Assembly: GCF_040907265.1 (NCBI RefSeq) | Contig: NZ_JBFOHP010000002.1 | Location: 3,248,501 to 3,312,500, forward strand | Direction: 5' to 3' | Length of the DNA: 64,000 bases | Source: Streptomyces sclerotialus | Lineage (GTDB): Bacteria > Actinomycetota > Actinomycetes > Streptomycetales > Streptomycetaceae | Shown: positions 1 through 64,000 of the stretch, piece by piece | How positions within the stretch are numbered: the first letter of the stretch is position 1 | Layout: each line of letters begins with the position of its first letter | Position numbers and translations under genes: made by a program | The notes under the pieces: generated by a model | Databases searched by the model: none | What the model was told of the DNA's origin: nothing | What the model saw: the letters and a program-made list of their open reading frames with translations, nothing else

Positions 1-1
1 G

Positions 2-1699
2 GAGCCCGGCCGCTGGCAGCACGTCACCGCCGCCGCCTTCCGGGCCGAGGTGCTGGCCCTGGCCAAGGGCCTGCTCGCGGCCGGCGTACGGCCCGGCCAC
101 CGGGTCGCGGTGATGTCCCGCACCCGCTACGAGTGGACGCTCTTCAGCTATGCGGTGTGGTCGCTCGGCGCCCACCTCGTCCCCGTCTACCCCACCGCCT
201 CCACCGAGCAGCTGCACGTCCTGCTGGCCGCGAGCAAGGCCGACACCATCGTCATCGAGCACGAGCAGCACGCCATGACCGTGGCGGCGGCCAGTGACGC
301 GCAGGTCCGGCTGCGCCACGTCTGGCAGCTGGACCAGGACTGCGTCGGGCACCTCTGCGGGCTCGGCGGGCAGGTGCCCGACGAGGAGGTGCACCGGCTC
401 CGCCGGACCGTGACGCCCCGGGACACCGCGGCGGTCATCCAGACCTCCGGCACCACCGGCCGCCCCCGCGGCTGCGTGCTCACCCACGCCAACCTCGCCG
501 CCGAGGCCGACACGCTGCTGGCGGGCTGGGGCCGGCTCCTCGGGCCGCCCGGCGAACAGCCGTCGATCCTGGCGTTCCTGCCGCTCGCCCACAGCTACGG
601 GCTGATGATCCAGGTCGCCTGCCTGCGCGGCGGCATCCTGCTCGGCCACGAGCCGGAGCTCACCCCGCAGGCGCTGCTGCCCGCGCTCGCCTCCTTCCGG
701 CCCACCTTTCTCCTCGGGGTGCCGTACGTCTTCGAGAAGATCTACGACACCGCGCGCCGGGCCGCCGAGGAGACCGGCCGGCTGCGGATGTTCGACGCCG
801 CTGCGGCCACCGCGCTCGCGTACGTACAGGCCGTCGAACGCCACGAGCGGGGCCGCGGCCACGGTCCGGGCCCCGCCCTGCGCGCCCGGCACGCGCTGTA
901 CGAACGGCTGGTGTACGGGCGGATCCGCGGGGTGCTGGGCGGCCGGGTGCGCACCGCCGTCTCGGGCGGCTCACCGCTCCGCGCGGACCTCGGGCGGATC
1001 TTCGCCGGGGCCGGGCTCACCATCTACGACGGGTACGGGCTCACCGAGACCAGCGGCGCGGTGACGGCGCACCCGCCGGGCCAGGTACGGTTCGGCACGG
1101 TCGGGCGGCCGCTGCCCGGCTGCGCGGTACGGATCGCCGAGGACGGCGAGGTGTGGGTGCGCGGCGACGTGGTCTTCGCCGGGTACGTGGACGAACGGGG
1201 CAGCGTGCCGCACGACGGCTGGCTGGCCACCGGCGACCTCGGGGTCCTGGACGAGGACGGCTACCTCGTGATCACCGGCCGCAAGAAGGACATCATCATC
1301 ACCAGCGGCGGCAAGAGCGTGGTGCCGCTGGGACTGGAGGAGCGGATCCGGTCCCACCCGCTGGTCTCGCAGTGCCTGGTGGTCGGCGACAACCGGCCGT
1401 ACGTCGCGGCCTTGATCACCCTGGACCCCGATGCGCTGGAGCACTGGCGGCGCTACCGCGGCGGATTCCAGCACGCCCGGCCCGGCGACCCGCCCGAGGA
1501 AGCCGTACGGACGGCGGTGCAGCGGGCGGTGGCGGTCGCCAACGCCTCGGTCTCACGTGCCGAGTCGATCCGCGCGTTCCGCATCCTGCCCGGCGAGTTC
1601 AGCGTCGCCGACGGGCTGCTGACACCGTCCCTGAAGCTGCGCCGGAAGGCGATCGAGGTGGCGTACGCGAAGGAGATCGACGCGCTGTACGAGCGCTGA
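2..1699 (+). CDS. Long-chain acyl-CoA synthetase (FadD-like), 5' end outside window
   Basis: This is an AMP-forming acyl-CoA ligase that would activate fatty acids with ATP and CoA in the cytoplasm. The reading frame is open from base 2, so the true start lies upstream; the GTG at 50 is probably internal because in-frame coding sequence precedes it. Visible motifs are the P-loop-like TSGTTGRPRG at about 450-480, YGLTETSG at about 1030, and GDLGVLDEDGY followed by TGRKKDIIITSGGK at about 1230-1315, the hinge and C-terminal signature of the family. 565 residues are visible, near the usual 600. A DUF4142 gene follows on the same strand after 170 bp. Substrate chain length cannot be read from sequence. 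Confidence 0.9.
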   Translation, partial: EPGRWQHVTAAAFRAEVLALAKGLLAAGVRPGHRVAVMSRTRYEWTLFSYAVWSLGAHLVPVYPTASTEQLHVLLAASKADTIVIEHEQHAMTVAAASDAQVRLRHVWQLDQDCVGHLCGLGGQVPDEEVHRLRRTVTPRDTAAVIQTSGTTGRPRGCVLTHANLAAEADTLLAGWGRLLGPPGEQPSILAFLPLAHSYGLMIQVACLRGGILLGHEPELTPQALLPALASFRPTFLLGVPYVFEKIYDTARRAAEETGRLRMFDAAAATALAYVQAVERHERGRGHGPGPALRARHALYERLVYGRIRGVLGGRVRTAVSGGSPLRADLGRIFAGAGLTIYDGYGLTETSGAVTAHPPGQVRFGTVGRPLPGCAVRIAEDGEVWVRGDVVFAGYVDERGSVPHDGWLATGDLGVLDEDGYLVITGRKKDIIITSGGKSVVPLGLEERIRSHPLVSQCLVVGDNRPYVAALITLDPDALEHWRRYRGGFQHARPGDPPEEAVRTAVQRAVAVANASVSRAESIRAFRILPGEFSVADGLLTPSLKLRRKAIEVAYAKEIDALYER

Positions 1700-1871
1700 G
1701 CGGCCGCGGGCCACCGCACGCCGGGCCGCACCGGCCGGGCGGCGCCCGCACCGTAGCACCGTCCGGTAGGCGCGGCGCGATTCTTGTCCGGGTGTGCGGA
1801 CCCGCCGTCCGCCCCGTCCGTACCGGCCTAGCGTCCCAGTCGTCCCCGCCGGACCGACCGGGAGGTTCCGT

Positions 1872-2630
1872 GTGCGCCTCGTCGCAGGCCAGTCGTCCCC
1901 CGCTTCCCCCGCCGACGCGCGTACGCCCGCCACCGGGCTGATCGTCGCCGCCCTCGCGGTCACGCTCGTCGCCCTGCTGCTGCCCGTCCAGCTCTTCGGC
2001 CAGAACACCTCGGTCGCCGCCGCAGCGGCCGGCTGGGAGGACGACGGCGGCGGCACCGTCCGCACCCCGTACGGCCCGCTGACGCCCATGGACCGGGACT
2101 TCGTGCGCAAGGTCCGGCTCGCCGGGCTGTGGGAGCTGCCCGCGGGCCGCCAGGCCCGGGAACGCGGTACTCGCAAGGCCGTACGGACCGCGGGCGACCA
2201 CCTCGTGGCCGGCCACACCGAACTGGACCGGCTCTCCGTACGGGCCGCCCGTGACCTGGGCATGCCGCTGCCGGACGAACCCACCGCACAGCAGCAGGGG
2301 TGGCTCGGGCAGCTGGACACCGCCCGCGGCCAGGACTTCGACCGGCGCTTCGCCCAGCTGCTGCGCCGCGCCCACGGCAAGGTCTTCGGGCTCGTCGCGC
2401 TCGTCCGGGCGCAGAGCCGCAACGCGATGGTGCGGCGGCTGGCCACTCGTACGAATGCGGTCGTCCTGGACCACATCACGGTCCTGGAAGGTACCGGCCT
2501 GGTCGACTTCGGCAACCTGGCGGCGGCCCGCCCCCGGCAGCCGTACGTTTCCCCGAACACGCGGCCGTACCCCCACCCCACTCTCCCCAGCACTTCCCAC
2601 CACTCCCCACGAAGCGAAGTGATCGCATGA
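1872..2630 (+). CDS. DUF4142 domain protein with N-terminal membrane segment
   Basis: A 252-residue protein with a hydrophobic stretch near residues 20-45 (signal anchor or uncleaved signal) followed by a helical, Arg/Gln-rich DUF4142 domain with the LTPMDRDFVRKV opening and a central helix pair. The family is extracytoplasmic, ferritin-like in predicted fold, and functionally uncharacterised. I chose GTG 1872 because GGAGG sits at 1861-1865, seven bases upstream; a GTG at 1794 lacks such a site. The stop codon overlaps the ATG of the next gene (ATGA, 2627-2630), so translational coupling is expected. The Pro-rich C-terminal 30 residues look disordered. Confidence 0.8.
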   Translation: MRLVAGQSSPASPADARTPATGLIVAALAVTLVALLLPVQLFGQNTSVAAAAAGWEDDGGGTVRTPYGPLTPMDRDFVRKVRLAGLWELPAGRQARERGTRKAVRTAGDHLVAGHTELDRLSVRAARDLGMPLPDEPTAQQQGWLGQLDTARGQDFDRRFAQLLRRAHGKVFGLVALVRAQSRNAMVRRLATRTNAVVLDHITVLEGTGLVDFGNLAAARPRQPYVSPNTRPYPHPTLPSTSHHSPRSEVIA

Positions 2631-4084
2631 CTCCACAGGCCCATAAACGCTCGCGTCTGACCACTCGCCTGGTGGCCGCGGCCGCCGCTCTGCTGCTGGG
2701 CGGCGGCGGGACCGCGCTGATCGCCGCCGGTGCCTCGGCGGACCCGACGGGCGAGGACGGCCCGGGGCAGCGCGGCGGCCCGGCGGCCGCGGCGGCCACC
2801 GTGTCGTGCCCGGACGTCGGCGACCGGCTGCGCCAGGTGCCGCGCGGCGCGCAGCTCCCGGTCTCCCGCGGGCTCGCCGCACTGGACCGCCAGGTGGCGG
2901 CGGCGTACGAGAAGATGACGTCCGGCGGGCAGGCCGGCGGCGGTCAGGGAGCGGTGCTGGAGCAGCTGCGGCAGCAGCGCGCGAAGACGATCGGGGCGAT
3001 GGCCGACGCCATCGGCCGGTCGGCGCCCCGCCCGGACGCGCTGCTGAACATGAGCGCCTGCAAGACGAAGCCGACGGGTCAGTCGGTATCGGTCGGCGAC
3101 CCGGCACCGGGCGGGGACCAGGCGGACGGCGACGGCCAAGGCGGCGACGAGCAGAACAACGGCGGCCAGGACGCCGACGGCCAGGCGGGCGACGGTCAGC
3201 TGCCGCCCGTCGGCGGTCCCTCGCCCGACGACTTCGCCGACATCCGCTCCGTGCAGCCCGACGCCCAGCAGCCGCCCCAGGGCGACGGCGCCTCCACCGG
3301 CACCTTCGTCTCCGAGTGCGGCACCAACGAGGAGGGCCACTTCAACTCCGACAACGTCATCGTCACGCCGGGCGTCAGCAACGGCGCGCACCACACCCAC
3401 GACTACGTCGGCAACGAGTCCACCGACGCCTTCTCCACCGACGAGAGCCTGGCCGCCTCCGGCACCACCTGCGACAACGGCGACCTGTCCACGTACTACT
3501 GGCCCGTGCTGCGCGCCCTCGACGGCACCTCCGAGCACAAGCCGGGCGCGGCCCACGACGGCAACGTGGGCTCGGTCCTCACCCCGTCCTCGGTGCAGCT
3601 GACCTTCAGCGGCAGCCAGGACGGCGAGGTGACCGCGATGCCGCGCTTCCTGCGCATCATCACCGGTGACGCCAAGGCCTTCACCAACGGCCCGGCCAAC
3701 GCCAACGCCTCGTGGAGCTGCGTCGGCTTCGAGGACCGGCAGCTCAAGGACAAGTACCCGATCTGCCCGGACGGCGCCGACGTCGTCCGCACGTTCAACT
3801 TCCAGAGCTGCTGGGACGGACAGAACACCGACAGCGCCAACCACCGTACGCACGTGGCGTTCGCCCAGGAGGACGGCTCCTGCCCGGCCGGTTTCCGCGC
3901 CATCCCGCAGCTCCAGGAGAAGATCACCTACGACGTGCCGGAGGGGCAGCAGTTCGCGGTGGACAGCTTCCCCGAACAGCTGCACAAGCCGGTCACCGAC
4001 CACGGCGACTTCATCAACGTCATGCCGGACCAGCTGATGGACGAGGCGGTCGACTGCATCAACAGCGGCCGCGACTGCGGCTGA
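2627..4084 (+). CDS. Secreted DUF1996 domain protein
   Basis: A 485-residue exported protein. An Arg/Lys-rich N-terminus and a hydrophobic core ending near AGASA (about residue 43) form a Sec signal peptide. Residues 50-230 are an Ala/Gln/Gly/Asp-rich linker. From about residue 223 the DUF1996 domain begins with SECGTNEEGH and contains the conserved GAHHTHDYVGN, TCDNGDLSTYYWP and WSCVGFED blocks with several paired Cys. DUF1996 is shared by actinobacteria and fungi and has no established activity. The start overlaps the stop of the DUF4142 gene by 4 bp, so the two products are probably made together outside the membrane. Confidence 0.88.
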   Translation: MTPQAHKRSRLTTRLVAAAAALLLGGGGTALIAAGASADPTGEDGPGQRGGPAAAAATVSCPDVGDRLRQVPRGAQLPVSRGLAALDRQVAAAYEKMTSGGQAGGGQGAVLEQLRQQRAKTIGAMADAIGRSAPRPDALLNMSACKTKPTGQSVSVGDPAPGGDQADGDGQGGDEQNNGGQDADGQAGDGQLPPVGGPSPDDFADIRSVQPDAQQPPQGDGASTGTFVSECGTNEEGHFNSDNVIVTPGVSNGAHHTHDYVGNESTDAFSTDESLAASGTTCDNGDLSTYYWPVLRALDGTSEHKPGAAHDGNVGSVLTPSSVQLTFSGSQDGEVTAMPRFLRIITGDAKAFTNGPANANASWSCVGFEDRQLKDKYPICPDGADVVRTFNFQSCWDGQNTDSANHRTHVAFAQEDGSCPAGFRAIPQLQEKITYDVPEGQQFAVDSFPEQLHKPVTDHGDFINVMPDQLMDEAVDCINSGRDCG

Positions 4085-4092
4085 GCCGGCGC

Positions 4093-4135
4093 GGTGGTCC
4101 CGGACCGGCCCGGCCCGGCCCGGTCCGGGACCACC
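4093..4135. terminator. Strong hairpin between convergent genes
   Basis: A GC-rich inverted repeat with a 16-bp stem (arms starting GGTGGTCCCGG and ending CCGGGACCACC) lies in the 84-bp gap between the DUF1996 gene and the oppositely oriented PucR gene. There is no long T tract, as is usual in Streptomyces. It can serve both strands. Confidence 0.7.
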
Positions 4136-4168
4136 GTCCGTCCGTCCGCGGCCCGCCGCGCGGCGGCC

Positions 4169-5221
4169 TCAGAGCCCGTTCACGCGGGCCTCCCTGGTGA
4201 CCCCCAGAGGACGGACGCCGGAGGCCCCGGCCCGGCGCCCGGCCCGCGAGCGGTGCCGCCGTACGCGCGCCAGCAGCCGCCGGCTGCGCAGCGCCATCTC
4301 CAGCTCGAAGCGGGTAAGCGGATCCCGCAGCGCGGGGCCGAAGAGCTTCTCGATCTGCCGCAGCCGGTAACGCACGGTCTGCGGATGCACCTGCAGCACC
4401 TTGGCCGCCTCCGGCGCGCCGCCGCCCTCCAGCCAGGCCAGCAGCGTCACTTCGAGGCGCTCGCTCTGCCGGGGCGTCAGCTCCTCCAGCGGGCCGAGCC
4501 GGCGCGCGGCCAGCGCCGTGACCAGCGACTCGTCCTGGAGGAGCAGCAGCGTCGAGAGATGGTCGTCGACGAAGACCGGGCGTACGTCGGGGCCGCCGCG
4601 CCCCGGTCCGAGCGCCAGCAGCGCGCGGGCCCAGCGCAGTGAGGACGCCGCGTCGTCCGCGGGCACGGTGTGGCCGACGGCCGCCGGGCGGCCCTTGAGC
4701 GCGGCCTCCAGCCGGGGCCGGGTCTGTGTGCCGGGGTCCGGCACGAAGAGGCAGGTGGTGCCGTCGACGGTGCCGACGAGCGCGTCACCCAGCGCCGCTG
4801 CCAGCTGCGGCGCCTCGGCGGGGGACCCGAGGACGACGGCCCGCAGGGTGGCGGGCACGGGCCAGCCGGCGCACCGGGCCGGTTCGGCCAGCGCGGCGGC
4901 CGGCAGCGGATGCTGCCCGGAGAGCGCGCCGAAGAGGACCTTGCGGGCGCGGGACACCGGCATCGGCGTGACGACCAGTCCGGCGGGGCGGCGTTCGTTT
5001 TCCGTCCGCTCCTGATAACCGAGCGACGTCAGCAGGGCCTGTTCCACGGCCCATTGCGCTTCCGCTGCCCTCGGTGATTCCGCGAGCAGCGCCGAAAAGG
5101 CGGGAAAAGCGATACGCAGCTCTGCCACCATCTTCTCGGCGAGCGACGGGAGTTCCTTTCGCAGAACCCGGGTCCACTCGCCTCGGGGCCGTGACCATAT
5201 GCGGTTCAGGAGATCACACAT
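4169..5221 (-). CDS. PucR-family transcriptional regulator
   Basis: A 350-residue regulator. The C-terminal 60 residues hold the PucR helix-turn-helix with TLLAWLEGGGAPEAAKVLQVHPQ-type spacing and the HPQTVRYRLRQIEKLFG signature that defines the family; the middle resembles the GGDEF-like sensor part of PucR/CdaR proteins. The N-terminal ~100 residues are a helical input domain. ATG 5221 is preceded by GAGGT at a short spacing. It is divergent from the cytochrome gene at 5493 with a 271-bp gap, so it may regulate the redox cluster. Family members respond to diverse metabolites; the ligand here is unknown. Confidence 0.88.
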   Translation of the reverse strand: MCDLLNRIWSRPRGEWTRVLRKELPSLAEKMVAELRIAFPAFSALLAESPRAAEAQWAVEQALLTSLGYQERTENERRPAGLVVTPMPVSRARKVLFGALSGQHPLPAAALAEPARCAGWPVPATLRAVVLGSPAEAPQLAAALGDALVGTVDGTTCLFVPDPGTQTRPRLEAALKGRPAAVGHTVPADDAASSLRWARALLALGPGRGGPDVRPVFVDDHLSTLLLLQDESLVTALAARRLGPLEELTPRQSERLEVTLLAWLEGGGAPEAAKVLQVHPQTVRYRLRQIEKLFGPALRDPLTRFELEMALRSRRLLARVRRHRSRAGRRAGASGVRPLGVTREARVNGL

Positions 5222-5492
5222 CGCTACCTCGTTCCTGCCGTCGGGGGGCGGCTGGGATACGGCCGTTGTGCCTGAGGGCCAGTGCCTGAGTCGGCATCAT
5301 CCGCACCGGGCCGGGCGACGGCGATGCCGGTGCAGGAATTTGTCACAGCGCGATAAAGGCCCGGAAGCCCCCGGACACGTCCGAGATGCTGCCGCACACA
5401 TCGCCGCCGGAACGTACGGCAATTCCCCGCCCTTTCCGGGGCGTTACGCATCCTTCCGCTCGATTTCCGCCCTCGATTTCCGTGGAGGCCCG

Positions 5493-6182
5493 ATGTCCGC
5501 GCCAGGTCCACGCGCCCGCCACCGCCCGAATTCCGCGCCCCGCGCCGGGAGGCGGCTGCCGCTGCGCCCCGCCCTGCCCGCCGCGCTGCTGCTCTTCCTG
5601 GCCGTCCTCGCCCGCTCCGGCGCCGCGGAACGGACGGCGGACTTCCTGGACTTCGGGGCCGGGGTGCTCGCCCTGGTCGCGCTGACCGGCACCGTGCTGT
5701 GGGGCCTGGCCGCCACCGACCGGCGGGTGCTGTCCTCCGGGCACCGGCTGCTGGCGCAGGCCGTGCACCGCGGTACGGGCGTGGCGGGCCTCGGCTTCCT
5801 CGCCCTGCACATCGTGGTGAAGGTCGCACGCGGGCAGACCACGGGCCGGGCCGCCGCGCTGCCGTTCGCCGACGGTGTCCGGCCGGTACTGATCGGCCTG
5901 GGCACGCTGGCCGGTTACGGGTTCCTGGCGGTCGCGGTGACCGGCGCGGCGCGCACCGCGTTCACCGGCCGGACCGCCGCCGGGTGGTGGCGCGCGCTGC
6001 ACATGGCCGCGTACCTCGCCTGGGGCGCCGCCCTGGTCCACGGCCTGCGCGCGGGCCGCCCGGCGGCGGGCTGGGTGACCGCCGCCTACGCCCTGTGCGT
6101 GGCGGCCGCGGCCACGGCCCTGGCGTACCGGCTGCGGTCCGGCCGCCGACCGGCCCGCCGCGCCCCGGAGGGGCGCCGGTGA
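5493..6182 (+). CDS. Bis-heme cytochrome b / ferric-reductase-like membrane protein
   Basis: A 229-residue polytopic membrane protein with about six hydrophobic segments. Two helices carry paired histidines: QAVH then H after 13 residues (HRGTGVAGLGFLALH), and ALH then VH after 12 residues (HMAAYLAWGAALVH). The x13/x12 spacing is that of the two stacked hemes in ferric reductases and NADPH oxidases, so electron transfer across the membrane is the likely role. ATG 5493 has GGAGG at 5484-5488; the upstream in-frame ATG at 5199 is not credible. No FAD/NAD domain is attached, so a partner must feed electrons, and the next gene is a NuoF-like flavoprotein. Confidence 0.8.
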   Translation: MSAPGPRARHRPNSAPRAGRRLPLRPALPAALLLFLAVLARSGAAERTADFLDFGAGVLALVALTGTVLWGLAATDRRVLSSGHRLLAQAVHRGTGVAGLGFLALHIVVKVARGQTTGRAAALPFADGVRPVLIGLGTLAGYGFLAVAVTGAARTAFTGRTAAGWWRALHMAAYLAWGAALVHGLRAGRPAAGWVTAAYALCVAAAATALAYRLRSGRRPARRAPEGRR

Positions 6183-6202
6183 GGGGCGCGGGAGGAGCCG
6201 AC

Positions 6203-7753
6203 ATGCGGCTCCGCCTCGCGGGCGCGGCCGGCCACGACGGTGGTGCGCCCGGCATCGGCACCGAAGCCCCGCCCCCGTGGCCGCCCCGGCTGCTCGCAGG
6301 GGTGACCACCCCGCACGGCGGCGCCGCCCGGCTCGACCGCGTGGCGCACCTGACCGTGCACGGCACCGCGCCCGTACTCTCCGCCGCGGAACTCGCGGCA
6401 CTCGCCGAGGACATCGCGCTGCGCGGCCGGGGCGGCGCCGGCTTCCCCTTCGCCCGCAAGCTGGCCGCCGTACAGGACGCGCTGCGCCGCTCGGACGGCC
6501 ACGCCGCCGTGGTCGTCAACGGCACCGAGGGCGAACCGGGCTGTCTGAAGGACACCGCGCTGCTGCTGTACGCGCCCCATCTCGTGCTGGACGGCGCGCT
6601 GCTGGCGGCCCACGCGCTCGGCGCCCGGGCGGTTGCCATCGGGGTGACCAGGGCCGACGTGGCGGACTCGGTGGGCCTCGCGGTCGCCGAACGCGGCCCG
6701 CTGTCCGTCCGGTTACGCGTGTCCCGCCTGCCGGAACGGTTCGTCAGCGGTGCGGGCCCGGCCCTGATCGACGGACTCGACGGCGGTCACGGGCTGCCGC
6801 CCGGGCGCACGGTCCGCGCCAGCGAGCGCGGCCTCGGCGGGCTGCCCACCCTGCTGTCCAACACCGAGACCTTCGCCCAGCTCGCGGTCGCAGCGCGGCG
6901 GGGCGCGCTCGGCCACCGCACCACCGGCGTCCCCGACGAGCCGGGCACCCTCCTGCTGACCGTCGCCGGCACCCGCGTCCTGGAGGCCCCCACCGGCGTC
7001 CCCCTCGTCCGCGTACTGGCGCACTGCGGCACCGGTCCCGGCCAGGGCGTCCTGATCGGCGGCTACCACGGCACGTTCCTCTCCCCGGCCACTGCCCGCA
7101 CCGTCACCCTCGACCGCGCCGCGCTCGCCGCGCACGGCGCCGTCCTGGGCGCGGGCGCCCTCCTCCCGCTGCCCGAGGGCACCTGCCCGGCCGGGGAGTG
7201 CGCGGCGGTGGCGCGCTGGCTGGCCGGGGAGTCGGCCGGCCAGTGCGGTCCGTGCGTGCTGGGCCTGCCCGCGCTCGCCGATGCGCTGGCGGCCGTGGTG
7301 CGGGGCGGCGGCGCCCGCGCCCTGGCCGCCGTACGGGCGCGGACGCGGGCCGTGGAGCGGCGCGGCGCGTGCGGCCACCCCGACGGCACCGCCCGCTTCG
7401 TCGCCTCCGCGCTGGCGGCGTTCCCCGAGGAGTTCGCCGCGCACGCGCACGGCGGCGGCTGCGGACGTCCGGTACTGGGCGCCCTGCCACTGCCCGGGAG
7501 GGCCGCCGTACCACCCGCAACGGTGTCCCCCGCTGCACCGGCCGCGCCCGCCGGTCAGCTGGTCGTGGACTGGACGCGCTGCCGGGGCCACGGCCTCTGT
7601 GCCGATCTCGTGCCCGGCGTCGTCCGCCTCGGCCCGGACGGCTATCCGCGGCAGGCGGCCATGGCACTGCCCGCCCGGATGCGCCGCCGCGCCCGCCTCG
7701 CCGTCCGCCGCTGCCCGGCCCTGGCCCTACGGGTCCTCTCCGGCGCCGAATGA
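6203..7753 (+). CDS. NuoF-like FMN/Fe-S flavoprotein fused to a [3Fe-4S]-type ferredoxin
   Basis: A 516-residue cytoplasmic electron-input protein. GRGGAGFP near residue 75 is the NADH/FMN-binding loop of NuoF. The SLBB-like middle is followed by QCGPC and a downstream C in RGACGHPD, ligands for the NuoF iron-sulfur cluster. The last ~65 residues form a separate ferredoxin with CRGHGLC and a distal CP, three Cys typical of [3Fe-4S] ferredoxins. ATG 6203 has GGAGGA at 6191-6196; an in-frame GTG at 6179 would overlap the preceding stop by 4 bp and is the alternative. It is probably co-transcribed with the bis-heme cytochrome and could pass electrons from NAD(P)H to it; that partnership is inference. 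Confidence 0.82.
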   Translation: MRLRLAGAAGHDGGAPGIGTEAPPPWPPRLLAGVTTPHGGAARLDRVAHLTVHGTAPVLSAAELAALAEDIALRGRGGAGFPFARKLAAVQDALRRSDGHAAVVVNGTEGEPGCLKDTALLLYAPHLVLDGALLAAHALGARAVAIGVTRADVADSVGLAVAERGPLSVRLRVSRLPERFVSGAGPALIDGLDGGHGLPPGRTVRASERGLGGLPTLLSNTETFAQLAVAARRGALGHRTTGVPDEPGTLLLTVAGTRVLEAPTGVPLVRVLAHCGTGPGQGVLIGGYHGTFLSPATARTVTLDRAALAAHGAVLGAGALLPLPEGTCPAGECAAVARWLAGESAGQCGPCVLGLPALADALAAVVRGGGARALAAVRARTRAVERRGACGHPDGTARFVASALAAFPEEFAAHAHGGGCGRPVLGALPLPGRAAVPPATVSPAAPAAPAGQLVVDWTRCRGHGLCADLVPGVVRLGPDGYPRQAAMALPARMRRRARLAVRRCPALALRVLSGAE

Positions 7754-7929
7754 CCCCGAACGGACGTACGCCGATCCGCCTCCGGCCCCGTACTGCCCGC
7801 AGCACACCGCTTTGTGACGTCAAGTGACAACTTTCGCGGGCGTTGAACGGGGGCCGCGCCGCCCCCCGTATCCCAGCCCGTAGCCCCGTCCCGACGGCAC
7901 CTCCGCCGCCCCCACCGAAGGAGAACCCC

Positions 7930-8979
7930 ATGAGCAACCGAGCCACCCACGTCAACCGCCGGCAGGCGGGCATCGCCGTCATCGCACTCACCGTGCTCGC
8001 CCTGACCTCGGCCTGCGGCGACAAGGACTACGCCGCGTCCGGTGACCAGGTCCAGCCCGCCGGCCAGGGCGCCTCCGACAACGGCTCCGGTTACGGGGCG
8101 GGCGCGGAAGCCGGCAAGGACGGCGGGTACGGCGCGGCGGGCGGCGCCGCGGCCGGCGGGCCGGGTGCGGCCGCCAAGACCCTCGCCCTCAAAGAGGCGC
8201 CGGGGCTGGGCAAGGTCGTCACCGACGGCCAGGGCCTGACGCTGTACCGCTTCGACAAGGACACCCCGAAGCCGCCGAAGTCCGCCTGCGACGGCGACTG
8301 CGCCTCGACCTGGCCGCCGGTCCCCGCCGACGACGCCAAGGCCACCACCGGCATCAACGCCGCCGACCTCGGCTCGGTGACCCGCTCGGACGGCAGCAAG
8401 CAGCTCACCCTCGGCGGCTGGCCGGTGTACCGGTACGCCAAGGACACCGCGCCCGGCGACACCAAGGGCCAAGGCGTGGGCGGCACCTGGTTCGCGCTCG
8501 CCGCCGACGGCGGCAAGGCCGGCGAGGCGGCCGCGGAGAAGCAGCCGGAGGCGGACGAGGCCCCCGCCGAGGAGGCGTCGGAGGCCGCGGCGCCCGGGGC
8601 GGACGTCTCGGTCGCGGAGAACGGACAGCTCGGAAAGATCATCGTGGACGGCAAGGGCCGCACCCTCTACCGCTTCACCAAGGACAGCGCCTGGCCGATG
8701 AAGTTCGCCTGTACCGGTGCCTGCCTGGACACCTGGAAACCCGCGGAGCCCGCCGACAAGGACAAGATCGAAGGGGTACCGGCCAAGCTGATCACCACCG
8801 TGAAGCGCCCCGACGGCACCGAGCAACTGGCCGTGGACTGCTGGCCGATGTACCTGTTCAAAGGGGACAAGGCCCCCGGGGACGTCAACGGGCAGGGTGT
8901 GAAGGGCACCTGGTTCGTGGTCGGCCCCGACGGCAAGAAGATCACCAAGTCGGCCGCGGCGCCCGGCAGCTCGTACTAG
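7930..8979 (+). CDS. Lipoprotein with two COG4315-type repeats (SCO0930-like)
   Basis: A 349-residue exported lipoprotein. A lipobox LTSAC places the lipidated Cys at residue 29. After a Gly/Ala-rich linker there are two paralogous domains, each with a TLYRF..KD motif, a CxGxCxxTW block, a PVYRY or PMYLF strand and an APGDxxGQGVxGTWF block. They are separated by a Glu/Ala-rich linker at about residues 195-225. The repeat family is of unknown function. ATG 7930 has GAAGGAG at 7918-7924. It lies downstream of the redox genes after 176 bp, and its stop codon shares the bases CTAG with the stop of the convergent sortase remnant. Confidence 0.85.
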   Translation: MSNRATHVNRRQAGIAVIALTVLALTSACGDKDYAASGDQVQPAGQGASDNGSGYGAGAEAGKDGGYGAAGGAAAGGPGAAAKTLALKEAPGLGKVVTDGQGLTLYRFDKDTPKPPKSACDGDCASTWPPVPADDAKATTGINAADLGSVTRSDGSKQLTLGGWPVYRYAKDTAPGDTKGQGVGGTWFALAADGGKAGEAAAEKQPEADEAPAEEASEAAAPGADVSVAENGQLGKIIVDGKGRTLYRFTKDSAWPMKFACTGACLDTWKPAEPADKDKIEGVPAKLITTVKRPDGTEQLAVDCWPMYLFKGDKAPGDVNGQGVKGTWFVVGPDGKKITKSAAAPGSSY

Positions 8980-9611
8980 CGCGGCGCCATCTCCGTCAGC
9001 CGCCCCCACACCACCAGCCGGTACTCCGAGGTGTACTCCGGCGTGCAGGTCGTCAGGGTCAGGTGGTAGCCGGGCTCGGTGTGGCGGTGGCCGGGGTGGC
9101 CGGAGCTGTACGGGACCTCGGCGAGCACCGTGCCGTCGCCGGCCGTGGTCCGCGGCAGCGTCCGGTCCACGACGTAGGTGCAGTGCGCGTCGTCGGTGTC
9201 GATGCGTACGGTGTCGCCGGGCCGCAGCAGGACCCGGCGGCGGAACGGCTCGCCGTGGGTGTTGCGGTGCCCGGCCAGGGCGACGTTCCCGGCCCGGCCG
9301 GGCTGCGCCGTCCGCGGGTGGTGCCCCACCTACCCCTTGTCCCGCACGCCGGCCTTGCCGACGCCCTCCGCGACGGGCACGGTGACGCCGAGACGCGGGA
9401 TGCGCAGCACGGCGTAGGCCAGGTCCCGGCGCGGGCCCGGCGGCAACGACTCGGACGGCGATTCCTCGATCACCGTCGTGTGTTCGCCGCGCATGCCCGG
9501 CGACGGCAGCGGCGCGAAGGCCGGCGGCGTGCCGCGCCACTCCCGCTCCGGCTCCACCGCCGTCCACATCAGCCGCACCGTCACCGGTATCCGCTTCCGC
9601 ACGCGGGGCAC
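8976..9611 (-). pseudogene. Class E sortase broken by an in-frame amber codon
   Basis: Two fragments in one reading frame form a sortase. The upstream part (9611 to 9333) ends ...VAEGVGK..VRDKG; then TAG at 9332-9330; then VGHHPRTAQPG and the catalytic His in LAGHRNTHGEPF, the catalytic Cys in TLTTCTPEYT and the Arg in YRLVVWG. In class E sortases the residue between KG and VGHY is usually Tyr, so TAG probably replaces a Tyr codon by one base. The N-terminus also lacks the expected membrane anchor: the frame is closed just upstream by TGA at 9635-9633. The downstream piece could start at GTG 9329, giving 117 residues with all three catalytic residues but without the early strands. A sequencing error cannot be excluded. 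Confidence 0.75.
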
Positions 9612-9654
9612 CGTACGGCGTGCGGCCGGCGATCACCGCAGCGACGGCCCGGCT

Positions 9655-11004
9655 TCAGCCGCCCAGCGCATGGGACACGGCGTAGATGCACAGGCCCGCG
9701 AGCGCGCCCACGACCGTGCCGTTGATCCGGATGAACTGCAGGTCGCGGCCGATGTGCGCCTCGATCTTCTTCGAGGTCTGCTCGGCGTCCCAGCTCGCGA
9801 CGGTGTCCGTGATCAGCAGCGTGATCTCGTCGCGGTACGTCGTGACGACGTACACCGCGGCGCCCTCCAGCCAGCCGTCGACCTTGCCCTGGAGCCGGTC
9901 GTCCGCCGCCAGCCGCTTGCCCAGCGACAGCAGCGCCCCGCGCACCCGTTGCCGCAGCTCGCTGTGTTCGTCCTCGGCGGCCGCGACCATCATCGCGCGG
10001 ACCGAACCCCACGCCGAGGCGATCAGGTCCTGCACCTCGCCGCGGCCGAGCACCTCCGACTTCAGCCGCTCCACCCGCGCCCGGGTGTCCGTGTCGGACT
10101 GCAGGTCCCCGGCGAAGTCGGTGAGGAAGCGGTCCAGCGCGCCGCGCGCCGGATGCTCGGGCATGTCCCGCATCTCCGTCACGAAGCGCAGCAGCTCCTT
10201 GTAGACCCGGTCGCCGACCTTGCGGTCCACGAAGCGCGGGGTCCAGCCGGGCGCGCCGCCCGCCACCGCCGCCATGACGGAGTCGGAGTGGACGACCAGC
10301 CAGTCGTGCGCCCGGGCGCACACCAGGTCCACCAGCCGGGTGTGGCCGCCGTCCGCGACGACCTTCTCCAGCATCGTGCCGAGCCCCGGGGCGATCTCCT
10401 GGGCGTCGGCCCGGCGGGTGATCGCCTCGCCGACCACGGCCTGCACGTCGGAGTCGCGGAGCACGGTCAGCGCGCCGCGCAGGGCCGTGGCCAGCTCGGC
10501 GGTGACCCGGTCGGCGTGCTCGGGCTCGGCGAGCCAGTGGCCGAGCCGGCTGCCGATGCCGACCTTGCGCAGCCGCTGCCGTACCACCTCGCCGGAGAGG
10601 AAGTTCTCGCCCACGAAGTCGCCGAGGCTCTGCCCGAGCTGGTCCTTCTTCGTCGGGATGATCGCGGTGTGCGGGATGGGCAGGCCGAGCGGCCGCCGGA
10701 ACAGCGCGGTCACCGCGAACCAGTCCGCGAGCGCGCCGACCATGCCCGCCTCGGCGGCCGCCGCCACGTAGCCCGTCCAGCCGCCGGCCCCGGCGGCGCC
10801 GGCCCACTTCGCCAGCGCGTACACCAGGGCGACGGCCAGCAGCAGACAGGTGGCGAGGGTCTTCATCCGGCGGACCCCGCGCCGCTTCTCCTCGTCGGCC
10901 TCGTTGAATGTGAAACCGGCCACAGGGCTCGCCGCGGTCCCGGCCGTGGGACCGCCCACCGCACCGGGAGTCACGTCCGTCTTCGTGCGTTCCATCCGCT
11001 CCAT
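9655..11004 (-). CDS. DUF445 membrane protein
   Basis: A 449-residue protein of the DUF445 (YheB-like) family. A hydrophobic pair of segments at about residues 48-100 contains the diagnostic GALADWFAVTALFRRPLG and IPHTAIIP motifs. A long helical, charged middle with the repeated pattern of Arg/Asp/Glu heptads follows, and a last hydrophobic segment (VVGALAGLCIYAVSHAL) closes the protein. The function of the family is not established; members are envelope-associated. Two closely spaced ATG codons (11004 and 10995) are possible starts. It is divergent from the SGNH hydrolase gene with 260 bp between them. Confidence 0.85.
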   Translation of the reverse strand: MERMERTKTDVTPGAVGGPTAGTAASPVAGFTFNEADEEKRRGVRRMKTLATCLLLAVALVYALAKWAGAAGAGGWTGYVAAAAEAGMVGALADWFAVTALFRRPLGLPIPHTAIIPTKKDQLGQSLGDFVGENFLSGEVVRQRLRKVGIGSRLGHWLAEPEHADRVTAELATALRGALTVLRDSDVQAVVGEAITRRADAQEIAPGLGTMLEKVVADGGHTRLVDLVCARAHDWLVVHSDSVMAAVAGGAPGWTPRFVDRKVGDRVYKELLRFVTEMRDMPEHPARGALDRFLTDFAGDLQSDTDTRARVERLKSEVLGRGEVQDLIASAWGSVRAMMVAAAEDEHSELRQRVRGALLSLGKRLAADDRLQGKVDGWLEGAAVYVVTTYRDEITLLITDTVASWDAEQTSKKIEAHIGRDLQFIRINGTVVGALAGLCIYAVSHALGG

Positions 11005-11264
11005 CCGTTCGACCGCCCCCGCCGTTTTTCCAACTGTGACCTAGTGCTGGTTCCCTGTCTGGAACGAACCACGAGTTCCCGTCGTCCCACAGGTCGAGCG
11101 CAACGCCTTACCGCCGTCCTGGCGGGGAGGGAGCCGCCGGGCATCCGTACCGGCCGACATGGGATCATGGCGGATCGATCGGACTGCGACGGCGCCGCTG
11201 ATCAGACGCTGCCCTTGCCCATCCGGAGCCAGCGGCTCCGACTTCTTCAGGAGAACGCCCCCGC

Positions 11265-12575
11265 ATGACCAAAAGTGTGGGTTACGCCCTGCTCGCCGGC
11301 CTGGCGGCAGTGGTGGTCCTCGTATCGACGGCGATCTTCGTCGGGGTCGGCGGCAACGGCGGCGGCACCGGCAGCGACCCGCACAACCCCCGTAACTCCG
11401 CCGACCCCGCCGTCTCCGGCCAGTGGGTCGGCACCTGGTCGGCATCGGCCGCCGCCGCCGAGCCGGGCACCCTCGACGGGTACGCGGGCATGTCGATACG
11501 GAACGTGATCCACACCAGCGTCGGCGGCAGCAGCACCCGCATCCAGCTCTCCAACCTCTACGGCACCCGGCCGCTGGCGATCACCCACGCCACCGTCGCC
11601 CTGGCCGCGGCCCCCAACACCCCCACCGCGGTGGCCGGCACGATGCGCCGCCTCACCTTCGGCGAGCGCACCTCCGTCGTCATCCCGGCCGGCGGCGCGA
11701 TAACGAGCGACCCCGCCCGGCTGGACGTGCCGCACGACGCGGACCTGCTGGTCACCACGTACTCCCCGGCACCCTCCGGCCCCGTCACCTACCACCCGTA
11801 CGCCCGCCAGACCTCCTACCTGGCGCGCGGCGACCGGGCCGCGGACGACGCGGGCACGGCGTACACCGAGCAGAGCCCGTACTGGCGTTACCTCACCGGC
11901 GTCGACGTGTGGAGCCGCGAGGCCCAGGGCTCGGTCGTCGTCATCGGCGACTCCATCACCGACGGCATCACCTCCACCATGGGCGCCAACCACCGCTGGA
12001 CCGACTTCCTGGCCGAGCGGCTCCGCAAGGAGCCCGGCGCGCCCCGCCTGGGCGTCCTCAACCAGGGCATCAGCGGCAACCGCCTGCTGATCGACGGCAG
12101 CCGCTACTCCCCCAACAACGGCCCCAGCGTGCTCACCCGCCTGGACCGCGACGCGCTGTCCCGCACCGGCGTCAAGGCCGTCATCGTCGAGATCGGCCTG
12201 AACGACCTGTTCAAGACCCCGCGCCAGTGGGACCCCAAGAAGCTGGTCGCCGGCATGCGGAAGGTCGTCGAGCAGGCACACGCGCGCGGCCTGCGGGTCA
12301 CCGGCGGCACGCTCACCCCGTTCTACGGCCACCGCGGCTACTCGGTCCGCATGGACCGGGTGCGCCAGGCGGTGAACGCGCAGATCCGGGCCGGGAACGT
12401 GTACGACAACGTGGTCGACTTCGACAAGGCGCTGCGCGACCCCGCCCAGCCGAACCGGCTGCTCCCCGAGTACGACTCCGGCGACCACCTGCACCCCAGC
12501 GACGAGGGCTACAAGGCGATGGCCCGCGCGGTGAACCTCAAGCACCTCAAGGGCTCGACCCCGGCGGCACTGTAG
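11265..12575 (+). CDS. Exported SGNH/GDSL-family hydrolase
   Basis: A 436-residue secreted or membrane-anchored esterase-type hydrolase. The N-terminus is a signal anchor (GYALLAGLAAVVVLVSTAIFV). An N-terminal beta-rich domain with GTWSAS leads to the SGNH core: nucleophile Ser230 in VIGDSITDG, the Gly in GISGNR, Asn in IGLNDLF, and the Asp407/His410 pair in DHLHPSDEG. Its substrate is probably an acylated carbohydrate or lipid but cannot be specified. ATG 11265 follows AGGAG at a good distance. It converges on the DUF1707 gene with only 16 bp between stops. Confidence 0.9.
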   Translation: MTKSVGYALLAGLAAVVVLVSTAIFVGVGGNGGGTGSDPHNPRNSADPAVSGQWVGTWSASAAAAEPGTLDGYAGMSIRNVIHTSVGGSSTRIQLSNLYGTRPLAITHATVALAAAPNTPTAVAGTMRRLTFGERTSVVIPAGGAITSDPARLDVPHDADLLVTTYSPAPSGPVTYHPYARQTSYLARGDRAADDAGTAYTEQSPYWRYLTGVDVWSREAQGSVVVIGDSITDGITSTMGANHRWTDFLAERLRKEPGAPRLGVLNQGISGNRLLIDGSRYSPNNGPSVLTRLDRDALSRTGVKAVIVEIGLNDLFKTPRQWDPKKLVAGMRKVVEQAHARGLRVTGGTLTPFYGHRGYSVRMDRVRQAVNAQIRAGNVYDNVVDFDKALRDPAQPNRLLPEYDSGDHLHPSDEGYKAMARAVNLKHLKGSTPAAL

Positions 12576-12591
12576 GGACGGCGGGCGGCGG

Positions 12592-13296
12592 TCAGCCCAG
12601 CTCCTTGCGCCGCCGCTCCTGCTCCTCCTTCTCCAGCGCCCTGCGCTCCCGCCGCTCGGCCTTCAGGCGCTGCTTCTCCGCCCTGGTCGGCTTCCGCTCG
12701 ACACCGACGCCGCCCCAGAACGCCAGACCCGTCACGATCACCCGGGGCGCGTCGGGGTCGCCCGCCACACCGGCCTCCCGGTGGTCGAAGCCGCCCATGA
12801 TCTCCACGCCGCGCACGTCGACCTCGACGCCCGGCGGCACGACGATGTTGATCCCGCCCATGATCGCGAAGCAGTTGATGACCACCTCGCGGTCCGTGAA
12901 CCGGGCCTCGCGCAGGTCGATCTCGCCGCCGCCCCAGAAGGCGACCGCGGTGAAGCGCCGCCCGACCGTCCACCGCCCGGTCCGCCGGAACCCTCCCAGG
13001 ATCCCGACCCCGGCCGACGAGCCGCCCTCGCCGCCCACGATCCGCTCCGCCCAGGCCGGCTCGCCGGCGCCCAGGGGCGCGGCCGCCGGTGCCACCGGCG
13101 CGGCCCGGCCGCCCGCCGGGAGGTCCGCCGTCAGCGGCACCAACTCGCCGTACGTACGCGCCTTGTACGCCGCGTCCAGCCGCTCGTCGAATTCCTCCAT
13201 CCGCAGCCGCCCCTCGGCCAGCGCGTCCCGCAGGATCTCCGCGACCCGGTCCCGGTCGGCGTCGGAGGCGCGCAATTCGGGGAGTTCCTCATTCAT
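12592..13296 (-). CDS. DUF1707 / LiaF-like domain protein
   Basis: A 234-residue protein. The first ~55 residues are the DUF1707 domain (ASDADRDRVAEILRDALAEGRL), a short helical unit common in actinobacterial envelope-stress proteins. Residues 100-190 carry the beta-helical repeats of the LiaF C-terminal / cell-wall-active antibiotic response domain (GGGEIDLREA, NCFAIMGGINIVVPPGVEV, VRGVEIMGGF). The C-terminus is a basic coiled coil rich in Lys, Arg and Glu. No membrane segment is evident, so it probably acts at the inner membrane face. No strong ribosome site is seen before ATG 13296. Confidence 0.82.
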   Translation of the reverse strand: MNEELPELRASDADRDRVAEILRDALAEGRLRMEEFDERLDAAYKARTYGELVPLTADLPAGGRAAPVAPAAAPLGAGEPAWAERIVGGEGGSSAGVGILGGFRRTGRWTVGRRFTAVAFWGGGEIDLREARFTDREVVINCFAIMGGINIVVPPGVEVDVRGVEIMGGFDHREAGVAGDPDAPRVIVTGLAFWGGVGVERKPTRAEKQRLKAERRERRALEKEEQERRRKELG

Positions 13297-13334
13297 GGCA
13301 CAAAGAGTAAGCAGCGAACGGGGATTGCGGTCCT

Positions 13335-13386
13335 AGTTCACGGCGCTTCGGGGGTACATCAGTTCACGGCGCTTCTCGTGTACATC
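13335..13386. repeat. Tandem 26-bp duplication at the end of the ABC ATPase gene
   Basis: Two adjacent 26-bp units, 13335-13360 and 13361-13386, both begin AGTTCACGGCGCTTC and end TACATC and differ in at most four of the five bases between. The duplication covers the last codons of the ATPase gene, so the peptide ending MYTRSAVN recurs out of frame after the stop as MYPRSAVN. Confidence 0.85.
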
Positions 13387-14357
13387 CGTGCGATCACGTC
13401 CTCGATGTCCGGCTCCCGTACCGAGAGGTCCACCAGCGGCCACCGCTCGGCGACCGCCGCCACGACCGGCGCCGCGCTCTGCGACGCCGGGAACGCCAGC
13501 CACTGCCGCGGCCCTTCCACCCGTACGGTCCGCGCGCCCGGCACGCCCTCGATCGGCGGCAGCTCCCGCTCCAGGTCCACCACCAGCGTCCGCTCGCTCT
13601 CCCCGATGCCGTACAGCCCGTCCAGGCCGCCGTCGTACACCAGCCGTCCGTGGTCGATGACCATCACCCGGCGGCACAGCTGCTCGATGTCGGTCAGGTC
13701 GTGCGTGGTCAGCAGGACGGTCGTGCCGAGCGTGGCGTTCACCTCGCGCAGGAACTCCCGCACCCGCGCCTTGCTGATCACGTCGAGCCCGATCGTCGGC
13801 TCGTCCAGGTACAGCACCTCCGGGTCGTGCAGCAGCGCCGCCGCGATGTCCCCGCGCATCCGCTGCCCCAGCGAGAGCTGCCGCACCGGCGCGTCCAGCA
13901 GCGGCCCCAGGTCCAGCAGTTCCACGCACCGGTCGAGGTTCTTGCGGTACGTGTCGTACGGCACCCGGTACATCCGCCGCACCAGCTCGTAGGAGTCCTT
14001 CAGCGGCAGGTCCCACCACAGGGTCGTGCGCTGCCCGAAGACCACGCCCATCCGGCGGGCCAGCCGGGTGCGCTCCCGCGAGGGGTCGATGCCCGCGACC
14101 CGTATGCGGCCGCCGCTGGGCACGAGGATGCCGGTCAGCATCTTGATCGTGGTCGACTTGCCCGCGCCGTTCGGCCCGATGTAGCCCACCATCTCGCCGC
14201 GCCCGATGCGGAAGCCGATCCCGTCCACCGCCCGCACCTCCTGCCGCACCCGCCGCAGCCACCCGGCCTTGCGGCGTACCCGGAAGACCTTCTCCACCCC
14301 CTCCAGAACGATGAATTCCGGCCCCTGCCCGTCCGTCGCCGGCTCGTCCGTCGTCAT
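13359..14357 (-). CDS. ABC-2 transporter ATP-binding protein
   Basis: A 332-residue ATPase of a DrrA/ABC-2 type exporter. Walker A is GPNGAGKSTT (about residue 64), the signature is LSLGQRMRGD and Walker B is VLYLDEPTIGLD, followed by the H-loop in TTHDLTDIEQ. The last ~70 residues are the accessory domain usual in this subgroup. It lies one base after the stop of the downstream permease gene, so the three ABC genes (two permeases then this ATPase) form one operon read leftward. The substrate is unknown. The 3' end is modified by a 26-bp tandem duplication. Confidence 0.93.
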   Translation of the reverse strand: MTTDEPATDGQGPEFIVLEGVEKVFRVRRKAGWLRRVRQEVRAVDGIGFRIGRGEMVGYIGPNGAGKSTTIKMLTGILVPSGGRIRVAGIDPSRERTRLARRMGVVFGQRTTLWWDLPLKDSYELVRRMYRVPYDTYRKNLDRCVELLDLGPLLDAPVRQLSLGQRMRGDIAAALLHDPEVLYLDEPTIGLDVISKARVREFLREVNATLGTTVLLTTHDLTDIEQLCRRVMVIDHGRLVYDGGLDGLYGIGESERTLVVDLERELPPIEGVPGARTVRVEGPRQWLAFPASQSAAPVVAAVAERWPLVDLSVREPDIEDVIARMYTRSAVN

Positions 14358-14358
14358 G

Positions 14359-15192
14359 TCAGCTCCCCGTGCTCCGGTATCCGCGCAGCCCCGCCCGCCA
14401 CGCCAGCGCCGCGCCCCCGCACATCACCGCGGCCACCACGGGCCCCAGGAAGTCCACCCAGCCCGGCAGCCCCAGCGGGTCGTCCCGGCCGAGGAGGCGG
14501 AGCGCGGGCAGCCAGTTCACGAAGGCGAGCGGAATGATGTACGTGACCCCGCGCACCAGGTCCTTGGCGAAGACGGTGGGCGGGTACTGCAGCATCGCGT
14601 TTCCGCCATATGTGAAGGCGTTCTGCACCTGGGCGGCGTCCTGCGCCCAGAACTGGAAAGCGGCGCCGAGCGTGAAGACCGCGCCGTAGATCGCCGCGCC
14701 GCTCACCAGCATCACCGCGACCGTCACCACCCGGCCCGGCGCCCAGTCACCCGGTAGCGCCGCCAGTGCCCAGCCCAGCACCACCAGGGCCTGCGTGAGC
14801 CGCCCTATCCGGCGCAGCGCGAACCGGTCGGCGGCGACCTGGACGTACACCGGCGCCGGACGTACCAGCAGGACGTCCAGCGTGCCGTCGCGCACCCGCG
14901 CGCCGAGCCGTTCGACGTTGCCCAGCAGCAGGTCCGCCAGCCCCAGGGCCGTGGCCGACGCTCCGTAGAGCAGGGCGACTTCGGGCAGCCCGAATCCGCC
15001 GAGCTCGTCGATGTGCGAGAACATCAGAAGGATCGTCACGAACTCCAGGCCGCTGCCCGCGGCATTGCCGAGGGCCATGATCACGAACGACGCCCGGTAG
15101 GTGAGCGTGGACCGGACCCACATCGCTACGATCAGCAGGTACGCCCGTACGCCGTGCCGCACCGGCGCGGCCCGCCCGAAGGACTCAGCCAC
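14359..15192 (-). CDS. ABC-2 family permease (PF06182-like)
   Basis: A 277-residue integral membrane protein with about six hydrophobic segments, paired with the ATPase downstream. It carries the RVRDGTLDVLLVRPAPVYVQ block, a cytoplasmic loop conserved in the ABC2_membrane_6 (former DUF990) permeases. I chose GTG 15192, which overlaps the stop of the preceding permease by 8 bp; a longer frame to 15324 reads Cys/Trp-rich non-coding residues and is a shadow of that permease. Confidence 0.87.
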   Translation of the reverse strand: MAESFGRAAPVRHGVRAYLLIVAMWVRSTLTYRASFVIMALGNAAGSGLEFVTILLMFSHIDELGGFGLPEVALLYGASATALGLADLLLGNVERLGARVRDGTLDVLLVRPAPVYVQVAADRFALRRIGRLTQALVVLGWALAALPGDWAPGRVVTVAVMLVSGAAIYGAVFTLGAAFQFWAQDAAQVQNAFTYGGNAMLQYPPTVFAKDLVRGVTYIIPLAFVNWLPALRLLGRDDPLGLPGWVDFLGPVVAAVMCGGAALAWRAGLRGYRSTGS

Positions 15193-16018
15193 CCTGCACC
15201 ACCACCTTCCGGGTGGCCGCCGACTGCACCAGCCGGCCCACCGCCAGCAGCACCGCCGCCCAGCCCGCCTGGAAGCCCAGCGCCCCCAGCACGGCGGCGC
15301 CTTCGTACCGCCCCAGCAGGACATCGGCCGGCACCTGGAGCATCGAGGCCCACGGCAGCAGCCGTACGACCTCGCCGAAGCCCTCCGGGAAGGCGCGCAG
15401 CGGCAGCAGCATCCCGGAGAAGAACGTCGCGGCCAGGCCGCCGAGCACCGCCGTCCCGGAGCTGTCCAGCAGCCAGAACGCGGTGAGCGCGACGAGGTAG
15501 CGCAGCGCGAAGCCGACCGTCACCGCGAGCACGGCGGACACCAGGAAGGCGGCCCACGGCAGCGGCGCGGCGGGCAGCGCGAGGTCGAAGGCCAGCGCGC
15601 CGACCGCCATGGGCAGCACCCCGCGGCCGAGCAGCTGGCAGGCGGCCCGGCCCAGGTCGCTCGCCAGCCACCACAGTTGGAGGTCGGCGGGGCGGTACAG
15701 GTCCACCGCGATGTCGCCGTTGCGGATGCGTTCCTGCAGCTCGTCGATGCCGCCGTTGACACCCAGCGGTACCGTCGCCAGCAGCGCCTGGCCGAGCCAT
15801 ACGAAGGTCAGCGCCTGCGCCTGGTCGTACCCGCCCAGATGCGGGCGCTCGTCCCACAGGGCCAGGTAGGCGTAGGTGAGGATGAAGCCGAAGACGGTGT
15901 TGGTGAACACCCCGGCGGCGGTGGCGGTGCGGTAGGTGACGTACCGCCGGAAGCCGCCCCGGGCCACGGCAGCGTACAGCGCGACGCCACCGCCGCACCG
16001 GAGAAGTACCCCGCTCAC
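15185..16018 (-). CDS. ABC-2 family permease, second subunit
   Basis: A 277-residue membrane protein, paralogous in plan to its neighbour: an N-terminal GGFRRYVTYRTATAAGV segment, the RIRNGDIAVDLYRPADLQ loop, and about six hydrophobic helices. It heads the leftward three-gene exporter operon. The start is uncertain: GTG 16018 is used here; TTG 16051, preceded by AAGG, would add 11 residues. The 294 bp to the divergent penicillin-binding protein gene must hold both promoters. Confidence 0.85.
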   Translation of the reverse strand: MSGVLLRCGGGVALYAAVARGGFRRYVTYRTATAAGVFTNTVFGFILTYAYLALWDERPHLGGYDQAQALTFVWLGQALLATVPLGVNGGIDELQERIRNGDIAVDLYRPADLQLWWLASDLGRAACQLLGRGVLPMAVGALAFDLALPAAPLPWAAFLVSAVLAVTVGFALRYLVALTAFWLLDSSGTAVLGGLAATFFSGMLLPLRAFPEGFGEVVRLLPWASMLQVPADVLLGRYEGAAVLGALGFQAGWAAVLLAVGRLVQSAATRKVVVQGG

Positions 16019-16312
16019 GCTCCCGCCCCCCGTGTCGTGACGCCAAAGCAACGGACCTTAGCCCCGCCGATGAAGGAGGCGCCACGCGTTTATCACTCGT
16101 TCCGGTGAGGGAGGGAACCCGTTCGGCCGGTCACAGACCGGTCACATGTGCGTGCCACCCTCTTGGGTCGTCCCGCATGATGCGAGAGTTTCTTGTCGGG
16201 CGACACTTTTCGGAAGACACGACCTTTTTCCGGCATAGGGCGCATTTCGCCCGCTACGACACCGATCCGCCGCGGCACAACCATCGGCGGCGGCCGAGGA
16301 GTCACTACAGAC

Positions 16313-18610
16313 ATGAACGACGATTCGCAGCAGGACGGCCAGGGAAGTAACGGTTCCGCCGAGGCCGCACCGGGCGCCGCCCCGAGCCCCGGCAAGAAGG
16401 GCCGCCCCCGCCGCACGGGCTGGCGCCGCTTCCTGCCCACCTGGCGCATGACCCTCGGCGGCATCCTGGTGATCCTGCTGATCATCGTCGGCGGCTTCCT
16501 CGCCGGTTACCTCCTCGTCGGCATCCCGCCCGCCAACAAGGCGGCCAAGGCCCAGAGCAACGTCTTCCTCTTCTCCGACGGCACCCAGCTCGCCCGCGAC
16601 GGCGAGGTCAACCGCGAGAACGTCAAGCTCAGCCAGGTCCCCAAGGACGTCCAGCACGCCGTACTCGCCGCCGAGGACCGCAACTTCTACAGCGAGTCCG
16701 CGGTCAACCCCGTCGCCATGCTGCGCGCCGCCTGGAACACCGTCATCGGCAAGGGCAAGCAGTCCGGCTCCACCATCACCCAGCAGTACGTCAAGAACTA
16801 CTACCTCGGCCAGGAACAGACGATCACCCGCAAGGCCAAGGAGTTCTTCATCGCCATCAAGCTGGACCGCGAGGTGAGCAAGGACGAGATCCTGGAGGGC
16901 TACCTCAACACCAGCTACTACGGCCGCAACGCCTACGGCATCCAGGCCGCGGCCCAGGCGTACTACAACAAGGACGTCAAGGACCTCAACGCCGCCCAGG
17001 GCGCCTACCTCGCCACCCTCCTCAACGCCCCCAGCCAGTACGACATCGTCGTCCACCCCGAGAACCGGCAGCGCGCCGAGGCCCGCTGGAACTACGTCAT
17101 GGACGGCATGGTCAAGAAGGGCTGGCTCAGCGGCTCCCAGCGCGCCGCCACCAAGTTCGACCCGCCCGGCGAGGCCAAGACCCCCAGCGGCCTCTCCGGC
17201 CGCCGCGGCTACTTCGTCAACGCCATCAAGGACTACCTCCGCGACAACGACATCCTCGACGAGGACGACCTCAAGGGCGGCGGCTACCGCATCACCACCA
17301 CCATCGACAAGAAGAAGCAGCTGGCCCTCGAAAAGGCCGTCGACGACCAGGTGATGGACCAGCTCGACAAGAAGAACCGCGACGCCGACAAGAACGTCCG
17401 GGCCGGCGGCGCCTCCATCGACCCCGCCACCGGCAAGGTCGTCGCCATGTACGGCGGCATCGACTACGCCCAGCAGTTCGTCAACGGCGCCACCCGCGCC
17501 GACTACCAGGTCGGCTCCACCTTCAAGCCCTTCGTCTTCGCCTCCGCCGTCGCCAACCACGCGACCACCCAGGACGGGCAGACGATCACCCCGCAGACCG
17601 TCTACGACGGCACCAACAAGCGGATGACCGTCAGCGACGGACAGCCCACCGGCTTCGCCCCCGCCAACGAGGACGACCGCTCCTACGGCCAGATCACCGT
17701 CTCCGAGGCCACCGACAAGTCCGTCAACGCCGTCTACGCCCAGATGGGCATCGACGTCGGCCCCGACAAGGTCCGGGAGACCGCCGTCGACCTCGGCATC
17801 CCGCGCACCACCCCCGGGCTCGCCGAGTCCCAGGGCGCCATCTCGCTCGGCACCGCCACCCCCAGCGTCCTGGAGATGACCAGCGCCTACGGCACCCTCG
17901 CCAACCACGGCAAGCGCGTCCCGTACACCTTCCTCCAGAAGATCACCAAGAACGGCGAGAACGTCACCCTGCCCGACCGGGCCGAGCGGACCGCGATGCC
18001 CCGCGAGGCCGCCGACACCACCACCTCCATCCTGCGCAGCGTCGTCGAGAGCCCCGGCGGCACCGGCGCCGCGGCACAGGCCGCGGGCCGCCCCGCCGCC
18101 GGCAAGACCGGCACCGCCGAGGAGGACAAGGCCGCCTGGTTCGCCGGGTACACCCCCGACCTCGCCACCGTCATCGCCGTCTTCGGCCAGGACCCCAAGA
18201 CCGCGACCCAGGAACCGCTCTACGGCGCCGGCGGCCTGGCCCGCATCAACGGCGGCGGCTGGCCCGCCCAGATCTGGGCCGACTACACAGCGGCCGCGCT
18301 CGACGGCAAGCCCGCCGAGGACTTCGACCTGGAGCTGGAGAGCGGCGCCGACCAGCCGGCGCCCACGGCCACCGCACCGCCCACCACTCCGGGCGGCGAG
18401 ACCGGGGCGCCCAGCACCCCGTCGCAGACCGCGCCGCCCGTCACGCCCCCGGCCACCACGGCGCCGCCGACCACCGTCGAACCGCCGGAGCCCACCTTCC
18501 CGACCGGGCCGCCGCCCACCACGGCCCCCACCGAGGACTTCCCCACGGTCGAGCCGGGCGGCGGCGGCCCCGGCGGAGCACCGGGAACCCCGCCGGGACA
18601 GCAGTACTAG
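16313..18610 (+). CDS. Class A penicillin-binding protein (transglycosylase/transpeptidase)
   Basis: A 765-residue bifunctional peptidoglycan synthase. A cytoplasmic basic tail precedes one membrane helix (about residues 45-70). The GT51 domain has catalytic Glu121 in EDRNFY and the STITQQ motif. The transpeptidase has Ser402 in GSTFKP, the SVN motif at 470 and KTG at 598. Residues from about 680 onward are a Pro/Thr-rich low-complexity tail that probably spans the wall. ATG 16313 follows GAGGAG at about 11 bases; in-frame codons upstream to 16193 lack support. GT51 usually has HGGVD after EDRNFY; here it is ESAVNP, a variation worth noting. Confidence 0.95.
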   Translation: MNDDSQQDGQGSNGSAEAAPGAAPSPGKKGRPRRTGWRRFLPTWRMTLGGILVILLIIVGGFLAGYLLVGIPPANKAAKAQSNVFLFSDGTQLARDGEVNRENVKLSQVPKDVQHAVLAAEDRNFYSESAVNPVAMLRAAWNTVIGKGKQSGSTITQQYVKNYYLGQEQTITRKAKEFFIAIKLDREVSKDEILEGYLNTSYYGRNAYGIQAAAQAYYNKDVKDLNAAQGAYLATLLNAPSQYDIVVHPENRQRAEARWNYVMDGMVKKGWLSGSQRAATKFDPPGEAKTPSGLSGRRGYFVNAIKDYLRDNDILDEDDLKGGGYRITTTIDKKKQLALEKAVDDQVMDQLDKKNRDADKNVRAGGASIDPATGKVVAMYGGIDYAQQFVNGATRADYQVGSTFKPFVFASAVANHATTQDGQTITPQTVYDGTNKRMTVSDGQPTGFAPANEDDRSYGQITVSEATDKSVNAVYAQMGIDVGPDKVRETAVDLGIPRTTPGLAESQGAISLGTATPSVLEMTSAYGTLANHGKRVPYTFLQKITKNGENVTLPDRAERTAMPREAADTTTSILRSVVESPGGTGAAAQAAGRPAAGKTGTAEEDKAAWFAGYTPDLATVIAVFGQDPKTATQEPLYGAGGLARINGGGWPAQIWADYTAAALDGKPAEDFDLELESGADQPAPTATAPPTTPGGETGAPSTPSQTAPPVTPPATTAPPTTVEPPEPTFPTGPPPTTAPTEDFPTVEPGGGGPGGAPGTPPGQQY

Positions 18611-18644
18611 CCGACACCGCGAGGCGGCCTCCGGGCAGCGGGCA

Positions 18645-18965
18645 TCAGTGCCCGGAGGTCGCCTTCAGGCCCACGACGGCCACCAGCAGCAGACAGATGA
18701 AGAAGATCCGGGCCGCGGTCGCCGGCTCACCCAGCACCACCATGCCCACGACCGCCGCACCGGCGGCGCCTATGCCCACCCACACGCCGTACGCCGTACC
18801 GATCGGCAGGGTCTTCGCGGCGTACGACAGCAGGGCCATGCTCGCGACGATGCCCGCGCCCGTGAACAGGCTCGGCCACAGCCGGGTGAACCCCTCGGTG
18901 AACTTCATCCCGATCGACCAGCCGACCTCCAGCAGACCGGCGACGAGCAGCAGGATCCATGCCAT
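18645..18965 (-). CDS. gdx: SMR-family guanidinium exporter (SugE/Gdx type)
   Basis: A 106-residue four-helix small multidrug resistance protein. The active-site Glu is in GLLEVGWSIGMK and the sequence GFTRLWPSL, KTLPIGTAYGVW and GEPAT follows the Gdx (SugE) subgroup rather than EmrE, so guanidinium/proton antiport is the likely activity. ATG 18965 has GGAGGTG six bases upstream; a longer frame to 19010 covers the leader. The 5' leader carries a guanidine-III riboswitch (19021-19061), which strongly supports this substrate. It converges on the PBP gene with 34 bp between stops. Confidence 0.92.
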   Translation of the reverse strand: MAWILLLVAGLLEVGWSIGMKFTEGFTRLWPSLFTGAGIVASMALLSYAAKTLPIGTAYGVWVGIGAAGAAVVGMVVLGEPATAARIFFICLLLVAVVGLKATSGH

Positions 18966-18978
18966 GACGGCACCTCCG

Positions 18979-19034
18979 TGACAAGCACGCACACGCCCGC
19001 GCGTGTGCATCTACAGGGGTGCGTCGTCTTGTCA
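18979..19034 (-). promoter_or_regulatory. Predicted expression platform of the guanidine riboswitch
   Basis: Reading the minus strand, TGACAAG inside the riboswitch (19034-19028) is exactly complementary to CTTGTCA (18985-18979), which directly precedes the Shine-Dalgarno bases CGGAGGTG (18978-18971). Between them stands an 8-bp hairpin, GCACACGC / GCGTGTGC (19008-18989). The two pairings of TGACAAG are mutually exclusive with the folded aptamer, so ligand binding could free the ribosome site. This mechanism is inference from complementarity. Confidence 0.5.
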
Positions 19035-19061
19035 TGACCCGGTACGGCGCGTCTCGTCGGG
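19021..19061 (-). ncRNA. Guanidine-III (ykkC-III) riboswitch aptamer
   Basis: The 41-nt minus-strand segment starts CCCGACGAGACGCGCCG and ends GGTCATGACAAGACGACGC. It matches, nearly base for base, the guanidine-III aptamer known from Thermobifida fusca (CCGGACGAGG... and GACAAGACGGCGC, recalled from the published structure). The conserved ACGAG and GACAAGAC are kept. CCCG (19061-19058) can pair with CGGG (19041-19038), where T. fusca has CCGG/CCGG, a covariation. The other helix (19050-19044 with 19027-19021) has one C.A mismatch. It sits 56 nt before the start of a Gdx-type exporter. Confidence 0.85.
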
Positions 19062-19157
19062 ATGCCCCCGACCTTAGCAAGCCATGCCGAAACGGGCGGT
19101 GACACCGGTCACCGCCCGTTCGCGCGTACTGGTCAGGGCCTTACCGGAGAGAGGGAC

Positions 19158-19508
19158 TCACAGGTACAGCCCGGTGGAGTCCTCGGCGCCTTCCAGGCGC
19201 TCCGCCGCCACCGCGTGCAGGTCGCGCTCGCGCATCAGCACGTAGGCGACACCGCGCACCTCCACCTCGGCGCGGTCCTCCGGGTCGTACAGCACCCGGT
19301 CCCCCGGCTCGACGGTACGGACGTTCTGCCCCACCGCCACGACCTCCGCCCACGCCAGCCGGCGGCCCACCGCGGCCGTCGCGGGGATGACGATGCCACC
19401 GGTCGAGCGCCGCTCGCCCTCGGTCGTATCGGTACGGACGAGCACCCGGTCGTGCAGCATCCGGATCGGCAGCTTGTCGTGGGTGTCCTGAGTGTTGTTC
19501 GGGCTCAC
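19158..19508 (-). CDS. GroES-like co-chaperone paralogue
   Basis: A 116-residue protein of the chaperonin-10 fold: MLHDRVLVRTD at the start of the fold, the mobile-loop region GERRSTGGIVIP, and VGQNVRTVEPGDRVLYDPED. No groEL gene is adjacent, so this is a stand-alone paralogue. GTG 19508 was chosen because the residues upstream look non-coding; no convincing ribosome site is present. Whether it can cap GroEL cannot be judged. Confidence 0.82.
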   Translation of the reverse strand: MSPNNTQDTHDKLPIRMLHDRVLVRTDTTEGERRSTGGIVIPATAAVGRRLAWAEVVAVGQNVRTVEPGDRVLYDPEDRAEVEVRGVAYVLMRERDLHAVAAERLEGAEDSTGLYL

Positions 19509-19576
19509 GGCAAGACCGTACCTGTATCCGCCCCCGGACCGGACCCCGGCCCGGCAGTACGGACCCGGCAATCCCC

Positions 19577-19897
19577 CTACGACCGCCGCTTGCGCGCGCT
19601 CATCGCCAGCAGCCCCACCAGGCCGACCGCGACCAGCGCCACCGGCACGATCCGCTCCATCCGCGGCGCGCCGTCCTCCGACACCAGCTGCGAGCGGACG
19701 TCGGAGACCGCCCGGTTGGCGACCACGTACGCCCGCCCGGCCGTACGGTCCACGGCCGCCGCCGCCTTCGCCTTCGCGTCGCCGACGATCGTCCTGGGGT
19801 GCAGCCGCACGCCGATCTCGTCGAGCGTCACGGCGAGCTCCTGCCGCCGGCGGACGATGTCCGCCTCGATCTGCGCAGGGGTCCTGGCATCCGACAC
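19577..19897 (-). CDS. DUF3618 protein with C-terminal membrane helix
   Basis: A 106-residue protein with the DUF3618 pattern: ARTPAQIEADIVRRRQELA, then VRLHPRTIVGDAK, then an amphipathic helix, and one membrane segment (IVPVALVAVGLVGLLAM) ending in a basic RKRRS tail. GTG 19897 has GGAGGC eight bases upstream. The much longer open frame to 20755 is the antisense of the peroxiredoxin gene and is not coding. Divergent from bcp. Function unknown. Confidence 0.85.
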   Translation of the reverse strand: MSDARTPAQIEADIVRRRQELAVTLDEIGVRLHPRTIVGDAKAKAAAAVDRTAGRAYVVANRAVSDVRSQLVSEDGAPRMERIVPVALVAVGLVGLLAMSARKRRS

Positions 19898-20158
19898 CGC
19901 GCTGCCTCCGTCGTTTCGGCCGGTGAGTACACGTTCTCGATGGTTCCTGACGGACAGTCTGTCAGCTTGCTCTCCGTACCGCTCCACGGCACCCCCGTTC
20001 AGCGGGCCCACGCGGCGTACAAAGAGGCGAACCGGCCGACGGCGCGCGGGGCTGTCGGCGGACGTCAGTAACCTCGGGGCGGAACACACGACCACCGAGG
20101 TCGGCACGGTCACCGGCCCATGGCCGGCACGGTCACCGACCCACCCCTGAGGAGAGCC

Positions 20159-20626
20159 ATGAGCGAGCGATTGCAGCCCGGCGACACCGCCCCCGCCTTC
20201 ACCCTCCCCGACGCGGACGGCAAGCAGGTCTCGCTCGCCGACCACAAGGGCCGCAAGGTCATCGTCTACTTCTACCCCGCGGCCCTCACCCCCGGCTGCA
20301 CGAAGCAGGCCTGCGACTTCACCGACAACCTCGACTTCCTGGCCGGCCACGGCTACGACGTCATCGGCATCTCCCCCGACAAGCCGGAGAAGCTCGCGAA
20401 GTTCCGCGAGAAGGAGGAGCTGAAGGTCACCCTCCTCGGCGACCCCGACAAGTCCGTCCTGGAAGCCTACGGCGCCTTCGGCGAGAAGAAGCTCTACGGC
20501 AAGGTCGTCACGGGCGTCATCCGCTCCACCGTCATCGTCGACGAGGAGGGCAAGGTCGAGCGTGCCCTCTACAACGTCAAGGCCACCGGCCACGTCGCCA
20601 AGATCATCAAGGACCTGGGCCTGTAA
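20159..20626 (+). CDS. bcp: Thioredoxin-dependent thiol peroxidase (Bcp-type peroxiredoxin)
   Basis: A 155-residue peroxiredoxin Q that reduces hydroperoxides with electrons from thioredoxin. Peroxidatic Cys47 and resolving Cys52 lie in TPGCTKQACDF, the two-Cys spacing typical of Bcp. The usual PKAxTPGC is FYPAALTPGC here, still consistent. ATG 20159 follows GAGGAGAG. A strong hairpin at 20668-20714 ends the unit. Confidence 0.95.
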   Translation: MSERLQPGDTAPAFTLPDADGKQVSLADHKGRKVIVYFYPAALTPGCTKQACDFTDNLDFLAGHGYDVIGISPDKPEKLAKFREKEELKVTLLGDPDKSVLEAYGAFGEKKLYGKVVTGVIRSTVIVDEEGKVERALYNVKATGHVAKIIKDLGL

Positions 20627-20929
20627 CCGCTGACCGCCGGCCAGGCCCGCGAGGCCCCGAACCGGCACCGAGCGGCCTCCCGCCCGGGCAGTCGTCCCGG
20701 CGGAGGCCGCTCGGCAGCACCCCCGGGTTCCCCTCCACGCGCCTTGCACACCCACTCCCGCACCACGGGCACAACCACGTCACACCCGCCCTAAACGGCC
20801 CACACCGAGTGACGAATATCGCCTTCTGCCGCCAAAGTGGTTTGACCGGCTCCGTAACCGCGCAGACGCCCCTTTCGAAACGAGCCCACCGCGCAGTGCG
20901 CGGACCGACCGAGCGAGAGGACCGCACTC
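20627..20929. other. Intergenic region, 303 bp
   Basis: It holds the bcp terminator hairpin (20668-20714) and, further on, the presumed promoter of the MFS gene. GAGAGG at 20915-20920 is the ribosome site for that gene. I see no further gene or structured RNA. Confidence 0.6.
20668..20714 (+). terminator. bcp terminator hairpin
   Basis: A perfect 13-bp stem (CCGAGCGGCCTCC / GGAGGCCGCTCGG) with an inner CCGGG/CCCGG helix, 42 bp after the bcp stop. Confidence 0.75.
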
Positions 20930-22468
20930 GTGACGACCGGCAGTACCGATGCCACGTCCGGGACCGAACTGGACCCCGAGGCGGTCCGGCGCCACCGCAC
21001 GCTCTTCCGCGCCATCAACCGTCGCAAGAACCCCAAGCTCCGCCGCACCGACATCACGATCACCGACGAACGGGTCGTCAAGCGCGCCGTGAAGGCCGCC
21101 GCCGTCGGTAATGCGATGGAGTGGTTCGACTTCGGCATCTACAGCTACCTCGCCGTCACGATCGGCCACGTCTTCTTCCCCAGCGGCAGCGACACCGCGA
21201 GCCTGCTGTCCTCGTTCGCGACGTTCGCGGTGGCCTTCCTCGTACGGCCCATCGGCGGCGCCTACTTCGGCCCCCTCGGCGACCGCATCGGCCGCAAGAA
21301 GGTCCTCGCCCTCACCATGATCATGATGGCCGTGGGCACCTTCTGCATCGGCCTGATCCCCTCGTACGCCACCATCGGCTTCTGGGCACCGGTCCTGCTC
21401 ATCCTCTTCCGCCTGGTCCAGGGCTTCTCCACCGGCGGTGAGTACGGCGGCGCCTCCACCTTCATCGCCGAGTACGCCCCCGACAAGAAGCGCGGCTTCT
21501 TCGGCAGCTTCCTGGAGATGGGCACCCTCGCCGGCTACACCGGCGCCGCCGGCCTCGTCCTGATCCTCAACACCTGGCTCGGCTCCGACACCATGGAGAG
21601 CTGGGGCTGGCGCCTCCCCTTCCTGGTCGCCGGGCCCCTCGGCCTCGTCGGTCTCTACCTGCGGATGAAGCTCGACGAGACCCCCGCCTTCCAGAAGCTG
21701 GAAGCCAGCCAGACGCACTCCGCGACGGGCTCGCCCGCCGAGGAGGAGACCGAGTTCTCCCACCTCTCCGAGAACCAGCCCAAGAAGAAGCTCGGCGAGA
21801 TCTTCTCCCAGCAGTGGCCCGCCCTCATCCTCTGCATCGGCCTGGTCGGCGCGTACAACATCACCGACTACATGCTGCTGTCGTACATGCCGACGTACCT
21901 GACCGACACGCTCCACTACAAGGAGTCGCACGGCCTGCTGGTACTCCTCGGCACCATGGTCGTCCTGATGCTGATCATCACCTCCGTCGGCCGCCTCAAC
22001 GACCGCTTCGGCCGCAAGCCGCTGCTCATGGCCGGCATGCTCGGCTTCTTCGTCCTCTCCATCCCCTCCTTCCTGCTGGTGGGGACCGGCGACCTGCTGC
22101 TCATCTGCGCCGGCATGCTGCTGATGGGCCTCTCCCTGGTCTGCCTCCTCGGCACGATGTCGGCAGCCCTCCCGGCCCTCTTCCCGACCAACGTCCGGTA
22201 CGGCTCCCTCTCCATCGGCTACAACCTCTCCACGTCCCTCTTCGGCGGCACCACCCCCCTGGTCATCGAGGCCCTGATGGCCGGCTTCCACGGCAACCAG
22301 ATGATCCCGGCGTACTACGCCATGGGTGCCGCGCTGATCGGCGTCATCGCCGTCCTCTGCATGAAGGAAACCGCCCAGCAGCCCCTCGAAGGCTCCCCGC
22401 CCTCGGTAGCCACCCACGAAGAGGCCGTGGAAATCGTCACGGCCCAGAGCCCGGACCCGCGGTTCTGA
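20930..22468 (+). CDS. MFS transporter, ProP-like metabolite:H+ symporter
   Basis: A 512-residue 12-helix carrier. It has an N-terminal cytoplasmic extension of about 55 residues, NAMEWFDFGIYSY opening helix 1, the motif-A loop GPLGDRIGRKKVL after helix 2, RLVQGFSTGGEYGG in helix 4, and a second DRFGRKPLL loop in the C-half. These features place it in the proline/betaine/alpha-ketoglutarate (MHS) branch; osmoprotectant uptake is plausible but unproven. GTG 20930 follows GAGAGG. The gene ends at a perfect hairpin terminator. Confidence 0.9.
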   Translation: MTTGSTDATSGTELDPEAVRRHRTLFRAINRRKNPKLRRTDITITDERVVKRAVKAAAVGNAMEWFDFGIYSYLAVTIGHVFFPSGSDTASLLSSFATFAVAFLVRPIGGAYFGPLGDRIGRKKVLALTMIMMAVGTFCIGLIPSYATIGFWAPVLLILFRLVQGFSTGGEYGGASTFIAEYAPDKKRGFFGSFLEMGTLAGYTGAAGLVLILNTWLGSDTMESWGWRLPFLVAGPLGLVGLYLRMKLDETPAFQKLEASQTHSATGSPAEEETEFSHLSENQPKKKLGEIFSQQWPALILCIGLVGAYNITDYMLLSYMPTYLTDTLHYKESHGLLVLLGTMVVLMLIITSVGRLNDRFGRKPLLMAGMLGFFVLSIPSFLLVGTGDLLLICAGMLLMGLSLVCLLGTMSAALPALFPTNVRYGSLSIGYNLSTSLFGGTTPLVIEALMAGFHGNQMIPAYYAMGAALIGVIAVLCMKETAQQPLEGSPPSVATHEEAVEIVTAQSPDPRF

Positions 22469-22487
22469 CGCCTCTTCCCCGCTCCCC

Positions 22488-22517
22488 GAATCCCCCGATC
22501 ACCCGATCGGGGGATTC
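22488..22517 (+). terminator. Rho-independent-type terminator after the MFS gene
   Basis: A perfect 13-bp inverted repeat, GAATCCCCCGATC / GATCGGGGGATTC, with the loop ACCC, followed by TTCATTTCT. Confidence 0.85.
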
Positions 22518-22627
22518 TTCATTTCTGCCGACCGCCCTGCGTGACTGCGCCGCGGTGCATCCCGTTGTTCCGTTCGACACCAGAACAATCGGCCGCCACG
22601 TCTGACGGCCGCACGGGGGGAGGAACC

Positions 22628-22885
22628 ATGCCTGCCGGCCCCTACACCCACGACACGTCGCACTTCAGCGCGACCGGACGTACGGAGCGCGGCCCGCGTC
22701 GACGGCGCCCCCTCGAAGACCTCCTCGCGGAACAGGTCCCGGCCAACGCCCGCCGTACACCTCCCGACCGGCTGGAGGGCGGGACAACCGCCTGGAGAAT
22801 CTGCGCCTCCTCTGCCCAACTGCCATGCGGTCACCCATACCTGGTGCAGGGGAGGTGCTCGGCGCCGGACCGGACAGTGACCTAG
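22628..22885 (+). CDS. Small hypothetical protein
   Basis: An 85-residue open frame with a good ribosome site (GGAGGAA) just before ATG 22628. It starts PAGPYTHDTSHFS, has an Arg-rich patch (GPRRRRPLEDLLAEQ) and ends without recognisable domain. It stands alone between the MFS terminator and tRNA-Leu. I do not recognise it; it may be a gene remnant. Confidence 0.4.
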   Translation: MPAGPYTHDTSHFSATGRTERGPRRRRPLEDLLAEQVPANARRTPPDRLEGGTTAWRICASSAQLPCGHPYLVQGRCSAPDRTVT

Positions 22886-22933
22886 GTGGTGACATCACCG
22901 TCAGCCGCCAGCCGGTACCATGGCTGGCGGCTG

Positions 22934-23016
22934 GCGGCGGTGGCGCAACGGCGACGCAGCAGACTTAGGATCTGTGGCCCGTGAAGGGCTTGAGGGTTCG
23001 AATCCCTTCCGCCGCA
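22934..23016 (+). tRNA. tRNA-Leu (anticodon UAG)
   Basis: An 83-nt class II tRNA. The acceptor GCGGCGG pairs with CCGCCGC and is followed by discriminator A at 23016. The anticodon stem GCAGA/UCUGU encloses the loop CUUAGGA, anticodon UAG, reading CUA. There is a long variable arm (GGCCCGUGAAGGGCUU) and a TTCGAAT T-loop. CCA is not encoded. It is not bldA, which reads UUA. Confidence 0.96.
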
Positions 23017-23038
23017 CTGGTTTTACTTACCTAAGCCA

Positions 23039-23074
23039 GGCCCCCGACCTCCGTATCAGCGGAGGCCGGGGGCC
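23039..23074. terminator. Hairpin between tRNA-Leu and rdgB
   Basis: A 15-bp stem, GGCCCCCGACCTCCG / CGGAGGCCGGGGGCC, with one A.C mismatch, between the convergent tRNA and rdgB genes. It can end both transcripts. Confidence 0.75.
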
Positions 23075-23097
23075 TTCGTCGTTGAGTGGAGACGGGC

Positions 23098-23706
23098 TCA
23101 GCCCAGCAGTTCCCGGACCACCGGGGCGAGGGCGCGGAAGGCCTTGCCCCGGTGGGAGATGGCGTTCTTCTCGTCTGCCGTCAGTTCGGCGCAGGTGCGG
23201 GTGTCGCCCTCGACCTGGAGGATCGGGTCGTAGCCGAAGCCGCCGGAGCCGGCGGGGGCGCGGCGGAGGGTGCCTTCGAGCTTGCCCTCGACGACGCGCT
23301 CCGTGCCGTCCGGGAGGGCGAGGGCCGCGGCGCAGGCGAAGTGGGCCGCGCGGTGCTCGTCGGCGATGTCGGAGAGCTGGGCGAGGAGCAGGTCCAGGTT
23401 GGCCTGGTCGTCGCCGTGCCGGCCGGCCCAGCGGGCGGAGAAGATGCCGGGCGCGCCGCCCAGTACGTCCACGCAGAGGCCGGAGTCGTCGGCGACGGCG
23501 GGGTGGCCGGTGGCCTGCGCGAGCGCGTGGGCCTTGAGGAGGGCGTTCTCGGCGAACGTGACACCGGTCTCCTTGACGTCGGGGACCTCGGGGTACGCGT
23601 CGGCGCCGACCAGATCGATGTCGAGGTCGGCCGCGGTGAGGATGGCGCGGAGTTCGGTGATTTTGCCGGCGTTGCGGGTGGCGAGGATCAGGCGCTGGTG
23701 CTTCAT
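23098..23706 (-). CDS. rdgB: RdgB/HAM1 non-canonical purine NTP pyrophosphatase
   Basis: A 202-residue house-cleaning enzyme that hydrolyses dITP, XTP and ITP to monophosphates. The N-terminal LATRNAGKITELR binds phosphate, VTFAENALLKA carries the metal-site Glu, AVADDSGLCVDVL the catalytic Asp, and SGGFGYDPI with AISHRGKAF complete the base site. Length matches the family. ATG 23706 starts with MKHQRLILATRN. It is downstream of rph in the usual actinobacterial order, though two small genes intervene here. Confidence 0.95.
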   Translation of the reverse strand: MKHQRLILATRNAGKITELRAILTAADLDIDLVGADAYPEVPDVKETGVTFAENALLKAHALAQATGHPAVADDSGLCVDVLGGAPGIFSARWAGRHGDDQANLDLLLAQLSDIADEHRAAHFACAAALALPDGTERVVEGKLEGTLRRAPAGSGGFGYDPILQVEGDTRTCAELTADEKNAISHRGKAFRALAPVVRELLG

Positions 23707-23783
23707 GGTGAGCGATTATCCCGGCCACCCGTGGCCGGGACGCCCGGCGGGGCGGGCGACACCCGGGGCCCGCTCGGGCGGCC

Positions 23784-23829
23784 GCGCGTACGAGGTGGGT
23801 GTGGGTTCCCGGACGCACCTCGTACGCGC
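23784..23829 (-). repeat. 14-bp perfect inverted repeat
   Basis: GCGCGTACGAGGTG (23784-23797) is mirrored by CACCTCGTACGCGC (23816-23829) across 18 bases, in the gap between the small lipoprotein stop and the rdgB start. It may end the lipoprotein transcript or be an operator. Confidence 0.6.
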
Positions 23830-23858
23830 CTCACTCACCCGGGCGGGCAGCCCACGGC

Positions 23859-24308
23859 TCAGCCCGGGGTGCAGATCTTGGTCAGCTCCGAGGCGGCGGC
23901 TTCGATGGGCGCGGTGTCGGGGGTCTTGCCCTGGTCCAGGGCCTGCTGGGCGTCCTTGACGCCGCGGGAGAGGTCGTCGACGGCCTTGCCGATATCGGCG
24001 TTGTCGCTCGTGTCGCCGAGCTCGTCGAGGTTCTTGTCGATCTTGTCGAGGGCCTGCTGGGCCTCCGCGGGGTTCTCGGCGCCGCCGGAGAAGGCCTGCT
24101 GGAGCTCGTCGACGTTCTTTCCGACGGTGGCGGCGGTCTGGGCGCAGTCCAGGGCCGTCTCCACGGCCCCGCAGCCGGAGAGCACGGGAACGGCCAGGGT
24201 GATGGCCGCCACGGCCGAGGCGGCGGTCACGGCCGTACGGCGGGCGGGCCGCACGGCGGGGCCGGAACCGGGGGTTCGGCGGCGGCGGGCGAAGCGGTAC
24301 GCGGACAT
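23859..24308 (-). CDS. Small lipoprotein with helical domain
   Basis: A 149-residue exported protein. An Arg-rich N-terminus, hydrophobic segment and LSGC place the lipidated Cys at residue 46. The mature part is acidic and helical, with DELQQAFSGGAENPAEAQQALDK-like heptads, and has two further Cys (in LDCAQ and KICTPG) that could form a disulfide. ATG 24308 has GGGAGGG upstream. No domain assignment is possible. Confidence 0.75.
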   Translation of the reverse strand: MSAYRFARRRRTPGSGPAVRPARRTAVTAASAVAAITLAVPVLSGCGAVETALDCAQTAATVGKNVDELQQAFSGGAENPAEAQQALDKIDKNLDELGDTSDNADIGKAVDDLSRGVKDAQQALDQGKTPDTAPIEAAASELTKICTPG

Positions 24309-24400
24309 GGACGGGGCCCTCCCTTGGCAATGAACAGGTAAAGGAAGGAACGCTCGGGGCCCGGTTTTGGTTGCCGACGCCGCCGGATCGAGACGAAAGG

Positions 24401-24562
24401 TCAGGTAAGTCCGGTGATGAGGCCGGTCTGGGTCAGGAACATGGCCAGGACCACCACGAGGGTCCAGCCGACGAGGTGTTCCATCCAGGGCTTGTCGTCC
24501 TTGGGGCCGCCGGTGCGGGCGGCAGGCGCGTCGAGGGCGGCGGCAGCGGCTTCAGCAGACAT
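24401..24562 (-). CDS. Small SCO1431-family membrane protein
   Basis: A 53-residue protein: an Ala-rich N-terminus, ARTGGPKDDKPWMEHL, and one membrane helix (GWTLVVVLAMFLTQTGLI). The pattern matches the short SCO1431-type proteins of Streptomyces. ATG 24562 is preceded by GAGGAA. Function unknown. Confidence 0.7.
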   Translation of the reverse strand: MSAEAAAAALDAPAARTGGPKDDKPWMEHLVGWTLVVVLAMFLTQTGLITGLT

Positions 24563-24813
24563 GACGTGGCGTTCCTCGTCGTGGGGAGCTGGGGACGGGC
24601 ACCCCGCAGCGGTACGGGGAGATACGGGGCGCATGTCCCACCTTGCGCCTGCGCTGCAGCCATTCCTAGAGATGCAGATCCCACGAGGGGAACGTCACAG
24701 ATCACCGGGAGGGGCGGGGACGAGGAGGTGCCGCCCCGCGCCCGGCCCCGGCGGCCCACCGCCCCGGTGGTCCGCCGCCCCGGTGGTCCGCCGCCCCGGT
24801 GACCCGGTACGCC

Positions 24814-25545
24814 TCAGAGCGTCTGGGCCAGTGCCTCGCGCTGGGCCTTGTCCAGGTCCGTGCAGCCGGCGACGGCGAGGTCGAGGAGGGCGTTGAGCTC
24901 GTCGCGGGCGAAGGGCTCGGCCTCGGCGGTGCCCTGGACCTCGACGAAGCGGCCGTCGCCGGTGCAGACGACGTTCATGTCGGTCTCGGCGCGGACGTCC
25001 TCCTCGTAGCAGAGGTCGAGGAGCGGGGTGCCGTCGACGATGCCGACGGAGACGGCGGAGACCGTGCCGGTCAGCGGCTTGCGGCCGGCCTTGATGAGCT
25101 TCTTGCCCTGGGCCCAGGTGACGGCGTCGGCGAGCGCCACGTACGCGCCGGTGATGGCGGCGGTACGGGTGCCGCCGTCGGCCTGGAGGACGTCGCAGTC
25201 CAGGACGATGGTGTTCTCGCCGAGGGCCTTGTAGTCGATGACGGCGCGCAGCGAGCGGCCGATGAGGCGGGAGATCTCGTGGGTGCGGCCGCCGATCTTG
25301 CCGCGGACGGACTCGCGGTCGCCGCGGGTGTTGGTGGAGCGCGGGAGCATGGAGTACTCGGCGGTGACCCAGCCTTCGCCGCTGCCCTTGCGCCAGCGGG
25401 GTACGCCTTCGGTGACGGAGGCGGTGCAGAAGACCTTGGTGTCGCCGAAGGAGATGAGGACGGAGCCCTCGGCGTGCTTGCTCCATCCGCGTTCGATGGT
25501 GACGGGGCGGAGCTGTTGGGGGGTGCGGCCGTCGATACGAGACAT
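24814..25545 (-). CDS. rph: RNase PH
   Basis: A 243-residue phosphorolytic 3'-5' exoribonuclease that trims tRNA precursors. [18 protein letters not shown] begins the fold, [14 protein letters not shown] is the phosphate-site arginine cluster, [16 protein letters not shown] and [21 protein letters not shown] complete the core. ATG 25545 gives the normal length; the longer frame to 25596 adds unlikely residues. It lies downstream of nagF on the same strand, separated by a hairpin. Confidence 0.96.
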
Positions 25546-25570
25546 GAGGTCGACCCTATCGGGAATGCCG

Positions 25571-25612
25571 GAGGCCCCGTTCCGGTGCGTGGGCACGTGC
25601 GGAAGGGGCCTC
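25571..25612 (-). terminator. Hairpin after nagF
   Basis: Arms GAGGCCCC and GGGGCCTC plus an inner TTCCG/CGGAA helix with one bulge, between nagF and rph; it likely ends the nagF message. Confidence 0.6.
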
Positions 25613-25666
25613 GGCGGGAGCGCGGCGCGAGCCGTAAGGCTCAGCGGCGGGAGCCGTGGGCTCGGC

Positions 25667-25900
25667 TCACATCATGTCTTCGATGTCGGCGGCGATGGGG
25701 TCGGCGTCGGTGCCGATGACGACCTGGATCGCGGTGCCCATCTTCACGACGCCGTGGGCGCCGGCGGCCTTGAGGGCGGCCTCGTCGACGAGGGAGGGGT
25801 CGACGACCTCGGTGCGGAGGCGGGTGATGCAGCCTTCGACCTCTTCGATGTTGTCGAGGCCACCGAGCCCGGCGACGATCTTCTCAGCCTTGCTGGCCAT
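25667..25900 (-). CDS. nagF: PTS GlcNAc/glucose-type EIIB component
   Basis: A 77-residue cytoplasmic EIIB protein of the glucose superfamily. Cys24 in [11 protein letters not shown] is the phosphorylated residue; [13 protein letters not shown] is typical of the domain. It would pass phosphate from EIIA to the sugar bound by the separate EIIC proteins NagE1/NagE2. ATG 25900 follows AGGAG. Divergent from nagE1, sharing a control region with a DasR box. Confidence 0.88.
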
Positions 25901-26056
25901 GTCCACTCCTGCTTGTCTCGGCCGTCGGCGGTTGTGCCGAAGGATTTCACACGGTAACGCACGTTCAGCCCTGTTGGACGGGCGTTCGTCCGCTGCCTGG
26001 CGAATGATGGCGACCACCCGGTGGCGCGTCAGGAGAGGTCCCGTAGCGCCACTACG

Positions 26057-26072
26057 AATGGTCTACACCACC
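26057..26072. promoter_or_regulatory. DasR-responsive element (dre) for nagF/nagE1
   Basis: AATGGTCTACACCACC fits the dre consensus ACTGGTCTAGACCACT at 12 of 16 positions, keeping the TGGTCTA/ACCA core. It lies in the divergent nagF-nagE1 gap. DasR releases these boxes when GlcNAc-derived sugar phosphates accumulate. Confidence 0.8.
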
Positions 26073-26127
26073 AGTATGCGGCAAGCAGTAGCCGGCCGTC
26101 GCGGGGCCGGCGGCCGGGAGGTTGCGG

Positions 26128-27438
26128 ATGAGTTCGGACGCGGCGGCGGTGCCGAAGCGGAAGTGGGGCGGCGGGCTGTTCCAGGGCCTGCAGAAGATGG
26201 GGCGCAGCCTGCAGCTGCCGATCGCGGTGCTGCCGGCGGCGGGCATCCTGAACCGGCTGGGGCAGCCGGACGTCTTCGGCGCGGACGGGCTGGGCTGGGA
26301 GGACGTGGCGAAGGTGTTCATGGGCGCGGGCAGCGCGCTGCTGGACTCCTCGCTCGGGCTGCCGATGCTGTTCTGTGTCGGCGTCGCGATCGGCATGGCG
26401 AAGAAGGCGGACGGATCGACGGCGCTGGCGGCGGTGGCGGGCTTCCTCGTGTACTACTTCGTGCTGCACCAGTTCCCGGAGGACTGCGCGGGCGGCACGA
26501 CGTTCGTGAGCGGCGGGCCGCTGGGCGGCGCGTGCGTGGCGAAGGACGGTACGGGGGCGCCGGCGACGTACCAGAATCCGGGGGTGTTCGGCGGCATCGT
26601 GATCGGGCTGCTGTCGGCGTGGTTCTGGCAGCGGTACCACCGTACGAAGCTGGTGGACTGGCTGGGCTTCTTCAACGGCCGCCGGCTGGTGCCGATCATC
26701 ATGTCGTTCGTGGCGCTGGCCTTCGCGGTGGTCTGCCTGTTCGTGTGGCCGCCGATCGGTGACGCGCTGACGAGTTTCAGCAGGTGGATGGTGGACCTGG
26801 GCGCGACGGGTTCCGGGATCTTCGGTGTGGCCAACCGTGCGCTGCTGGTCATCGGCATGCACCAGTTCCTGAATACGTTCATGTGGTTCCAGTTCGGTGA
26901 CTTCACCAAGCCGGACGGGACGGTGGTGCACGGTGACATCAACCGGTTCCTGGCGGGTGATCCGAGTGCGGGCCAGTTCACGTCCGGGTTTTTCCCGATC
27001 ATGATGTTCGCGCTGCCGGCGGCGGCGCTGGCGATCACGCATTGCGCGAAGCGGCACCGGCGCAAGGAGATCGCGGGAATGATGCTGTCGGTCGGCCTGA
27101 CGTCGTTCGTCACGGGGATCACGGAACCGATCGAGTACTCGTTCCTGTTCGTGGCCCCGGTGCTGTACGCGCTGCACGCGGTGCTGACGGGTGTGTCGAT
27201 GGCGGTGACCTGGGCGCTGGGGGTGCACGACGGGTTCAGTTTCTCGGCGGGCCTGATCGACTACGTCATCAACTGGGGGCTGGCGACCAAGCCGTGGCTG
27301 ATCATTCCGATCGGCCTGTGTTTCGCTGTGGTCTATTACGCGGTCTTCCGCTTCGTGATCACCAAGTTCGATCTGGCGACGCCGGGCCGTGAACCGGAGG
27401 ACGTGGGCGAGTCGATGGAGCAGCAGAACGTGAAGTAG
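26128..27438 (+). CDS. nagE1: PTS N-acetylglucosamine EIIC permease (NagE1-like)
   Basis: A 436-residue polytopic membrane permease, EIIC only. GRSLQLPIAVLPAAGILNRLGQPD opens the domain; VIGMHQFLNTF, FPIMMFALPAAALA and VTGITEPIEYSFLF are the substrate-channel motifs including the conserved GITEPxE. The EIIB part is the separate divergent gene. ATG 26128 has GGGAGG six bases upstream; TTG 26122 overlaps that site. It is 66% or so alike by eye to the next gene, so the two are a duplication. Confidence 0.9.
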   Translation: MSSDAAAVPKRKWGGGLFQGLQKMGRSLQLPIAVLPAAGILNRLGQPDVFGADGLGWEDVAKVFMGAGSALLDSSLGLPMLFCVGVAIGMAKKADGSTALAAVAGFLVYYFVLHQFPEDCAGGTTFVSGGPLGGACVAKDGTGAPATYQNPGVFGGIVIGLLSAWFWQRYHRTKLVDWLGFFNGRRLVPIIMSFVALAFAVVCLFVWPPIGDALTSFSRWMVDLGATGSGIFGVANRALLVIGMHQFLNTFMWFQFGDFTKPDGTVVHGDINRFLAGDPSAGQFTSGFFPIMMFALPAAALAITHCAKRHRRKEIAGMMLSVGLTSFVTGITEPIEYSFLFVAPVLYALHAVLTGVSMAVTWALGVHDGFSFSAGLIDYVINWGLATKPWLIIPIGLCFAVVYYAVFRFVITKFDLATPGREPEDVGESMEQQNVK

Positions 27439-27554
27439 GGACTGCCCTGCGTGGTCGGTGTCCGGCTCCGGAACAATGGATTCCGGAGCCGTTCCGCGTG
27501 GCGCCGTAACGATCAGGAAGAACGGATTCCTTTATCTGGTGACGACATGCTAAG

Positions 27555-27587
27555 TATGGTCTAAACCACTCAGTGGTGTAGACCATA
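27555..27587. promoter_or_regulatory. Two dre boxes upstream of nagE2
   Basis: TATGGTCTAAACCACT (27555-27570) and AGTGGTGTAGACCATA (27572-27587) are both DasR-type sites, one base apart, and together make a larger inverted repeat around 27571. They lie 50-80 bp before the nagE2 start. Confidence 0.85.
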
Positions 27588-27636
27588 CTAGCGGGCCGCC
27601 CCTTTCCCCCGGGCCCGCCTCACCAGGAGGAATCCG

Positions 27637-28890
27637 ATGAGTACGGCCACCGCCGACAAGGCGGCTCCCGCGAAGAAGCGGGGCTCCGGCCTGTTCCAGG
27701 GCCTGCAGAAGATCGGCCGCAGCCTCCAGCTGCCGATCGCCGTCCTGCCCGCAGCGGGCATCCTCAACCGGCTCGGCCAGCCCGACGTCTTCGGTGACAA
27801 GGGCCTGAACTGGATGGCCGTGTCGAAGGTCTTCGCCGCGGCCGGCGGCGCGGTCTTCGACAACCTGCCGCTGCTGTTCTGCATAGGCGTGGCCATCGGC
27901 TTCGCGAAGAAGGCCGACGGCTCCACGGCACTGGCCGCCCTGGTCGGCTTCCTGGTCTACAGCAACGTCCTCAAGGCCTTCCCCGTCGAGGAGGGCCACA
28001 TCGAGAAGGGCAAGTGGGTCGAGCCGGTCGTCAACAACCCCGGCGTGCTCGGCGGCATCGTCATGGGCCTGCTCGCCGCGGTCCTGTGGCAGCGCTTCCA
28101 CCGTACGAAGCTGGTGGACTGGCTCGGCTTCTTCAACGGCCGCCGGCTGGTACCGATCATCATGGCCTTCGTCGGCACCGCGGTCGGCGTGCTCTTCCTG
28201 CTGGTCTGGGAGCCGGTCGGCAACGCGATCTCGGCCTTCGGCGAGTGGATGACCGGCCTCGGCGCCGTCGGCGCCGGCCTCTTCGGACTGATCAACCGTG
28301 CGCTGATCCCGATCGGCATGCACCAGTTCGTGAACACCGTGTCGTGGTTCCAGCTCGGCGACTTCACCGACGCGGCCGGTAAGGTCGTGCACGGCGACAT
28401 CAACCGCTTCTTCGCGGGCGACCCGACCGCCGGCCAGTTCACCTCCGGCTTCTTCCCCATCATGATGTTCGGCCTGCCGGCCGCCGCGCTGGCCATGGCG
28501 CACGCCGCCCGTCCGGAGCGCCGCAAGGTGGTCCTGGGCATGATGGTCTCGCTCGGTCTGACCTCGTTCGTCACCGGCATCACCGAGCCGATCGAGTTCG
28601 CGTTCATGTTCATCGCACCGGTGCTGTACGCGGTGCACGCCGTGCTGACCGCCATTTCGATGGCCATCACCTGGGCGTTCGGCGTGCACGCCGGCTTCAC
28701 CTTCTCGGCCGGCTTCATCGACTACGCGCTGAACTGGCACCTCGCCACCAAGCCCTGGCTGATCATCCCGATCGGCCTGGTCTTCGCGGCGATCTACTAC
28801 GTCGTGTTCCGGTTCGTCATCCAGAAGTTCAACCTCGCCACCCCGGGCCGCGAGCCCGAGGAGGAGGTCGAGGACCTCACGAAGGCGTGA
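27637..28890 (+). CDS. nagE2: PTS N-acetylglucosamine EIIC permease (NagE2-like)
   Basis: A 417-residue EIIC membrane permease with the same motifs as NagE1 (LQLPIAVLPAAGILNRLGQPD, IGMHQFVNTVSW, GITEPIEFAF). Codon use is more strongly C-ending than nagE1, as in highly expressed genes. In S. coelicolor the second of these two paralogues is the main GlcNAc transporter, and the double dre box here agrees with tight control. ATG 27637 follows AGGAGG. Confidence 0.9.
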   Translation: MSTATADKAAPAKKRGSGLFQGLQKIGRSLQLPIAVLPAAGILNRLGQPDVFGDKGLNWMAVSKVFAAAGGAVFDNLPLLFCIGVAIGFAKKADGSTALAALVGFLVYSNVLKAFPVEEGHIEKGKWVEPVVNNPGVLGGIVMGLLAAVLWQRFHRTKLVDWLGFFNGRRLVPIIMAFVGTAVGVLFLLVWEPVGNAISAFGEWMTGLGAVGAGLFGLINRALIPIGMHQFVNTVSWFQLGDFTDAAGKVVHGDINRFFAGDPTAGQFTSGFFPIMMFGLPAAALAMAHAARPERRKVVLGMMVSLGLTSFVTGITEPIEFAFMFIAPVLYAVHAVLTAISMAITWAFGVHAGFTFSAGFIDYALNWHLATKPWLIIPIGLVFAAIYYVVFRFVIQKFNLATPGREPEEEVEDLTKA

Positions 28891-28942
28891 GCCGCAGGGC
28901 GTGAGCCCGCACCTCTCATGGAGGAGGCCCCGGTCTCATGAA

Positions 28943-28979
28943 GAAGGCCCCGGAACCGTACGTCGGTCCCGGGGCCTTC
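28943..28979. terminator. Bidirectional hairpin after nagE2
   Basis: GAAGGCCCCGG pairs with CCGGGGCCTTC, with a further ACCG/CGGT extension, between the convergent nagE2 and MBL-fold genes. Confidence 0.8.
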
Positions 28980-28990
28980 CCCATGGCACG

Positions 28991-29743
28991 TCAGATCTTG
29001 TAGACGGCGCCCGCCTTGGCGACCTCCACGGGACCGTCGAAGACCTCCTGGGCGTCGCGGAGGCTGATGCCGGGGTCGGTCCACGGGGGGATGTGGGTGA
29101 GGACCAGGCGGCCGACGCGGGCCCGCGCCGCGTGTTCGCCCGCCTCCCGGCCGTTGAGGTGCAGGTCGGGGATGTCCTCCTTGCCGTGCGTGAAGGACGC
29201 CTCGCACAGGAAGAAATCGGTGTCCTCGGCGAGCGTGTGCAGTGACTCGCAGACGCCGGTGTCGCCGGAGTACGTGAGCGACCGGCCGTCGTGCTCGATG
29301 CGGAAGCCGTACGCCTCCACGGGGTGGCTGACCTCTGCCGTACGGATCGTGAACGGGCCGACGGTGAAGGTGCCGGGGGCCAGCGTGCGGAAGTCGAAGA
29401 CCTCGCTCATGGCGTGGTCGGTGGGGAGGTCGGCGTGGGCCGCGGTGAGCCGCCGTTCCGTTCCGGCCGGGCCGTACACCGGCATCGGGGCGCAGCGGCC
29501 GCCGTCGGGGCGGTAGTAGCGCACCACGAAGTAGCCGCAGAGGTCGATGCAGTGATCGGCGTGCAGGTGCGAGAGGAGTACCGCGTCGAGGTCGTAGAGA
29601 CCGCAGTGGCGCTGCAGCTCGCCGAGGGCACCGTTGCCCATGTCGATGAGCAGCCTGAAGCCGTCGGCCTCCAGGAGGTAGCTCGAACAGGCCGATTCCG
29701 TCGAAGGGAACGACCCCGAGCATCCGACGACAGTGAGCTTCAT
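28991..29743 (-). CDS. MBL-fold metallohydrolase (RNase Z-like)
   Basis: A 250-residue metallo-beta-lactamase-fold protein. Metal ligands are in SHLHADHCID, EVSHPVEAYG, YSGDTG and LTHIPP. The layout is that of the RNase Z/phosphonatase-like group, but the flexible arm of true RNase Z is not evident, so the substrate stays open. ATG 29743 (MKLTVVGCSGSF) has GGAGG about 11 bases upstream. Confidence 0.85.
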   Translation of the reverse strand: MKLTVVGCSGSFPSTESACSSYLLEADGFRLLIDMGNGALGELQRHCGLYDLDAVLLSHLHADHCIDLCGYFVVRYYRPDGGRCAPMPVYGPAGTERRLTAAHADLPTDHAMSEVFDFRTLAPGTFTVGPFTIRTAEVSHPVEAYGFRIEHDGRSLTYSGDTGVCESLHTLAEDTDFFLCEASFTHGKEDIPDLHLNGREAGEHAARARVGRLVLTHIPPWTDPGISLRDAQEVFDGPVEVAKAGAVYKI

Positions 29744-29995
29744 AGGGGCGTGAACCTCCGTGGGCGGGGGCGGTGCGGCGGGTCCATGCGGGGCTTGGGC
29801 CGTGCTCGGCCGGTCCGTACCAGTCGTTGCAGTGCCCACGAGGGTAAGGCGCGAAAGGGCCGGTGGCTCCTCCAGCGGGGCGAGCTGTGGGCGGAATCAC
29901 CAGTCCGGGTGGGCCTTTGTGCCGGGAGGGGCGGGGGCCGGTATATACGGTCGCCTGGCGGGGAGATCTTCCGGGCGGCGAGCGAGGAGGCGGTC

Positions 29996-30517
29996 GTGGA
30001 CACCTCATGGTGGCCGGCGGTGCTGGCCGTGGTCGTACTGGCGCTGGTGGTGGCGGTCGTCGACGGGCGGGCCCGCTCGGACCGGGGCCCGCGGCGCGGC
30101 GGCCGGCGGCCCGGGCGCGGGCCGCGCCGGGACGGTGGCCGCGGTACCGGGCGTACCTCGCGGCGCCCCGGTGATCTGCCGGTCCGTACGCGGTCCGGCA
30201 GGGGCGGCGCTCCGGAGCCGGGCGAGATCTGGTGGGCGAAGGTGCCGTTCGAGGACATGGCGGCCGCCAAGGACCGGCCGTGCCTGGTACTGGCCGTACG
30301 GGGCGGGTCCGCGCTGGTCGCGAAGATCACCAGCCGGTACCACGACGAGCGGCCCGGGGTGATCCCGCTGCGGCCCGGGACCGTGGGAGATGCGCAGGGC
30401 CGGCCGAGCTTCCTGGAGACGGACGAGCTGCGGGAGGTCGCGGTGGCCGACTTCCGGCGCCGCGCGGGCACGGTGGATCCGCTGCTGTGGGACCAGGTCC
30501 GGCATCTGGCCCGCTAG
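29996..30517 (+). CDS. Membrane-anchored PemK/MazF-like protein
   Basis: A 173-residue protein. A hydrophobic N-terminal helix (WWPAVLAVVVLALVVAVV, residues 4-21) is followed by about 50 residues rich in Arg and Gly, then a PemK/MazF-like domain with GEIWWAKVPFED, RPCLVLAV and a KITSRYHDERPGVIPL strand-loop. In the family such domains are usually endoribonuclease toxins paired with an antitoxin; none is encoded next door. GTG 29996 follows GAGGAGG. Longer upstream frames overlap the MBL gene in antisense and are rejected. Whether the toxin active site is functional is not clear. Confidence 0.72.
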   Translation: MDTSWWPAVLAVVVLALVVAVVDGRARSDRGPRRGGRRPGRGPRRDGGRGTGRTSRRPGDLPVRTRSGRGGAPEPGEIWWAKVPFEDMAAAKDRPCLVLAVRGGSALVAKITSRYHDERPGVIPLRPGTVGDAQGRPSFLETDELREVAVADFRRRAGTVDPLLWDQVRHLAR

Positions 30518-30546
30518 CCGCCCCAGCAGCGCCCCGGACAGCGCGA

Positions 30547-30575
30547 AGGCGCCCGGCGGTACGGGCCGGGCGCCT
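30547..30575. terminator. Bidirectional hairpin
   Basis: A 10-bp stem, AGGCGCCCGG / CCGGGCGCCT, between the convergent PemK-like and cysM genes. Confidence 0.75.
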
Positions 30576-30607
30576 CGCGGAAGCGGTTCGTCAGCGTGCG
30601 GACGGAC

Positions 30608-32126
<1,519 letters not shown>

Positions 32127-32282
32127 GCGGTCATCGTATCGATTCCCGGTCCGGGGATTGGAACCCGGTCTCGGGATGCGGACGGACGGTGCACACCATG
32201 TGGGATGCACCCATTCGGGGCGCCCCGGCGGGCCGTGCGCCGCCGGGGCCTTCCGGGTGCGGGAGGTGACGGGCGTCACGCC

Positions 32283-32717
32283 TCACGCGTACGCGTCGAC
32301 GACCTCGACCTCCTCCTCGGTGATCTCCCCGTCGACGATCCGGAACGAGCGGAACTGGAACGGTCCGGCGTCGTCGGTGTCGGCGGTGGAGACCAGGACG
32401 TAGTGCGCGTTCGGCTCGTTCGCGTACGAGACGTCCGTACGGGAGGGGTAGGCCTCGGTCGCGGTGTGCGAGTGGTAGATCACGACGGGCTCCTCGTCCC
32501 GGTCGTCCAGCTCGCGGTAGAGCTTGAGCAGGTCGGTGGAGTCGAACTCGTAGAACGTGGGCGACCGTGCCGCGTTCAGCATCGGGATGAACCGCTCGGG
32601 GCGGCCGTCGGCGGGCGCCGGCGTCGGGCCCGCCAGGACGCCGCACGCCTCATCGGGGTGGTCCTTGCGGGCGTGCTCGACGATCTGGTCGTGGAGGGCC
32701 CGGGTGATGGTCAGCAT
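32283..32717 (-). CDS. mec: JAMM/M67 metallopeptidase Mec
   Basis: A 144-residue zinc protease. HSH, then S and D after the canonical spacing (HSHTATEAYPSRTD), plus Glu in DEACGVLAG, make the full JAMM motif. In mycobacteria Mec+ cleaves the cysteine adduct from CysO. Here it could also trim the Ser-Arg tail of CysO, by analogy with the QbsD protease of thioquinolobactin synthesis. ATG 32717 starts MLTITRALHD. A leader ORF separates it from cysO. Confidence 0.9.
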   Translation of the reverse strand: MLTITRALHDQIVEHARKDHPDEACGVLAGPTPAPADGRPERFIPMLNAARSPTFYEFDSTDLLKLYRELDDRDEEPVVIYHSHTATEAYPSRTDVSYANEPNAHYVLVSTADTDDAGPFQFRSFRIVDGEITEEEVEVVDAYA

Positions 32718-32736
32718 GGTGACCAGAATAAGCAGC

Positions 32737-32773
32737 GGGCCCGTACGTACCATCAGGTGATACGTACGGGCCC
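32737..32773 (-). terminator. Terminator after the amino-acid permease gene
   Basis: A perfect 13-bp stem, GGGCCCGTACGTA / TACGTACGGGCCC, between the permease stop and the mec start. Confidence 0.8.
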
Positions 32774-32809
32774 GGATGCTGGACCGCAGGAATGCGCCGC
32801 TCCGGCGGG

Positions 32810-34261
32810 TCAGTCCTTCTTCGTCAGGCCGCCGGGGCCCTTGGCCGCGAACACATCGGGGTTCCGGCGCTTGATGACGAGGTAGCCGATGCCCATGATC
32901 AGGGCCCAGATGGGCGCCGCGTAGAGCGAGATCCGGGTGTCCGGGTCGATGCCCATCATCACGATGACCATGGCGATGAAGGCCAGCGCGAAGACCGAGG
33001 TGTACGGCGCGCCGATCGCCTTGAACTCCGACATCGGCAGCTCGCCGCGGTTGGCCTTGGCCCGGTAGCGCAGCTGCGAGAGCAGGATGACGATCCAGGC
33101 CCACATGCCGGAGATGGTGGCGAAGGAGACGACGTAGTTGAAGGCCTCACCCGGCCACTGGTAGTTGATCCAGACGCCGACCATCATCATCATCACCGAG
33201 ACGGCGGTACCGCGGGTGGGCAGGCCGTTCTTGCTGAGGTAGGTGAAGATCTTCGGGCCCTGCCCGTTGAGCGAGAGGTCGCGCAGCATCCGGCCGGTGG
33301 AGTACATGCCGGAGTTGCAGGAGGACAGCGCGGCGGTGAGCACGACGAAGTTCACGATGCCGGCGCCGGCCGGCAGGCCGATCTTGGCGAAGGCCGCGAC
33401 GAAGGGGCTGACGCCCGGCTCGAAGACGGTCCAGCTGACGACCGACAGGATGATGATCAGCGAGCCGATGTAGAAGAGGCCGATCCGCCACGGGACCGTG
33501 TTGATGGCCTTCGGCAGGACCTTCTTCGGGTCGGTGGCCTCACCGGCGGTGACGCCGACCAGCTCGACGGCGAGGAAGGCGAACATCACGATCTGCAGGG
33601 TCATCAGCGTGCCGCCGATGCCCTTGGGGAAGAAGCCGCCGTCGGCCCAGAGGAGGGTGAAGGAGGCGGTGTCGCCGGCGTCGGAGAAACCGAGGATGAT
33701 CACGCCGAGGCCGATCAGGATCATGCCGATGATGGCGGTGACCTTGACCATGGAGAACCAGAACTCCAGCTCACCGAAGATCTTCACGGAGATCAGGTTG
33801 ATGCCGAAGAGGGCGACGGTGAAGACCAGTGCCGACACCCATTGCGGGATGCCGTCGTTCCAGTACTGCACATAGGTGGCCGCCGCGGTGACCTCGGTGA
33901 TGCCGGTGACGACCCAGAAGAGCCAGTACGTCCAGCCGGTCACGAAGCCCATGAAGGGGCCGAGGAACTCGCGGGCGTACTCCGAGAAGGACCCCGAGAC
34001 GGGGCGGTACATGAGCAGCTCGCCCAGGGCCCGCATGATGAAGAAGATGACGAGCCCGACGATGGCGTAGGCGAGGATGATGCTCGGCCCGGCCTTCGAG
34101 ATCGCCTTGCCCGCCCCGAGGAACAGGCCCGTTCCGATGGCGCCACCAATGGCGATCATCTGGATCTGCCGGTTTCCCAGACCGCGCTGATAGCCCTCTT
34201 CCGGGGCAGATCCCGCGGCGTCGGTGACGCCGTGCTGATTGTCGACCTGCGCTGAGGTCAT
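32810..34261 (-). CDS. Amino-acid permease (APC family)
   Basis: A 483-residue, 12-helix amino-acid:proton symporter. The signature in helix 1 (MIAIGGAIGTGLFLGAGK) and SFSEYAREFLGPFMGF after helix 2-3 are those of the AAT/GabP/AnsP branch. VELVGVTAGEATDPKK in helix 6 also fits. Substrate unknown. ATG 34261 is chosen; an in-frame ATG seven codons upstream is possible. Confidence 0.92.
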   Translation of the reverse strand: MTSAQVDNQHGVTDAAGSAPEEGYQRGLGNRQIQMIAIGGAIGTGLFLGAGKAISKAGPSIILAYAIVGLVIFFIMRALGELLMYRPVSGSFSEYAREFLGPFMGFVTGWTYWLFWVVTGITEVTAAATYVQYWNDGIPQWVSALVFTVALFGINLISVKIFGELEFWFSMVKVTAIIGMILIGLGVIILGFSDAGDTASFTLLWADGGFFPKGIGGTLMTLQIVMFAFLAVELVGVTAGEATDPKKVLPKAINTVPWRIGLFYIGSLIIILSVVSWTVFEPGVSPFVAAFAKIGLPAGAGIVNFVVLTAALSSCNSGMYSTGRMLRDLSLNGQGPKIFTYLSKNGLPTRGTAVSVMMMMVGVWINYQWPGEAFNYVVSFATISGMWAWIVILLSQLRYRAKANRGELPMSEFKAIGAPYTSVFALAFIAMVIVMMGIDPDTRISLYAAPIWALIMGIGYLVIKRRNPDVFAAKGPGGLTKKD

Positions 34262-34595
34262 GAGTGGTGCGCCTTTCTCCATTCCGACCCGGTCTGTCCG
34301 GATCGGGTCCCGATCCCCCCGGATGGAGTCCTGCACGCCGACGGTCGGCCGGCGAAGCGCTCCCGCGGCGACAGGGGTGGCGTCACCGACGGCAGGTCGA
34401 GGATTTCTACCACGACCACTTGGGATGTACTACCGGGGCGCCATGGGGCACAACGGGGAAAATAGGACGAAATTCAAAAGGCGCAGGAAGACGGAGTGGC
34501 TCCGTCATGCGATCGTTATCCGGATTTGAGCATCCGCTGAGCGAACGCCTCTCCGTGCGTAGTCGGACGTGCCGCACCGGTGACGAAACCGCCGG
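34262..34595. other. Intergenic region, 334 bp
   Basis: Between the permease start and the DUF2017 stop, both on the minus strand. It is less GC-rich than the flanks in its middle part (around 34400-34520) and presumably holds the permease promoter. I see no open frame with a ribosome site and no strong hairpin. Confidence 0.5.
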
Positions 34596-35195
34596 TCAGG
34601 GCATCAGCGTCTCGATCAGGGTCTCCTGCAGCCCGCCCAGCCAGAGGTACGCCATCGCCATCGGCTTGCGCGGGTCGTCGTCCGGCAGGCCGAGCAGCCC
34701 GCTGCCGTCGTCCTCGTCCGTGACCTCCAGGCGGGTGCCGATCGCCAGCCGGAGGTCGTTCAGCGCCCCCAGCCACTGCTGGGACTCGTCCGGCTTGAGC
34801 CGCAGCACGGCGCCCTCGGACTTCCCGTCTCCCTCCACGGACAACGCGTCCAAGGAGCGGACCACGGCGAGCGCGTCCTCACGCTTGCGCGCCCGCAGGT
34901 CGTTCTCGGTGTAGCGGCGGAACTCCGCCGACGCGGCGCGCACGTCGTCGTCCGGCACGTGGTCCGGGCCGCCGTACGCGTCGGGGAAGAGCCGGGCCAG
35001 CGCCGGGTCGGACGGCGGCTCACTGGGCCCCTCGGCGAACAGCGCGTCCAGCGGGTCCCCGCCCTCGGCGGGCTCGTCACCGGGGCCCACCAGCTCCATC
35101 AGCTGGACGGCCAGGCTGCGCAGGATGGAGATCTCGACCTCGTCGAAGGCGGCCGCCGCTCCCCCGCCGGGCAGGGCTTCGAAGTGGCCGGCCAT
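34596..35195 (-). CDS. DUF2017 domain protein
   Basis: A 199-residue helical, acidic protein of the DUF2017 family, which in actinobacteria is encoded immediately after clpS. FDEVEISILRSLAVQLMELV and the C-terminal MAMAYLWLGGLQETLIETL are the conserved helices. Its ATG overlaps the clpS stop by one base (TGATG). A role in ClpS-dependent proteolysis is inferred only from this constant linkage. Confidence 0.9.
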   Translation of the reverse strand: MAGHFEALPGGGAAAAFDEVEISILRSLAVQLMELVGPGDEPAEGGDPLDALFAEGPSEPPSDPALARLFPDAYGGPDHVPDDDVRAASAEFRRYTENDLRARKREDALAVVRSLDALSVEGDGKSEGAVLRLKPDESQQWLGALNDLRLAIGTRLEVTDEDDGSGLLGLPDDDPRKPMAMAYLWLGGLQETLIETLMP

Positions 35196-35506
35196 CAGCG
35201 GTCCTGCGTGAGGGTCGCCCAGAGGCCGTAACCGTGCATCGCCTGCACGTCGCGCTCCATTTCTTCGCGGGTACCGCTGGACACGATCGCGCGGCCCTTC
35301 CGGTGGACGTCGAGCATGAGCTTGCGTGCCTTCTCCTTGGAGTACCCGAAGTACGCCTGGAACACGTAGGTCACGTAACTCATGAGGTTGACGGGGTCAT
35401 TGTGAACGACGGTCACCCAGGGGACATCGGGCTCGGGCGCCTCGAAGGGCGCTTCCGTCGTTTCAGGACGTTCGATCTCCGTCGGTGCGACACTCACGGG
35501 TCCCAT
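35195..35506 (-). CDS. clpS: ClpS adaptor protein
   Basis: A 103-residue N-end-rule adaptor that delivers substrates to ClpAP/Clp[24 protein letters not shown] is the peptide-binding start, with the conserved HNDPVNxM, and [19 protein letters not shown] the ATPase-binding helix. ATG 35506 or GTG 35497 may start it. Forms a coupled pair with the DUF2017 gene and is divergent from pncB. Confidence 0.95.
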
Positions 35507-35587
35507 GCTGCCACCCGGGAGGGGCGCGCGCACAAACGACCCAGGGAAATCGTCAATGTGACGAGTAAGGGAGGTAGCATCCTTCCT

Positions 35588-36916
35588 ATGAACACAGCAG
35601 ACCTGGGGCTGCCGGTGGCCGTGCCGTCGACTGCGCTCTTCACCGACCAGTACGAACTCACCATGCTGCAGGCCGCGCTGCGGTCCGGGACCGCCGACCG
35701 CCGCTCGGTCTTCGAGGTCTTCACCCGGCGGCTTCCCGAGGGCCGCCGGTACGGCGTCGTGGCGGGCACCGGGCGGGTGCTGGACGCGGTGGAGAACTTC
35801 CGCTTCGACTCCACCATCCTGGGCTTCCTCGCCGACCGGGGCATCCTCGACGAGGAGACCCGCCAGTGGCTCGCCGACTACCGCTTCAGCGGTGACATCT
35901 GGGGCTACCCCGAGGGCGAGGTCTACTTCCCCGGCTCGCCGATCCTGCGCGTCGAGGGCACCTTCGCCGAGGCGGTGCTGCTGGAGACGGTGATCCTCTC
36001 GATCCTCAACCACGACTCGGCGGTGGCCGCCGCCGCTTCCCGGATGTCGGTCGCGGCCGGTGAGCGCCCGCTGATCGAGATGGGCGCCCGGCGCACCCAC
36101 GAGCTGGCCGCCGTGGCCGCCTCCCGGGCCGCGTACGTGGGCGGCTTCCACACCACCTCCGACCTCGCGGCCGGCTTCCGGTACAACATCCCGACGGCCG
36201 GGACCAGCGCGCACGCCTTCACCCTGCTGCACGACAGCGAGCGGGACGCGTTCACCGCGCAGGTCGACAGCCTGGGTGCAGGAACGACTCTGCTGGTGGA
36301 CACCTACGACGTCGCCGAGGCCGTCCGCACCGCCGTCGAGGTGGCCGGGCCCGGCCTGGGCGCCGTCCGGATCGACTCCGGCGACCTGCTGCTGCTCGCC
36401 CACCGGGTGCGCGAGCAGCTGGACGAGCTGGGCGCGACGGACACGAAGATCGTGGTCACCAGCGACCTGGACGAGTACGCCATCGCCTCGCTGGCCGCGG
36501 CGCCCGTGGACGCGTACGGCGTCGGCACCCAGCTGGTCACCGGCAGCGGGCACCCCACCTGCTCGATGGTCTACAAGCTGGTCGCGCGCGCCGACAGCGA
36601 CGGCGCCGACGCGCCGCTGCGGCCGGTCGCGAAGAAGTCCATGGGCGGCAAGGCGTCCCACGGGGGCCGCAAGTGGTCAGCGCGGCGCCGGGACGCGCAC
36701 GGCGTGGCGGAGGCCGAGGTCGTCGGCACGGGGCCGGTCCCGGCGGAGCTGGCGGACCAGCAGCTCCAGGTGCCGCTGGTGCGCGGCGGCGAGGTGGTCG
36801 CCCGCGAGCCGCTGGACGCCGCGCGCGACCGGCACATCGCGGCGCGGGCCGGCCTGCCGATGTCGGCGATGCAGCTGTCGCGCGGTGAGGCCGTGCTGCC
36901 GACGGAGACCGTCTGA
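35588..36916 (+). CDS. pncB: Nicotinate phosphoribosyltransferase
   Basis: A 442-residue NAD-salvage enzyme joining nicotinate with [17 protein letters not shown] is the N-terminal motif, with [25 protein letters not shown] and RIDSGDL lining the active site. ATG 35588 is used; an in-frame GTG at 35558 ([10 protein letters not shown]) would include the GGGAGG that otherwise serves as the ribosome site. With pncA next downstream it makes a short NAD-recycling set. Confidence 0.95.
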
Positions 36917-37183
36917 GGCGGCTTTCCAGGTACCTCGGTACGCAGGCGTCCGGCACCCCCCTCGGCCGGTTGGGGCGCGGCGGGGCGCATCGATGCCCCG
37001 CTCTGCGCCTCTGGCCTGCCGGTGTGTCGCCGACCGCCGTGCAGCGCCCACTCCCGCAATGCCGAGTGAGTGGCTACCCTCGGTCACATCAGCGCATGCC
37101 GTAGCCCCCACAGGTTTCACAGCCGCCACATTTTTCCCAGCCGCCACCCGTCTCCCCCCATTTCCCATCCGGAAGGCCGCACC

Positions 37184-37780
37184 ATGCACCGGGCATTGAT
37201 CGTCGTGGACGTACAGAACGACTTCTGTGAGGGCGGCAGCCTCGCCGTGGCGGGCGGCTCGGACATCGCCGCCGCCATCACCGACCTGGTGGGCGAGGCC
37301 GCGGGCGGCGGGTACCAGTACGTGGTGGCCACCCGTGATCACCACATCGACCCCGGGGACCACTTCTCCAGCCGGCCGGACTACGAGCACAGCTGGCCGG
37401 TGCACTGCGTCGCCGGGACGGAGGGCAGCGGCTTCCACCCCAATTTCGCGCCCGCCATCGTCTCCGGCGCGATCGACGCGGTCTTCTCCAAGGGCGAGTA
37501 CACCGCGGCGTACAGCGGCTTCGAGGGGGTGGACGAGAACGGCGCCTCGACGGCGGAGTGGCTGCGGGCGCACGACGTGACCGAGGTCGACGTCGTCGGC
37601 ATCGCCACGGACCACTGCGTACGGGCCACGGCGCTGGACGCCGTGCGCGAGGGGTTCCGCACCCGGGTCCTGCTGGACCTGACCGCGGGCGTGGCCCCGC
37701 ACACGACGGAGGCGGCGGTCGCCGAGCTGCGGGAGGCGGGGGCCGAGCTGACCGGCAAGCCGGTGGTCAGCGGGGGCTGA
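37184..37780 (+). CDS. pncA: Nicotinamidase (isochorismatase family)
   Basis: A 198-residue hydrolase converting nicotinamide to nicotinate, the substrate of PncB. The catalytic triad is visible: Asp9 in VVDVQNDF, Lys103 in FSKGEYTAAYSGF and Cys145 in TDHCVRAT, with the metal-site histidines in TRDHHIDPGDHFS. ATG 37184 follows GGAAGG. The 267-bp gap to pncB means separate transcription is possible. Confidence 0.95.
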   Translation: MHRALIVVDVQNDFCEGGSLAVAGGSDIAAAITDLVGEAAGGGYQYVVATRDHHIDPGDHFSSRPDYEHSWPVHCVAGTEGSGFHPNFAPAIVSGAIDAVFSKGEYTAAYSGFEGVDENGASTAEWLRAHDVTEVDVVGIATDHCVRATALDAVREGFRTRVLLDLTAGVAPHTTEAAVAELREAGAELTGKPVVSGG

Positions 37781-37801
37781 GGCGCCGCCCTCGGGGGCAC
37801 G

Positions 37802-38137
37802 TCAGCGGGGGCCGATCGTCTCCGGGACGGCCGGGCGGAGCAGCGCCCGTATCGGGTGCCAGGACTCCGTGTCGTCGTCCGGTGCGCCGCGCCAGACCAG
37901 CCCGTCGGGGTGGTGGAGCACGGCCGTGACCTCGTCGGGGGTGGGCGGCTCGGTGTTGCCGCGCAGGTAGACGGCGCGCAGCCCGAGGTTGCGCAGCCTG
38001 GTCAGGGCGCGCGGGCGGTTCGCGGCGTGGACGAGGACGCGTACGCGGTGGCCGCTGCGGCCCGGTCTGGGCAGCGAGAGGGCCACCACCACGCTTCCGC
38101 CGGGAAGCCTGATGAAGCCGGAGCCGGTCAAGGTCAT
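37802..38137 (-). CDS. Conserved hypothetical protein
   Basis: A 111-residue basic protein with short strands (GSVVVALSLPR, HRVRVLVHA) and a C-terminal VWRGAPDDDTESWHPI segment. No domain is recognised. ATG 38137 is preceded by GGGGGAG; an ATG at 38152 would overlap that site. It converges on pncA. Confidence 0.65.
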   Translation of the reverse strand: MTLTGSGFIRLPGGSVVVALSLPRPGRSGHRVRVLVHAANRPRALTRLRNLGLRAVYLRGNTEPPTPDEVTAVLHHPDGLVWRGAPDDDTESWHPIRALLRPAVPETIGPR

Positions 38138-38272
38138 GTCTCCCCCGTGCATGGTCGGTGCATCGGTCGGTGCATGGTCGTGCGGCCGGCGCGGACCGGG
38201 TCAGGGCACGCGTCGGAATCCCCTCGTGAGACTACGTGTCAGCAAGGAGGCCGCAGGAGGCATCTAAACGCG

Positions 38273-38306
38273 ATCGGCCGCCGCCCGCTAGGGGGTGGCG
38301 GCCGAT
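38273..38306 (-). terminator. Terminator of the M6 protease gene
   Basis: A 14-bp stem with one G.T pair, ATCGGCCGCCGCCC / GGGTGGCGGCCGAT, 23 bp beyond the protease stop. Confidence 0.8.
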
Positions 38307-38329
38307 ACGTCTGTGACCTGCGGGTTTCC

Positions 38330-40723
38330 TTACTTCTTCGCCGCGCGGCCGACCTCGATGATCACCGTGGAGCCGTCCTTGGTCTCCTTGGAGACCTCGA
38401 TCCGGGTGTTGGTGTCAGGAACGATCACGCCACCGGTCGGGTTCGCCTTGTCGTAGTAGGTGCCGTACCGGTCGTCGAAGACGGTCACGCCCTTCTGCGA
38501 CGGGATGCGCACCGCCTTGCCGTCCTTGTGCAGGGTGATCGCGTCGGTACGGGCCCGGGTGAAGGTCGAGTCGAAGGTCTGGAAGCGGTTCCGCATGAGC
38601 TTGCCGTCCGCCCACTTCGTGGCCTTCGGGTGCGCGTCGACGGGGAGGATCTGACCGGTACCCGGGTGCTCGCCGACGTTGTTGTCCGGCTGCGAGGTGT
38701 CCCAGAGCCAGACCAGCACGCCGTTCTGGAACGGGAAGTGCTCGACCCAGTTCGGCCGGGTGGAGGGCCAGCCGAAGTTGTACGGGCCGGTCTTCAGGGT
38801 CTTGTCGTACGACACGTACTGGCGGTTCTCGACGAGGTAGTACTGCGCGTAGTCCTTGGTGAAGGACTCGCCGATGCGCGAGAAGCCCTTGGCGGTCCAG
38901 CCCGCGTCGTCGCCCTCGGCGCCGTCGGTGAAGAGCGGCTTGCCGTCGGCCACGATGCTCAGGCCGTCGGCCGCGAAGCCCTTCTGGGCCACGCCGCCGT
39001 CGGTCTGGTAGCGGAACCGCAGGTCGACCTTCTTGCCCGCGTACGCGTCCAGCGGGTAGACGAGGTCCTGGTACGCCTCGACCGTGCCGGTCAGCGCGGG
39101 CTTGTCACCGGCGTCGCGCGGGATGGCCCGGCCGTTCGCGGTGCCGTCCAGCGGGGTCCAGTTGGCGCCGCCGTCCGTGGAGACCTCGGCGTACAGGTAG
39201 TCGTACTCCGCCTCGATGTCCCACCAGCCCTTGAGGTTCAGGGACGCCTTGGCCGCTCCGGTGAGGTCGACGGACCGGGTGAGGGTGTTCTTCAGGTCGT
39301 CGCCCATGCCGCTCCACCACTGCTTGGAGCCTTCGGCGGGCTTCACGACCGAGGTGGTGACGGCCTTCTTCGGCAGCTCGACGACGAGCGCCTGCTTGTG
39401 CTTGGTGTTGTACTCGGCGACGCCCAGCTTGTGCCAGGACTCCGTCGCGGCGCGCGCGGTGTCGTAGTTGAGCCAGCCCAGCTGGAGCTTGTCCCAGGCG
39501 CTCATGTCGCCGGGCAGGTCGCCGATGGAGTCCTTGCCCTCGCCGAGCCAGGAGCCGGAGGACATCAGCGACCAGAAGTCGACGGAGGACTCGCCGGTGC
39601 CGCCGGTGTCGTACTCGTCCGGCAGGCCCAGGTCGTGGCCGTACTCGTGGGCGAAGACGCCGAGGCCGCCGTTCTCCGGCTGCATCGTGTAGTCGCCGAC
39701 CCAGATGCCGGTGGAGCCGATCTGCGCGCCGCCGGCCTTGTTCTCGCCGGGGCCGGTGCGGCCCGCGTCGGTGCCGTACGCGTACCAGCGGTGCGCCCAG
39801 ATCGCGTCGGTGCCCTGCACGCCGCCGCCGGCGGACTCGTCCTCACCGGCGTGCACGATCTGGAAGTGGTCGATGTAGCCGTCCGGCTCGTTGAAGTTGC
39901 CGTCGCCGTCGAAGTCGTAGCGGTCCCACTGGTCGTACTGGGCGAGGCCCGCCTTGATCTGCGCGTCGGTACGGCCCTTGGCCTTCTGGTCAGCGGCCCA
40001 GCGGTTCACGCCGTCCCGGATCAGGTCCCAGGCGTTGGAGCAGTTGGTCTGGCCGCAGTAGTTGGAGCCGTAACGGGCCTCGTTCCAGTCGACCTTGACC
40101 CAGTCGGAGACCTCTCCCTCGACCGAGTAGCGGCCCGAGGACTGCTTCTCGTAGTACTTCGCCAGGGACTCCTTCTTCTTGTCGTGCGAGAAGTAGAGGT
40201 CCTGGTAGTGCTGCTGGTTGAAGTCGGGCTGCCAGTCCGTGCTGTTGTCCGTCGCACGGTCCGGCTCGGCTATCTGGTTGTGCGCGGGACCGGCGTCGCC
40301 GCCGTACTTCTTCACCGGCGGCTTGGGGCCGTCGCCGTCCGGGTCGTACATGGTGGTGTCGTCGACCTTGTCGCCGAACTCCACCAGGATCGTGAAGATC
40401 TTGTCGGTCTTCTCCCGGGCCAGCTCGACGTACTTCTCCTTGCCCAGCTTCACGACCTTCGAGCCGCCGCGCTCCGTCGCCTTGGCGTCGCCGGATATGA
40501 CCTGGCGGAGCGCCTCTTCGCGCTGGGCCTCCTGGCGGTCGCTGAACGGGCCCTTGAGGTCGTGGTCCACCGTCCGCTCGGCGGGTGCCGGGTCGTTCGG
40601 CGCGCTCGCGGCCGTGGTACGGCCGTCGGCCTGCGCGGCCCCGGACGCAAGAACGGCCGCCCCGATCGCGGCGGTTGCCGTGGCCAGGGCGGCCGATCTG
40701 AACAGCAATCTCTGGGATCTCAC
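38330..40723 (-). CDS. Secreted M6 immune inhibitor A metalloprotease
   Basis: A 797-residue zinc protease. A signal peptide ends near AAQADG (about residue 33), followed by a prodomain. The catalytic HEYGH of FAHEYGHDLGLPDE lies near residue 355, followed by the Met-turn region SGSWLG. C-terminal MAM/VEG-like beta domains contain WWDIEAEYDYLYAEVSTDGG and the typical NRQYVSYDKTLK block. GTG 40723 has GGGGAGGAC upstream. It probably degrades extracellular proteins during development; it ends at a terminator hairpin. Confidence 0.94.
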   Translation of the reverse strand: MRSQRLLFRSAALATATAAIGAAVLASGAAQADGRTTAASAPNDPAPAERTVDHDLKGPFSDRQEAQREEALRQVISGDAKATERGGSKVVKLGKEKYVELAREKTDKIFTILVEFGDKVDDTTMYDPDGDGPKPPVKKYGGDAGPAHNQIAEPDRATDNSTDWQPDFNQQHYQDLYFSHDKKKESLAKYYEKQSSGRYSVEGEVSDWVKVDWNEARYGSNYCGQTNCSNAWDLIRDGVNRWAADQKAKGRTDAQIKAGLAQYDQWDRYDFDGDGNFNEPDGYIDHFQIVHAGEDESAGGGVQGTDAIWAHRWYAYGTDAGRTGPGENKAGGAQIGSTGIWVGDYTMQPENGGLGVFAHEYGHDLGLPDEYDTGGTGESSVDFWSLMSSGSWLGEGKDSIGDLPGDMSAWDKLQLGWLNYDTARAATESWHKLGVAEYNTKHKQALVVELPKKAVTTSVVKPAEGSKQWWSGMGDDLKNTLTRSVDLTGAAKASLNLKGWWDIEAEYDYLYAEVSTDGGANWTPLDGTANGRAIPRDAGDKPALTGTVEAYQDLVYPLDAYAGKKVDLRFRYQTDGGVAQKGFAADGLSIVADGKPLFTDGAEGDDAGWTAKGFSRIGESFTKDYAQYYLVENRQYVSYDKTLKTGPYNFGWPSTRPNWVEHFPFQNGVLVWLWDTSQPDNNVGEHPGTGQILPVDAHPKATKWADGKLMRNRFQTFDSTFTRARTDAITLHKDGKAVRIPSQKGVTVFDDRYGTYYDKANPTGGVIVPDTNTRIEVSKETKDGSTVIIEVGRAAKK

Positions 40724-41057
40724 GGTGCGCTGTCCTCCCCTGAAACGAACGGTCGTTGGAGAGATTTGACCGGAACGCCAGGGGAAAAGACAGACCTTGA
40801 TTTGGGCACGTCAGCCCAGTACGTTACTCGGCTCGTCGCGTACGGGTATCGGACGGCGGGCAGCCTTCGGGTGCGCCCCGACAGGCGCGCCGTTCGGGCC
40901 TGTTGCCCGGACACATGAATCGGTGCGCCCCCCGTGACCCGGCCCGTGGGTCAAGTCACGCTTACCGGACGTTCCGCTCGGGCAGTAAGGACCGTAGAGT
41001 CTTTTGACGGCGCGCCATGTCGACTCACACCCCGCTGCTTCCGAGGACGGACCCGCC
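40724..41057. other. Divergent intergenic region, 334 bp
   Basis: It separates the protease gene from the small membrane protein gene. Near the protease start is an operator-like palindrome, AACGA-ACGG-TCGTT (40744-40757). GAGGACGG at about 41043 may be the ribosome site of the + strand gene. Nothing else stands out. Confidence 0.5.
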
Positions 41058-41348
41058 ATGCCTCGACCGACTGCCGCACAGCTCGCCTACGGTTCGGCCA
41101 CCGTCGTACTCTCCACCCTCGCCATGCTGCTGCTCTCGCAGACCAGGACGGGCATCGGTGTCGCGGTGATCGCCATCGCCGGGCTGGGGCTCGGTCTCCT
41201 CGTCGCGGTCACGGCGCCGCTGCCGCGCGCCGCGCGGGCCCGCCGGATGCGCGTCGCCGCCCCGCAGGTGCGGCCCGAAGGCTTCGCGGGGCGGCGTACG
41301 TCGCCGACCCGGCCTGCCGAGGCCCGGGTCGGCGAACACTCCCGGTAG
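41058..41348 (+). CDS. Small two-helix membrane protein
   Basis: A 96-residue protein with two hydrophobic segments (GSATVVLSTLAMLLL and GVAVIAIAGLGLGLLVAV), then a basic, Arg-rich cytoplasmic tail. No known domain. ATG 41058 (MPRPTAAQLAYG) is preceded by a weak GAGGAC. It converges on the first RDD gene with 13 bp between stops. Confidence 0.7.
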   Translation: MPRPTAAQLAYGSATVVLSTLAMLLLSQTRTGIGVAVIAIAGLGLGLLVAVTAPLPRAARARRMRVAAPQVRPEGFAGRRTSPTRPAEARVGEHSR

Positions 41349-41361
41349 GACGCGAGGGCGG

Positions 41362-42075
41362 TCAGGCGGTGGAGACCACCACCGTGCGGGCCGCCTTGTC
41401 GTGCAGGCACTGCTGGTACGGCTTGTCCCAGGTGCACCACAGGACGTTGAGCAGCCAGAAGATCGTGCCGCAGCAGGGGATGACCTCGGGCAGGGTGTAG
41501 ACGGCGGCACGCACCCAGCCCGCCTGGGCCGTGGGGATCGACCCGTTCTCCAGCATCGCCACCCTGATCTTCATGGCCATCTTGCCGACGGTCTGGCCGC
41601 GGCTGGTGAGCATGACGCCCTCGTAGATCAGATAGGCCAGCATCGTGACGCCCGAGACCACGCTCTGCTTGCCGCTCTCGTTCGCCGCGGTGTAGTCCAC
41701 ACCGCCCACGATGAACCACATGATCAGACCGACCGGCACGCCGATGAGGATGCCGTCGATGATCCGCGCGACCAGCCGCCGGCCGCGGCCCGCGAGCGGC
41801 GGCATCCCGGCGAGCGGATCGGGAGCACCGTAGGGATCACCGCCGCCGTACGGGCCACCGCCGGGCGGGCCGCCGTAGGGCCCACCGCCGGGCGGGCCAC
41901 CGTACGGGCCTCCGCCGGGCGGCGGGCCCCCGCCGTAAGGGCCGCCTCCGTAGGGGCCCTGGGGCGCGCCGCCGTACGGGTCGCCGCCTGGCTCCCGCGG
42001 GCGCTGCGGCTTCTTGAGGAACGGGTCGTCTTCCGGCGGTTCACCGGATCCGGGCCTCGGCTGGTCGGTACTCAT
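41362..42075 (-). CDS. RDD-family membrane protein with Gly/Pro/Tyr-rich N-tail
   Basis: A 237-residue protein. Residues 30-85 are low-complexity PYGGGP and PPGGG repeats. The RDD domain follows with RLVARIIDGILIGVPVG, the signature Arg-Asp, three hydrophobic segments and GQTVGKMAMKIRV. RDD proteins are integral membrane proteins of mostly unknown function; some act as Na+/H+ antiporters. ATG 42075. The paralogue upstream shares the ending (CLHDKAARTVVVS vs CWHDKAARTFVAE). Confidence 0.88.
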   Translation of the reverse strand: MSTDQPRPGSGEPPEDDPFLKKPQRPREPGGDPYGGAPQGPYGGGPYGGGPPPGGGPYGGPPGGGPYGGPPGGGPYGGGDPYGAPDPLAGMPPLAGRGRRLVARIIDGILIGVPVGLIMWFIVGGVDYTAANESGKQSVVSGVTMLAYLIYEGVMLTSRGQTVGKMAMKIRVAMLENGSIPTAQAGWVRAAVYTLPEVIPCCGTIFWLLNVLWCTWDKPYQQCLHDKAARTVVVSTA

Positions 42076-42210
42076 GGCCCGAGTCGACCGCGTACCACCG
42101 GTCGCCGCATCCGGCGTGCGCCGTTCGGGGGAAGTGCGGCGGCCCGGAGAGTTGCGCGTCCCGCGCGCCGGAGCGCCCCGGCACTCCGGCGCGCACGGCT
42201 GCGTGCGGGC

Positions 42211-43854
42211 TCAGCCCTCGGCCACGAACGTCCGGGCCGCCTTGTCGTGCCAGCACTGCCGCCAGGGGCGGTCGAACAGGCACCACAGGGCGTTCACCAC
42301 GCCGACGGCCAGCACGCCCAATACGCCGTACACGAGCCAGCGCTTGACCGCGGCGCCCGTTTCCGGGATGTCGTGGCCCTCGATGTCCAGCACCCGCACG
42401 CCGCAGAGCTTCTTGCCGAGCGTGTGCCCCCACTTGGCGGTGGGCAACGCCTCGACGAGCAGGCCGACGACCAGCAGCACCGCGACCACGATGGCCAGAT
42501 AGCCGCCGGTCGTGCCGTCGAGGAGGTAGACCGTGGTCTGCACGCCGGACTGCTTCGCCGCCTCGACCTTGGCGTCGATGTGGTCGGCCGCCGCGCTCCA
42601 CAGCGGTACGGCGACCCCCGCGAGCAGCGCGCACAGCACGAGCGTGTCGATCAGCCGGGCGGCGACCCGGCGGCCGAGGGAGGCGGGCCGCCCCTGGGCC
42701 TGTGCGGCCTGGAGGAAGGGGTTGTCGGCCGGCGGCTTCCAGGGGATGACGCCCTCGGGGGCGCCGCCCTGCTGCGCGGCCTGCGGGCCGGACTGCTGGG
42801 GCGCCGACGGGCCCGGCTGCGGGTAGCCGTAGCCGCTCTGCTGGGGGGCCGCGGGGCCCGGCTGCGGATAGCCGTACCCGCCCTGCTGCGGTGCGGCGGG
42901 ACCGGCCTGCTGGGGCGCCGACGGGCTGGGCTGCGGGTAGCCGTAACCGCCCTGGCCGGGCAACGACGGGGCGCCCTGCTGGGGATAGCCGTAGCCGGAC
43001 GCCGACGGCTGCGCCTGGGCGGCCGGCGACTGCTGGGCCGGTGTCTGCTGAACGGGGGGCTGCGGGGCGGGCGAGGCGGCGGGCGGGGCCGACGGGTCCT
43101 GGCCCGGCCGGTCGAGGCGGATCGCCATCGTGCCGTCGGCGACGGGCGCGCCGGGACCGACCGCACGGATCGCCATGGTGCCCTCGCTCCGGACGCCGGC
43201 CGGGGCCTGCGCGGCGCCCTCGGCCGGCCGCTCGCCGCCGGTCCGCCCGCCGTCCGTACGCTCGCCGCTCCGCGCTGCGGGCGCGGCGGCGGCACCGGAA
43301 CCTTCCTGCGCGGCGCCCGCCGCACCCTCCGGTGCGGCGTCGCCCCACGGCTGGGCCCCGGCGGGCGCGCCCTCACGCTGCGGCGGGACCGCGCCCCAGG
43401 ACACCCGGCGGTCCTGCTCGCCGCCGAAGCCGGCCTGGTGGGCGGTGTCGGCCTGCCACGAGGCGGCCGACTCGGGGCTGTTGCCGTGCAGCCGGCGCGG
43501 GTCGTCCCAGTCGGCGGCGGACGCCGCGTCCACCTCGCCGCGCTCACGCACCGCGAGCGCGTCCGCCTCGGGGGCCTGCCCGTCGACCTGTCCGGAGTCC
43601 TCCTCCTCGTCGAAGAAGACCGGGCCGGTCTCCTCGGCGGTGGACGGCTGATCGGCAGCGGGCGCCGCCGGGGGCGGGGCGGCGGCACCCGGCGGCGGGG
43701 CCGGCATCGGCTCGCCGTCGGCGGGCGCCGGGCGGCTGGTACCGGGCACCCAGGCGGCGCCGTTCCAGTACCGGATGTAGCCGGGGATGGACGGATCCGG
43801 GTAGTAGCCAGGCGTGGGGCTGCCGCCGGCGGATCCTGACGAAGGCGCGCTCAT
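42211..43854 (-). CDS. RDD-family membrane protein with N-terminal DUF2510 and long Pro/Gln-rich linker
   Basis: A 547-residue protein. Residues 10-45 form a DUF2510 motif (GYYPDPSIPGYIRYWNGAAW). About 330 disordered residues follow, acidic then Pro/Gln-rich with repeats of the type QQSGYGYPQPGPAAP. The RDD domain occupies the last ~160 residues (SLGRRVAARLIDTLV, HTLGKKLCGVRVLD). The long tail is probably cytoplasmic. ATG 43854 is used; a TTG two codons upstream is possible. It is the upstream partner of the smaller RDD gene. Confidence 0.88.
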   Translation of the reverse strand: MSAPSSGSAGGSPTPGYYPDPSIPGYIRYWNGAAWVPGTSRPAPADGEPMPAPPPGAAAPPPAAPAADQPSTAEETGPVFFDEEEDSGQVDGQAPEADALAVRERGEVDAASAADWDDPRRLHGNSPESAASWQADTAHQAGFGGEQDRRVSWGAVPPQREGAPAGAQPWGDAAPEGAAGAAQEGSGAAAAPAARSGERTDGGRTGGERPAEGAAQAPAGVRSEGTMAIRAVGPGAPVADGTMAIRLDRPGQDPSAPPAASPAPQPPVQQTPAQQSPAAQAQPSASGYGYPQQGAPSLPGQGGYGYPQPSPSAPQQAGPAAPQQGGYGYPQPGPAAPQQSGYGYPQPGPSAPQQSGPQAAQQGGAPEGVIPWKPPADNPFLQAAQAQGRPASLGRRVAARLIDTLVLCALLAGVAVPLWSAAADHIDAKVEAAKQSGVQTTVYLLDGTTGGYLAIVVAVLLVVGLLVEALPTAKWGHTLGKKLCGVRVLDIEGHDIPETGAAVKRWLVYGVLGVLAVGVVNALWCLFDRPWRQCWHDKAARTFVAEG

Positions 43855-44102
43855 GTCCAAAATCCCGTATCTGTGCTCGGCCTGCTGGGGGCGGGTGGGG
43901 CTAGTGCAGTCTGCCGCAACGCAGCGTCCACATCTATCAGACGGGGGGTGGTCGCCGGGTATGTCCCGGCTCCTGCCCCTCGGAAGAGGGGTGCGAAAAA
44001 AGTTGTACGAAGTCGCGTAATGGTCCGGGGGCTACGGCCTCTATCCCTGTGCGGGCGGTTGTTCACGGGGCGTCCGCACAGGAACGTAGAGAGGCGTGAC
44101 AC

Positions 44103-44579
44103 ATGCACACCGTGGTGGAACGAGAGCTGGAACTGGGTCTGGTGCTGTCGCCCGAGCGCAGCGTCGCGGTGCCCGCCCGGCTCACCTACCGGACCGACGA
44201 CCCCTACGCCGTACACGTCGCCTTCCACATCGGCTCCGACTCCCCCGTCAACTGGACGTTCGCCCGCGAGTTGCTGGTGGAGGGGGTGTTCCGGCCGTGC
44301 GGCCACGGTGACGTGCGGGTGTGGCCGACCAAGGTCGAGGGCCGCAGCCTGGTCTGCATGGCGCTGAGTTCGCCGGACGGCGACGCGCTGCTGGAGGCCC
44401 CGGCCACCGCGGTGTCGGCGTGGCTGGAGCGCACGCTGCGGGTGGTGCCGCCGGGCACCGAGGAGGAGCACCTCGGGATCGACAAAGGCCTGAGCGAACT
44501 GCTGGCGCCGGCCGCGCGCGACGACCTGTGGCTGCGCGACCCGTGGCCGTCGGACGAGTCGCCCGAGGGCGGCGCGTAG
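44103..44579 (+). CDS. ssgG: SsgA-like protein (SsgG-type sporulation/cell-division regulator)
   Basis: A 158-residue SsgA-family protein (SALP), a group confined to sporulating actinomycetes and steering septum placement and spore-wall synthesis. The N-half shows RLTYRTDDPYAVHVAFHIG, WTFARELLVEG and GDVRVWPT, the core of the family. Assignment to SsgG rests on position upstream of a TPR gene, recalled from the S. coelicolor map. ATG 44103 follows GAGAGG. Confidence 0.85.
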   Translation: MHTVVERELELGLVLSPERSVAVPARLTYRTDDPYAVHVAFHIGSDSPVNWTFARELLVEGVFRPCGHGDVRVWPTKVEGRSLVCMALSSPDGDALLEAPATAVSAWLERTLRVVPPGTEEEHLGIDKGLSELLAPAARDDLWLRDPWPSDESPEGGA

Positions 44580-44642
44580 GGCGTACGGCGCCACCCCGAG
44601 AGTTGGTGGAATGTTCAACCGAATCCGGGCGTTGCCGAGACC

Positions 44643-44990
44643 ATGACCGAGACGTACTACACGCACGGGACCCCCGCCGAGCGCTGGGACCGTGCGGGGC
44701 TCTTCTTCGACGCCAAGGACTACACGACCGCGGCGCACATCCTCGAAGGCCTCGTCGACGAGGTCCCCGAGCTGGTCGCGCCGCGGCTGCTGCTGGCCCG
44801 CGCCTACTACCACTCCGCGCAGCTGTGGCGTGCGGAGACGGAGCTGCGCGCGGTCCTGGAGCGGGACCCGGTCGAGAGCTACGCCCAGCTGATGCTGGGC
44901 CGCACCCTCCAGCGGCAGGGCCGTCCCGACGAGGCGGCCCGCCACCTCCGGATCGCCGGTGCCATGACCGGCGACCCGGACCTCCTCTGA
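44643..44990 (+). CDS. Tetratricopeptide-repeat protein
   Basis: A 115-residue protein with about three TPR units: RAGLFFDAKDYTTAAHILEGL, LLLARAYYHSAQLWRAETEL and AQLMLGRTLQRQGRPDEAARHL. It is probably a protein-interaction scaffold. It follows the SsgG-like gene after 63 bp and could share its transcript. No strong ribosome site before ATG 44643. Confidence 0.88.
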   Translation: MTETYYTHGTPAERWDRAGLFFDAKDYTTAAHILEGLVDEVPELVAPRLLLARAYYHSAQLWRAETELRAVLERDPVESYAQLMLGRTLQRQGRPDEAARHLRIAGAMTGDPDLL

Positions 44991-45041
44991 CGGCCGTCCG
45001 CCGGGGCTCCGGCCCCGGCACGCCGTCGTCCGCCCCGGGCC

Positions 45042-46487
45042 TCAGCCCCGGTAGGTCTCCAGCAGCCGCAGCCACACCTCGCTGATCGTCGGGTACGCGG
45101 GCACGGCGTGCCAGAGGCGGGAGAGCGGCACCTCACCGGCCACGGCGACGGTCGCGGAGTGCAGCAGCTCACCGACGCCCGGGCCGACGAACGTGACGCC
45201 GAGCAGCACCTCCCGGTCCAGGTCGACGACCATCCGGGCACGGCCGCGGTACCCGTCCGCGTACAGGCTCGCGCCCGCCACGCCGCCCAGGTCGACGTCG
45301 ACGCTGCGGACGCGGTGCCCCGCGCGCCCGGCCTCCTCGGCGGTCAGCCCGACCGAGGCCGCCTCCGGGTCGGTGAAGACGACCTGCGGGACGGCGGCGG
45401 TGTCGGCCGTCGCGGCGTGCGCGCCCCAGCGGCCGGTCTCCAGCTCCGGTGTGCCCTGGGCGCGGGCCGCGATGGCCGCGCCCGCGATCCGGGCCTGGTA
45501 CTTGCCCTGGTGGGTGAGGAGGGCCCGGTGGTTGACGTCGCCGACCGCGTACAGCCAGCCCCCGTCGACCCCCGTGACCCGGCAGCTGTCGTCCACCTCC
45601 AGCCAGCTGCCCGGCGTAAGGCCCACGCTCTCCAGGCCGAGGTCGTCGGTGCGCGGCGCGCGTCCGGTGGCGAAGAGCACCTCGTCGGCCTCGATCCGGT
45701 CGCCGCCGCCCAGGGTGAGGGTGACCGGTCCCGCCGGGTCGGGGCGGTGCACCTCCTCGACCGAGGTGTCCCAGCGGATGTCGGCACCGGCCTCCTTCAG
45801 GGCCTCGGCGACCAGCTCACCGGCGAACGGCTCCATACGGGCCAGCAGGCCGGAGCCCCGTACGAGCATCGTGACCCGGGAGCCGAGTGCCTGGAAGGCG
45901 GTCGCCATCTCCACGGCGACCACGCCGCCGCCCACGACCGCGAGCCGGTCCGGCACCTTCTGCGCGCTGGTCGCCTCGCGGCTGGTCCAGGGCTCGGCCG
46001 TGGCCAGGCCCGGCAGGTCGGGGAGCGCCGCGCTGCTGCCCGTGCAGACCGCGACGGCGTGCCGGGCGGTGAGCTCCACGCCGCCGTCGACGATCACCCG
46101 TTTGGGTCCGGCCAGCCGGCCCTTGCCACGTACGAGGTCGATGCCGGCCGAGTCCAGCCACTCGACCTGGCCGTCGTCCTTCCAGTGCGAGGTGAAGGCG
46201 TCCCGGTGGGCGAAGACGGCGCGGGCGTCGAGCGGCCCGCCCGCGGCCTCGGGAAGTCCCGGGACGCGGCGGGCGTCGGCGCGCGCGGTGACCGGACGCA
46301 GCAGTGCCTTGGACGGCATGCACGCCCAGTACGAGCACTCGCCGCCGACCAGCTCGCTCTCGACGATGACGGCGCTCAGGCCGAGTGCGTGCGCACGGTC
46401 GGCGACGTTCTCACCGACCGGGCCCGCGCCCAGCACCACGACGTCGTACTCCCTGCTCTTCCCTGCGGGTTCTGCGGTCTGTGCCAT
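45042..46487 (-). CDS. FAD-dependent pyridine nucleotide-disulfide oxidoreductase
   Basis: A 481-residue flavoprotein of the lipoamide dehydrogenase/mercuric reductase class. The FAD dinucleotide motif is VVLGAGPVGENVADRA. Redox-active Cys51 and Cys56 are in GGECSYWACMPSK, an altered form of the usual GGTCxNxGCxPSK. The second nucleotide fold is VVGGGVVAVEMA, and YAVGDVN is the FAD ribityl motif. The C-terminal HAVPAYPTISE keeps the catalytic His-x-x-Pro-Thr region. The substrate is unknown. ATG 46487. Confidence 0.92.
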   Translation of the reverse strand: MAQTAEPAGKSREYDVVVLGAGPVGENVADRAHALGLSAVIVESELVGGECSYWACMPSKALLRPVTARADARRVPGLPEAAGGPLDARAVFAHRDAFTSHWKDDGQVEWLDSAGIDLVRGKGRLAGPKRVIVDGGVELTARHAVAVCTGSSAALPDLPGLATAEPWTSREATSAQKVPDRLAVVGGGVVAVEMATAFQALGSRVTMLVRGSGLLARMEPFAGELVAEALKEAGADIRWDTSVEEVHRPDPAGPVTLTLGGGDRIEADEVLFATGRAPRTDDLGLESVGLTPGSWLEVDDSCRVTGVDGGWLYAVGDVNHRALLTHQGKYQARIAGAAIAARAQGTPELETGRWGAHAATADTAAVPQVVFTDPEAASVGLTAEEAGRAGHRVRSVDVDLGGVAGASLYADGYRGRARMVVDLDREVLLGVTFVGPGVGELLHSATVAVAGEVPLSRLWHAVPAYPTISEVWLRLLETYRG

Positions 46488-46589
46488 CAGCGCTCTCGCT
46501 CCCTGCGTCCGGCTGTTCCCGGCGGTGGACGGTCGTCGTGCCCATCCTCCGCCCGCGGGCACGCCCCGGCCACAGGGCCGGGGAGCGGG

Positions 46590-46877
46590 TCAGCGTATTC
46601 GCGCCTCGACGGCCTCCTTGGCCTCGGCGAGACCGGCGCCCGTCAGCTGCCGGTACCGCTTGATCGCCTCGATCTTGCGGTCCCGGCGGAGGAGGTCGTC
46701 GACCTCGGCCAGCTCGGGGCGGTCGTCGGCGATGCCGTGGTGCGCCAGGAGGAGGTCCAGGCGGCGCTCCGTCTCGCGCAGCCGGCGCTCCAGCCGCCTT
46801 GTGCGGGTGTCGGAGAGGGAGTTGAGCAGCAGCACGATCGCGAGGATCAGCGCCACCCAGGTCAGTGCGTCGTCCAT
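46590..46877 (-). CDS. Membrane-anchored protein with L7/L12-like C-terminal domain
   Basis: A 95-residue protein: one N-terminal membrane helix (TWVALILAIVLLLNSL), a charged coiled coil (RRLERRLRETERRLDLLL) and a C-terminal unit, KIEAIKRYRQLTGAGLAEAKEAVEARI, that matches the last helices of ribosomal protein L7/L12. Function unknown; the domain suggests binding of a translation factor or a protein at the membrane. Confidence 0.78.
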   Translation of the reverse strand: MDDALTWVALILAIVLLLNSLSDTRTRRLERRLRETERRLDLLLAHHGIADDRPELAEVDDLLRRDRKIEAIKRYRQLTGAGLAEAKEAVEARIR

Positions 46878-46951
46878 GGCATGACTGTACGGCGCGCCAC
46901 TGACAACGCCCGCTCCCCGGCGGCCGGGGCCTCAGCGGAACTCGCCGGAAT

Positions 46952-48316
46952 TCAGAAGACCTTGCCGGGGTTCAGCAGGCCGTGCGGGTCGAAGACCTGC
47001 TTGATGCCGCGGTGCAATTCCAGGGAAACCGGCCCCAGTTCGCGGGCCAGCCACTCCTTCTTGAGTATGCCGACGCCGTGTTCGCCGGTGATCGTGCCGC
47101 CCAGCTCCAGGCCGAGCCCCATGATCTCGTCGAAGGACTCGCGGGCCCGCCGGGACTCGTCGGGGTCGGCGGCGTCGAAGCAGACGGTGGGGTGGGTGTT
47201 GCCGTCGCCCGCGTGCGCGCAGACGCCGATGGTGAGGTCGTACTTCTCGGCGATGGCGGCGCAGCCGTTGAGCAGGTCGGCGAGCTTGGAGCGGGGTACG
47301 CAGACGTCGTCGATCATGGTGGCCGTCTTCACCGCTTCGAGGGCGGTGAGGGTGAGCCGGCGGGCCTGGAGCAGCATGTCGGACTCGGCCGCGGTCTCGG
47401 CGGGGACGACCTGGGTGGCGCCCGCCGCCTCGCAGAGCGCGCCGACGGCGGCCAGGTCGGCGGTCGGGTCCGGGGTGTCGAAGGCGGCGAGGAGGAGCGC
47501 CTCGGTGGAGTCCGGGAGCCCCATCTTGGCCATCGCGTTGACCGCGCGGATGCTCGTACGGTCCATCAGCTCCAGCAGCGAGGGGGCGTGGCCGCGGGCC
47601 ATGATCTCGCAGACGGCGGCGCAGGCGGCGTCCGTGGAGGGGAACTCCGCCGCCAGCGCGAGCTGTTGCGGCGGCTCGGGCTTGAGCGCGAGCACGGCGC
47701 GCACGACGACGCCGAGGCTGCCCTCGGAGCCGACGAAGAGCCGGGTGAGGTCGTAGCCGGCCACGCCCTTGGCGGTGCGGCGGCCGGTCTGCAGCAGCCG
47801 GCCGTCGGCGAGCACGACGTCCAGGCCGAGCACGTACTCGGCGGTGACGCCGTACTTCACGCAGCACAGGCCGCCGGACGCGGTGCCGATGTTGCCGCCG
47901 ATGGAGCACATCTCCCAGCTGGAGGGGTCCGGCGGGTAGTACAGGCCGTGCTCGCTCACGGCCCGGGAGAGGGTGGCGTTGATGACGCCGGGCTCGACGA
48001 CCGCGATCCGGTCGACGGGGTTGATCTCCAGGATGCGGTCCATCTTGGTGAGCGAGAGCACGATGCAGCCGTCGGAGGCGTTGGCCGCGCCGGACAGGCC
48101 GGTGCGGGAGCCCTGGGGGACGACGGGTACGCGCAGCGCGGTGGCGGTGCGCATGACGTGCTGGACCTGCTCGACGGTGCGCGGCAGGACGACGACGGCG
48201 GGGGTGCCGGCTTCGCAGAAGCTGGCCATGTCGTTGGCGTAGGAGCCGGTGACGTCGGGGTCGGTGAGGACCGCCTCTTGGGGGAGTCCGGCGCGCAGCT
48301 GTGCGATGAGGTCCAT
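46952..48316 (-). CDS. FAD-binding oxidoreductase (GlcD/D-lactate dehydrogenase type)
   Basis: A 454-residue flavoenzyme of the VAO/PCMH family oxidising a 2-hydroxy acid. FAD-binding regions are PVVPQGSRTGLSGAAN, CSIGGNIGTASGGLCCVKYG and VGSEGSLGVV; the C-terminal cap has CAHAGDGNTHP and TGEHGVGILKKEWL with the metal/substrate histidines. ATG 48316 is used; ATG 48346 is an alternative. The substrate (glycolate, D-lactate) cannot be settled by sequence. Confidence 0.92.
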   Translation of the reverse strand: MDLIAQLRAGLPQEAVLTDPDVTGSYANDMASFCEAGTPAVVVLPRTVEQVQHVMRTATALRVPVVPQGSRTGLSGAANASDGCIVLSLTKMDRILEINPVDRIAVVEPGVINATLSRAVSEHGLYYPPDPSSWEMCSIGGNIGTASGGLCCVKYGVTAEYVLGLDVVLADGRLLQTGRRTAKGVAGYDLTRLFVGSEGSLGVVVRAVLALKPEPPQQLALAAEFPSTDAACAAVCEIMARGHAPSLLELMDRTSIRAVNAMAKMGLPDSTEALLLAAFDTPDPTADLAAVGALCEAAGATQVVPAETAAESDMLLQARRLTLTALEAVKTATMIDDVCVPRSKLADLLNGCAAIAEKYDLTIGVCAHAGDGNTHPTVCFDAADPDESRRARESFDEIMGLGLELGGTITGEHGVGILKKEWLARELGPVSLELHRGIKQVFDPHGLLNPGKVF

Positions 48317-48426
48317 GGCGTCAGCCTTGCATCTATGTTGCATACACGGAAGATCGTGGAAGTGACTTTCCGCCGTGCGTTGCGTTCCGCCGGGCCCGGG
48401 CGGAACACCCGGACCCGGCCGCGCGG

Positions 48427-49671
<1,245 letters not shown>

Positions 49672-49706
49672 TCATGACCACCGTCAGACCCATGGAGAGG
49701 CGGCAT

Positions 49707-50174
49707 ATGGCGATCGACCGACTGGACGGGCGGCTCATCGAACTGCTCGCGGCGGAGCCGCGGATCGGCGTACTGGAGGCGTCCCGTCGGCTGGGGGTGG
49801 CGCGCGGCACGGTGCAGGCCCGGCTGGACCGCCTTCAGTCGAATGGAGTGATCCGGGGATTCGGCCCCGACGTGGACCCGGCGGCGTTGGGCTATCCGGT
49901 GACCGCTTTCGCCACACTGGAGATCAAACAGGGTCAGGGCGCCGACGTTCGTAATCATTTGGCAACCGTCCCTGAGGTCCTTGAGCTGCATACAACGACG
50001 GGACATGGGGACATGCTCTGCAGATTGGTTGCACGTTCCAACGCCGATCTGCAACGTGTCATCGACCGGGTTGTCGGCTTTGATGGCATCATGCGGGCTT
50101 CGACTGCGATTGTCATGGAGAATCCGGTCCGCCTGCGCATCATCCCCCTGGTGCAACAGGCGTCGGGGGACTGA
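49707..50174 (+). CDS. Lrp/AsnC-family transcriptional regulator
   Basis: A 155-residue regulator. The helix-turn-helix is ASRRLGVARGTVQARLDRLQ (residues 30-50), the linker leads to an RAM ligand domain with FATLEIKQGQG, TTTGHGDMLCRLVARS and STAIVMENPV. ATG 49707 has GAGAGG six bases upstream, preferred over ATG 49632 or 49674. Divergent from hpd, and only 15 bp before the osmoprotectant ABC operon, so it could regulate both. Confidence 0.9.
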   Translation: MAIDRLDGRLIELLAAEPRIGVLEASRRLGVARGTVQARLDRLQSNGVIRGFGPDVDPAALGYPVTAFATLEIKQGQGADVRNHLATVPEVLELHTTTGHGDMLCRLVARSNADLQRVIDRVVGFDGIMRASTAIVMENPVRLRIIPLVQQASGD

Positions 50175-50189
50175 CCGAGGAGACCCCGA

Positions 50190-50837
50190 GTGAGCTTCTG
50201 GGAATACGTCTCAGGTCGGCACACCCAGCTGCTGATCGATACGTATCAGCACGCCAGCGCGGTGTTCCAGTGCATGGTCCTCGCCACCGTCATCGGGGTG
50301 CTCGTCGGGGTCCTCACGTACCGCAGCGAGTGGGTGGGCAATCTCGCCACCACCACGACGGCCACGATCCTGACCGTCCCCTCGCTGGCCATGATCGGCC
50401 TGCTCATCCCCATCGTCGGCCTGGGCGTCGCGCCCACGGTCGTCGCCCTCACCCTCTACGGACTGCTGCCGATCGTCCGGAACGCCGTCGTCGGCCTGCG
50501 CGGGGTGGACCCCACGCTGGTCGACGCGGCGAAGGGCATCGGCATGTCCCGGGCCGCCCGGCTGTTCAAGGTCGAACTGCCGCTCGCCTGGCCGCCCATC
50601 CTCACCGGCATCCGGGTCGCCACCCAGATGCTCATGGGCATCGCCGCGATCGCCGCGTTCGCCTCGGGCCCCGGCCTCGGCAACGAGATCTTCCGCGGTA
50701 TCGCCTCCCTGGGCAGCGCCAACGCGCTGAACCAGGTCCTCGCGGGGACCCTCGGCATCGTGGTCCTCGCGCTCCTCTTCGACGCCGCGTACGTACTCAT
50801 CGGACGCCTGACCATCCCCAGGGGGATCCGTGCCTGA
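50190..50837 (+). CDS. Glycine betaine/osmoprotectant ABC permease (OpuCB-like)
   Basis: A 215-residue membrane permease of the OpuB/OpuC/ProW type. The EAA-like loop LVDAAKGIGMSRAARLFKVELPLAWPP and LTVPSLAMIGLLIPIVGLG are family marks. GTG 50190 follows GAGGAG; the 3' end overlaps the ATPase gene by 8 bp. First gene of a four-gene transporter operon. Confidence 0.93.
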   Translation: MSFWEYVSGRHTQLLIDTYQHASAVFQCMVLATVIGVLVGVLTYRSEWVGNLATTTTATILTVPSLAMIGLLIPIVGLGVAPTVVALTLYGLLPIVRNAVVGLRGVDPTLVDAAKGIGMSRAARLFKVELPLAWPPILTGIRVATQMLMGIAAIAAFASGPGLGNEIFRGIASLGSANALNQVLAGTLGIVVLALLFDAAYVLIGRLTIPRGIRA

Positions 50838-52074
50838 GCAGACCACGACGGGCGCCGCCATCCAGCTGGAAAGCCTCACCAAGCGCTATCCGGGCAGTGC
50901 GGTGCCGGCGGTGGACGACGTCACCATGGACATCAAGGCCGGCGAGATCGTGATCCTCGTCGGCCCCTCCGGGTGCGGCAAGTCCACCACCCTGCGGATG
51001 ATCAACCGGTTGATCGAGCCCACCTCGGGCCGCATCACCATCGGCGACGAGGACGTCACCGGCATCGACCCCGTACGGCTGCGCCGCAAGGTCGGGTACG
51101 CCATCCAGTCCTCCGGGCTCTTCCCGCACATGACGGTGGCCCAGAACATCGCGCTGGTGCCGAAGATGGTGGGCTGGTCCCGGGCGAAGATCAGGAGCCG
51201 GGTCGAGGAGATGCTGGACCTGGTCGGCCTGGACCCGCGCGAGTTCCACGGGCGCTACCCCCGCCAGCTCTCCGGCGGCCAGCAGCAGCGCGTCGGCGTG
51301 GCCCGCGCGCTCGCCGCCGACCCGCCCGTACTCCTGATGGACGAACCGTTCGGCGCGGTCGACCCGATCACCCGCGACCACCTCCAGGACGAGCTGATCC
51401 GGCTCCAGCACGAGCTGCACAAGACGATCGTCTTCGTCACCCACGACTTCGACGAGGCCATCAAGCTCGGCGACCGCATCGCCGTCCTGCGCGAACGCTC
51501 GCACATCGCCCAGTTCGACACCCCCGAGGCGATCCTCACCAACCCCACCGACGACTTCGTCTCCGGCTTCGTCGGCGCGGGCGCGGCCCTGAAGCGGCTG
51601 AACCTCACCCGCGTGCGGGACGTGGAGATCGTCGACTTCCCCACCGCCACCATCGAGGACCCGCTGCAGTCCATCTTCGACAAGCTGCGCGACGGCGCCA
51701 GCAACGAACTGCTGCTGCTGGACCGGCACAACCGGCCGTACAAGTGGCTGCGCCGCGGCGACCTCACGCTCGCCAAGGGCTCGCTCGCCCGGGCCGGCAC
51801 GCTCGTGCACGACACGGTCACCCGGGACGCCACCCTGCGGGACGCGCTGGAGGCCGTCCTCACCGACAACGCGGGCCGGGTCGCCGTCACCGGGCGGCGC
51901 GGCGAGTACACCGGCGTCGTCGACATGGAGACGCTGATGAACAACGTGCACGAACTGCTGGACGCGGACCGGATGGACGCCATCGAACACCGGCACGAGC
52001 TGGAGGAGCAGCGCCTCCAGCAGACCCGCCGGGAGCAGGAAGGCACCGACAGCGCCCACGGGGCCTCCGCATGA
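50830..52074 (+). CDS. Osmoprotectant ABC ATPase with CBS region (OpuCA-like)
   Basis: A 414-residue ATPase. Walker A GPSGCGKSTT, the signature LSGGQQQRVGVARAL, Walker B LLMDEPFGAVDP. The C-terminal ~150 residues hold a CBS-type region (GTLVHDTVTRDATLRDALEAVL and GEYTGVVDMETLM), which in OpuA/ProV homologues senses ionic strength. GTG 50830; the stop overlaps the next ATG (ATGA). Confidence 0.95.
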   Translation: MPEQTTTGAAIQLESLTKRYPGSAVPAVDDVTMDIKAGEIVILVGPSGCGKSTTLRMINRLIEPTSGRITIGDEDVTGIDPVRLRRKVGYAIQSSGLFPHMTVAQNIALVPKMVGWSRAKIRSRVEEMLDLVGLDPREFHGRYPRQLSGGQQQRVGVARALAADPPVLLMDEPFGAVDPITRDHLQDELIRLQHELHKTIVFVTHDFDEAIKLGDRIAVLRERSHIAQFDTPEAILTNPTDDFVSGFVGAGAALKRLNLTRVRDVEIVDFPTATIEDPLQSIFDKLRDGASNELLLLDRHNRPYKWLRRGDLTLAKGSLARAGTLVHDTVTRDATLRDALEAVLTDNAGRVAVTGRRGEYTGVVDMETLMNNVHELLDADRMDAIEHRHELEEQRLQQTRREQEGTDSAHGASA

Positions 52075-52946
52075 GCCCGCGCGAGGAGCGGACCCGGCGC
52101 GAGGACCGGCCGCCGGGCGAGCACGAGGTCATGGGGCTGGCCTTCCGGGACGAGGTACGCGCCGGCGAACGCGAGGAGGAGCCGCCCGCGCCGCCCGCGC
52201 GGCAGCAGCGCCGGATCACCTGGCAGAAGGCCACCTTCCTGCCGTTCGTCCTGCTCGCCGCGCTGCTCGCCACCTGGCTGTGGTTCCGCGGCGCGCACCT
52301 GGACTCCATCGCCCACCAGGCCGTCGACGACGGCAAGGTGTGGCTGGCGCTGCGCCGGCACATCTACCTCACCGCGGTCTCCACCTTCTTCGTACTGATC
52401 ATCGCGATCCCGCTGGGCATCGCGCTGACCCGCGCGAAGCTGCGCAAGGCGACCCCGGCGGCGATCGCCGTGGCCAACCTCGGCCAGGCCGTCCCGGCCC
52501 TCGGCCTGCTCGTCCTGCTGGTCATCTGGCTCGGCGTCGGTGTCCAGGCCGCGATCATCGGCATGGTCATCTACGCCGTGCTGCCCGTACTCGCCAACAC
52601 CATCGCCGGGCTCCAGGCCATCGACCCCACCCTCACCGAAGCGGCCCGCGGCGTCGGCATGTCGCCGCTGGGCGTGCTCACCAAGGTCGAACTGCCGCTG
52701 GCGGTACCGCTGATCCTGGCCGGCGTCCGCAACGCGCTGGTCCTGAACGTCGGCACCGCCACCCTCGCCACCTTCGGCGGCGGCGGTGGCCTGGGCGACC
52801 TGATCTCGGCCGGGATCGTCACCCAGCGCATGCCGGTCCTGATCCTGGGTTCCGTACTGACCGTGGCGCTCGCCTTGCTGGTCGACTGGCTGGCATCGCT
52901 CGCCGAACTGCTGCTGCGGCCGCGCGGCCTGGAGGGGACGTCCTGA
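52071..52946 (+). CDS. Osmoprotectant ABC permease, second subunit (OpuCD-like)
   Basis: A 291-residue permease, with an N-terminal charged cytoplasmic extension of about 55 residues before the first helix. The EAA loop is LTEAARGVGMSPLGVLTKVELPLAVP, and TLATFGGGGGLGDLISAGI is the typical C-terminal loop. ATG 52071 overlaps the ATPase stop by 4 bp; its own stop overlaps the next ATG by one base. Confidence 0.93.
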   Translation: MSPREERTRREDRPPGEHEVMGLAFRDEVRAGEREEEPPAPPARQQRRITWQKATFLPFVLLAALLATWLWFRGAHLDSIAHQAVDDGKVWLALRRHIYLTAVSTFFVLIIAIPLGIALTRAKLRKATPAAIAVANLGQAVPALGLLVLLVIWLGVGVQAAIIGMVIYAVLPVLANTIAGLQAIDPTLTEAARGVGMSPLGVLTKVELPLAVPLILAGVRNALVLNVGTATLATFGGGGGLGDLISAGIVTQRMPVLILGSVLTVALALLVDWLASLAELLLRPRGLEGTS

Positions 52947-53947
52947 TGGGGAACCGGCGTACGTACCGGGGCACCGCGCTCGCGGCGGCCGGCACGCTGC
53001 TCGCGGCGCTGGCGCTCGGCGGCTGCGGCCTGGTCAGCGGCAGCCCGATGACCGACGAGGTCAGGCCCGGCGAGGACGCGGGCTACCAGGGGCAGCCGCT
53101 CAAGGGCGCGGAGCTGACCGTGACCTCGAAGGAGTTCACCGAGCAGATCGTGCTCGGCCAGATCATGGGCCTGGCCCTGAAAGCGGCCGGTGCCACGGTC
53201 GTGGACAAGACCAACATCCAGGGCTCGATCGGCGCCCGCGAGGCGGTGACCTCCGGCACGGCCGACGGCAGCTATGAGTACACCGGCACCAGCTGGATCA
53301 CCTACCTCGGCCACACCGAGCCCATCCCCGACGAGCGCAAGCAGTGGGAGGCGGTGCGGGCCGCCGACAAGAAGAAGGACCTGGTCTGGCTCCCGTACTC
53401 GGAGTTGAACAACACCTACGCGCTGGCGCTGCTCCCCTCCGACCAGAAGAAGTACGGCGTCTCGACCCTCTCGGACCTGGCCCGGCTGGTGAAGGAGGAC
53501 CCGGACGCGGTCACGCTGTGCGTGGAGAACGAGTTCGCCACCCGCAACGACGGCCTGCCCGGCATGGTCAAGAAGTACGGCATGAAGATCCCGCCGGGGA
53601 ACGTCAAGCGGATGTCGGCCGGGGTCATCTACACCCAGGTCAAGAAGGGCGGCACCTGCACCTTCGGCGAGGTCTACACGACCGACGGGCGGATCCAGGC
53701 GATGGGCCTGAAGACGCTCACCGACGACAAGCGCTTCTTCCCGAACTACAACGCGGCGCCGCAGATGTACGCGCCGACGATGAAGAAGTACCCGGCCATC
53801 GCCGACGTGCTCGCACCGATCACCAAGGCGCTGAACAACAAGGTGGCGCAGCGGCTCAACGGCAAGGTCGACGTGGACGGCGAGGACCCGCACCAGGTCG
53901 CCAAGGACTGGCTGGTGTCGGAGGGGTTCATCACGGCAGCGGGCTGA
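52946..53947 (+). CDS. Osmoprotectant-binding lipoprotein (OpuCC-like)
   Basis: A 333-residue substrate-binding protein. A lipobox LGGC puts lipidated Cys at residue 27. The mature domain matches the OpuAC/QAT family: ELTVTSKEFTEQIVLGQI, EYTGTSWITYLG, LTPLSEL-like region WLPYSELNNTYALAL and YTTDGRIQAM. It captures glycine betaine, choline or a similar compound outside the membrane for the two permeases. Confidence 0.94.
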   Translation: MGNRRTYRGTALAAAGTLLAALALGGCGLVSGSPMTDEVRPGEDAGYQGQPLKGAELTVTSKEFTEQIVLGQIMGLALKAAGATVVDKTNIQGSIGAREAVTSGTADGSYEYTGTSWITYLGHTEPIPDERKQWEAVRAADKKKDLVWLPYSELNNTYALALLPSDQKKYGVSTLSDLARLVKEDPDAVTLCVENEFATRNDGLPGMVKKYGMKIPPGNVKRMSAGVIYTQVKKGGTCTFGEVYTTDGRIQAMGLKTLTDDKRFFPNYNAAPQMYAPTMKKYPAIADVLAPITKALNNKVAQRLNGKVDVDGEDPHQVAKDWLVSEGFITAAG

Positions 53948-53966
53948 GCCCTCTGCGGCGGTACGG

Positions 53967-53996
53967 GGTGCCCAGCGGGCTCAGCAGCTGGGCACC
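53967..53996. terminator. Hairpin between convergent genes
   Basis: GGTGCCCAGC / GCTGGGCACC, 10 bp, between the binding-lipoprotein and S16 protease genes; it covers the last codons of the protease. Confidence 0.7.
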
Positions 53997-54760
53997 TTGC
54001 CGCCGTCGTTCAGGGCCTTGAGCGCGTCCACCGCGCCGGAGAGCGTGGTGACGGGGATCAGCCGCATGTCCTCGGGGAGGTTGGCGCGGGCGTCGGAGCA
54101 CTCGTCGCGCGGCACGAGGAAGTACTTCGCGCCCTCCCGGTGCGCGGCCTGGGTCTTGAGCGCCACGCCGCCGACCGGGCCGATCTTGCCATCGGTGGTG
54201 ATCGTGCCGGTGCCGGCGATGGACCGGCCGCCGGTCAGGTCGTGGCCCGCGCCGTCCCCGTCGATGGTGTCGATGATGCCGAGCGTGAACAGCAGCCCGG
54301 CGCTCGGGCCGCCGACGTCCGCCAGCTTCAGGTCGACCTTCACGTCCTTCGGGGAGCGGTGCAGGTAGTGCAGGGCCGCGCCCACCGCGGCGTCCTGCGA
54401 CTGCTTCATCTGGGCAGCGTTGTGCTTCGCCACCTCTTCGGTGTTGTCGCCGACCGGGTACACCGCGTCGCGCGGCATCACCGCCTCGTCCCGCCGGAAC
54501 CAGCCCCTGAGCAGCTCCGGCAGGCGCGCCGAGACCTGGGGGCCGGTGGCGACGATGGCCGTCATCCGCAGCTCACCGGTGGTCTTGCGGGCCTTGGCGC
54601 CGTGCACGGTGATGACCGGTTCGCCCTTGTGCTCGCCCAGGACGTTCGCGGCCGGGCCCGGATAGGCGATCGAGAACGGCAGCGGCACGAAGGCGGCGAC
54701 GGCGAGGAGCGCGATGACGAGGGCGGAGCAGACCGCCAGGGCGCGGGCGCGAGAAGACAC
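53981..54760 (-). CDS. S16 (Lon-type) serine protease, YlbL/SepM-like, without PDZ
   Basis: A 259-residue membrane-anchored protease. One N-terminal hydrophobic helix is followed by a lumenal part and a Lon-like domain with catalytic Ser in GGPSAGLLF and Lys in ALKTQAAHREG. The PDZ domain of full-length YlbL/SepM (about 340 residues) is not visible here, so this is a short form. GTG 54760 has AGGGTGG upstream. Confidence 0.85.
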   Translation of the reverse strand: MSSRARALAVCSALVIALLAVAAFVPLPFSIAYPGPAANVLGEHKGEPVITVHGAKARKTTGELRMTAIVATGPQVSARLPELLRGWFRRDEAVMPRDAVYPVGDNTEEVAKHNAAQMKQSQDAAVGAALHYLHRSPKDVKVDLKLADVGGPSAGLLFTLGIIDTIDGDGAGHDLTGGRSIAGTGTITTDGKIGPVGGVALKTQAAHREGAKYFLVPRDECSDARANLPEDMRLIPVTTLSGAVDALKALNDGGKVPSC

Positions 54761-54838
54761 CCCGCCACCCTAGATGACCTCCGTACCGAAGATCCCACCG
54801 CGGCGCGGCTCGCGGCCGCGGGGGACCCTCCCGGCCGT

Positions 54839-55480
54839 CTACCGCAGCGCCTCCGCCACTTCCTTGGCCGCCGCGACCACACGGGCGCCGACCCGCTCCG
54901 GCACGGTGTCGGCGAGCAGCACCACGCCCACGCTGCCCTCGATGCCGCTCACCCCGAGCAGCGGCGCCGCCGCCCCGCTCGCCCCGGCCTCCAGCTCACC
55001 GTGGGTCAGCGCGAGCCCGTCCCCTTCCGTACGGCCCTGCCGGGCCTGGAGGATGGCGCGGCCCGCTGCACCGCGGTCCAGCGGGTGCCGGAACCCGGCC
55101 CGGTAGGCGACGTGGTAGTCGGTCCAGGTCGGTTCGACGACGGCGACGGCCAGCGCCTCCGTGCCGTCGACGAGCGTGAGGTGGGCGGTGGCGCCGAGGT
55201 CCTCGGCCAGCGAGCGCAGCGCGGGCAGCGCGGCCTCGCGGACGAGGGGGTGCACCTGGCGGCCCAGGCGCAGGACGCCCAGGCCCACCCTGGCGCGGCC
55301 GCCGATGTCGCGGCGGACCAGCGCGTGCTGTTCCAGGGTGGCCAGCAGACGGTAGACGACGGTCCGGTTGACGCCGAGCTTGTGGGAGAGCTCGGTGACG
55401 GTGAGGCCGTGGTCGGTGTCGGCGAGCAGCTTGAGGACGCGCAGTCCTCGGTCGAGCGTCTGGGAGGTCTCCGCGGTCAC
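54839..55480 (-). CDS. IclR-family transcriptional regulator
   Basis: A 213-residue regulator. The winged helix is LTVTELSHKLGVNRTVVYRLLATLEQ; the C-terminal GAF-like domain is shorter than the usual 180 residues. It ends with VGVVLLADTVPERVGARVV. GTG 55480 follows GAGG. Target genes are unknown; it is encoded between the S16 protease and a helicase. Confidence 0.9.
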   Translation of the reverse strand: MTAETSQTLDRGLRVLKLLADTDHGLTVTELSHKLGVNRTVVYRLLATLEQHALVRRDIGGRARVGLGVLRLGRQVHPLVREAALPALRSLAEDLGATAHLTLVDGTEALAVAVVEPTWTDYHVAYRAGFRHPLDRGAAGRAILQARQGRTEGDGLALTHGELEAGASGAAAPLLGVSGIEGSVGVVLLADTVPERVGARVVAAAKEVAEALR

Positions 55481-55799
55481 GACGCCCCCTCCTCGGGTGA
55501 GTGGCGGCTCTAGGGGGAGGTCGCGCTGCCGGTCCCGCGGCAGCGCTGACGAGGCCGCCGGTCGGTGGAACCGGCTGCGCTCCGCGGCGGCGCTGCCACG
55601 GGGCGTGTTCGTGACGGGGACAGTAGCGAGCCAGTCCGGTCAGCGGAAGAGTCCGTCCAGAATCCGGTCGTGACTGACCGTTCTATCCCCATTGATCCTG
55701 TGCTGACGGCACTTGATGCCACACCGGTGAGGGGTACCGTACCGGCGAAAGGGCGGCCCCCGCCCGGGGACCGCCCTTTCGCCGCCACGCCTCCGACGC
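55481..55799. other. Intergenic region, 319 bp
   Basis: Between the IclR start and the helicase stop, both on the minus strand. It contains the helicase terminator (55744-55783) and an A/T-richer patch at about 55660-55710 that may be the IclR promoter. No supported gene is seen. Confidence 0.55.
55744..55783 (-). terminator. Helicase terminator
   Basis: An 18-bp stem with one mismatch, starting GGCGAAAGGGCGG and ending CCGCCCTTTCGCC, 17 bp beyond the helicase stop. Confidence 0.85.
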
Positions 55800-57596
55800 T
55801 CAGCGCATCCGTGTGGCCCACTCCTGGACCTTCTTGATCCGCTCCCGGATCTGCCCTGCGGTGGCCTCCGCGCTCGGCGGGCCGCCGCACACCCGGCGCA
55901 GCTCGTTGTGGATCACGCCGTGCGGCTTGCCGCTCTGGTGGACGTACGCGCTGACCAGCGTGTTCAGCTGCTTGCGCAGCTCCAGCAGCTCCTTGTGCGT
56001 GACCACGGGGCGGCGCTCGGCAGGCAGCTCCAGCAGGTCCGCCTCCTCGGCGGGCCGCTTCTTGCTGTGCGCGATCTGCCGCGCCTGCCGCTTCTGCAGC
56101 AGCATCTGCACCTGGTCCGGCTCCAGCAGCCCGGGGATACCGAGGTAGTCCTGCTCCTCCTCGCTCCCCGCGTGCGCCTGCATGCCGAACTCGGCGCTGT
56201 TGTACAGCACCCGGTCGAAGACCGCGTCGGACTCCAGCGCCTCGAACGAGAACTGCTCCTGCTCGCCGGTGTCCTCGTCCTGCTGCTTGTTCGCCTCGTC
56301 CATCTCCTTCTCGGACTCGGCGTACGGGTCTTCCTCGCTGTCCTTCTTCGGCTTGTCGAGCACGTGGTCGCGCTCGACCTCCATCTCGTTCGCGAAGCCG
56401 AGCAGCATGGGCACGGTCGGCAGGAAGACCGAGGCCGTCTCGCCGCGCCGCCGCGACCGCACGAAACGGCCGACCGCCTGCGCGAAGAACAGCGGCGTGG
56501 AGATCGTCGTGGCGTACACGCCGACCGCGAGGCGCGGCACGTCGACGCCCTCCGACACCATCCGGACCGCGACCATCCACCGGTCGTCGGACTTCGAGAA
56601 GTCGTCGATGCGCTGCGAGGCGCCGGTGTCGTCGGAGAGGACCAGCGTCGCCTTGTGCCCCGTTATCTCCCGGATCAGCTTCGCGTACGCCCGCGCCTGC
56701 TCCTGATCGGACGCGATCACCAGCGCGCCCGCGTCCGGGATCGACTTCCGGACCTCCGTCAGCCGCTGGTCGGCGGCGCGCAGCACGTTCGGCATCCACT
56801 CGCCGCGCGGGTCCAGCGCGGTGCGCCAGGCCTGCGAGACCGCGTCCTTGGTCATCGGCTCGCCCAGCCGCGCCGCGATCTCGTCACCGGCCTTGGTCCG
56901 CCAGCGCATGTTGCCGCTGTAGGACATGAAGATGACGGGGCGGACGACGCCGTCGGCCAGCGCGTTCCCGTAGCCGTACGTGTAATCCGCCGAGCTGCGC
57001 CGGATGCCGTCGTTCCCCTCCTCGTACGTCACGAAGGGGATCGGATTGGTGTCCGACCGGAAGGGCGTACCGGTCAGCGCGAGCCGCCGCGTCGCCGGCT
57101 CGAACGCCTCCTGGCACGCCTCGCCCCACGACCGGGAGTCACCGGCATGGTGGATCTCATCGAGAATCACGAGGGTCTTGCGCTGCTCGACGCGGTTGCG
57201 GTGCAGCATCGGCCGGACGCCGACGCCCGCGTACGTCACGGCGACACCGTGGTACTCGCGGCCCAGCGGCCCGGCGCTGTACTCCGGGTCCAGCTTGATG
57301 CCCAGCCGGGCGGCCGCCTCCGCCCACTGCTTCTTCAGGTGCTCGGTGGGCGCCACCACGGTCACCTGCTGCACGACGTGGTGGTGCAGCAGCCACGAGG
57401 CGAGGGTGAGCGCGAAGGTGGTCTTGCCCGCGCCCGGGGTCGCGACCGCGAGGAAGTCCCGCGGCTGGGTCTCGATGTACTTGTCCATCGCGCCCTGCTG
57501 CCAGGCGCGCAGCTTGTTCGCGGTACCCCAGGGGGCCCGTCCCGGGAAGGCCGGGGACAGGTGCTGGTTGTTCATGGCGCTGGTGGTAGTACTCAC
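55800..57596 (-). CDS. DEAD/DEAH-box helicase (SF2)
   Basis: A 598-residue SF2 helicase. Walker A is ATPGAGKTT (residues 52-60), VVAPTEHLKKQW is motif Ia, LVILDEIHH motif II, ALTGTPFRSD motif III and FFAQAVGRFVRSRR motif VI. A highly acidic stretch (about residues 410-450, DSEEDPYAESEKEMDEAN) interrupts the C-half. GTG 57596 has GGAG upstream. Nucleic-acid substrate unknown. Confidence 0.92.
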   Translation of the reverse strand: MSTTTSAMNNQHLSPAFPGRAPWGTANKLRAWQQGAMDKYIETQPRDFLAVATPGAGKTTFALTLASWLLHHHVVQQVTVVAPTEHLKKQWAEAAARLGIKLDPEYSAGPLGREYHGVAVTYAGVGVRPMLHRNRVEQRKTLVILDEIHHAGDSRSWGEACQEAFEPATRRLALTGTPFRSDTNPIPFVTYEEGNDGIRRSSADYTYGYGNALADGVVRPVIFMSYSGNMRWRTKAGDEIAARLGEPMTKDAVSQAWRTALDPRGEWMPNVLRAADQRLTEVRKSIPDAGALVIASDQEQARAYAKLIREITGHKATLVLSDDTGASQRIDDFSKSDDRWMVAVRMVSEGVDVPRLAVGVYATTISTPLFFAQAVGRFVRSRRRGETASVFLPTVPMLLGFANEMEVERDHVLDKPKKDSEEDPYAESEKEMDEANKQQDEDTGEQEQFSFEALESDAVFDRVLYNSAEFGMQAHAGSEEEQDYLGIPGLLEPDQVQMLLQKRQARQIAHSKKRPAEEADLLELPAERRPVVTHKELLELRKQLNTLVSAYVHQSGKPHGVIHNELRRVCGGPPSAEATAGQIRERIKKVQEWATRMR

Positions 57597-57700
57597 GGTC
57601 TCCGTCGGCTGGCTCGGCGATCGGCAACCGCGTCAGGGTACCCGTGCCGTCTCGCGCGTCGCGGATTTCCGGCCGGGCGGCGGAGCGGGTGCGACTCAGC

Positions 57701-59284
57701 TCACACCGCGGGGCCGGGTGCCGGTCCGGTCGCCGGTCCGGCCTCCGGCGCGGGCCGCAGCCGGGTCGCCACGTACGCGCCCGCCAGTGCGACCAGGGAC
57801 ATCGCGGCGAAGACGACGGCGAAGGCGGCCGGGTGCGCGGCGGTGGAAGCACCGGCGTGCGCGCCGGGGTGGGCCGTGGTGACCGCGCCGCCGCCGAAGG
57901 CGACGAAGAGGATGCCGCTCAGGCCGACGAAGACGATGTTGCCCAGCGCGTCGGACACCTGGAGCGAGGCGGAGTTCCGCCCCGCGTCCTCCGGCCGCGA
58001 GAGCTTGAGCAGCAGCACACTCCCACTGGAGATCGTCAGCCCCATCCCGAACCCGGCGATGATCCAGGCACCCGCCACGACGGCCGCCGGCACGGCCTCG
58101 ACGAGCGCCAGCGGCACCAGGGCGACGGCCAGGGCCATCAGCAGCATCCCGACGCACATCAGCCGCTCGCGGTACCGCTCCAGCCGCGGACGGCTCTGCG
58201 TGTACGAGCCGAGCGCCCACGTGAGCCCGCCGCCGGTGAGCGAGAGCCCCGCCAGCGTCGGGCTCAGCCCCCGCTGGGTCACCAGCATCAGCGGCACGAA
58301 GCTCTCCGCGGCGAGCAGCGCGCCGGCCGCGAGCCCGCGGATGAGGACGACGGAGGGCAGCCCGCGCGCCGCCCTGAAGGTCCCCTTCGGCAGCAGCCGC
58401 AGTACCGCGGGCACGAGCAGCGCCAGCCCCGCGGCGGCGGGCAGCAGCGCGAGCGGGCGCAGGTCCTGTCCCGCGTACTGGAGCAGCCCGGCACCGGCGG
58501 CCACGGCGAGCGCGAGCAGGATGCGGCGGCGGTCCAGCGGCGCCGCGCCCTCCTCGGTACGGGGCAGCTTGCGCAGCGCCGGCAGCATCACGGCGAGCGG
58601 CAGCAGCACCAGCACCGGTATCGAGAGGAAGACCCAGCGCCATCCCACGTGCTCGGTGACCGTGCCCGACACGACCGGGCCGACGATCACCGGCAGCACC
58701 CAGGCCGCCGAGAACGACGCCAGCACCGCGGGCCGCAACCGCTCCGGATACGCACGCCCCACCACCACGTACAACGCGACGATCACCAGCCCGCCGCCCA
58801 GCCCCTGCACCGCGCGCCCCGCCACGAACAGCCACATCGTGGGCGCGGCCCCCGCCAGGACGAGCCCGCCGCCGAAGACGAAGATCCCGCTGAACAGCGG
58901 CACGAGCGGCCCGTTCCGGTCGCACCACGCGCCCGACAGCGCCATCGCGAACAGACTCGCCGTGAAGTAGGCGGAGAACGCGAACGCGTACAGCTCGATC
59001 CCGTCCAGCGCCCGCGCGGCCACCGGCATCGCCGTGTTCACCGCGCTCGCCTCGAAGGCGATCAGCGAGACGACGGAGATGATGCCGAGTGTGAGGGCAC
59101 GGTACGTACGGCCCAGCACGCCGCCTTCGCCGCGTTCCGCCGGACCGTCCCCCCGTCCGCCTCCACTGCCTTCCGCCGGACCGTCCCCCCGTCCGTCTGC
59201 GGGGCCGCCGGTGGCGGGTGCGGGTGCGGGTGTGGTGGTCTCGGGGGCGGCGACGTCACTGTCGCGCGGTTCGGCGGTGGTCAT
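57701..59284 (-). CDS. MFS drug-type exporter (14-helix)
   Basis: A 527-residue proton-coupled exporter. A 55-residue Gly/Asp/Glu-rich N-tail leads into about 14 hydrophobic segments; GLGGGLVIVALYVVVGRAYPERLRP and LPVIVGPVVSGTVTEHVGWRWVF are motif C-like marks of the DHA2 branch. ATG 59284 is used; the very long antisense frame beyond it is not coding. The N-tail is built from a 25-bp DNA repeat (59135-59159 and 59171-59195). Substrate unknown. Confidence 0.9.
   Translation of the reverse strand: MTTAEPRDSDVAAPETTTPAPAPATGGPADGRGDGPAEGSGGGRGDGPAERGEGGVLGRTYRALTLGIISVVSLIAFEASAVNTAMPVAARALDGIELYAFAFSAYFTASLFAMALSGAWCDRNGPLVPLFSGIFVFGGGLVLAGAAPTMWLFVAGRAVQGLGGGLVIVALYVVVGRAYPERLRPAVLASFSAAWVLPVIVGPVVSGTVTEHVGWRWVFLSIPVLVLLPLAVMLPALRKLPRTEEGAAPLDRRRILLALAVAAGAGLLQYAGQDLRPLALLPAAAGLALLVPAVLRLLPKGTFRAARGLPSVVLIRGLAAGALLAAESFVPLMLVTQRGLSPTLAGLSLTGGGLTWALGSYTQSRPRLERYRERLMCVGMLLMALAVALVPLALVEAVPAAVVAGAWIIAGFGMGLTISSGSVLLLKLSRPEDAGRNSASLQVSDALGNIVFVGLSGILFVAFGGGAVTTAHPGAHAGASTAAHPAAFAVVFAAMSLVALAGAYVATRLRPAPEAGPATGPAPGPAV
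59135..59195. repeat. Direct repeat inside the MFS N-tail
   Basis: TTCCGCCGGACCGTCCCCCC begins both 59135-59159 and 59171-59195, identical over 25 bp and 36 bp apart, encoding the repeated GDGPAE segment. Confidence 0.85.
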
Positions 59285-59410
59285 CCCGCCACAGTAAGTG
59301 CCACGCGACAGGTACGCCCCTGTCGTTCGCCCGAATTCCCGTCCGCCGCTGGTCCTACGACGCGCCGGTCGCCACGCCGGTCCGGCCGTCCGATCCGGCA
59401 CACTTCCCCC

Positions 59411-60277
59411 ATGCCCCACTACCGCTCGTACGACGGCACCGAACTGCACTACCGCCTCCTCGGCCCGCCGGACTCCGGGCTCCCGCCCCTGGTCTGCCTG
59501 GCCGGCGGCCCCGCCCGGGACGCCACGTACCTGGGCGACCTGGGCGGCCTCGACGCGGACCGCCGGCTGATCGTCCCGGACAGCCGCGGCACCGGCGGCT
59601 CCCCGCCCGCCGAGGACCCCGCCGCGTACGCCTTCCCCCGCCTCGCCGAGGACCTGGAGGCGCTCCGCACCCACCTCGGCCTGGAACGCTTCGCTCTCCT
59701 CGCACACAGTGCCGCCGCAGCCACCGCCCAGGCGTACGCGGCCGCCTACCCGGACCGGCTGAGCCGCCTGGTCCTGGTCTGCCCCGGCTCCCGCCTCCAG
59801 GGCGAACTCCCCGACGACGCCCGCGAGATCTTCGAGTCCCGCGCCCACGAGGACTGGTGGCCGGACGCCTCCGTCGCCGTCCAGCGCCTCGCCGAGACCG
59901 GCGACATGGACGAGGTACGCGGCCTGCTCCTCCGTGCGGCGCCCCTGGCGTACGGCCGCTGGGACGAGCCCCAGCGCGCCCACGCCGCGGCCGAGGGCGG
60001 CCAGCTCAACCCCGTTCCCCGCGCCGGCTTCTGGCAGGCCGTCGAGGACCGCACCCGTGAAGCGCTCCTGGCCGCGCTCCGGAACGTCACCTGCCCGGTC
60101 CTGGTCGTCACCGGCGACCGCGACGCCCTCTCCGGCATGCGCGCCGGCGAGCTGGTCGCCGCCTCCTTCCCCAACGCCCGGCTCCGCCCCCTCCACCTGG
60201 TCGGCCACTACCCCTGGGTCGACGAGCCGGATCAGTTCCGTCCCCTGGTGGAGGAGTTCCTGCGGACGGGCGACTGA
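59411..60277 (+). CDS. Alpha/beta hydrolase (proline-iminopeptidase-like)
   Basis: A 288-residue serine hydrolase. The nucleophile is Ser100 in LLAHSAAA, an altered form of the usual GxSxGG elbow; the oxyanion region is LAGGPARDATYL; the acid is Asp in TGDRDALSG and His in VGHYPWVDEP. DSRGTGGSP is typical of the S33 family. ATG 59411 lacks a strong ribosome site. It is divergent from the MFS gene. Confidence 0.88.
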   Translation: MPHYRSYDGTELHYRLLGPPDSGLPPLVCLAGGPARDATYLGDLGGLDADRRLIVPDSRGTGGSPPAEDPAAYAFPRLAEDLEALRTHLGLERFALLAHSAAAATAQAYAAAYPDRLSRLVLVCPGSRLQGELPDDAREIFESRAHEDWWPDASVAVQRLAETGDMDEVRGLLLRAAPLAYGRWDEPQRAHAAAEGGQLNPVPRAGFWQAVEDRTREALLAALRNVTCPVLVVTGDRDALSGMRAGELVAASFPNARLRPLHLVGHYPWVDEPDQFRPLVEEFLRTGD

Positions 60278-60310
60278 GGCGGCCGGGACAGCCGTACCGA
60301 CGCGGTACGG

Positions 60311-60327
60311 GTCCGGGGGGCCCGGAC
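60311..60327 (+). terminator. Short hairpin after the hydrolase gene
   Basis: GTCCGGG / CCCGGAC around a GGG loop, 33 bp after the stop. Confidence 0.5.
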
Positions 60328-60617
60328 ACGGAATCGACGGCCGCCACAAGGCCGCACACACGCCAGAATCACCGCCCGCAGCCGGCCCGAGGGGGCCGGT
60401 CCGCACCGCCAGAGTCTCGAACAGAGCCCGTACAGCAGCTCCGTAGGCACATGATCCCGTCAGGGCACGCACTCCCCCACCTGCCACGAGCAAGCCAAGG
60501 CCCCGGCCGCTCCACGGCGAACCCGCAGGTGAGCCCAGACCCCCGACAGGCGGAGCGCCCTCCTCACTCCCTGTACGAATGGCGCCATTTCCCCCTTCTT
60601 CTCCCTCTCTCCACCAC

Positions 60618-60646
60618 TTGATCGAGATGACGTTTTTTCCTATGAA
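60618..60646 (+). promoter_or_regulatory. Sigma-70-type promoter for the lectin gene
   Basis: TTGATC (-35) and TATGAA (-10) separated by 17 bases, about 70 bp before the lectin start. The T-rich spacer end (GTTTTTTCC) stands out in this GC-rich DNA. Confidence 0.55.
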
Positions 60647-60722
60647 CCGTCCCGACTCGTCGGGCCTAGCGTGGCGGAGCACCGGGGAGCGTCCCCGGTC
60701 ACGACCTGAAAGAGGCAGGGTT

Positions 60723-61061
60723 TTGGCGAACGCGACCTTCCCCCCGGAGTCCAGGATTTCCCGGAACATGGCATGGACGTCCGGAGACGGCAGCACCCTC
60801 CTGCGGCTTCAGGAGGACGGCAACTTCTGCGTCTACCGCAACGGCAAGGCCGCCTGGCAGGGCGAGGGGGCCCACCCCCGCGGCGAGTACGCCATCATGC
60901 AGGGCGACGGCAACCTCGTCGTCTACGCCGACGACCAGTCACCGGTCTGGGCTTCCGACACCAACGGCAACCCCGGAGCCGAACTCGTCGTCCAGGACGA
61001 CGGCAACGTGGTCATCTACCACCAGGGCAAGGCCATCTGGCACACGAACACCGCCGGCTGA
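60723..61061 (+). CDS. Bulb-type (B) mannose-binding lectin domain protein
   Basis: A 112-residue protein with three QxDxNxVxY-type mannose sites: QEDGNFCVY (30-38), QGDGNLVVY (60-68) and QDDGNVVIY (91-99), so all three beta-prism sheets are present, the first with Phe-Cys in place of the usual pair. No signal peptide is visible. The start is probably TTG 60723 after AGAGGCAGGG; ATG 60642 is an alternative but lies in the likely promoter. It may bind glycans or act like lectin-type bacteriocins; that is open. Confidence 0.8.
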   Translation: MANATFPPESRISRNMAWTSGDGSTLLRLQEDGNFCVYRNGKAAWQGEGAHPRGEYAIMQGDGNLVVYADDQSPVWASDTNGNPGAELVVQDDGNVVIYHQGKAIWHTNTAG

Positions 61062-61147
61062 GCGCAGCGCACCGGGGCGGGGCGGAACGGCTGTCCGCCC
61101 CGCCCCTGCACGACAGCACACCGCCCTCCACCGAACACGCACCGACC

Positions 61148-61225
61148 GGACCCATCGAGCGGACCCATCGAGCGGTCCCATCGACCGGACCCATCGAGCG
61201 GTCCCATCGACCGGACCCATCGACC
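61148..61225. repeat. Six tandem 13-bp repeats
   Basis: Six contiguous units of the form GGACCCATCGAGC or GGTCCCATCGACC (61148, 61161, 61174, 61187, 61200, 61213), differing at positions 3 and 12. They lie between the lectin gene and tRNA-Cys. Thirteen is not a multiple of three, so the array is not coding. Confidence 0.9.
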
Positions 61226-61334
61226 GGATGTCTCCGGATACATGAAGCCCGTATTGCAACCTTGTGTCCACCCCCGCCTGCCCCTTGCCCCCTCCCCCGC
61301 CCCGCGGCCTAAGGTCAGGACACCGCTTCACCCC

Positions 61335-61406
61335 GGCCGTGTGCCCGAGTGGTTCAGGGACTCGCCTGCAAAGCGAGTTACGCGGGTTCGATTCCCGCCA
61401 CGGCCT
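61335..61406 (+). tRNA. tRNA-Cys (anticodon GCA)
   Basis: A 72-nt tRNA. The acceptor GGCCGUG pairs with CACGGCC, discriminator U at 61406. The anticodon stem CUCGC/GCGAG encloses CUGCAAA, anticodon GCA. The T-arm is GCGGG UUCGAUU CCCGC. CCA is not encoded. Confidence 0.95.
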
Positions 61407-61413
61407 CCCCCCT

Positions 61414-61443
61414 GGGGCTGGTACGCATACGCGTACCAGCCCC
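61414..61443 (+). terminator. tRNA-Cys terminator
   Basis: A perfect 13-bp stem, GGGGCTGGTACGC / GCGTACCAGCCCC, with the loop ATAC, 8 bp after the tRNA. Confidence 0.85.
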
Positions 61444-61452
61444 GCTCAGCCC

Positions 61453-61656
61453 CTACCAGGGGAACGGCAGCTCCTGTCCGTGCTGCTCGCGCATGTGCCT
61501 GCGGGTCAGCACCCGGAGGTCCACTTCCCTGGACCGGTCGTACTCCTGGATCGCGAGGCCTCTCTGCCGCCGCAAGGCGACGCACACCCCGCACATGACG
61601 TCCCTCCCGACGACCGCCCACGTCACCTCAGCCGCGTCCTCCGGCTCTTCGGTCAT
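61453..61656 (-). CDS. Small hypothetical protein with possible metal site
   Basis: A 67-residue open frame, ATG 61656. It contains CGVC and, later, HMREQH, which could bind a metal together. DRSREVDLRVLTRRH is basic. No family is recognised and no clear ribosome site precedes it. Adjacent to the HTH/DUF5919-like gene in the opposite direction. Confidence 0.5.
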   Translation of the reverse strand: MTEEPEDAAEVTWAVVGRDVMCGVCVALRRQRGLAIQEYDRSREVDLRVLTRRHMREQHGQELPFPW

Positions 61657-61774
61657 GGCGCGATCGTGGACCCGCTCACCGGGACGAAGGAACCTCGTAC
61701 ATTCCCCACTTCGGGACGTCCGAGCGGGTGCGGAACGTCCCTGGCTACGTCCCGGCATGTGGGGAGGGACTGCG

Positions 61775-62518
61775 GTGACTGCCAACGAGAGGTTACGGGC
61801 CGCCATGTCGGCCGGTGGCTGGACGCACGCCGGCCTTGCTGGGGAAGTCGGAAGAGATCCCAAGCCGGTTGAGCGCTGGGTCGATCTCGGCCGGACACCC
61901 CGGCGCGTGACAGCTCTGCGCGCCGCCGAGACGCTAGGGGAAGATGTGCACGCACTCCGGCCTGCCCTGCGGCAAGCGCGGTCTGCGCGGGCCGTCAGCC
62001 CTGAGCTGGTGGCCCTTTATGAGCAGCGGGCCGACGTACCGGTGTCGGCGTTCATCGATCTCCTCATGCAGGCACGGGAACGCATCGACATCCTGGTGTA
62101 TGCGGCGATCTTCCTGCACGAAACGCATCCGCGCCTCAGTGACCTCCTCAAAGAACGGGCCGGCGAAGGGTGTGCGGTGCGCATCGCGCTGGGTGACGCA
62201 GACAGTGAGCACATCCGGCAACGGGGTGAGGAAGAGAAGTTCGGGCACGGCATCGAGTCGCGGTGCCGGCTGGCTCTCATGCACTACCGCCCGCTGGCCG
62301 CAGAGGCCGGAATCGAGGTCCGCACCCATCGGACGACTCTCCACAACAGCATCTATCGGGCGGACGACGAGGTGCTCGTCAATGCGCATGTGCGGGGAGT
62401 CAATGCTTACGCGGCTCCTGTCTGGCATCCGCGTCGGTCCGACGGCGGCCGGATGTTCCGGACGTACGCCGAGAGCTTCGAGGCTGTGTGGGAGACCGCG
62501 CGGCCGGTCAGGGAGTGA
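61775..62518 (+). CDS. XRE-type HTH protein with DUF5919-like C-terminal domain
   Basis: A 247-residue protein. Residues 1-60 form a helix-turn-helix (GWTHAGLAGEVGRDPKPVERWV). Residues 85-245 resemble the DUF5919 domain, a phospholipase-D-like fold, with DILVYAAIFLHE, HYRPLAAEAGIEVRTH and HNSIYRADDEVLVNAH; the HN..Y..DD pattern may be an altered HKD motif. GTG 61775 has GGGGAGGG six bases upstream. Codons end in A/T more often than in neighbours. The NUDIX remnant follows after 7 bp, in the usual pairing of these two families. Confidence 0.78.
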   Translation: MTANERLRAAMSAGGWTHAGLAGEVGRDPKPVERWVDLGRTPRRVTALRAAETLGEDVHALRPALRQARSARAVSPELVALYEQRADVPVSAFIDLLMQARERIDILVYAAIFLHETHPRLSDLLKERAGEGCAVRIALGDADSEHIRQRGEEEKFGHGIESRCRLALMHYRPLAAEAGIEVRTHRTTLHNSIYRADDEVLVNAHVRGVNAYAAPVWHPRRSDGGRMFRTYAESFEAVWETARPVRE

Positions 62519-62525
62519 GAGACGC

Positions 62526-62934
62526 ATGGCTCGTACCGAGTACTACGACGATCCCGACGCTCCGAAACCGAACCGCCTGGTGGTGGCCGCCTCAGCCGTG
62601 GTGACCGATGACGCGGGCCGGATTCTGCTGCAGAAGCGGGCCGACAGTGGATTGTGGGCCCTGCCCGGTGGGGCTGGATGTGGAGATCACTGGGCTCGTC
62701 GGTACGTACACCGATCCGCGGCATGTGATCGCGTACAGCGATGGAAAGGCGCGGCGGCAGTTTGCTGCCGTGTTCACGGCTCGTGTGGTGGGTGGAGAGC
62801 TCGCGATGTCGGACGAGTCCACCGAGCTGCGCTGGGCCGGCCGTGAGGAGATCGCGCAGTTGCCCATGCACCGTACGCAGCGCCTTCGGCTGCTCCACTG
62901 CCTGGAAGAGCGGAGGTCACCCTATCTGGGGTGA
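62526..62934 (+). pseudogene. NUDIX hydrolase with deleted Nudix box
   Basis: From ATG 62526 the frame reads a normal NUDIX start to LWALPGG, then switches to nonsense. A second frame resumes with GLDVEITGLVGTYTDPRH and runs to the stop at 62934 with RQFAAVFTARVVGGEL and LPMHRTQRLRL. In intact homologues the ~23 residues between contain the Nudix box GX5EX7REUXEEXGU. They are missing here at the junction near 62665-62675, and the frame is lost, so no active enzyme can be made. Confidence 0.8.
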
Positions 62935-63016
62935 CCTCCGGTGACCGGACATGACCGGCGGCCGATCGCGGTACCCGTCGGCTGGACGATCTGTTGTCGG
63001 CCGGGAGGAGTGACCG

Positions 63017-63199
63017 GTGGGTGAGACGTACGGGCCTGGTGGGTCCAGTAGCGACGCCGTGGAGGGTGTCGACGAGGACGAGCTGGAGAAGCCGGACAAG
63101 GACCGGCGTGAGACGGAGGTCGCCCAGGAGATGGCCGGGGAGGACCCGCATCACCCGACGGCCGGTCCGCACGCCGAGGGCGGCGCGGAGGGTGGTTGA
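63017..63199 (+). CDS. Small acidic hypothetical protein
   Basis: A 60-residue acidic protein (about one-quarter Asp/Glu) with no hydrophobic segment, probably disordered. GTG 63017 follows GGGAGGAG at a good distance, and codon use is typical. No domain is recognised. Confidence 0.6.
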   Translation: MGETYGPGGSSSDAVEGVDEDELEKPDKDRRETEVAQEMAGEDPHHPTAGPHAEGGAEGG

Positions 63200-63239
63200 C
63201 CGTTCCGCGCCGCCCCGGGCGTGACGGGTCCGCGGGCCT

Positions 63240-64000
63240 TCAGCTGAGCGGGGTGAGGGCCGCGGCCTGGGGGCGGATGGGGAGGCGGCCTATGGGCCGG
63301 CCGGTGGCCGCGCGGACGGCGGAGGCCACCGCGGCCGGGGCCGCGACGACGGGGGCCGCCGATACCGGCTTGGCACCGAAGGGGGCCACCACGTCGCGTT
63401 CCTCGATGAGCTTGACGATGCGGATGTCAGGGGCGTCGAGGGACGTGGGGAGCGGGTAGCCGGTCAGGTCGGGGTGGCGGACCAGGCCGCGGGTGGTGCG
63501 GAGGTTCTCCATCAGGGCGGCCCCCAGGCCCTGCGTGACGCCCGCCTCGATGCGCGCGCGGAGCTGGGCGGGGTTCAGTACCCGGCCGACGTCCTGGGCG
63601 ACGGACATCTCGACGACGCGGATCGTGCCGAGCTCGATGTCGACGTCCGCCACGCAGCGGATCGCGCAGAAGGCGAGGCCCACGAAGGCGTCGCCCTGGC
63701 CCGTCTCGTCGAGCGGTTCGGTGGGGTGCGGGCGGCACTGCGCCGTGGCCCACAGCTCCTTGCCGTCCAGGGCCTCGGCGACGGTGGTGCTGAGCACGCC
63801 GTCGTACGAGGTGATCTTCCCGTCGGAGATCTGGAGCAGTTCGGTGGACATGCCGAACTTGTGCGCCAGCGGCTGGAGCAGCTGGGTGCGGACCATCTTG
63901 GCGGCGCGCTCGACCGCGCCGCCCGAGACCCAGGTGTGGCGGCTGTGGCAGGCGGCGCCGGCCGACGGCTGGTCGGTGTCGACCGCCGCGACGTGCACCT
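63240..64000 (-). CDS. Molybdopterin-binding subunit of a xanthine-dehydrogenase-family hydroxylase, 5' end outside window
   Basis: The C-terminal ~250 residues of the large Mo-cofactor subunit; the gene continues past the right edge, and the GTG at 63998 is almost certainly internal. DVGRVLNPAQLRARIEAGVTQGLGAALMEN is the conserved cofactor-binding helix. GAKPVSAAPVVAAPAAV aligns with the usual GAKGVGEPP...; the active-site Glu of GVGE is Ala here (codon 63357-63359), so normal hydroxylase chemistry is doubtful. Confidence 0.88.
   Translation of the reverse strand, partial: VHVAAVDTDQPSAGAACHSRHTWVSGGAVERAAKMVRTQLLQPLAHKFGMSTELLQISDGKITSYDGVLSTTVAEALDGKELWATAQCRPHPTEPLDETGQGDAFVGLAFCAIRCVADVDIELGTIRVVEMSVAQDVGRVLNPAQLRARIEAGVTQGLGAALMENLRTTRGLVRHPDLTGYPLPTSLDAPDIRIVKLIEERDVVAPFGAKPVSAAPVVAAPAAVASAVRAATGRPIGRLPIRPQAAALTPLS

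Follow-up and report, generated by a model that had tools for sequence, protein, structure and literature searches.

On the minus strand of the window, the 64,000-nucleotide stretch of Streptomyces sclerotialus DNA analyzed here, a short leader carrying a guanidine-III (ykkC-III) riboswitch aptamer precedes a gene for an SMR exporter of the gdx/sugE type, with a Cpn10-like gene farther upstream (Table 1). The sequence-only reading had proposed a ykkC-III aptamer at 19021..19061 on this strand and a search with the Rfam guanidine-III model as the way to check it. That search gave a significant match to RF01763 at 19083-19018(-), spanning model positions 1 to 67 of 67 with 51.1 bits, above the gathering score of 36 (E = 1.1e-7, counted for the 64-kb window), and both class and strand are thereby confirmed. 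Comparing letters, 19061-19021(-) is exactly P1a-ACGAG-P2a-P1b-P2b of the aptamer and reads, in order, CCCG, ACGAG, AC, GCGCCGT, AC, CGGG, TCATGACAAG, and ACGACGC. The ACGA reported to be perfectly conserved in the guanidine-III class (PMC2864571) is found here in ACGAG at 19057-19053(-). The segment 19021..19061(-) is a guanidine-III riboswitch aptamer, and the locus, with the kind of gene that usually follows it, is a well-supported but unremarkable example of an established riboswitch class. It appears to be the only one in its 8.28-Mb genome: in an RF01763 search in which 150 of 5,833 first-look candidates were scored, no second element exceeded the cut-off, and the next-best match reached 18.5 bits.

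Table 1. Features of the guanidine-III/exporter locus, in window coordinates
Feature	Position	Strand	Basis
Extended -10 TGCTAAGGT	19079-19071	-	TGNTANNNT pattern in relatives
Inverted repeat AACGGGCGGTGAC-CGGT-GTCACCGCCCGTT, probable terminator of upstream Cpn10-like gene	19091..19120	-	Conservation; loci without riboswitch
Guanidine-III aptamer core	19021..19061	-	RF01763, 51.1 bits over 19083-19018
P1 pseudoknot, CCCG 19061-19058 with CGGG 19041-19038	19038..19061	-	5 fully paired combinations, 142 parsed loci
ACGAG	19057-19053	-	Letters compared
P2 helix, 19050-19044/19027-19021, 7 pairs including C.A	19021..19050	-	C.A in 69/70 CCCG-subtype loci
Predicted anti-Shine-Dalgarno strand GACG(AC)GCACC, overlapping 3' half of P2	19018..19028	-	Predicted duplex with 18974-18966; leader fold
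Linker hairpin GCACACGC-GCGG-GCGTGTGC, between aptamer and Shine-Dalgarno sequence	18989..19008	-	Sequence and predicted fold
Shine-Dalgarno sequence and spacer GGAGGTGCCGTC, predicted partner of anti-Shine-Dalgarno strand	18966..18977	-	Duplex prediction; letters
gdx/sugE-type SMR exporter gene, 106 aa, start ATG 18965	18645..18965	-	PF00893, 93.9 bits; Gdx-Clo

The product of 18645-18965(-) is probably a guanidinium exporter of the Gdx type. A SugE/Gdx-like partner had been suggested at the outset, and the PF00893 match, the likeness to Gdx-Clo (PDB 6wk5; E = 2e-32, with 58 of 104 residues identical), and the binding-site residues all agree with it. E13, S42, Y59, W62, and W16 are named for Gdx-Clo, W16 being the residue that separates Gdx from Qac proteins (PMC7695847); all five are present here, as is G-I65-G. 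Compared with Gdx-Clo, the protein is actinobacterial, and its guanidinium transport is predicted from sequence. Its score against the NCBIfam SugE equivalog, 123.2 bits, falls narrowly below the cut-off of 126. A GGAGG (18977-18973) ends 7 nt 5' of the ATG at 18965; a longer start at 19010 is unlikely, as it would lie upstream of this Shine-Dalgarno sequence. Guanidine-induced export is what would be expected for the riboswitch class and for riboswitch-linked SMR genes (PMC7266159; PMC12186494).

The locus shares with the RF01763 class the conserved letters, the P1 pseudoknot, P2, a downstream SMR (emrE-type) gene, and an actinobacterial host. It differs from the class in having CCCG/CGGG in P1, a C.A in P2, a transcript start predicted at the aptamer, and a model 5' stem that is only partly pairable and overlaps the promoter. 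In P1, CCCG (19061-19058) pairs with CGGG (19041-19038) at four of four positions. The Rfam consensus is CCGG/CCGG, which we take to be the helix of the T. fusca reference aptamer as well. The third pair, G-C in the consensus, is C-G here, a true double change, so that the compensatory exchange claimed in the sequence-only reading stands. Every one of the 142 parsed loci has a fully paired P1, although the first loci of the set were biased to high scores and the parser required ACGA and at least three of four P1 pairs. The parsed loci were 142 of 143 riboswitch loci (L001 and L009 to L150), L034 not fitting the pattern. Five combinations were found: CCCG/CGGG in 70, CCGG/CCGG in 64, CTGG/CCAG in 5, GCGG/CCGC in 2, and TCGG/CCGA in 1. 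The CCCG/CGGG form, seen in 70 of the 142 parsed loci, is thus fixed in a Streptomyces subtype; for that reason it supports the fold, but the locus itself adds no independent evidence. An SMR gene of the EV[GA]W[SA] type follows the aptamer at every one of the 70 CCCG loci and was assigned to none of the 72 others. The search pattern found no SMR motif at 22 of these 72, of which at least 4 (L067, L135, L144, and the N-interrupted L038) resemble SMR genes of other types.

P2 has six of seven standard pairs plus a C.A mismatch at 19047/19024, to which cmscan gives no non-standard mark. At this fourth pair, the CCCG loci have C.A in 69 of 70 cases and U-A in the other; the 72 remaining loci have C-G (43), C.A (17), U-A (6), U-G (4), or G-C (2). 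In the 5' stem of the Rfam model, whose stretch overlaps the extended -10, two of five pairs are non-standard here; transcription of this stretch would allow the other three to form. This stem lies outside the ligand-binding P1/P2 core, and we therefore did not count its broken pairs against guanidine-III membership. One could take the P2 mismatch and the two broken stem pairs as marks of a decayed or chance look-alike with no function. We regard this as extremely improbable: the match reaches 51.1 bits, the same mismatch recurs in nearly the whole subtype, the stem stretch coincides with a conserved -10, and the change in P1 is compensated.

How might such an aptamer control the exporter? GACG(AC)GCACC (19028-19018) is predicted to be able to pair with GGTGC-CGTC (18974-18966), immediately 5' of the AUG, and this helix also appears when the window leader is folded without constraints. 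Opening the AUG together with the 15 nt before it cost 13.6 kcal/mol with the aptamer free to fold in any way and 6.4 kcal/mol with the aptamer set aside. Across the CCCG group, the medians were 12.4 and 6.8 kcal/mol, and the difference exceeded 2 in 65 of 70 loci; the median difference of 5.9 compares with a mean of 0.9 (maximum, 1.6) in 20 rounds in which the Shine-Dalgarno region was shuffled. At the other SMR loci, the medians dropped from 7.8 to 2.5, with a difference above 2 in 41 of 50, but shuffled controls (mean, 4.63; maximum, 5.47) nearly reached the real value of 5.52, so that this group lends little support.

A second read-out, the unpaired probability of the Shine-Dalgarno sequence, did not behave as a switch would predict, and we counted it against switching. 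Setting the aptamer aside did not raise the mean for GGAGG in the window (0.20 to 0.17); none of the 70 CCCG loci gained more than 0.2 and 3 lost more than 0.2, and at the other SMR loci (n = 49), 9 gained and 10 lost. The flat response arises because, in the folded-aptamer state, part of the Shine-Dalgarno sequence is still paired to ACC and the linker. The unpaired probability of the AUG rose from 0.38 to 0.72 in the window; otherwise, only the opening cost moved. The linker itself contains a perfect 8-bp hairpin; by eye, comparable hairpins are seen in L050 and L041, and the linkers of other relatives differ.

Comparison among loci also bears on the predicted pairing. The partners change in step by subtype, with GCACC/GGUGC here and GCUCC/GGAGC in L133, L136, L145, and L147. 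Across all SMR loci, 5 of 2,000 permutations paired as well as the matched strands; the figure was 31 of 2,000 outside the CCCG subtype and 384 of 2,000 inside it, all uncorrected for relatedness. That the signal is absent inside the subtype reflects sequences that are nearly invariant. The terminator scan called no terminator in the leader that could serve as an expression platform, and the guanidine-III class is described as an ON switch acting on translation and mRNA stability (PMC12186494).

The match to the aptamer model, the covariation in P1, the identity of the gene, the promoter motif, and the predicted competition are computational results, and the ligand, the direction of switching, the start site, and export are inferred. 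It is very likely, in our judgment, that this guanidine-III riboswitch controls translation of the downstream Gdx-type guanidinium exporter and is turned on by guanidinium. In the ligand-free RNA, 19028-19018, made up of the 3' strand of P2 and the bases that follow it, would pair with the region from the Shine-Dalgarno sequence to the start codon (18974-18966), and this pairing would keep the ribosome away. Guanidinium would stabilize the P1 pseudoknot and P2, the anti-Shine-Dalgarno strand would be withdrawn, and the exporter would be translated. The transcript probably starts 1 to 3 nt before P1, and the aptamer would then double as the mRNA 5' end. The class and its partner gene were already known; within the literature searched, only the genus-level details of the subtype are new.

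The placement of the start comes from the promoter. An extended -10, TGCTAAGGT, ends 9 nt ahead of the aptamer, and TANNNT is the -10 reported for Streptomyces (PMC6742748). Within the 60 nt upstream, the TGNTANNNT pattern ends 6 to 11 nt before P1 in 64 of 70 CCCG loci, lies at 29 to 30 nt in 2, and is absent in 4; over the same distance, the 72 non-CCCG loci have an extended -10 in 18 cases, at 19 to 38 nt from P1. A fixed promoter-aptamer pattern occurs in 270 of 392 genus genomes, with none for the reversed control among the matches listed. The gap from -10 to P1 is 7 to 9 nt in 117 of 127 distinct loci, these having themselves been chosen by a pattern of the promoter-aptamer type. No sigma-70-type pair of -35 and -10 was found at the locus. 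If 6 to 7 nt separate the -10 from the start, the mRNA probably begins at about A19063, 2 nt before P1, and the first 21 positions of the Rfam model would then cover promoter DNA. The main texts of three Streptomyces transcriptome papers (PMC6742748, PMC8269248, and PMC8914203) make no mention of guanidine. We also considered a competing 5' hairpin, GUCGGG/CCCGAC (19072-19056), as an anti-P1 element, but the last letters of the -10 fall within its left arm, which is probably untranscribed; by eye, only some relatives have the hairpin.

A start this close to P1 raises the question of whether the aptamer mainly protects the 5' end, the ligand-bound pseudoknot blocking 5'-end-dependent decay so that the mRNA lives longer and yields more protein. 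The promoter layout, which puts the start a few nucleotides before P1 at the great majority of CCCG loci and in the 270 genomes noted above, is what such a role would call for, and protection from RNase E is reported for guanidine-III (PMC12186494). We nevertheless find it rather unlikely as the main effect, since the competition between P2 and the Shine-Dalgarno region predicts a direct effect on translation too. We imagine, tentatively and as something plausible if not quite probable, a "5'-terminal" Streptomyces form of guanidine-III. Its transcript would start with P1 itself, the usual 5' stem would be gone, P1 would be recoded, and the nearly fixed C.A would weaken P2 enough for the 3' strand of P2 to switch to pairing with the Shine-Dalgarno region. 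If true, one ligand-driven pseudoknot would gate ribosome access and 5'-end decay jointly. The near-fixed distance from promoter to aptamer offers an inexpensive way to test whether an mRNA can begin directly with guanidine-III.

Upstream of the promoter lies an inverted repeat (19091-19120) whose core, GGTGAC-N4-GTCACC, sits within a longer stem (19120-19091). The simplest reading is that this repeat probably terminates transcription of the Cpn10-like gene upstream. The core also matches the S. coelicolor Crp consensus GTG(N)6GNCAC (PMC10033298), and it could instead be the site of a Crp-family activator near -41.5 relative to the predicted start, placing gdx under both cAMP-Crp and guanidine. 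Of 187 distinct sequences, selected by the promoter-aptamer pattern, 168 have GGTGN8CACC in the upstream 110 nt, and in 152 of those 168 it lies 26 to 29 nt from the extended -10; five control palindromes of like letters occurred in 0, 0, 0, 3, and 6 of the 187. In the genome of S. sclerotialus itself, five full palindromes exist, and only the one at gdx lies within 60 nt of an extended -10. The failure to find a sigma-70-type -35 and -10 pair also speaks for a Crp-type site, and 8 matches to cNMP-binding domains, 7 above cut-off, are present in this genome.

What weakens the case for an operator is that the core stays behind the Cpn10-like gene where the riboswitch is missing: of 21 genus genomes without a riboswitch match that were requested, 15 were readable, and 12 of these 15 loci keep it. 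The outer arms, moreover, covary as a stem and run into T-rich columns, the core is missing in 19 of 187 sequences, and three loci have it at a half-turn distance (33 to 34 nt). Among the other spacings of GGTGN8CACC, 11 were at 37 to 39 nt and 2 farther, one of them in a low-quality stretch. We consider a Crp-type site improbable. The terminator scan of 18500-19600 made no call, but it wants a longer T run, and U enrichment is reported to be weak at Streptomyces 3' ends (PMC6742748), which supports reading 19091-19120 as a terminator. The -10 lies 3 to 133 nt from the upstream stop codon where one was found. The strong conservation of the core letters and their near-constant distance to the gdx promoter are not explained by the terminator reading.

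The guanidine-III element is usual in the genus. RF01763 scored above cut-off in at least 201 of 246 genus genomes, including that of S. sclerotialus (at least 206 at E <= 0.001), in at least 118 of 296 genomes of the class, and in at least 34 of 61 relatives in a mixed set; the large multi-genome searches used stricter filters, and these counts are lower bounds. The suggestion that aptamers of this kind are easily missed does not hold for Rfam-based annotation, since those 201 genomes pass the curated cut-off. The best 80 of 386 named loci encoding a relative of the exporter were all from Streptomyces, with the nearest records possibly omitted. The predicted guanidine detoxification unit is thus present in S. 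sclerotialus and in most genus genomes examined, and this wide distribution implies that soil actinomycetes probably meet guanidine as a regular stress. By eye, six loci from genus genomes with no riboswitch match (L312, L315, L317, L318, L320, and L321) have gdx or aptamer remnant-like sequence beside the Cpn10-like gene, which suggests repeated and probably recent losses.

Guanidine-III also stands before SMR genes of other types (EAVWA, ETAWA, etc.) in the same bacterial class. These share the aptamer class, and pairing between P2 and the Shine-Dalgarno region is possible in many of them, but their P1 is mostly CCGG or CTGG, their extended -10, where present, lies farther from P1, as described above, and the median distance from GAC to AUG is 25 nt (n = 53, including a few wrong starts) compared with 44 nt in the CCCG type (n = 70).

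Other downstream genes were seen as well. In 6 of the 142 parsed loci, all in the genus, a CCGG-type guanidine-III precedes a gene for an MBL-fold hydrolase (L019, L030, L101, L103, L113, and L143); the protein encoded downstream of 1501-1565 in L019 matches PF00753 with 44.8 bits, and the other five share the N-terminal WIHGSPSAKHN. This hydrolase is a candidate guanidine-related enzyme. At L035 (1589-1840), guanidine-III precedes a gene for a small (about 80 aa) membrane protein where an SMR gene would otherwise stand; the protein matches the NCBIfam CBU_0592 family (43.3 versus 25 bits), and by eye, similar short frames occur in L148, L149, L085, and perhaps L073. Proteins of this type are candidates for a new guanidine exporter or sensor. 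Finally, guanidine-III was found before arginase-family genes in L063 (PF00491, 256 bits) and, as judged by similar N termini, in L066, L065, and L072; an association with speB-type genes is known (PMC2864571).
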